Source: a virus
Virus record (IMG/VR): IMGVR_UViG_3300035190_000419
Location: 1-24,075 of that record
DNA length: 24,075 nt
Direction: 5' to 3' (one strand)
In this document: positions 1 through 24,075 of the stretch, piece by piece
How the letters are laid out: every line of letters begins with the position of its first letter
How positions within the stretch are numbered: the stretch's first letter is position 1
Translations under genes and position numbers: made by a program
The notes under the pieces: model-generated
What the model saw: only the letters and a program-made list of their open reading frames with translations
What the model was told of the DNA's origin: nothing
Databases searched by the model: none

Positions 1-444
1 CTTCTTATTTTCGTGAAGTATTATGTGGTAGTAAAGTCTTCCGTCGATGTAAAACCGGCGGAAGATGTCGTATCCTTTTCTTTCAAAATCAAGAAGATAC
101 AGGACTTCCTTGAAGGCGTCCTGCATCCTTTCCTTGATTGATTCTGGCACATCAACTTTATCCAAGTTGAGTTTCACTACTTGGTTTCTAGCATCTTCGG
201 TAATGACTTCATTCACAACATCATCTATGGCCATATCCACTTCTGCGTGAAGAGCCATTTCACGATATTTGCGTATCATGTCTGTCTCGTTACGGAGAGT
301 TCCGTCAAGATCAACATAATACCCTTGAAGACCACCACCCTCTATAACAGTCGCACCATCCTCAGCGGATGGTGGGACTATCGAGAATACTTCTTCGTCG
401 GTTTCTTTGCGACCAAAAGTAAATCCGAAAATATTAAAAGCCAT
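1..444 (-). CDS. 20: Portal vertex protein, T4 gp20-like (3' truncated by window edge)
   Basis: Only the first 148 codons are present; the frame is open to base 1. Portal proteins form the dodecameric ring at one head vertex, which starts head assembly, is the channel for DNA packaging by the terminase, and is later joined to the neck. The start is the ATG at 444-442, giving MAFNIFGFTFGRK. The visible part includes the acidic-helical stretch EVDMAIDDVVNEVI (about residues 69-82), then VVKLNLDKV and FRRFYIDGRLYYHIIL, which are typical of the N-terminal portion of T4-type portals. T4 gp20 is 524 residues, so roughly 70% of the gene should lie beyond the window. It follows the tail tube gene by 30 bases, the T4 order 18-19-20. 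The nearest Shine-Dalgarno candidate, AAAGG, is about 11 bases from the ATG and lies in a small hairpin. Identification rests on the motifs and the gene order. Confidence 0.92.
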   Translation of the reverse strand, partial: MAFNIFGFTFGRKETDEEVFSIVPPSAEDGATVIEGGGLQGYYVDLDGTLRNETDMIRKYREMALHAEVDMAIDDVVNEVITEDARNQVVKLNLDKVDVPESIKERMQDAFKEVLYLLDFERKGYDIFRRFYIDGRLYYHIILHENKK

Positions 445-453
445 TATGTAGTC

Positions 454-467
454 AACCTTTCGAGGTT
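454..467 (-). promoter_or_regulatory. Small hairpin holding the portal gene's ribosome binding site
   Basis: The minus strand reads AACCTCGAAAGGTT between the tail tube stop and the portal start. It can fold into a 5-bp stem (AACCT/AGGTT) with a CGAA loop. The only Shine-Dalgarno-like element for the portal gene, AAAGG, spans part of the loop and the 3' arm. That could lower portal translation relative to the abundant tube protein upstream. The stem is short and could be chance; any regulatory role is inference. Confidence 0.3.
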
Positions 468-474
468 AGAGGTA

Positions 475-1068
475 TTATCTCTTGCCGCCGAGGTTGAGTT
501 GTGCGCCTGGTCCTTGCTTGACTTGGAAGTATGTGTAACCGAATGTGACTTGGAATTCGGATACAGTGTCGTTTTGGTCATAAGCAAGTTCGATTGCAGC
601 AACATCCTTGGGGAAGCAAGCGATCAGTTCGTACTTCTGTACTGTCTGACCCTTTCTATTTAGTTGCTCTACCGTAGCGGTGCAACCAGTTACATGACCC
701 CAGAATGGAGCGGATGTTTCTGTTGTTGCAGCACCAGTGACATCGCCGACCATGTTGTTGACGATGCCGTTGTAGTAACGGTTCCACTTCTCGAACTCGT
801 TGCGGATTGTATAGTCCTCTGTGTTGAGAACTGTTACAGTCCAATCTTCGAAGGTTCTGTCGCCAGGAACCTTGATCTGACGGCCCAAGTATGGAACGGT
901 GATTTCACCGAGTGTGGAGCCTGGGATGGAGGTTGCCTTTGCGTAGAAGGTGAGACGGTTGCTAAACTTGATTACACCTGATCTGTCTGTTACTGTAACT
1001 CTGAACAGTGTTGGTCTTGAACCACCGTCAAAGTCCTGAATAAATCTGTCAATTCCTAAGTATGCCAT
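475..1068 (-). CDS. 19: Tail tube protein, T4 gp19-like
   Basis: This is the subunit of the inner tail tube, which stacks as hexameric rings on the baseplate inside the sheath and carries DNA into the host. It is 197 residues, somewhat longer than T4 gp19 (163). It starts MAYLGIDRFIQDF and contains the tube-fold hallmarks FYAKATSIPG and PYLGRQIKVPGDRTFEDW (about residues 42-77), the NEFEKWNRYYNG segment, and a C-terminal strand pair ending in FQVTFGYTYFQV. AGGAGT precedes the ATG with about 7 bases between. It lies 47 bases after the sheath gene and directly before the portal, the T4 order. Its base composition is markedly richer in G+C than the fibre genes (32 of 60 bases in 841-900), which suits a very highly expressed gene. 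The extra length is probably a loop in the GDVTGAATTET region (about residues 108-118). Confidence 0.95.
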   Translation of the reverse strand: MAYLGIDRFIQDFDGGSRPTLFRVTVTDRSGVIKFSNRLTFYAKATSIPGSTLGEITVPYLGRQIKVPGDRTFEDWTVTVLNTEDYTIRNEFEKWNRYYNGIVNNMVGDVTGAATTETSAPFWGHVTGCTATVEQLNRKGQTVQKYELIACFPKDVAAIELAYDQNDTVSEFQVTFGYTYFQVKQGPGAQLNLGGKR

Positions 1069-1115
1069 TTATGGTACTCCTATGTGAGTTTTATCTTTGT
1101 TCTTTAACGGGTCTA

Positions 1116-2891
1116 TTAGGATGCAGTGCCGGTGAGTTCGGCAAATGCGAGTCCTGTTGGTGTTGCCACGAAGTTCAACTGAATGAAGTTGATGGATCTT
1201 GTTGGCTTGATGTAGATGTCGCCGACAAATCCGTTGGAGTCGATTACTTGTGGTGTGTTGTTGGTTTCGTCGCAAACTACACGGAAGTCCGTAATACCGC
1301 GGCGTCCTGCAACTTCACGAAGGAATGGCTGAACCAGTTGTTCGAACTGATTTCTGGTGAACTCGTCGTTGAACTCGAAGAGGATGAATCTGGATGCGGT
1401 GGAGATGGCCTTCTCAAGGACGATGAACAGACGACGAACATTGATGCGGTCGAATGCGGATGGTCTGTTGAGGAGGGTCTTGTCACCGAAGAGAATTGCG
1501 CCTTCGCCTGGGAAGGTAGCAACTGGATTGATCTGCTTCTTGTAGAGTTCGTCGCGGTCGGTTTGACCTGGATTGTAGGCAAGACGAACGACATTCTTGA
1601 TGCGTCCTCTGTCATAACCGGCTGGAGAGAACCAAGGATCTTGGTTGGTGTCTGTTCTTACGCAGCAACCAGCGATGTCGGCATTGAGAGGAACATAGAT
1701 GTAGCGGTCGTTGTAGGAATCGTACTGGAGTTTGTAACCAGAGTCCATAAATCCGTAGGAAGAAGAAAGGTTAAGTGCTGATCTATAATTTAAGCACTTT
1801 GTGAGAGCCTGAGAAGCAATTGTATCATAATCTCCATCGTTGTTTGGAGAAACAAAAGCAACACAGTCCTTTCTGGATTCTGCAACATTGATTACCTTAG
1901 CAGCATGAACTGCACTCATTGGACCTGTAACAAGAATACTTACATCAATATTTTGTCCACTAAGGAAGTATGTTTCGAACGCTGTAGCACAGTCACCTTC
2001 TATATTATCAACAGTAGCAGAGGTGATTGCGGTGATTGCACCACCAGAGAGTGTTTCTACATTTACACCATTAGAAAGTGATTTAAACACGCTTGTATCG
2101 TCGATGTCCAGGGCATCACCCCATTCAGAGTTGGTTCCAGAACCAGCAACGCTTGCTGTTGGGTGGCTGAGCCATCTTACATAAGCAGAGTTGGTGTTGA
2201 CAACATCCTTGTAGTAGTTGGATTGACCATCAGCGTTTTGAGCGTTAGATGCCTTAGAAACGAACGCAAATCTCTCAAGAACTGTTCCTGCTACACCAGA
2301 GAACAAACCACCCTTGTCGATTACAAGGATATGGAGTTCGTCTTTGGCGTTTGTAGCACCGATGCTTTGTGCCCATACAGAGGTTGCTGGAGCATCATCG
2401 AAGTTTCCGATAAAATCAGCATATTCGTCTTCTTGGAGAGGATCTCCGTCTGTGTTGCCGTTTCCACCATTGTCAAGAACTACAACCTTGAGGCTGTTTC
2501 CTAGTTTGCCTGGATAGCGAGCACACCAAGGTCCGTTGCCGCTGTTGGAAGTAACATTGTCGGAATATGTTTTATCGTTGTAGATATTAGCAATACCCGA
2601 TCCGCAAGATGCGGTAAGATCACCTGTTACTTTAACTCTGACTACATTTAGATTACTTCCATAGTCGAGGAAGTTGGATGCTGTCCACCAGTATCTTGCG
2701 TAGTACGCATCTCTATCTGGTTGACCGAACTTTGCGAGAAGTTCTCTTTTGTCTGAAAGAAGGGTTGTCTCTTCGACAGGACCCCATGTGAAGGCTCCGA
2801 CGAATGCAGCAGGAGTGGTTGCTACTGCTGGCACGATGAGTGTCAGATCCTTTTCTGTTACTGAAACGCCTGGACTGATTTGGAATGCCAT
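1116..2891 (-). CDS. 18: Contractile tail sheath protein, T4 gp18-like
   Basis: This subunit of the contractile sheath surrounds the tail tube and drives it through the cell envelope. It is 591 residues against 659 in T4. The N-terminus MAFQISPGVSVTEKDLT and the following FVGAFTWGPVEE are the classic sheath start (N-terminal linker strand, then the first domain). The C-terminal inner domain is clear: RLFIVLEKAIS, then FEFNDEFTRNQFEQLV and RDIYIKP-like GDIYIKPTRSINFIQLNF (last 100 residues), which forms the mesh that links neighbouring subunits. The middle (about residues 200-370) is more variable and probably forms the surface-exposed domains. AAAGGAG precedes the ATG by about 8 bases. It follows the large terminase after a 75-base gap, as in T4. 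G+C content steps within the gene: high in the C-terminal part, low in the middle. Confidence 0.96.
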   Translation of the reverse strand: MAFQISPGVSVTEKDLTLIVPAVATTPAAFVGAFTWGPVEETTLLSDKRELLAKFGQPDRDAYYARYWWTASNFLDYGSNLNVVRVKVTGDLTASCGSGIANIYNDKTYSDNVTSNSGNGPWCARYPGKLGNSLKVVVLDNGGNGNTDGDPLQEDEYADFIGNFDDAPATSVWAQSIGATNAKDELHILVIDKGGLFSGVAGTVLERFAFVSKASNAQNADGQSNYYKDVVNTNSAYVRWLSHPTASVAGSGTNSEWGDALDIDDTSVFKSLSNGVNVETLSGGAITAITSATVDNIEGDCATAFETYFLSGQNIDVSILVTGPMSAVHAAKVINVAESRKDCVAFVSPNNDGDYDTIASQALTKCLNYRSALNLSSSYGFMDSGYKLQYDSYNDRYIYVPLNADIAGCCVRTDTNQDPWFSPAGYDRGRIKNVVRLAYNPGQTDRDELYKKQINPVATFPGEGAILFGDKTLLNRPSAFDRINVRRLFIVLEKAISTASRFILFEFNDEFTRNQFEQLVQPFLREVAGRRGITDFRVVCDETNNTPQVIDSNGFVGDIYIKPTRSINFIQLNFVATPTGLAFAELTGTAS

Positions 2892-2946
2892 TGTTTGTTC
2901 TCCTTTGATACTTTACTGAAATCACTATGAGTTGGATTACTAGTTT

Positions 2947-2954
2947 TATGTATA
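2947..2954 (-). promoter_or_regulatory. Possible weak late-promoter-like box upstream of sheath gene
   Basis: The minus strand has TATACATA, one mismatch from the T4 late promoter octamer TATAAATA, in the 75-base gap between the large terminase and sheath genes. It is embedded in the AT palindrome TTTTATACATAAAA (2944-2957). A separate promoter for the sheath gene would make sense because far more sheath than terminase is needed. The single mismatch and AT-rich setting make this tentative. The rest of the gap holds the sheath ribosome binding site and nothing else I recognise. Confidence 0.3.
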
Positions 2955-2966
2955 AAATCTTGTTTT

Positions 2967-4580
2967 TTAGTTGTTGTACCAGACAGTACCTTGATTGTCT
3001 GTCTCGTTAGTATCTTCCAAACCATTATCAATAAATCCAAAAGGAACCACTTCATCCTCAAGTTCTTTAAGTTTCGCTTCGAATAGTGTTTTTCTGATGT
3101 CCATATTGGTCAAATCTTTAAAATAACCTTGAGTGGTCAACCAACAGAAAAGCACCATACACATAACAAGATCGTCGTTGTGTCCTGTATCTGCTTCGTA
3201 AGAAGTAGATTTGGCAACAAATGTCACAAGTTCCTGTATTATATTTATATCCTGAATAATTAGTTTATCATCTTCTATCATACTTTTTAGAAGAGAGCAG
3301 CCAATTCTTTTGAGTGGTTTGGTGGTTCTTACACCTAGTTGCGTCTGAGATGCGCCAAATCCACCATCCAAGGTCTGACCCTTACGACCTCGGAAACTAG
3401 ACATAAGCATATTTTCGTATTCAAGTTCATTGTACAGAATATCCGCCACCTGTCCGCCAATATCGTTGATCTCTACCAGAATATAAGCATCGTTGTATTT
3501 CTGTGCTATGGGGTATATGGCATTTGGGTAAATCATTGGCGACATTTCGTTGTTCTTGAAAGAAGCAACTATCTTGTAGGGTATAGTGGTAATGTCTACC
3601 ACGATATAAGCATGATAGTCAAATCCTACACCTCTGGAAGTGTCAACCGTCATCACATAGATGTGATCTTTGATCGGAAATTCATAAATTGAAAGTCCTT
3701 GTTCATTTTTAGAAATAGGTGTCTTGTATGCCATACTCTTGAGTTTTGTAGCAGCAATCAGAGTATTCGTAGAACCGATAAAGTCGCATTCATACTCTAC
3801 TCTGAACTGCTCTTCGGAGGAGTTTGCAACCTGTTGCTTTCTCCAATTCTGATCACGACCAGGAATGTCCGACCAGTGAACGGAAACCGTCTGAAAGGAG
3901 TTTCTCTTCTCCTCTGCGTCCGTCCAGATCTTGTAGTACATATTTAATCCATTAGGTGTAGAGAAGATCAACACCTTAGTGTCTGTACCAGACGAAATAG
4001 TGGGGTAGGCTGACGCATAGAAGTCATCCGCGATGTTCGGAGGGACATACGCAAACTCGTCTAGAAAGATCATGTTGAAAGATCCACCACGAATAGCCGA
4101 AGAGGAAGTGGCGGATGCTTTTACTTTGGATTTGTTCTCTAAAACAACGGAACCCTTGTTCCACTCCACTACACCCTGCTGTAGCCATTTTGGAAGATAC
4201 TCATATGCCACTTTCAGTTTACCTAATAGTTCACGAGCAATTTCCTGCTTGTGTGCAAGAATTGCAACATTCACCTCTGGATTGAACAGTATGTAATGAA
4301 GAATATAGGAAACAACCGTGGTGGATTTACCTGACTGACGGGGAAGTTTTGCTATGGTAAAGCGATTATTGTGTATCGTTTTTACCATTTCTTCCTGAAA
4401 TTTGTACATTTGAAAATCAACTAAACCCTTGTCAAGATTTATGATCTTGATGTATTTCTTGATAAAGTAAACAGGATCTTGAGAACACTTGATATATTCC
4501 TCAAGTTGCTCAGGCGTCCACTGAACTTTTACTCCAGCAGCCTTTAGGTTTTCATTACCGAGATAGGAATTATTGCTCAT
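2967..4580 (-). CDS. 17: Large terminase subunit (packaging ATPase and nuclease), T4 gp17-like
   Basis: This is the motor that pumps DNA into the prohead through the portal and cuts concatemers. I chose the ATG at 4580, giving 537 residues (T4 gp17: 610); a TTG two codons upstream is less likely. ATPase domain: Walker A LPRQSGKST (about residues 79-87), Walker B MIFLDEFAYV (170-179, with catalytic DE), and coupling motif FSTPNG (206-211). RNase H-fold nuclease domain: VDTSRG with the first acidic residue at about 313, VEINDIG with Glu at about 370, and GHNDD with Asp at about 479-480, matching the T4 metal-binding triad. All key residues are present, so it should be active. The start overlaps the small terminase gene by 11 bases, with only a weak GAAG ahead of it, so translation is probably coupled to gp16. 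No intein or intron is visible. Confidence 0.97.
   Translation of the reverse strand: MSNNSYLGNENLKAAGVKVQWTPEQLEEYIKCSQDPVYFIKKYIKIINLDKGLVDFQMYKFQEEMVKTIHNNRFTIAKLPRQSGKSTTVVSYILHYILFNPEVNVAILAHKQEIARELLGKLKVAYEYLPKWLQQGVVEWNKGSVVLENKSKVKASATSSSAIRGGSFNMIFLDEFAYVPPNIADDFYASAYPTISSGTDTKVLIFSTPNGLNMYYKIWTDAEEKRNSFQTVSVHWSDIPGRDQNWRKQQVANSSEEQFRVEYECDFIGSTNTLIAATKLKSMAYKTPISKNEQGLSIYEFPIKDHIYVMTVDTSRGVGFDYHAYIVVDITTIPYKIVASFKNNEMSPMIYPNAIYPIAQKYNDAYILVEINDIGGQVADILYNELEYENMLMSSFRGRKGQTLDGGFGASQTQLGVRTTKPLKRIGCSLLKSMIEDDKLIIQDINIIQELVTFVAKSTSYEADTGHNDDLVMCMVLFCWLTTQGYFKDLTNMDIRKTLFEAKLKELEDEVVPFGFIDNGLEDTNETDNQGTVWYNN
3242..3249 (-). promoter_or_regulatory. TATAAATA octamer inside the large terminase gene
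   Basis: This is an exact match to the T4 late promoter octamer on the coding strand, within codons for Asp-Ile-Asn-Ile of the terminase nuclease domain, about 350 bases upstream of the sheath start. It could supply extra late transcripts for sheath, tube and portal. It could equally be a chance product of AT-rich codons (GAT ATA AAT ATA). No other supporting element is visible. Confidence 0.25.
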
Positions 4581-5025
4581 CTGCAAACTTCGTTTCGTCT
4601 AGTTCCTTTAATCTACCTTTCAACATTTTTTGCAAATCGGTAGTGCTTCCGACAAAAATGGAATTATTCGTAATGCTTGTGTTGTTGTCCCCTTGAACCT
4701 CTATCTTCTTTATTTCTTTCATTTGTTTATGAAGACCTATGAGATCCTTATTAGCATCAGAAACACTCTTTATGAGTGTTGCAACAACTTCGTATGCTCT
4801 TGGTGATTGGGTTTCCGATGCAACCATCATTATTCCGTCGATTGCTTCGGTTCCTCTTTTGACTATTTCTTTTAGATTTTCCCTAACGGTGGTATAATCT
4901 TTGTCTGCATCTTCCTTATCTACCACAACTTCTTTCACAGAAGGAACTATGTCACCTACTGTGCTAGGGACATCTTTTTTCTCCAAAGAGAAAACCTGTT
5001 CCATTTTGTTTTCAAACTCGTTCAT
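4570..5025 (-). CDS. 16: Small terminase subunit, T4 gp16-like
   Basis: This is the ring-forming regulator of the packaging motor; it recognises or presents concatemeric DNA and stimulates the gp17 ATPase. It is 151 residues (T4 gp16: 164). Segments aligning by eye to T4 gp16 are DKDYTTVRENLKEI (about residues 41-54), SPRAYEVVATLIKS (74-87), NKDLIGLHKQMKEI (92-105) and NNSIFVGSTTDLQKML (120-135). The central helical pair would form the coiled coil that oligomerises. The acidic N-terminus and charged C-terminal tail are typical. GAAAGGT lies a few bases before the ATG, and the gene begins 10 bases after the 69-residue orphan. Its 3' end overlaps the start of the large terminase, the expected partner. 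Confidence 0.92.
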   Translation of the reverse strand: MNEFENKMEQVFSLEKKDVPSTVGDIVPSVKEVVVDKEDADKDYTTVRENLKEIVKRGTEAIDGIMMVASETQSPRAYEVVATLIKSVSDANKDLIGLHKQMKEIKKIEVQGDNNTSITNNSIFVGSTTDLQKMLKGRLKELDETKFADEQ

Positions 5026-5035
5026 AATAAACCTT

Positions 5036-5245
5036 TCAACCTATCAGTATTCCCTCGTATCTAAATTCACCGTGATTTTCCAGTTCCTTTATAGTTACGA
5101 AAGCATAATCTTCCAAAGCACTCACTTGTTGTCTTTCTTTTAAGACAACTTTATCGCCATTACTATCTATGACGAAATCGTTATTAGTATTGGTTTCATA
5201 TACTACTGGATAAAAAACCATAGAAACCAGTTTGTTAGTTGGCAT
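5036..5245 (-). CDS. Small protein of unknown function between gp15 and gp16
   Basis: This encodes 69 residues starting MPTNKLVSMVFYPVVYET. I do not recognise the family. The composition is mixed, with a hydrophobic N-terminal stretch, an NNDFVIDSNGDKVV turn-like middle and an acidic EDYAFVTIKELENHG segment; it has no signal peptide, membrane helix, cysteine or coiled coil. It looks like a small folded beta-rich protein. It is a credible gene because it has its own Shine-Dalgarno (TAAGGACAAAATATG), fills the space between gp15 and gp16 exactly (9 and 10 base gaps) and follows the same strand. The gp15 stop codon lies immediately beside this ribosome binding site, so expression may be coupled. 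T4 itself has no gene between 15 and 16, so this is an insertion relative to T4. A role in neck, tail completion or packaging is only suggested by position. Confidence 0.75.
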   Translation of the reverse strand: MPTNKLVSMVFYPVVYETNTNNDFVIDSNGDKVVLKERQQVSALEDYAFVTIKELENHGEFRYEGILIG

Positions 5246-5254
5246 ATTTTGTCC

Positions 5255-5938
5255 TTATGGTTGATCGTTTTCTATGTCGAGAATATTTGCTTCGATGTAA
5301 TTTATGACATTGTGTTGTTTTACTGGACCGTATAGATTTATCTTTGCGGTAAATGTCATATCCCACATTATGAACCTATTGTTTTCGCTGACAAGCGGTC
5401 CTTCGAATGATTCTTCTGTTGTCACTTGTGTTAAGATGATAGGTATGTCTAGTTTTTCTTGTTCATTACCAAGAACGCCTGGTTTGATAGTCATACTGAA
5501 CTCTGGAGTAAAGTACGGCAGTATCTGCTCCACTATCTGAAGTCCATCATCCATATTTCTAACATAAGTGGATAATGTCATATCTAGATTATAAGGGACA
5601 GGCATATGGTGATAGGAATATTCCGTATCGCCATTTGTGTTCACAGTTTCCATATATCTTCTGTTTATGCTGTTCTTCTTTCTTTCGGCATCGTAAGAAA
5701 TACTAGTAATCGCAAAAGACATTCTTGGTAGAGTGATCTGCACTGCCTGATTGCTGAGATCTGCCAAACTGACACTCAAACGATTTATGAACTTTTCCTT
5801 TACAGAATATGTAAGAGGAACCTTTATTCTTTGGGAAACACCATTTGGTATTTCTCTATTGATATGAATATTGTTAAACAAAGTACCGAATGATACTACT
5901 GTCTTTCTTATTATTCCGTGGTAAAAGTCAGTAAACAT
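5255..5938 (-). CDS. 15: Tail completion and sheath stabiliser protein, T4 gp15-like
   Basis: This protein caps the finished tail: in T4 a gp15 hexamer sits on the last sheath and tube rings and provides the face that joins the head's neck. It is 227 residues (T4: 272). The N-terminus MFTDFYHGIIRKTVVSFGTLFNNI is strongly characteristic of the family (FYHG-I-RK, then FG-LFN-I), and is followed by RIKVPLTYSVKEKFINR and the conserved LPRMSFAI segment (about residues 70-77). The C-terminal half carries PVPYNLDMTLSTYVRNMDDGLQIVEQILPYF (given here in two parts: PVPYNLDMTLSTYV and NMDDGLQIVEQILPYF), typical of the gp15 beta core. Its ATG overlaps the gp14 stop by one base (TGATG), with GGAAGG about 9 bases upstream. 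The order 13-14-15-16-17 matches T4 apart from the inserted orphan. Confidence 0.94.
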   Translation of the reverse strand: MFTDFYHGIIRKTVVSFGTLFNNIHINREIPNGVSQRIKVPLTYSVKEKFINRLSVSLADLSNQAVQITLPRMSFAITSISYDAERKKNSINRRYMETVNTNGDTEYSYHHMPVPYNLDMTLSTYVRNMDDGLQIVEQILPYFTPEFSMTIKPGVLGNEQEKLDIPIILTQVTTEESFEGPLVSENNRFIMWDMTFTAKINLYGPVKQHNVINYIEANILDIENDQP

Positions 5939-6630
5939 CAGTAGTTGCCTTCCGAGAATGGATCAACTTCTGTAAAATCTAGAAGCGATGATGCATTTTG
6001 CTGAATGATAGTGTTGTCCTTTATGGTCTTACCATCCTGTATTGCGTCAGGTGTTCCATCGCCATCTTCGTCTATCAAAGACACTATGTTGTCTTCTATT
6101 ACATCAATATCCGATACACCTGTGTCGATCTCTTCCATAGAATACTTGAAGAGTTCACAATCTAATCTATATGTGTACAGTTTTCCACCTTGAAAGAATA
6201 CCTGTTTATTATCCACATATTTGATCTCGAACAGACCTTTAGATAGTGGGAAATAAATCAGATCACCCATCATAGGTGCTTCTAGTTCTATTGGTCGATC
6301 TGCCATAGTAGGAACTTTTGCTGCTTCCTGTTGAAACCTTTTCTTTGCAACAACCAAAGACATATTATCACGGACCTCTATGCCAAACTTGGAGACAATT
6401 TCTCTTTCGCCTTCAAATCCGTTGAATGTTTCCAGATACATTTCTATCGGAAAAGAAACATCAAAATGTGAAAGAACATCCTCACCAAAAACTTGATCTA
6501 GTTTTCTAAATCTTCTTGGGATGTAATAAACATCCATACCCTTGCTCTTGATGGATTCGATCATAAGATCCTCCATCAAATCCTGAGTAGGTGAGTATTT
6601 GTTGTTATTGAAGTATGGGTTTGTAGCCAT
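5938..6630 (-). CDS. 14: Neck protein, T4 gp14-like
   Basis: This head-completion protein, with gp13, seals the portal after packaging and forms the collar to which the tail attaches. It is 230 residues (T4: 256). It begins MATNPYFNNNKYSPTQDLMEDLMIESIKSKGMD (seen as YFNNNKYSPTQDLMEDLM and SIKSKGMDVYYIPR), the conserved gp14 N-terminus, followed by LDQVFGED and PIEMYLETFNGFEGE (about residues 61-75). The C-terminal third is acidic and includes DEDGDGTPDAIQD (residues 187-199), a pattern like the calcium-binding loops of EF-hand or thrombospondin type 3 repeats. The C-terminus DFTEVDPFSEGNY resembles other gp14 tails. The ATG is 2 bases after the gp13 stop, with only a weak GGAT ahead, so translation is probably coupled to gp13. 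Confidence 0.94.
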   Translation of the reverse strand: MATNPYFNNNKYSPTQDLMEDLMIESIKSKGMDVYYIPRRFRKLDQVFGEDVLSHFDVSFPIEMYLETFNGFEGEREIVSKFGIEVRDNMSLVVAKKRFQQEAAKVPTMADRPIELEAPMMGDLIYFPLSKGLFEIKYVDNKQVFFQGGKLYTYRLDCELFKYSMEEIDTGVSDIDVIEDNIVSLIDEDGDGTPDAIQDGKTIKDNTIIQQNASSLLDFTEVDPFSEGNY

Positions 6631-6632
6631 TT

Positions 6633-7451
6633 TTATCCAACAAAGAAGTTAGGTGGAAGTTCGTATTTGTTTTGTACTTGCTGCTCAAGTTCTTTGATAT
6701 TTTCTCTAGCAGACGAAAGTATCTCACCGCCATTAAGTGTTACACCGCCTGGTAGAGACACATTATTAAACTTGGATAGGTTCATACCCCACTGTTCCTG
6801 TATTCTGTATGTGCAGTATTCTTTTAGCAAACGATCATTAAATATTTCACCATATGTTTCTGGATCAAGAACCCTGTACGCTTCGAACATCATATAGTTT
6901 CCAATAACTGGATGTGTTTCCCAATCCATATCCACATATATTCTGTTCGTCACTCTGCTGAAAGTCACTGCTTTTTCTGGTGTAAGCATATCCTGCAACA
7001 TCTGCATATGTGATCTGGTAAAGTTGTATGAAATCAGAGAATCGCTATATGTGTTGGTTCTCAAACCGTAAAGATCGTTTAGAGCAATCTGGTAGCGAGC
7101 ATCAAACATACCCGTTCCACCGAGAGTATCGTACAATTGAAAACAACGAATGACGCTTATGATTGATTTGCCATTAGGATCCAACGCTGGAGCCGCCTCT
7201 ATTCCTTTAGAGGGGTCTGCCAGCGTTGGTAGAGTCAAGTCGATATACTTTTGATCTATATCTTCTTGAGTTATTTGTTTTCTCAAATAGCATCTTTCCA
7301 CACCATCAAAGTGGTATTCGGCAAAGAACTGCAAGGCATCGTCTATTCTATCCTCGATTTGTGCATCGTCTATATTGATCTCGATGACAGGATAGCCAAG
7401 TCTGCGTAGGCAGTATTGCTTCAGTTGCTCTCTGGTTTGTGGTTGTGCCAT
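6633..7451 (-). CDS. 13: Neck protein, T4 gp13-like
   Basis: This head-completion protein binds beneath the portal and with gp14 stabilises the packaged head. It is 272 residues (T4: 309). Characteristic segments are REQLKQYCLRRLGYPVIEIN (residues 7-26), IEDRIDDALQFFAEYHFDG (32-50) and YIDLTLPTLADP, all seen in T4-type gp13 proteins. The middle holds the DLYGLRTNTYSDSLISYNF and MDWETHPVIGNYMMFEAYR regions, and the C-terminus ends PPNFFVG. The ATG at 7451 is preceded by AAAGGAGAACAA, a strong Shine-Dalgarno at good spacing. A TATAAATA late-promoter octamer sits just upstream, so this gene may head a neck-to-portal transcription unit. It begins 45 bases after the 117-residue gene. Confidence 0.94.
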   Translation of the reverse strand: MAQPQTREQLKQYCLRRLGYPVIEINIDDAQIEDRIDDALQFFAEYHFDGVERCYLRKQITQEDIDQKYIDLTLPTLADPSKGIEAAPALDPNGKSIISVIRCFQLYDTLGGTGMFDARYQIALNDLYGLRTNTYSDSLISYNFTRSHMQMLQDMLTPEKAVTFSRVTNRIYVDMDWETHPVIGNYMMFEAYRVLDPETYGEIFNDRLLKEYCTYRIQEQWGMNLSKFNNVSLPGGVTLNGGEILSSARENIKELEQQVQNKYELPPNFFVG

Positions 7452-7468
7452 TTGTTCTCCTTTAGTAA

Positions 7469-7476
7469 TATTTATA
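7469..7476 (-). promoter_or_regulatory. T4-type late promoter box upstream of gp13
   Basis: The minus strand reads AGTATAAATATTACTAAAGGAG, containing an exact TATAAATA, the octamer recognised in T4 by the phage late sigma factor gp55. It lies in the 45-base gap between the 117-residue gene and gp13, and is the only intergenic exact match I found by eye. Transcripts would serve the gp13-to-portal block. One caution: the box is so close to the start codon that the expected transcription start falls near or within the Shine-Dalgarno sequence, leaving a very short leader. Confidence 0.5.
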
Positions 7477-7496
7477 CTTCTCGGAGAACTCTAATA

Positions 7497-7850
7497 TCAG
7501 TCGCGGAAAAGGAACTGGATCTTGGTGATCTCCGATACAGAAAGTTCTACATTTCCCAGAGAGTCGATGGAAATTGGATCCCAATCCACATCTATTTCTG
7601 TTTCTAGAAGTTCGCTAAACTCCTTGAGAAAATCCTCCTTGTGTTTCTCCAAAACAGAAACAACTCCTTCTTTCTCTTCTCCGTACTTGTTAATCAACTT
7701 CTGTCGTTCTTCTTCTAGCATCTTAAGTTCGTCATTAAACTTCTTCATAATTTTCACAAACTTGTATGACGATTTAGCAGGAAGCGCCAAATCTACCAGT
7801 TTGTTAAGGACACCAACAGACGAATAAATCTCAAATAAACTCACTTTCAT
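7497..7850 (-). CDS. Small coiled-coil protein of unknown function downstream of the fibre gene
   Basis: This encodes 117 residues starting MKVSLFEIYSSVGVLNKLVD. The centre (about residues 29-85) is highly charged and helical (KIMKKFNDELKMLEEERQKL), predicted to form a coiled coil. It is followed by a short acidic beta-like tail with WDPISIDSLGNVELSVSEI. The layout, an N-terminal pair of short helices with LALPAKSSYKF and then a long helix, recalls small DUF1617-like phage proteins, but I cannot confirm this. It has an excellent Shine-Dalgarno (CTAAGGAGATTTTATAATG) and starts 20 bases after the fibre gene. In T4 this position is held by wac (fibritin), another coiled-coil protein, but there is no visible sequence similarity. 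A fibre chaperone or fibre-attachment protein is possible by position only. Confidence 0.75.
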   Translation of the reverse strand: MKVSLFEIYSSVGVLNKLVDLALPAKSSYKFVKIMKKFNDELKMLEEERQKLINKYGEEKEGVVSVLEKHKEDFLKEFSELLETEIDVDWDPISIDSLGNVELSVSEITKIQFLFRD

Positions 7851-7869
7851 TATAAAATCTCCTTAGTTG

Positions 7870-10800
7870 TTATGCTTGGATTGACATCTTATGTAGGGTG
7901 ATGCTGAATGTTCCCTGCATACACTTGTTGAGCACTATACCTACTTCGGTAGAAGATAGTGCTTGATATGCACCACTGGGACAAGCAGGAAGTTGTTCGA
8001 CTCCTCCTAAAGCACCTTCACCTATTGTTGGCAACATAGCGACTACTCCAGATGTTTCAAAATCAAATATAGTTCCAAAACCAGGAACCATGCTGTTTAT
8101 GATTTCTAAACTTCTAAAATCATTTCCATTTATCAGTACATTAAATTCGACTACACCACAATTAGATGGATCGCTTGTATCTTGTATGTACATGAAGTAT
8201 TTTATTGCTTTTTCTGTTGTTGTGGTAAAGTCGATTATATCCAAATAACCATTAGTCAAAACACCTTTACCAGTTATGACTCCAACGGAAGGTAGAGTTA
8301 TAGTGCCACTTTTTACTCTATAGAATCCAGATTTGACTGTAGATTGTAACTTCAGAGCACCAGAAAAATCATTACTCTCCACATTTATAGTGATGTTCTT
8401 ATCAGAAGCGGTTATTGTCTTGCTAGCAAGAAGAATGTCAGAATTAAACTGCACTCTTGTGGATCCAGATGTAGGAATGGTTCCCGTAGTGACAGAACCA
8501 GAAACAAGTATCAGGTTTCCTGTAGTGTTGTTTGTGATGATGCCTGTATTATTGCCATCAAATCTAAAAGCACAATAGTTTGTGTTTGATGGACCAGTTA
8601 TTCTTACATCAAAATTGGCCGCTGCTGTTTGTATTGCTAGGTGTTTATTTGCGGCAGTAGGACCTATGGTGACAATACCAGCAATACCACTTTCAAATGT
8701 TATGTTTTTTGCTCCTGATGTAGATGTTGAACCCGTCAATCCCAAAGAAGTTGCTGATCTTACTGTCGGGGAAGTACCAGATATAAGAACTGCTCCTCCT
8801 CTAAGTGGTTGCAATCCTAAATCTACAGAAACAGTTGCTTCGCTTGTCGCACAACTTATAGTGGGAACACCTGTACTACTAGCACCAGAAGATATTGTAA
8901 AATGTCTGGTGTTTCCAGTAGCAGAAGAAAACGCTAGAATATTACTTCCTGCTCGTGTAAAACTAAATGTAGATACATCCAAATTACCTCCCAAAGAAGG
9001 AGCAGTGTCGGAAGAAACAACTGTCTGGCTACTTACTGTGAAAGTGGATGTACCTGTTCCTGCATTGTATGACGGAACAACTGTAGTTCTTTGTCCTGCT
9101 GCCACCGAAAGTACATGGGGTCCATTTCCTGTTACGGCAACATTTGTAGATCCGTTTGATATTACAGTATAATATGGCAAACCGTTAGTAGTGCCAGCAA
9201 CCTCTCTAAGTGTTGCGCTACACAGAGAACCGTTTCCTTGTCTGTATAGAAGAGAGTTTAAACCAAGTTGTAGATTTGCCGCAGCATATCCAGTTACTTC
9301 GTTTCTGGTGGTAGATGTTGCTGTCGTATTACCACCAAAAGCAGCAATGTTATTTGCTGTTTTTATAGTTCCTTGGGGCATCAGTGCAAGATCAAAATCT
9401 ACTCTTATATTTCTTCCGTCAACTGTAGGAACCAGATCTATATTTTCGTACAACGAACCACTAATAGGATCAGAAGGATTTACCAATCCAATAGTCAAAC
9501 TGGAAGCATTATCTAGTTGAACATCACCATTTACACCTATGTCAGTAACAGTAATTCTGTTCAAACCACCAGTAGAACCACCAGCGGAACTAATACTGTA
9601 TGTGTTGGTAGAACCAACTCTGGTTATACTGATATTGTCTCCTTCTTGCAGAACAAATGTCTCATTCGAAGAACTTGCTGTTATTTGAGAACCAGACACT
9701 TCAGAACCAGTAGCATTGTTTATCTTTATGCTCTTGAAGTAATTACTGGAAGTTAATCCAAGTATTTGCTTGACTTCGCTAGAGGTCAGCGATTTGATGT
9801 TTTGCCCAGTAATTCTTCCAAGAATTTGATTTTCACCGATCAAGAGATCTATTGGATTTGGATCATCGGTATTGTTTATGCTAGCCTTTACCGTATTTAC
9901 TGGCATATTTGCAAGCATATTGTTTGTTATAGACTCGGGTTTGATGTAGAAAACCAATCCAAGATTGGTGCTTACATCTACACCAACAGCATCATTGTCG
10001 TCTATTTCTATTACACCAGCAGTTTCTCCTGTTGTGAAGAAATCTCCAGTTCTAGTGTTTATTATGTTCTGAAAACCACCAGCAGTATCCGCAGCATCTA
10101 TACGAATACCGATTTCATTATCTGGTCCAACCGCAACTACTCTAGACAGAGATATGTTGTTTCCTTCAACAAAAATCAATTTTCCATTTTTTGCGCTGGC
10201 AGTTGTTTGGTTTATTTCAGTTTGTTTATCTGATTCATACAAATACCAAGAATTGAATAAATTGGAATTCTCTTCCAAGAATCCTGATGGTGCCGCACCT
10301 ATTATACTTCTAAGTTCTTGTCTTCCTAAAGTTGTTATGTTTGATACTTGACCTAATTCATTGACATAACGACCAAAAACATATCCAGCAATTTCCGTAG
10401 GTGGAGCCCAAGCAAGAACGGTGTTTCCAGAAACACTCTGAACACTTGTGTATGTGTCTAAAGTTACATCATCTGTGTAGATTTTAGGATCACCAAAATC
10501 ACCAGTACCGCTTACAGTATAACTTGTGGAAAGACTACCAGTAACATCGTAAATATCAATCGGTCTTCCGTTTGATTGTGCTCCCTTAATGCTAAAAGGA
10601 ATCATATCATCCAGTTTATCGTTTGTGATGGAACCATTTGCAGGAACAGATAATCCAGTTGCTTCGATCAATATGTCATTGTTTGTTCCTGCTGTTATGC
10701 TTATACCAGTTCCAGAACGCAGATATAGAATATCGTTTGCATTTTCAGCCTCTAGAGTGTAGTCCAGTTCATTTGTATCCATTCCTATGATCTGAATACT

Positions 10801-12444
10801 AGAATAACTGTTTGCACCAGAGATAAGCAGGTTTCCACTTGCTGCTAAAGTGCTGATGCCATTTTGACCAATTATATTTGCAGTATCTTCTCCCGAAGCG
10901 GTAATGGAACCAGAATTTCCAGTGATTGTCTTGAAATAATCTGCCTGCGATAGTGAAGCAGCACTTATTTCAATTTCATTATTTGTGTTCTTCTCTATAG
11001 TGATGTTTGCGCCTGGAATCAAAGTCAGGGTGTCTGCTACACTATCAGCATCCACCAGTGCTCCACCAGAAATTTGAACATTGGCAAAAGAGGGACTAGA
11101 TGAAGACGCAGATGAATTTATAGAACCTAAAGTAGAACTCAAAGCAACATATACTGGTTTGACTATTCCAGATGTTGGCTTGGTGGTTGTAACTTTGCCT
11201 GGATTGGATTGTGACAGATAGTAAGTGGAACCAGAAGTCAATCCTGTAGTATCAAATACACCAGTAAGTGCAATCCATATCTTTCCGCCTGTCAATCTTT
11301 CAACAACACCAAAAATTTGAGAATTAATTTCGGAATTTGCCTGTGCTCTTACAAATTGTGTTCCATTGAAACGAACTACATCACCAACAACGATAGATCC
11401 TTCGAAAGATGTTGAAGTATGACGATTGGTGTATTTGTAATCAACTATACCGTTTGTATTTGTCAGTGGAACTTTATATTGTGAATAATCTGAAGAGATC
11501 AAGAATTGAGAAGAATCCTCAATATCTTCGATGTATATTCTCCCTCCAACATTGAAAAGAACATATCCACCAGAAGTATCGTATTTTCCATAGAATAGAG
11601 GAACTCTAGTTCCTGCTGTGTCTGTAAAAGAGAAATCAATAGCATTTGTAGCATCAATTGCTCTAATGGTTATTGCTTCATCAATATCAGTGGTTATGAT
11701 GTCTGTAGTTCTGGTTCCTAAGAGAAGATTCAATTCTGTGTTTGTCTGTGTAGCACCTTTTGGACTAAAATTGAATTTTGCTATTGTGCTTCCAGTTGGT
11801 CCTAGTGATACAAATGCCTGATCGTAGGATAGACCTATGTTCTGATTTGTATACCAAGCCAAAAGATCTCCTCTGTAAACAAACAAAGGATCTTCGTCCA
11901 AAGCATCAATTCTAAAACCAACAGAAGAGATACTCGATCTGTTTGTGGAAGAAACATCACCTATTTTAATAGAACTGGATTTTAGATGGGTGTTTGAAGA
12001 GGAAACTGTAAAATTAGTAGAGGAAAAAAGATTGCTGGAAGTTGCTCCACCAACAAAATCGTGATCTCCCGCAACACTATAAGGAAGTATATTGGTTGCT
12101 TCTACTCTTCTGAATGTCTCACAATCTGTAGCATCTGTGGTTACATTTGTGCTATTTCTCAATTCTATAATATAGTTGTCTTCCTCATGTGGCACTGTTT
12201 TTTCTGGAAGATTCTGTATGTCTAAAGTCAAAGAAACATTTGCATCATGTCTCAGTCCACAACCAACATTCACACTCAAGACAGCAACTCCGCCAGTAAT
12301 ACGAGAAATGCTTATTCCTGGTCCAGCAGAAACATCATAGATGTTCAAAGGATTAAGTGCGTTGGAAATGTCATTGGTGACTTCCCACCAGTTATAGAAA
12401 GTGTCACTTAATTTTAGTTGTGGAATTGGATCAAAAAGGCTCAT
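7870..12444 (-). CDS. Large fibre-like virion protein with repeats
   Basis: This encodes 1524 residues rich in Ser, Thr, Asn, Gly and Ile, the composition of trimeric phage fibres. It is probably a host-contact fibre. The N-terminus (SLFDPIPQLKLSDTFYNWWEV) may be the virion-attachment part. A recurring beta motif of the type L-x-x-G-x-N/G-I-S/T-I then about ten residues then I-x-I appears near residues 37-59, 470-494, 570-598, 753-785 and 927-954. There are two copies of a YFK-S/T-I segment (near 503 and 902) and two short I/L-I/L-G joints (RSIIGAAPSGF, KQILGLTSSNYF). The later part has SDTAPSLGGNLDVSTFSF, a motif common in cyanophage tail fibres. The C-terminus (about the last 130 residues) looks globular, with CPSGAYQALSSTEVG. 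The ATG directly follows the TAA of the 70-residue gene, with GAGG upstream. I see no lyase or autoproteolytic chaperone motif. Confidence 0.8.
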   Translation of the reverse strand: MSLFDPIPQLKLSDTFYNWWEVTNDISNALNPLNIYDVSAGPGISISRITGGVAVLSVNVGCGLRHDANVSLTLDIQNLPEKTVPHEEDNYIIELRNSTNVTTDATDCETFRRVEATNILPYSVAGDHDFVGGATSSNLFSSTNFTVSSSNTHLKSSSIKIGDVSSTNRSSISSVGFRIDALDEDPLFVYRGDLLAWYTNQNIGLSYDQAFVSLGPTGSTIAKFNFSPKGATQTNTELNLLLGTRTTDIITTDIDEAITIRAIDATNAIDFSFTDTAGTRVPLFYGKYDTSGGYVLFNVGGRIYIEDIEDSSQFLISSDYSQYKVPLTNTNGIVDYKYTNRHTSTSFEGSIVVGDVVRFNGTQFVRAQANSEINSQIFGVVERLTGGKIWIALTGVFDTTGLTSGSTYYLSQSNPGKVTTTKPTSGIVKPVYVALSSTLGSINSSASSSSPSFANVQISGGALVDADSVADTLTLIPGANITIEKNTNNEIEISAASLSQADYFKTITGNSGSITASGEDTANIIGQNGISTLAASGNLLISGANSYSSIQIIGMDTNELDYTLEAENANDILYLRSGTGISITAGTNNDILIEATGLSVPANGSITNDKLDDMIPFSIKGAQSNGRPIDIYDVTGSLSTSYTVSGTGDFGDPKIYTDDVTLDTYTSVQSVSGNTVLAWAPPTEIAGYVFGRYVNELGQVSNITTLGRQELRSIIGAAPSGFLEENSNLFNSWYLYESDKQTEINQTTASAKNGKLIFVEGNNISLSRVVAVGPDNEIGIRIDAADTAGGFQNIINTRTGDFFTTGETAGVIEIDDNDAVGVDVSTNLGLVFYIKPESITNNMLANMPVNTVKASINNTDDPNPIDLLIGENQILGRITGQNIKSLTSSEVKQILGLTSSNYFKSIKINNATGSEVSGSQITASSSNETFVLQEGDNISITRVGSTNTYSISSAGGSTGGLNRITVTDIGVNGDVQLDNASSLTIGLVNPSDPISGSLYENIDLVPTVDGRNIRVDFDLALMPQGTIKTANNIAAFGGNTTATSTTRNEVTGYAAANLQLGLNSLLYRQGNGSLCSATLREVAGTTNGLPYYTVISNGSTNVAVTGNGPHVLSVAAGQRTTVVPSYNAGTGTSTFTVSSQTVVSSDTAPSLGGNLDVSTFSFTRAGSNILAFSSATGNTRHFTISSGASSTGVPTISCATSEATVSVDLGLQPLRGGAVLISGTSPTVRSATSLGLTGSTSTSGAKNITFESGIAGIVTIGPTAANKHLAIQTAAANFDVRITGPSNTNYCAFRFDGNNTGIITNNTTGNLILVSGSVTTGTIPTSGSTRVQFNSDILLASKTITASDKNITINVESNDFSGALKLQSTVKSGFYRVKSGTITLPSVGVITGKGVLTNGYLDIIDFTTTTEKAIKYFMYIQDTSDPSNCGVVEFNVLINGNDFRSLEIINSMVPGFGTIFDFETSGVVAMLPTIGEGALGGVEQLPACPSGAYQALSSTEVGIVLNKCMQGTFSITLHKMSIQA

Positions 12445-12657
12445 TTAGTTCCTCTGTTTTAGCAATTCTCTTAGCAAATTGTTGGTTTCTGATATGTTTT
12501 GCTTAAGATATTTGACTTCTTGTTCTAATTTTATGTATCTCTCTCGTTCTTCTTTTCTTTTCTTTGCAGCAATATAACCTGCTTTATTTGTAGAAAGCAC
12601 GGCTTTGCTGTGTCTGTCTCTTACTATATCTGTTCTGTGTTCAAAGTTTTCTTTCAT
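12445..12657 (-). CDS. Small coiled-coil protein between two giant virion genes
   Basis: This encodes 70 residues: a polar N-terminus (MKENFEHRTDIVRDRHSKAVLSTN, here split as EHRTDIVRDRHSKAV and LSTNKAGYIAAKKRK) then a long charged helix with heptad spacing (YIKLEQEVKYLKQN to NNLLRELLKQ, about residues 41-68). Small phage proteins of this layout, with a DxxSKA-type N-terminus and a C-terminal coiled coil, occur in other T4-like phages and are usually unnamed. Its ATG overlaps the TGA of the 1947-residue gene (ATGA), and the bases upstream are pyrimidine-rich (TTTCTGTCCT) with no Shine-Dalgarno, so it is probably translated by coupling. Its TAA abuts the ATG of the fibre gene. A trimerising adaptor linking the fibre to the baseplate would fit, but this is inference. 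Confidence 0.75.
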   Translation of the reverse strand: MKENFEHRTDIVRDRHSKAVLSTNKAGYIAAKKRKEERERYIKLEQEVKYLKQNISETNNLLRELLKQRN

Positions 12658-15600
12658 AGGACAGAAATCGCTCTCAAATCTCTAATTTTTGGAACATTCC
12701 AGGGACTATCACTGTACAGACACACCTTGATGCAGAATCTGTTGTATGGTGTTTGTGTATCTTGATCCATTTCAAACTCTACTTCTCTGAATTCATCGGG
12801 TCTTTCTGTGAAGAAAGAACCATAATTTGTTACATTTGGAAGAAGTGGTATGTAATTGTATGAATGGAAATCATCGGTGCTTTCACTGTCTTGAACTTTG
12901 GCAAACACCTGTATGTTTGTTCCAACAGGTTTGTTCACGGACAAAACAACTTTCATGTTGCTAGAATCAAAACCGTCTTCCAAAGTCACAACACGACTAA
13001 TATATCTGGCTCTAGGAGTACCTATTGTTATTGGCACAAATGGATCCAATTCACCGTTTGTTGCAGAATCATCGCTCTCTACCAAATTATTGACTGCAAA
13101 CAAACTCAAAGCCTGCATGTCTATGATTGGACATACATCTTTATTTGTAGTTAGAGCATTTATCGTGAGATAGAATGGTTTTTGTGTATCTGGTAGACGA
13201 GTACCATAACTGAATGTATTGAACAATTCTACATTTGTGTTTGGTTCTATAGAAAGAGTGTTGTTTGCACCATTTTGTGATGGTGTTATGATTGCAGTCC
13301 AAGATGTTCTGCAAGAATTGAAATCAACAAACTTACTGTTTATGTTGAACAATTCAAACTTGTTCTCAGTATCAATAGTTTCATTTATCAAAGCAAGTTG
13401 ATAAGGAGTGTTTACAGCAAACTCGCACTTGTTCATTACCATCATCATATCGGAATTTTGATCAGCACTCCATGTACTTGCATTTGCTGATGTGAAGAAT
13501 ACTCCCACATAGGGTTGATTGGTGACCTTTGTATCGCTACCCAAGATAAAATCACCAAGTGTTGCTATGTAAATTTCATATTCACTAGTATCTCCCTTGA
13601 CAATCAGAGAATGTTCGCCAGGAGGAAGATGAATTGGTTGATTGAATTTGAAGTTTGTCTTTACAGAAGCATCCTCTGATACTTGTATTTCACTAGGTAA
13701 TTTAATTACCTTACCGCCTGGATAGATCTTTGTGGAATCTGGATAGCCATTTACCACTGGTCTTACCTGTATTTGGACAGGGAGTTTTGTGGAATCTTCT
13801 GGTTTTCTTGCAAAGAACAAATCCACACTTGAAAGGAAAATGCCTTCTGGGTGCTCGGCTGGATCTACAAAGAAAGTTTGTGCCAAAGGATCATTTCTTC
13901 TTGTCTGTACAACAGTTTGTGTTGTCGTTTCTGTGAAAACACTTGTGTTGCTTATATTTCTTGTTTCTGTTTCTTGGACTGCATCGCTTATTTGGAAACT
14001 TCTGGTAGTTGCTATGGTTTCTTCCATTTCTGTACGAAGACCACTGGCACTATACACAGCAGAACCATAAGTGGATGCTCTTTCTTTGTTGTTTCTTGGA
14101 TCGCTGGTTATTTCAAATTTACGATCTCCAACTCTGAACATACCATCTGGCATTCTGAATTCTATGAAAATGTTTCCGCTTAAATCTGTTTTCAAATCCG
14201 CAGAATCAGCAGTAGCAAAATGAATTCCAGAGGAAGCGCCTTCTAGAATTTCTGAGCCTGGGAATGGTAATTTGTCCGAGGGTGATGTTAGATTGAACAT
14301 GGTAGACATGGAATTGTATTTGTAGCAATACTCTTCCACATTTATACCATCAAAGAAAACATAAACTCTGGTGGAAGGTTTCATTCCTCTTGCAGCAATT
14401 TTTATGTTCTTCTCTCTCATGTAAGGAATCAATCTTACATCAACTACTCTATCTCCCAAAGAGACATCTATAGTAGATGTTGAGAGATTTCTAGTAATAC
14501 TGTTTCTTATTTGTTCCAGTTGTTCGTCAACTAGGAATGTATTGGTGGTAGTGTTTTGTATTGTTCTTTCAGATCTACGACGGCCTATTCTGTGCCATCC
14601 TTCTAGGATGGTTGTTATTGTGTCGCTGTCGATCAAACTGGTACTTCCAGATCTCGATAGAGTTTCCCACTCACCCCACTGTGTTCCGAATGGCGCAAGA
14701 TTGTTGTTGTTGAACGCTGCAACCATCTGATTCCATGCATCATTTTCTCCTGCAAGATTTACATTTACATCTGGTCTTCTAGTGGTAGAAACCCAGTTGT
14801 CCATGCTAGGAACCATCTCCACCAACCCTTCATACTGAATCGTATCGTGTGGTTGAACAGTGATTGCTCTTGTTGCCAGAGGCTGTGCTACAAAAATAGC
14901 CTCGTTGTATGGGAACATGAATATGTCCTCAAGAGGCCCGTTTCTTTGAGAAACAATAGGAATAAACGAAGTTGATCCTTGTGGGTTCTTTATGAAATTA
15001 TTTGAGTGTGTTTTGAAAGGAGGTCTTGCATAACGATTATCAAAATCTACTGCAATATTGTAATCTCTGTTTGTTACATCACCGATTCTGTGACCTTCAA
15101 AATTATCAACAAGAATACCATTCTTAAAACGATCTTCTCCATTTGCATCAAGAACCAACATATCCTCTGCCTTCTTTTCTAAAACAGAAAGAGTGGTGTA
15201 GTATTCTAGTTTTTGAACTCTCTTTTCTATCTTACCGATGTCACGCATTGTGTATCTGCGATTGTCTATCATTTTTGTTCTGATGCTTGATGGTCCAAAC
15301 ACAAAAGGATCTTTCTCCAAGAGATACAGAGACATCGAATTGGGTACATCCGATGGATACTTGGGAGACAGAGATGGTTTGCCATAAAGCAATTCAAATT
15401 TACCATCTTTGGTGAGAATAAGTTTGTCTCTTCTTGGGAGATAGTAAGATGCGGTTATATTATCTGCCCAATCAATGTGAGGAGTAATCTTACCTTCCAA
15501 GAAGAAGTCATCTGTGGAACTCAAAGAATTTGGTCTAAAATCAATGATGGAAGATTCGTGAATTATTTCTCCAGTGTTCTTGCTGTAATAGAAAGGAACA

Positions 15601-18497
15601 TTTATGTTAGAGATAATATTGGATGGATTGTTCGTCTCTACGAAAGATTCTCTTGCAGAAATAGTAGAGGAAACATCGGAGAACTCATAGTATTCATAAG
15701 TTATTTTCAAAGTAAGTTCTGTAGGATTGGTTGTCGTAAATACAGTAGAGTCAATTTCATCATTTGCTCTGACATATCCAGAACCAAGAATCAATCTAGG
15801 TTTACCTATCTTTTGATCTGTTACTCCCGTATCCAATAAGAAAGAGGATACTAGATTTTTTGTTCCTTTTGCTACTTTTCCAGAAGAATCAAGAACATAA
15901 ACAGAAAGAACAGTATTTATTGTTCCTCTCTTTGGATTGGGATAAGATGAACCCATCAATTCCATATAGAACTGTTTGTTGTTTATATCTTTTGTAAGAC
16001 CAGTTATGGTTTCAGTAACTGTCTTCAAAGTTTTCTTTCTGATGTTGGAAGAATTGAATGTTCTTTGTGTTTTGGCAAACAAAGTGACATTAATAACTTC
16101 TCCAGTTGCAAGTGGACCTGGAGCATAAATTACCAAACCATTTGGTGTTCCTGCTTCAAATCCCAATTCGTTATTTGCATATGAAGGATTGCTTCCTTGA
16201 ACTAGAGTGAATGTTTGGCCTGTATCTGAATTGATGGCAAACCAATTTTGATTTTCATCACTCAACAAGAAAGAGTCATTTGGGTCTGCTTCGTCATCGA
16301 CAACCCAAGATAAAGCAGCACTGTTGTCGAAAGTGTGTGTAAAAATTCTTTGCAATTCTATACTTAGAGCAGGAGTTATTACATTCTCAAAAACACTTCC
16401 AGTAGGTAATCTGAAGAACAACTTGTCTTTTGATGGTTCAAAGATAGTGGTTCTTCTTGTGGTTATTGTTTGATTTGTTCCGCTGAAAATTTCTCTTACC
16501 AGATTTCTACCAGTAATAGGGGCAATGTTGATTATGTTTTTTGCTTCATCAACTTCATTATCATAGGATATGCTAGTGACATCACCAAATATAGAATCTT
16601 CCTCTATCAGATTTGTGTCAAACAGATAATACTTGTAAAGATCCTCATCCTCACCAACTTGTCCATTTGGTCCAATAGACACATTACGAATTCTAGTGGT
16701 TCCTATTGTGATTGGAACAGGAAACTCATCTTGTTTGACGAACACATTATTTGTTGCACTCTTTCTGTCGCTAAAGAATACATTAGCACCAGTTACATCA
16801 TATGGCCAATCATCTGCTACATCATCAGTGAGTGACAATCTGCTTTCTGGTATGATCTTTCCGTTGTAAACAAAGTCACCAACTGGTTCGGTTGCAAGAC
16901 CTCCTACCTTGAATGGTTTGAGTTCTTGGAATTGGTTGACATCAATATAGTTTGCTGGTTGTGCTGGTCCAACTTTGTCTATTCTGGCAATCAATACCAT
17001 AGGAGTATTTCCAGGCATTTTTAGATCTGGATAGTTCCAAGCAACTACGGTGGCAGAAGCATAATCGTAGTCAGCAGAGGATCTTATCTGGAATATTTTT
17101 TCTCCTGGCACATAATTATATGTTGGTTCGTATGGTATGCTCAGAGACAGTTTTTGTTCAAGTATTTCTGCATTTGCTGTCCAGTTGGGATTGTAATCTT
17201 GAGCGTATTGATTGTCTAAAGAGTGAGATATGTTTATGAATCTTCCTCTCTTTTGCTCAGACAAACGACTTTCCGATGTTATTGATCTATTTCCCCAAGC
17301 AACATATTCTGAACCTTGAATTTGATAAATTGGACCAAATTCTCTTAACATTGGAGAATTTACATCACACTCATCCATATAGAGAGCACTTGCATCTGGA
17401 ACGAAAGCATAAGGTATTGCTTCTACTCTTGCTGCTTGATTTCCTGTTATTTGACGCCAATTATATTGAAATACCGTAACGGTGTTGCTTGGTATAGTGA
17501 CATCTATTGCTGGAAACGCATTTCCGTCTTCTTTAAAATCAACTCTCTTAAAAGTGTCCGTGAATGCACCGACATCAAACCTATAAGCACCGTCAATTTT
17601 GTAACGGAAACAAGGGTTGCTGTCTTGTTGTTGTGCCGATTCTATAAAATAGATTGTATTAGGATCGCTGTAAGAACTGTATTCCCATTGTCTATCAGAA
17701 CTAAAATGAGGAATAGAAGGATTGGTTGAGGTTATGTGAACATGAGGAAATGCTGCTGGATTTTGTGTCTGTTGTGTCTTTAGAGCAAAAATAAATCCTC
17801 TTGCTACTTCTATACCAGGGCCGGATCCCGTTAATGTATTCAATCTTCGTATTATTACTTCTGTCAACAATCCTGTGCCTGGTATGTCTCCATAATTGTA
17901 TGGAACATCAGAAACTTGACTATTATTGGAATCTGCTGCTTGATTTGAGTTTTCTGCTGGTAATTGAAATTGGTATACCTGCGAAAGGCTCCAAATTTGC
18001 TTTATACTACTACCCCAAGAAGTAGAATGAGATGATGCTGCATCTTCCTGAAAGAAAACACCAGCGTCAGAACCAGTGGCAATAAAAGGTTCTGATGAAA
18101 TCATTTTTAGATAAGCATCGGATTTGTTTGTATCGTTTCCTAGAACAAAACGAACACAATATCCCCTAGCAACGACTTCGCCCAAACGATTGAGTTGTTT
18201 TACAACATATTTTGGTGTAGAAGCATAATCATCAACAAAACCAACATTATTTGTTTTTTCTATAGTAGGGTCATAGGCTTGATAAAAATCTTGATGATAG
18301 CCAGCATCAGAACCGCTCTCTTCCAAGAAAGTAGCCTTGACTATTCCATCTATTGCATCAGAAACCATATGCATTCGGTAACTGGCATTACTGGTCTGTC
18401 CCCCGACATAATTATAGGGGAAAGTTCTACCGTTGCAGGCGCTGATTAATGGTGGTTCTTGCGATGTATAGTATTCTGAATTGAATTGAATAGCCAT
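12654..18497 (-). CDS. Very large virion structural protein (baseplate or fibre-associated, DUF4815-related)
   Basis: This encodes 1947 residues. It sits where T4 has the baseplate wedge and short-fibre genes 9-12 and probably forms part of the baseplate periphery or a fibre base. Landmarks seen in large structural proteins of many myoviruses are ASYYLPRRDKLILTKDGKF; RRYTMRDIGKIEKRVQKLEYY (given as YTMRDIGKIEKRV, near 1081, a short helix); FGTQWGEWET (near 1268); SLGDRVVDVRLIPYMRE (near 1345); RVYVFFDGINVEEYC; and DPLAQTFFVDPAEHPEGIFL (near 1535), followed by a beta-rich C-terminal region with a YEIYIATLG strand. The N-terminal 500 residues (from MAIQFNSEYYTSQEPP) are not familiar. AGGACAACAAATG gives a good ribosome binding site, 23 bases after the preceding gene. 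No signal, membrane segment or enzyme motif is visible. Virion role is confident; exact location is not. Confidence 0.82.
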   Translation of the reverse strand: MAIQFNSEYYTSQEPPLISACNGRTFPYNYVGGQTSNASYRMHMVSDAIDGIVKATFLEESGSDAGYHQDFYQAYDPTIEKTNNVGFVDDYASTPKYVVKQLNRLGEVVARGYCVRFVLGNDTNKSDAYLKMISSEPFIATGSDAGVFFQEDAASSHSTSWGSSIKQIWSLSQVYQFQLPAENSNQAADSNNSQVSDVPYNYGDIPGTGLLTEVIIRRLNTLTGSGPGIEVARGFIFALKTQQTQNPAAFPHVHITSTNPSIPHFSSDRQWEYSSYSDPNTIYFIESAQQQDSNPCFRYKIDGAYRFDVGAFTDTFKRVDFKEDGNAFPAIDVTIPSNTVTVFQYNWRQITGNQAARVEAIPYAFVPDASALYMDECDVNSPMLREFGPIYQIQGSEYVAWGNRSITSESRLSEQKRGRFINISHSLDNQYAQDYNPNWTANAEILEQKLSLSIPYEPTYNYVPGEKIFQIRSSADYDYASATVVAWNYPDLKMPGNTPMVLIARIDKVGPAQPANYIDVNQFQELKPFKVGGLATEPVGDFVYNGKIIPESRLSLTDDVADDWPYDVTGANVFFSDRKSATNNVFVKQDEFPVPITIGTTRIRNVSIGPNGQVGEDEDLYKYYLFDTNLIEEDSIFGDVTSISYDNEVDEAKNIINIAPITGRNLVREIFSGTNQTITTRRTTIFEPSKDKLFFRLPTGSVFENVITPALSIELQRIFTHTFDNSAALSWVVDDEADPNDSFLLSDENQNWFAINSDTGQTFTLVQGSNPSYANNELGFEAGTPNGLVIYAPGPLATGEVINVTLFAKTQRTFNSSNIRKKTLKTVTETITGLTKDINNKQFYMELMGSSYPNPKRGTINTVLSVYVLDSSGKVAKGTKNLVSSFLLDTGVTDQKIGKPRLILGSGYVRANDEIDSTVFTTTNPTELTLKITYEYYEFSDVSSTISARESFVETNNPSNIISNINVPFYYSKNTGEIIHESSIIDFRPNSLSSTDDFFLEGKITPHIDWADNITASYYLPRRDKLILTKDGKFELLYGKPSLSPKYPSDVPNSMSLYLLEKDPFVFGPSSIRTKMIDNRRYTMRDIGKIEKRVQKLEYYTTLSVLEKKAEDMLVLDANGEDRFKNGILVDNFEGHRIGDVTNRDYNIAVDFDNRYARPPFKTHSNNFIKNPQGSTSFIPIVSQRNGPLEDIFMFPYNEAIFVAQPLATRAITVQPHDTIQYEGLVEMVPSMDNWVSTTRRPDVNVNLAGENDAWNQMVAAFNNNNLAPFGTQWGEWETLSRSGSTSLIDSDTITTILEGWHRIGRRRSERTIQNTTTNTFLVDEQLEQIRNSITRNLSTSTIDVSLGDRVVDVRLIPYMREKNIKIAARGMKPSTRVYVFFDGINVEEYCYKYNSMSTMFNLTSPSDKLPFPGSEILEGASSGIHFATADSADLKTDLSGNIFIEFRMPDGMFRVGDRKFEITSDPRNNKERASTYGSAVYSASGLRTEMEETIATTRSFQISDAVQETETRNISNTSVFTETTTQTVVQTRRNDPLAQTFFVDPAEHPEGIFLSSVDLFFARKPEDSTKLPVQIQVRPVVNGYPDSTKIYPGGKVIKLPSEIQVSEDASVKTNFKFNQPIHLPPGEHSLIVKGDTSEYEIYIATLGDFILGSDTKVTNQPYVGVFFTSANASTWSADQNSDMMMVMNKCEFAVNTPYQLALINETIDTENKFELFNINSKFVDFNSCRTSWTAIITPSQNGANNTLSIEPNTNVELFNTFSYGTRLPDTQKPFYLTINALTTNKDVCPIIDMQALSLFAVNNLVESDDSATNGELDPFVPITIGTPRARYISRVVTLEDGFDSSNMKVVLSVNKPVGTNIQVFAKVQDSESTDDFHSYNYIPLLPNVTNYGSFFTERPDEFREVEFEMDQDTQTPYNRFCIKVCLYSDSPWNVPKIRDLRAISVL

Positions 18498-18520
18498 TTG
18501 TTGTCCTGTTTAATTTTTCT

Positions 18521-20506
18521 TTACAGTGTATCCTGTACAAATATTACACTTTCATACTTTCGAGAAGTATCCGTTATACCTTTTATGTATTTTGTGCTGT
18601 CTGATGTCCATAACTTATAAGGACTCCACGATAGTATTGGCGACTCTGCTGACAAATTTTCACCCTGTTCCATGACTAATATGAATAAAGTATCACTATT
18701 TAGTTTGAATTTTGGTAATCTTTCCCACGGTATTTCCACAGCAGTAGTATCTTGTGCGAAAGATCCTACGACATAGTTTCCCAACAAGTTATAGGCATCT
18801 ACCGCCAAATCCTGTTCTACTATTGATTCTATGTCCTTTTTCAAATAATCTACATTTTTGGGGTAATAATTTTCATATTCATAACCATACACATATGCTT
18901 TACCTGGCTCAACTGAAAGAACCATCTTGGATAGATCCCCGCTCGGAATATCCTGTGCTGAATATGTCCCGTCTGGATCTATGTTGTAGGATTTTAGTTT
19001 AACTAATATAGTACCTACTGGTAATTCTTTTGTAACAAAAGACAAAGATCCATAACCTTGGGGTGATGCATTTATGTTGAAAGATAATCTTTTTGCTCCT
19101 TTTGGACGCATTTTTACCAATTTTGCATCAGCCTCTATACCTTCTACTGTTGATATTTCTGAATAAGGTTCTAAAGAAGTGACTTCCAAAACAGCATATG
19201 GTGAAAAATCAAAACCAGAATTAAACAAATTTTGAGGATTGGTAGTTCCTATGTCGCTATAGACCATAGAACCTATCTTCAAATCATCGGGAGAATTGAG
19301 AACAACTACTTCATAGTAATCGTTTCTATAATGATTCTTTACCTGAACTTGGAATGGTCTGACTGTATATGAACCCGACTCGTCATATGTTCTTCTAGCA
19401 AAAAGTTCCAAAATTTGTGAATAGTTTGGAAGCCTTCTTATCCAATCAGCCTTACCATTTACCAATCTAACAACTTGTATGAAATTACTGTTAGAATAAT
19501 TGTCCACATCAACAGATTCTGGATCAAATTGTAACTGAGACAAAACAAGATTTATCTTGTAGCGATCCGCTCCAGGCGCATTTGCATTGTAGAATCCGCT
19601 CGCTGGATCTCTTAAAGTTGTATCGGTTGTCGCTGTAACTGTAGTTTTGTTTACAGTTAAACCCACTCTTACGCTAGGATATGTAAACAATCTTACTCCC
19701 GCTTCGGATATATCGTACAACTGGCCGTCTTCGGAGTAATTGGTTCCATTGTTTTGACTGTTGGTAGAATCGTAATATGGTACTAAAAGTTGATTGTAGT
19801 TCTTTACAAACATACCATCAATGTAAAAAATACCATCGTCTACCGAAACTATACTCGATGTTCCGTATGGAGGAACTGCGTATATGCCAGTATTCTCGTC
19901 CAGAGAAGGATTTATGATCTTGAAGTACACATCTTCATTTTTGATCTTAAGAAGATCGTTTACGCCTATACCATCTTCTGTGCCAGTTATTGACATAAAA
20001 TGAAGGACTGTAAAATTGTCTGTGGAACTATATCCAGATCCAGAATAATGTAGTAGAAGAATTGTGGCAAAAGGATCTGTCCCATATGTTGAAGTATCTG
20101 GATCAAATTTGTAAACTTCAATTTGTTTCTTTTCTACTGTTCCCAAAATTTGATTCGTCTGTAAATCTGTATTATCGTAACTAGTTTGTGTTTTGATGAT
20201 ACTTTGCAGATAAGAATCTGTAGTCGTTGTGGTGAGAGTACCATCGCTGTTTGCTAAAAATCTTTGGACTCTTACGAAATTAACAGGAGAAACATTTACA
20301 TTTCCTCCCAGTACCTGCGATCCGTCCAAGAAGATGTGATCCGCAAATCTAGAAAGTTGTGATTGAAGAATGCTCTGTACTTGAGTCAACTCTCTCGCTT
20401 GAACAGCATAGCCTGGTTTAAATAGAACCTTTAGAAAGTTCTTTGTCTCTTCAAAATCGTCATAATAAGGTGCGTTTGACTGTAATTCTGGATGCTTATA
20501 TGGCAT
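18521..20506 (-). CDS. Virion structural protein with DUF4815-like N-terminus
   Basis: This encodes 661 residues. The N-terminus has NAPYYDDFEETKNFLKVLF, then PGYAVQARELTQVQSILQSQ (residues 32-51) and FADHIFLDGSQVLGG, a highly recognisable start of DUF4815-type phage tail proteins. Further marks are DDGIFYIDGMFVKNYNQLL (near 225-245) and GKAYVYGYEYENYYP (near 533-547). The rest is beta-rich without enzyme motifs. It most likely belongs to the baseplate or fibre base, working with the 1947-residue product that follows after 23 bases. CGGAGT lies about 7 bases before the ATG, and the gap from the gp8-like gene is 13 bases. Its position corresponds to T4 gene 9 or 10, but I see no similarity to either. 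The gene may represent the first part of an architecture that is a single chain in other phages. Confidence 0.8.
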   Translation of the reverse strand: MPYKHPELQSNAPYYDDFEETKNFLKVLFKPGYAVQARELTQVQSILQSQLSRFADHIFLDGSQVLGGNVNVSPVNFVRVQRFLANSDGTLTTTTTDSYLQSIIKTQTSYDNTDLQTNQILGTVEKKQIEVYKFDPDTSTYGTDPFATILLLHYSGSGYSSTDNFTVLHFMSITGTEDGIGVNDLLKIKNEDVYFKIINPSLDENTGIYAVPPYGTSSIVSVDDGIFYIDGMFVKNYNQLLVPYYDSTNSQNNGTNYSEDGQLYDISEAGVRLFTYPSVRVGLTVNKTTVTATTDTTLRDPASGFYNANAPGADRYKINLVLSQLQFDPESVDVDNYSNSNFIQVVRLVNGKADWIRRLPNYSQILELFARRTYDESGSYTVRPFQVQVKNHYRNDYYEVVVLNSPDDLKIGSMVYSDIGTTNPQNLFNSGFDFSPYAVLEVTSLEPYSEISTVEGIEADAKLVKMRPKGAKRLSFNINASPQGYGSLSFVTKELPVGTILVKLKSYNIDPDGTYSAQDIPSGDLSKMVLSVEPGKAYVYGYEYENYYPKNVDYLKKDIESIVEQDLAVDAYNLLGNYVVGSFAQDTTAVEIPWERLPKFKLNSDTLFILVMEQGENLSAESPILSWSPYKLWTSDSTKYIKGITDTSRKYESVIFVQDTL

Positions 20507-20519
20507 TTTCTACTCCGAT

Positions 20520-22616
20520 TTAGAATCCCAATAAAGTTCTAGTGGTGAAAACACTATTACTGGAAAGATCTAATTTTTGTATGTTTTGTATGTATAGGAC
20601 TGTCCCGCTATATTTATTGATGACAATTGAGTCGTAAGTGCTTGCCTCTTCTTCGACAGACACAGAAACACCACTGTTTCCTGCACAAGAACCACTGAAC
20701 AACTGTATACCTTTCACGAAAGGATCTACAACGCAAGACAAGTCATCTCCTACAGAAAAAGATCCTTTTTCTGCTAAAACATAAACATAAGCAGTTGTGT
20801 CCGAACCTACTATCTCTCTTGTACCCACGGAAAGAACATAAGCGGCGGCAGCATCTATAGTGTCGTTTCCGCTGGATGTGTATGGTTCTCTGTACAGATA
20901 CGATCCAGGCGGGGTAATGAAATCATCAAATGTGCTGCTATTTGCACGAACAAGTTTCAATTTTTGAATAACTGATGTTCTGATGTTTGCTGGTATATTC
21001 AGTGGTAGTTCTGATTGAGTAAAACCATATACGCTCTTTGGTGCAGAAATCAACTGAAAGTTGTTGCTTATACCTGACTGAGTTTTATTTACAAAAACGA
21101 TTCTTTCTCCCAGTATGACGGAACCGCTTTGATTCAGTTTTGCTTTTTCAAAGATTCCTCTAGAATCGCTTATTCTTAAATTGAACAATCTTGGATTGGA
21201 TGGATTCAAACTTATTTGTTCTATTTTAGCACTGGAGAAAGTGTCTGCGCCTATTATGTGTGTGCTCTGGGATGTGATTTGAGTTGAATTGAAATCCAAA
21301 ACACCATTTACAGAATAATTGTCTCCAACAATAGTAGTAGACGGATCTACTATTAGGGTCATATCATATTGTTGGTAATTTTGAGGTACGACAAAATCCT
21401 CATTTGTCATTATGTTTTTGATGATTCCGTACTGTCTAATGCTGCTGCCAACTCCAAACAATCTCTCTGCACCTTGAGAAACATCCGAGTATTTAAACTC
21501 TTTCTTTATCAGAAGGTGTCTTGGTCTTAATTCGTTGATTATGTCGTAACCATATCCTCCGTCTGGAGGTATTACTACTGAAATATCGACATTAGGTCCA
21601 GACAGAAGATAGGCATTAGCAAAATTGTATCCACTTCCACCATTTATTATGGATATGCTCGAAAGAAGATTGTTTTGAAACACAGGAAGAACAACAGCAC
21701 CATAACCATTACCTACTACATTTACTTTTGGTAAGATGGAATAAACATCACCTGTTTCGATGTTGTTAGTCCCTCCGTTGTCTGGGTATATTTCGCACAA
21801 TTCGATTGTAGCGGTATTTCCAGAAACAGTGTATGTTTTTATTGTTCCTATCTTACCACTATCGAAATAAACTATGTAATTATTGTTGTAATAGTTTGAT
21901 GATGTTGCCAAATCTGAGAGCAAATTGACAGTAAACACTAGATCGTTTACGGTGCTCACGGTATGTGTAGAATTCATGCTCGGATTTACTAGATCGGTGA
22001 AAGAAACCGATGTTCCGTCTACAGTTATTTTTTCAATAAATCCAGATACAGCGTCTAGTTTGACATCTAAAGCCAATGCTCTTTCATCTGAATAAGAAAC
22101 ATTTCCTATTTCCACTATAGGAATATACGATTCCGTTATGAATTTTTCCATCTGTTCTGTCAAACTGTACATAAACTTCCAGATGTATCCATCGGAAGTC
22201 AGTATTTCCTGTGTGTTGGTTCCCTCTGGTGACACAGTGGAAACTGATCCATTATTGTTGGACAAACACATATACACTCTGTATTCGTTTTGCAGAAGAA
22301 CCATCACATAATATTTCTTGTCACTCAAATCCAAATCATCTTCATATTGATCGTATATTGTTCCAGCAGTCCAATCATATCTCGGAACCATCAAGGAAAC
22401 ATCCGATGGTAGTATATGTGTGTAAAACATCGTGTTTCTTTTTGCTGTGTTTTCCTCTTCAACGGTATTGAGTGCATCAGGAACTACTGTTTCATCCTCT
22501 CTGCTTTTTACACCACCATAGAAAATGTAATACTTGTCCGCAGATCTTGGATCTGTGATGCTTTTGTAAAATTCTTTTACAAATGAGGATTTTAATGCGT
22601 TGGTCAGTAATGCCAT
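20520..22616 (-). CDS. 8: Baseplate wedge protein, T4 gp8-like, with long C-terminal extension
   Basis: This encodes 698 residues, about twice T4 gp8 (334). T4 gp8 is a dimeric component of each baseplate wedge. Matches by eye to the T4 family are FYKSITDP (residues 16-23) with YYIFYGG; VSLMVPRYDW (73-82), compare T4 AVIPRRDW; the YRVYMCL strand (112-118); and SDGYIWKFMYSL (141-152), compare T4 GDGYVWEYLFEI. A middle part has Gly-Tyr modules (VVGNGYGAVVLPVF and IINGGSGYNFANAYLLSGP, about 300-341) and PPDGGYGYDIINEL, followed by SIRQYGIIKN (392-401), as in gp8 proteins of environmental T4-like phages. The remaining 300 residues are beta-rich and not assigned. AAGGACA precedes the ATG by about 8 bases, 12 bases after the upstream wedge gene. 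Its position before genes 13-20 agrees with the T4 order. Confidence 0.82.
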   Translation of the reverse strand: MALLTNALKSSFVKEFYKSITDPRSADKYYIFYGGVKSREDETVVPDALNTVEEENTAKRNTMFYTHILPSDVSLMVPRYDWTAGTIYDQYEDDLDLSDKKYYVMVLLQNEYRVYMCLSNNNGSVSTVSPEGTNTQEILTSDGYIWKFMYSLTEQMEKFITESYIPIVEIGNVSYSDERALALDVKLDAVSGFIEKITVDGTSVSFTDLVNPSMNSTHTVSTVNDLVFTVNLLSDLATSSNYYNNNYIVYFDSGKIGTIKTYTVSGNTATIELCEIYPDNGGTNNIETGDVYSILPKVNVVGNGYGAVVLPVFQNNLLSSISIINGGSGYNFANAYLLSGPNVDISVVIPPDGGYGYDIINELRPRHLLIKKEFKYSDVSQGAERLFGVGSSIRQYGIIKNIMTNEDFVVPQNYQQYDMTLIVDPSTTIVGDNYSVNGVLDFNSTQITSQSTHIIGADTFSSAKIEQISLNPSNPRLFNLRISDSRGIFEKAKLNQSGSVILGERIVFVNKTQSGISNNFQLISAPKSVYGFTQSELPLNIPANIRTSVIQKLKLVRANSSTFDDFITPPGSYLYREPYTSSGNDTIDAAAAYVLSVGTREIVGSDTTAYVYVLAEKGSFSVGDDLSCVVDPFVKGIQLFSGSCAGNSGVSVSVEEEASTYDSIVINKYSGTVLYIQNIQKLDLSSNSVFTTRTLLGF

Positions 22617-22628
22617 CAGAACTGTCCT

Positions 22629-24075
22629 TTATATTTCTGTTTCGTTTACTACAGCAAGATCGCTTATGAGAAGATCTTTAAATTGCTCGTTTGTGCCATT
22701 TGTATTATTTATCAAAACAGTTGGATGTGGAAAAACTACCCAATAAACATATCTCTGATCCCAATCAGGAACAATACTGCTGAAATCAAAATTTTCAAAA
22801 TAAGCACCCCCAATATCTCTCGTTTCTTCCAATCCCTCTGGGCGATGTCTAAAGTATCCGTCACTATCTGGGGGTATGAGTCCGTTGGGATTTACACCAG
22901 AAGGAAACAAATCTATATCTGGAATACCATTCAAAGTCATATCTCTCAAGTTCAGGTTTTCGTTTATTCTATACGCTATGTAATTTCCTATGTAATACGA
23001 TGTGGATACGGTTATTGTCGTATCGTAATCCTGAACGGTTGGTTGCAAAGCCATTCTTTGCGTTACGATTTGAGAACCAAACATCTTGTAACCAGCAGGA
23101 TGAACCACTCTCTTCACAACATCATAATAGGTTTCCAAAGGTAAACTGGAAATTATTTCGTAAGAGTGAGTTTGATAATAGTAGTTGTCTTGAACAAAAC
23201 TTCTTTCACTCAAAACACCATTTGCATTTTCATAATAACCAGTATAACCACACAAAACAGAACTTTCAGCGGTTCCTACAAATCCACTGCCTGTATCGCT
23301 TACAACTACTACTTCGTATTTTCCTGTTATGTTTTGTTCGTAGTTTATTCCAAAATTTACTGGTACTATTTTTACAATAGAACCCATTATGTCTGTCTCT
23401 TCTACTCTACCCACAAAACCAACACCCTGAGCATTCTGTCCTTCTATTGGTTCTAGAAACACTCTGTCGCCACTTTTGTAAGAAAATCCAGAATTGGTTA
23501 TTGTAAAATCAGAAATTCCTCTGGTTGCGTAGTAACTTAAAGTTTCTGTTGCTCCCTCTTCCAACAGATCACAGAGAATTGGGTATTCGTCCGTAAACTC
23601 TCCGATAATTTCCACTAGTTCCATTTCAGCAACATCATATGGAGATTGCTTGTAAAGAGTCACAGACAATACTCTAGCAGAAGCAATTTGTGTGCCTACA
23701 TCATTTAATTGATAGATTGTTTGTTCTGCCAGTCTTCTTGGTCGCCCGTCGCCAGGAGAGATAATAAGTTTCAGAGTTTTCTTTTCCGTCCATTTCGCTC
23801 CAGAAACAATGAACATATGTTCTCTTGGATAATAGAACTGTATGTCCTGATCAAAAAGTATTCTAAAGATAAAATTGAAAGAGTTTTGAGTTCCTTTTGA
23901 TCTATAAAACTCGCTTGCTCTCTTGATGAGAGTTTTGATGTTTAATGGTTTTCCTGTCTGAACATCGTATGTAAATTCTGAAGGAAAATCGGGAATGAAT
24001 TGCTTTCTGAATCTATCCAAGAAAAAATCTTGTGTCTTGTCTAGATCGGAAAACTCGTATGAAGAAAAAGGAACT
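22629..24075 (-). CDS. Baseplate wedge-like structural protein (5' truncated by window edge)
   Basis: The reading frame is open to the window edge, so the true start lies beyond base 24075; at least 482 codons are visible. A TTG at 24020 should not be taken as the start, because in-frame sequence (SSYEFSDLDKTQDFFLDRF) continues upstream and looks like real protein. A recognisable segment near the visible N-terminus, IKRASEFYRSKGTQNSFNFI followed by FRILFDQDIQFYYPRE, occurs in virion proteins of T4-like environmental phages next to gp6/gp8. After this come Gly-Tyr beta modules (NSGFSYKSGDRVFLEP, then GVGFVGRVEE and GSGFVGTAE) and a C-terminal part with HPAGYKMFG. It sits directly upstream of the gp8-like gene, the place of T4 gene 7, and is probably a wedge component. 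I see no clear sequence match to T4 gp7. Confidence 0.75.
   Translation of the reverse strand, partial: VPFSSYEFSDLDKTQDFFLDRFRKQFIPDFPSEFTYDVQTGKPLNIKTLIKRASEFYRSKGTQNSFNFIFRILFDQDIQFYYPREHMFIVSGAKWTEKKTLKLIISPGDGRPRRLAEQTIYQLNDVGTQIASARVLSVTLYKQSPYDVAEMELVEIIGEFTDEYPILCDLLEEGATETLSYYATRGISDFTITNSGFSYKSGDRVFLEPIEGQNAQGVGFVGRVEETDIMGSIVKIVPVNFGINYEQNITGKYEVVVVSDTGSGFVGTAESSVLCGYTGYYENANGVLSERSFVQDNYYYQTHSYEIISSLPLETYYDVVKRVVHPAGYKMFGSQIVTQRMALQPTVQDYDTTITVSTSYYIGNYIAYRINENLNLRDMTLNGIPDIDLFPSGVNPNGLIPPDSDGYFRHRPEGLEETRDIGGAYFENFDFSSIVPDWDQRYVYWVVFPHPTVLINNTNGTNEQFKDLLISDLAVVNETEI

Follow-up and report, generated by a model that had tools for sequence, protein, structure and literature searches.

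A T4-like phage fibre with position-conserved repeats and an apparently exchanged C-terminal tip domain

Exchange of the distal tail fibre and of the gp38 adhesin among T-even phages was reportedly described by Tetart in 1998. T4 fibritin, the product of wac, is a segmented coiled coil, and its gene lies directly before gene 13 in T4. The C-terminal modules of fibritin have been exchanged too, in swaps that are ancient and have ceased, according to PMC3797505. PMC7029224 describes the stretch from VrlC to gp14 in pelagimyophages and cyanomyophages as a host recognition cluster, which is variable and contains fibre genes.

The window analysed here is the whole 24,075-nucleotide stretch of viral DNA. 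Family matches place its long fibre gene between a VrlC homologue and gp13/gp14 (Table 1), and the 1524-residue minus-strand ORF at 7870-12444 called in the first-pass annotation holds, with relatives aligning end to end. In its T4-like phage, its position between VrlC and gp14 and its variable surroundings, the gene resembles the host recognition cluster fibres outlined in PMC7029224. The ORFs upstream of gp13 vary across 80 loci, and the synonymous profile along the window and its closest relative, L002, also reveals a variable region. In sequence, the whole window fibre has no match in phage records at 1e-5 by tblastn (two weak matches at E ≤ 10), and four fibre-family profiles find no sequence with E < 0.012 among 16 proteins of the Melnitz and S-SM1 stretches.

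With the C-terminal 153 residues, tblastn gives one match in phage records, at chance level. It gives none for the fibres of two relatives, L016 and L034, at a cut-off of 0.01, or for residues 1-500 of a third, L024, at 1. The N-terminal profile finds nothing significant in all frames of the stretches of the two isolates, Melnitz and S-SM1. In the search with the fibre-family profiles, the Melnitz tail fibre QZI94913.1 has one domain at 2.8e-5 with a sequence E of 0.012, which is a lead only. Within the family, group A matches group B (Prob 97.6, E 3e-12, with a group B alignment that included a wrong ORF for L017), and the comparison of group A with group C gives no convincing match (Prob 2.2). 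The photosystem family PF00124, a sign of a cyanobacterial host, is found in 0 of 16 records; as these are fragments, its absence carries no information. The fibre family is new; its kind is known.

Table 1 Features of the fibre gene and its neighbours in the window.
Feature	Coordinates	Strand	Basis
gp13 and gp14 (context)	5938..7451 (gp13 6633-7451, gp14 5938-6630)	-	phrog_211; PF11649, phrog_679
117-aa protein between fibre and gp13 (context)	7497..7850	-	phrog_1401, unknown function
Fibre ORF, 1524 aa	7870..12444	-	Aligns from end to end with three relatives, two of them full-length and one cut
Putative exchanged tip domain, residues 1368-1524	7873..8343	-	Site-pattern scan, dS, beta-sandwich model
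CPSGAYQALSST, residues 1488-1499, in loop about 1447-1499	7948..7983	-	Sequence; loop pLDDT partly < 50
Variable distal shaft, residues 971-1367	8344..9534	-	Identity to relatives
Duplicated module copy 2, residues 882-970 (EVKQILG, YFKS, hairpin H4)	9535..9801	-	Smith-Waterman
Duplicated module copy 1, residues 702-800 (ELRSIIG, hairpin H3)	10045..10341	-	Smith-Waterman score of 87 with copy 2
Hairpin unit H2, residues 571-600	10645..10734	-	Motif scan, Smith-Waterman, position comparison
Hairpin unit H1, residues 471-500	10945..11034	-	Motif scan, Smith-Waterman, position comparison
Decoration-like beta domain, residues 344-444	11113..11415	-	Predicted fold
Hairpin unit H0, residues 33-64	12253..12348	-	Motif scan, position comparison across relatives
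N-terminal module, residues 1-120, probable virion anchor	12085..12444	-	Conserved in relatives
VrlC homologue, 1947 aa (context)	12654..18497	-	phrog_358, DUF4815; E 5e-58 to S-SM1 VrlC

We propose that the protein is probably a host-recognition-cluster fibre of the T4-like type, with an N-terminal anchor, an anciently repeated shaft and an exchanged beta-sandwich receptor tip. The N-terminal module would most likely fix the fibre, presumably a trimer, to the virion. The beta-rich shaft, with ancient repeated hairpins and one embedded decoration-like domain, would carry the tip, and the tip, of the T4 gp9 and tailspike-end kind, would touch the cell surface. Homologous recombination between co-infecting relatives would produce the tip swaps.

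The N-terminal module is 86-87% identical in both full-length relatives and is present upstream of gp13 in 14 of the 80 loci. Its profile has three weak PDB matches, all to fibre entries (E 0.017-0.13; no stretch passes alone); they include two fibritin-fibre chimeras, and the same stretch matches an animal-virus fibre alone. Further along, the model of residues 344-444 (pLDDT 82-88 over most of the domain) resembles phage capsid decoration proteins, the C-terminal fragment of phi29 gp12 and gp8.5 (Z 9.6-5.3). This domain matches no Pfam family at 0.1 and, in 1 of 11 rows, weakly matches one PHROG whose function is unknown (0.0017). A Foldseek search of the PDB with the middle model returns nothing at E ≤ 0.001, and comparison of the hairpin profile with solved shafts, on the question of a triple beta-spiral, returns nothing relevant. 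In the distal shaft, residues 970-1335 are 73-83% identical to L002 and 38-53% identical to L001.

The fibre contains five beta-hairpin units (H0-H4). Four copies follow the strict motif G-x-[NG]-I-[ST]-I, at residues 41, 478, 578 and 935; a fifth, at 761 (GNNISL), ends in L and thus falls outside it, so the strict motif does not reach the first-pass count of at least five. The distances between motif starts are 437, 100, 183 and 174 residues. Composition shuffles contain the strict motif 0.05 times on average and twice at most, a null that flatters the motif, because the motif was taken from the fibre sequence itself. Self-BLAST of the whole protein gives no off-diagonal match, nor does any of 60 shuffles, probably because hits contained in the full-length one are discarded. 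Therefore, we used an off-diagonal windowed Smith-Waterman comparison, which is free of the motif, with 100 shuffles as the null. Two pairs outscore every shuffle (maximum 73), confirming that internal repeats are present: residues 702-800 with 882-970 (score 87) and residues 414-499 with 510-599 (score 83). No other internal pair exceeds the null. YFK[ST] occurs twice (503 and 902), as does [DE][LV][RK]xI[IL]G (710 and 890). The two elements had been read as two duplicated joints; each is indeed present twice, but they do not form one repeated joint, since YFK follows the I-L-G joint at 902 and not at 503, and YFKSI aligns with NSWYLY in the duplicated module.

The C-terminal globular tip proposed earlier is supported by a structure model, a monomer prediction built from 12 rows with a mean pLDDT of only 60.6. 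The tip is predicted to be a beta-sandwich like the terminal domains of T4 gp9 and tailspikes. The T4 gp9 end domain aligns with the model over 109 residues at Z 8.5 and rmsd 3.0; six phage tail chains follow at Z 8.1-6.4, and the next match is at 4.9. In a viral library, 35 entries match at E ≤ 0.001, the top ones being virion and fibre proteins of cyanophages, and a Foldseek search of the PDB gives none at that threshold (best 1.7e-3). The modelled likeness of residues 1370-1524 to the T4 gp9 C-terminal domain and tailspike ends (1qex, 6e1r, 5w5p, 8oq0, 6c72) comes with only 4-13% sequence identity in the matches; unlike those domains, the tip closes a fibre of 1524 residues and includes a long, variable loop. 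This low-confidence loop bears CPSGAYQALSST and is without counterpart in the VYRT group. The tip is unconserved even among near relatives, and its last ten residues are conserved.

The divergence between the window and L002 is concentrated in the tip. The two are 98% identical in gp13, 93% in residues 1335-1380 and 56% in the tip; between L002 and L008, the corresponding values are 88%, 61% and 77%. The dS between the window and L002 is 1.71 at residues 1381-1505, near saturation, compared with 0.33 and 0.35 in the flanks and 0.31 in gp13, and synonymous differences occupy 60 of 90 sites, compared with 71 of 224 (p = 1.3e-8). A site-pattern scan delimits a block at residues 1368-1521 in two triples, reached by 0 of 2000 permutations in each, and this block coincides with the modelled beta-sandwich domain. 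The L008-L009 pair has the same layout as the window and L002. Three of seven further pairs lack greater distal divergence; two of the three are saturated, and the third, L036-L056, points the other way. These comparisons of aligned sequences identify the tip as a cassette with a mosaic history, its ends matching the domain boundary. The module exchange expected in the first-pass annotation is thus borne out by dS, the identity profile and site patterns against relatives, not by the repeats. Similarly, in T-even distal tail fibres and gp38 the distal part is reportedly exchanged between conserved flanks; that likeness concerns another gene and another domain.

The same note had also suggested growth by module duplication. 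That the fibre is still lengthening in this way is very improbable, even though one duplicated module and one hairpin pair outscore all shuffles. The best match of a hairpin unit is the same position in another phage in 46 of 51 cases, with a mean identity of 50% at the same position and 33-34% between positions (mean 34% for copies inside one protein), and DNA-level repeats are short and of low identity, with no long ones. These data do not support recent lengthening by duplication. At the level of sequence, the N-terminal part is conserved, and the repeats are conserved in position and ancient. It is also quite unlikely that the tip diverges fast through point mutation under diversifying selection, with no exchange. 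In favour of that account, pN peaks in the tip (0.31), and the AU test leaves the unexchanged tree, with the window and L002 as a clade, unrejected for the tip alone (p = 0.115; 0.346 with five rows). However, the synonymous distance in the tip is five times that on either side, and it is only inside the block that site patterns place L002 with L008 and L001. Selection without exchange is already disfavoured.

A less improbable, though still unlikely, alternative is that the protein corresponds to T4 fibritin as a collar or whisker fibre and that its variable C-terminus would tune the holding of other fibres without binding the host. Both are fibrous proteins encoded close to gp13 with a modular C-terminus, exchanged in fibritin as well (PMC3797505). 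The window fibre differs in having no fibritin family match (0 PHROG and 0 Pfam families) and in being separated from gp13 by the 117-aa gene. Residues 325-992 and 1265-1524 are modelled, at low confidence, as beta-rich with hardly any helix, in contrast to the segmented coiled coil of fibritin. In addition, the swaps reported in PMC3797505 are ancient and have ceased, whereas those in the fibre family are recent by dS.

Taking the tip as exchanged, we tentatively consider, at somewhat less than even chance, a natural end-domain cassette with breaks at residues 1368-1381, a conserved 3' stretch as the second recombination arm and many tips in circulation. In the two cases examined closely (the window with L002, L008 with L009), the break coincides with the domain boundary at residues 1368-1381. 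The last ten fibre codons and the beginning of the 117-aa gene together form a nearly invariant stretch. If this stretch is the second arm, a single stable fibre would thus carry many tips in circulation among uncultured phages of fresh or marine waters. A promoter at the conserved 3' end was considered and rejected: that strand has many TATAAATA-like sites, 26 of them at one mismatch, and one-codon columns are in modest, post hoc excess there (4 of 6, p = 0.027; 9 of 17 when the beginning of the next gene is included, p = 0.007).

We infer, and do not assert, a host-range role for the fibre, because L002, the closest relative, has another set of clustered fibre-like genes, which may encode the main host-range proteins. 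With a stable shaft and an exchangeable tip, variety would therefore come from tip swapping, not from added repeats, and repeats that can be seen need not signal ongoing duplication. As an example of phages varying the part thought to meet the host, the locus is ordinary, though the variation is plain to see. A T4-like fibre family that a search at 1e-5 did not find in phage records is now split into domains, and the exchanged piece is located to about ten residues at one end. Therefore, the question of which part of the fibre decides host choice becomes directly testable.

The window, which is a complete IMG/VR virus record and 24,075 bases long, has the gene order of T4-like late genes, and its terminase is most similar to that of Methylophilales phage Melnitz (60%), with cyanophage terminases at 57%. 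The 1947-residue protein is homologous to VrlC (E 5e-58 against part of the S-SM1 protein). According to PMC7029224, the host recognition cluster of pelagimyophages and cyanomyophages always lies between VrlC and gp14. Therefore, the fibre stands at the site of this cluster.

Genes of the window and coordinates of further features
Feature	Size or residues	Coordinates (strand)	Place or basis
DUF4815 protein	661 aa		first in listed order
DUF4815/phrog_358 protein	1947 aa		after 661-aa protein
70-aa protein	70 aa		between 1947-aa protein and fibre
Fibre	1524 aa	7870-12444 (-)	between 70-aa and 117-aa proteins
Putative embedded decoration-type domain	344-444	11113-11415 (-)	structure model
117-aa protein	117 aa		between fibre and gp13
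gp13, gp14, gp15, gp16, gp17			in that order after 117-aa protein
gp18- and gp19-like ORFs			after gp17; gene order, not family match
Conserved stretch	last ten fibre codons and next gene start	7825-7905 (-)	close relatives
Variable segment in a relative	about 270-470	L003:6808-7410	
Second fibre-like cluster		L101:12516-19947 and L102:205-4839	contig of L007

The module exchange proposed by the first-pass annotation is supported at the C-terminus. Between the window and its close relative L002, identity is 98% in gp13, 93% in fibre residues 1335-1380 and 56% in residues 1381-1524; between L002 and another relative, L008, the same stretches give 88, 61 and 77%. The synonymous distance between the window and L002 is 1.71 for residues 1381-1505, compared with 0.31 for gp13, 0.33 for residues 1336-1380 and 0.35 for residues 1506-1524, and synonymous differences occupy 60 of the 90 tip sites versus 71 of the 224 flanking sites of the fibre (Fisher p 1.3e-8). 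In two triples, one including L008 and the other L001, a site-pattern scan finds a block at residues 1368-1521, reached by 0 of 2000 permutations in each. The pair L008-L009 has the same layout, with 84% nucleotide identity before the tip, four windows at 47-54%, a near-identical stretch at the stop codon, and following genes mostly at 73-89%. In four of seven further pairs the distal fibre end is synonymously more divergent than gp13, most clearly in L057-L058 (up to 0.76 at the distal end, against 0.00-0.05 in gp13); two of the seven are saturated, and L036-L056 has no excess of distal synonymous divergence over gp13. However, a tip-only tree does not reject a clade of the window and L002 (AU p 0.115 with six rows, 0.346 with five), which counts against exchange. 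The stretch at the end of the fibre gene is near-identical DNA in all six close relatives, with a modest excess of synonymous conservation, and the tip upstream of it differs among them.

The synonymous difference between the window and L002 is ~0.3 from residue 1054 on and rises again upstream, to 0.53-0.90 in residues 1-460 and 0.67 in the VrlC homologue, so the fibre gene contains a second, broader block change. The variable segment of L003 differs with insertions between well-conserved flanks, and its sequence is possibly that of another exchanged segment.

The modelled end domain (residues 1370-1524) coincides with the exchanged block. The model, covering the last 260 residues and built from 12 family rows, has a mean pLDDT of 60.6; the strands of the final 150 residues lie mostly between 70 and 85. 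Its fold is similar to that of T4 gp9 residues 169-283 (Z 8.5); six more phage tail chains (four tailspikes, one tail fibre and one Klebsiella phage KP1 tail chain) follow at Z 8.1-6.4, and the next match is at 4.9. At E <= 0.001, Foldseek alone gives no match in the PDB and 35 in a viral library, where a virion protein and a fibre-like protein, both from cyanophages, rank highest. The model agrees with the globular C-terminal part proposed earlier as a receptor-binding tip. A middle model (mean pLDDT 53.7) is well predicted only at residues about 344-444, which match phage capsid decoration-type chains as well as phi29 appendage/head-fibre domains, namely the C-terminal fragment of gp12 and gp8.5 (Z 9.6-5.3 overall).

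Internal repeats are present in the fibre: in a motif-free test, the off-diagonal pairs 702-800/882-970 and 414-499/510-599 (core 464-499/564-599) lie above all 100 shuffles. The annotated beta motif recurs, but in four strict copies and one ending in L rather than at least five; the YFK and I/L-G joints both occur twice, but not as a single repeated unit. The hairpin unit reads approximately D-T-L-x-L-x-x-G-x-N-I-x-I, a turn, and N-E-I-x-I-x-A. Comparing five unit positions in 11 family members (51 units of sufficient length), we find that for 46 units the most similar unit of another phage occupies the corresponding position. Mean identity is 50% for units at the same position (238 pairs, lowest 14%); units at different positions share on average 34% within a phage (94 pairs) and 33% across phages (943 pairs). 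By these comparisons the repeats are older than the family split; therefore, growth by duplication as a present process is not supported.

A fibre-query scan of IMG/VR gives four stretches, which come from three distinct loci: two of these are full length, their best segments at 61% and 76%, and the third ends at residue 952. In the best 80 loci from a gp13-query scan (110 stretches), ORFs upstream of gp13 were compared with eight fibre segments. The N-terminal 120 residues are matched in at least 14 of the 80 and the C-terminal 175 in at least six (L007-L011, L019), both lower bounds because many loci end before the fibre. C-terminal domains ending in KMSI(Q/E)A and in (V/F/I)-(Y/F)-R-T are related (hhalign Prob 97.6, one wrong row included), and the loop bearing CPSGAYQALSST (residues 1488-1499) is mostly missing from the latter group. 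Five loci (L021, L024, L026, L046, L053) have two ORFs upstream of gp13: the first, of 1534-1609 aa, has a G-P-P-G-Q-I stretch at its end, and the second, of 758-1000 aa, starts MF(V/I)R and is often the more divergent.

T-even phages exchange distal fibre parts, an observation cited in PMC3797505. Mosaic tail fibres are already known and amply documented (PMC10684548); what is new here, as judged from sequence searches, is a fibre family for which the phage records searched gave no match at 1e-5.

Because its gene is close to gp13, the fibre could be a whisker that functions as T4 fibritin does. The likeliest reading is a trimer that would attach through its N-terminus, its beta-rich shaft bearing an exchangeable end domain that would contact the cell. 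On the closest relative's contig, further fibre-like ORFs are clustered at 12.5-24.8 kb. Among eight proteins tested from this contig, six from the cluster and two from 45-49 kb, six have PHROG matches (two named tail fibre, two virion structural protein), and Pfam gives one match above cut-off, to a non-fibre family. Several ORFs of the cluster start with an R-x-K-R-G-like stretch, and one has a sub-threshold Mtd_N match. Given this second cluster, the fibre need not be the sole or main host-range determinant.
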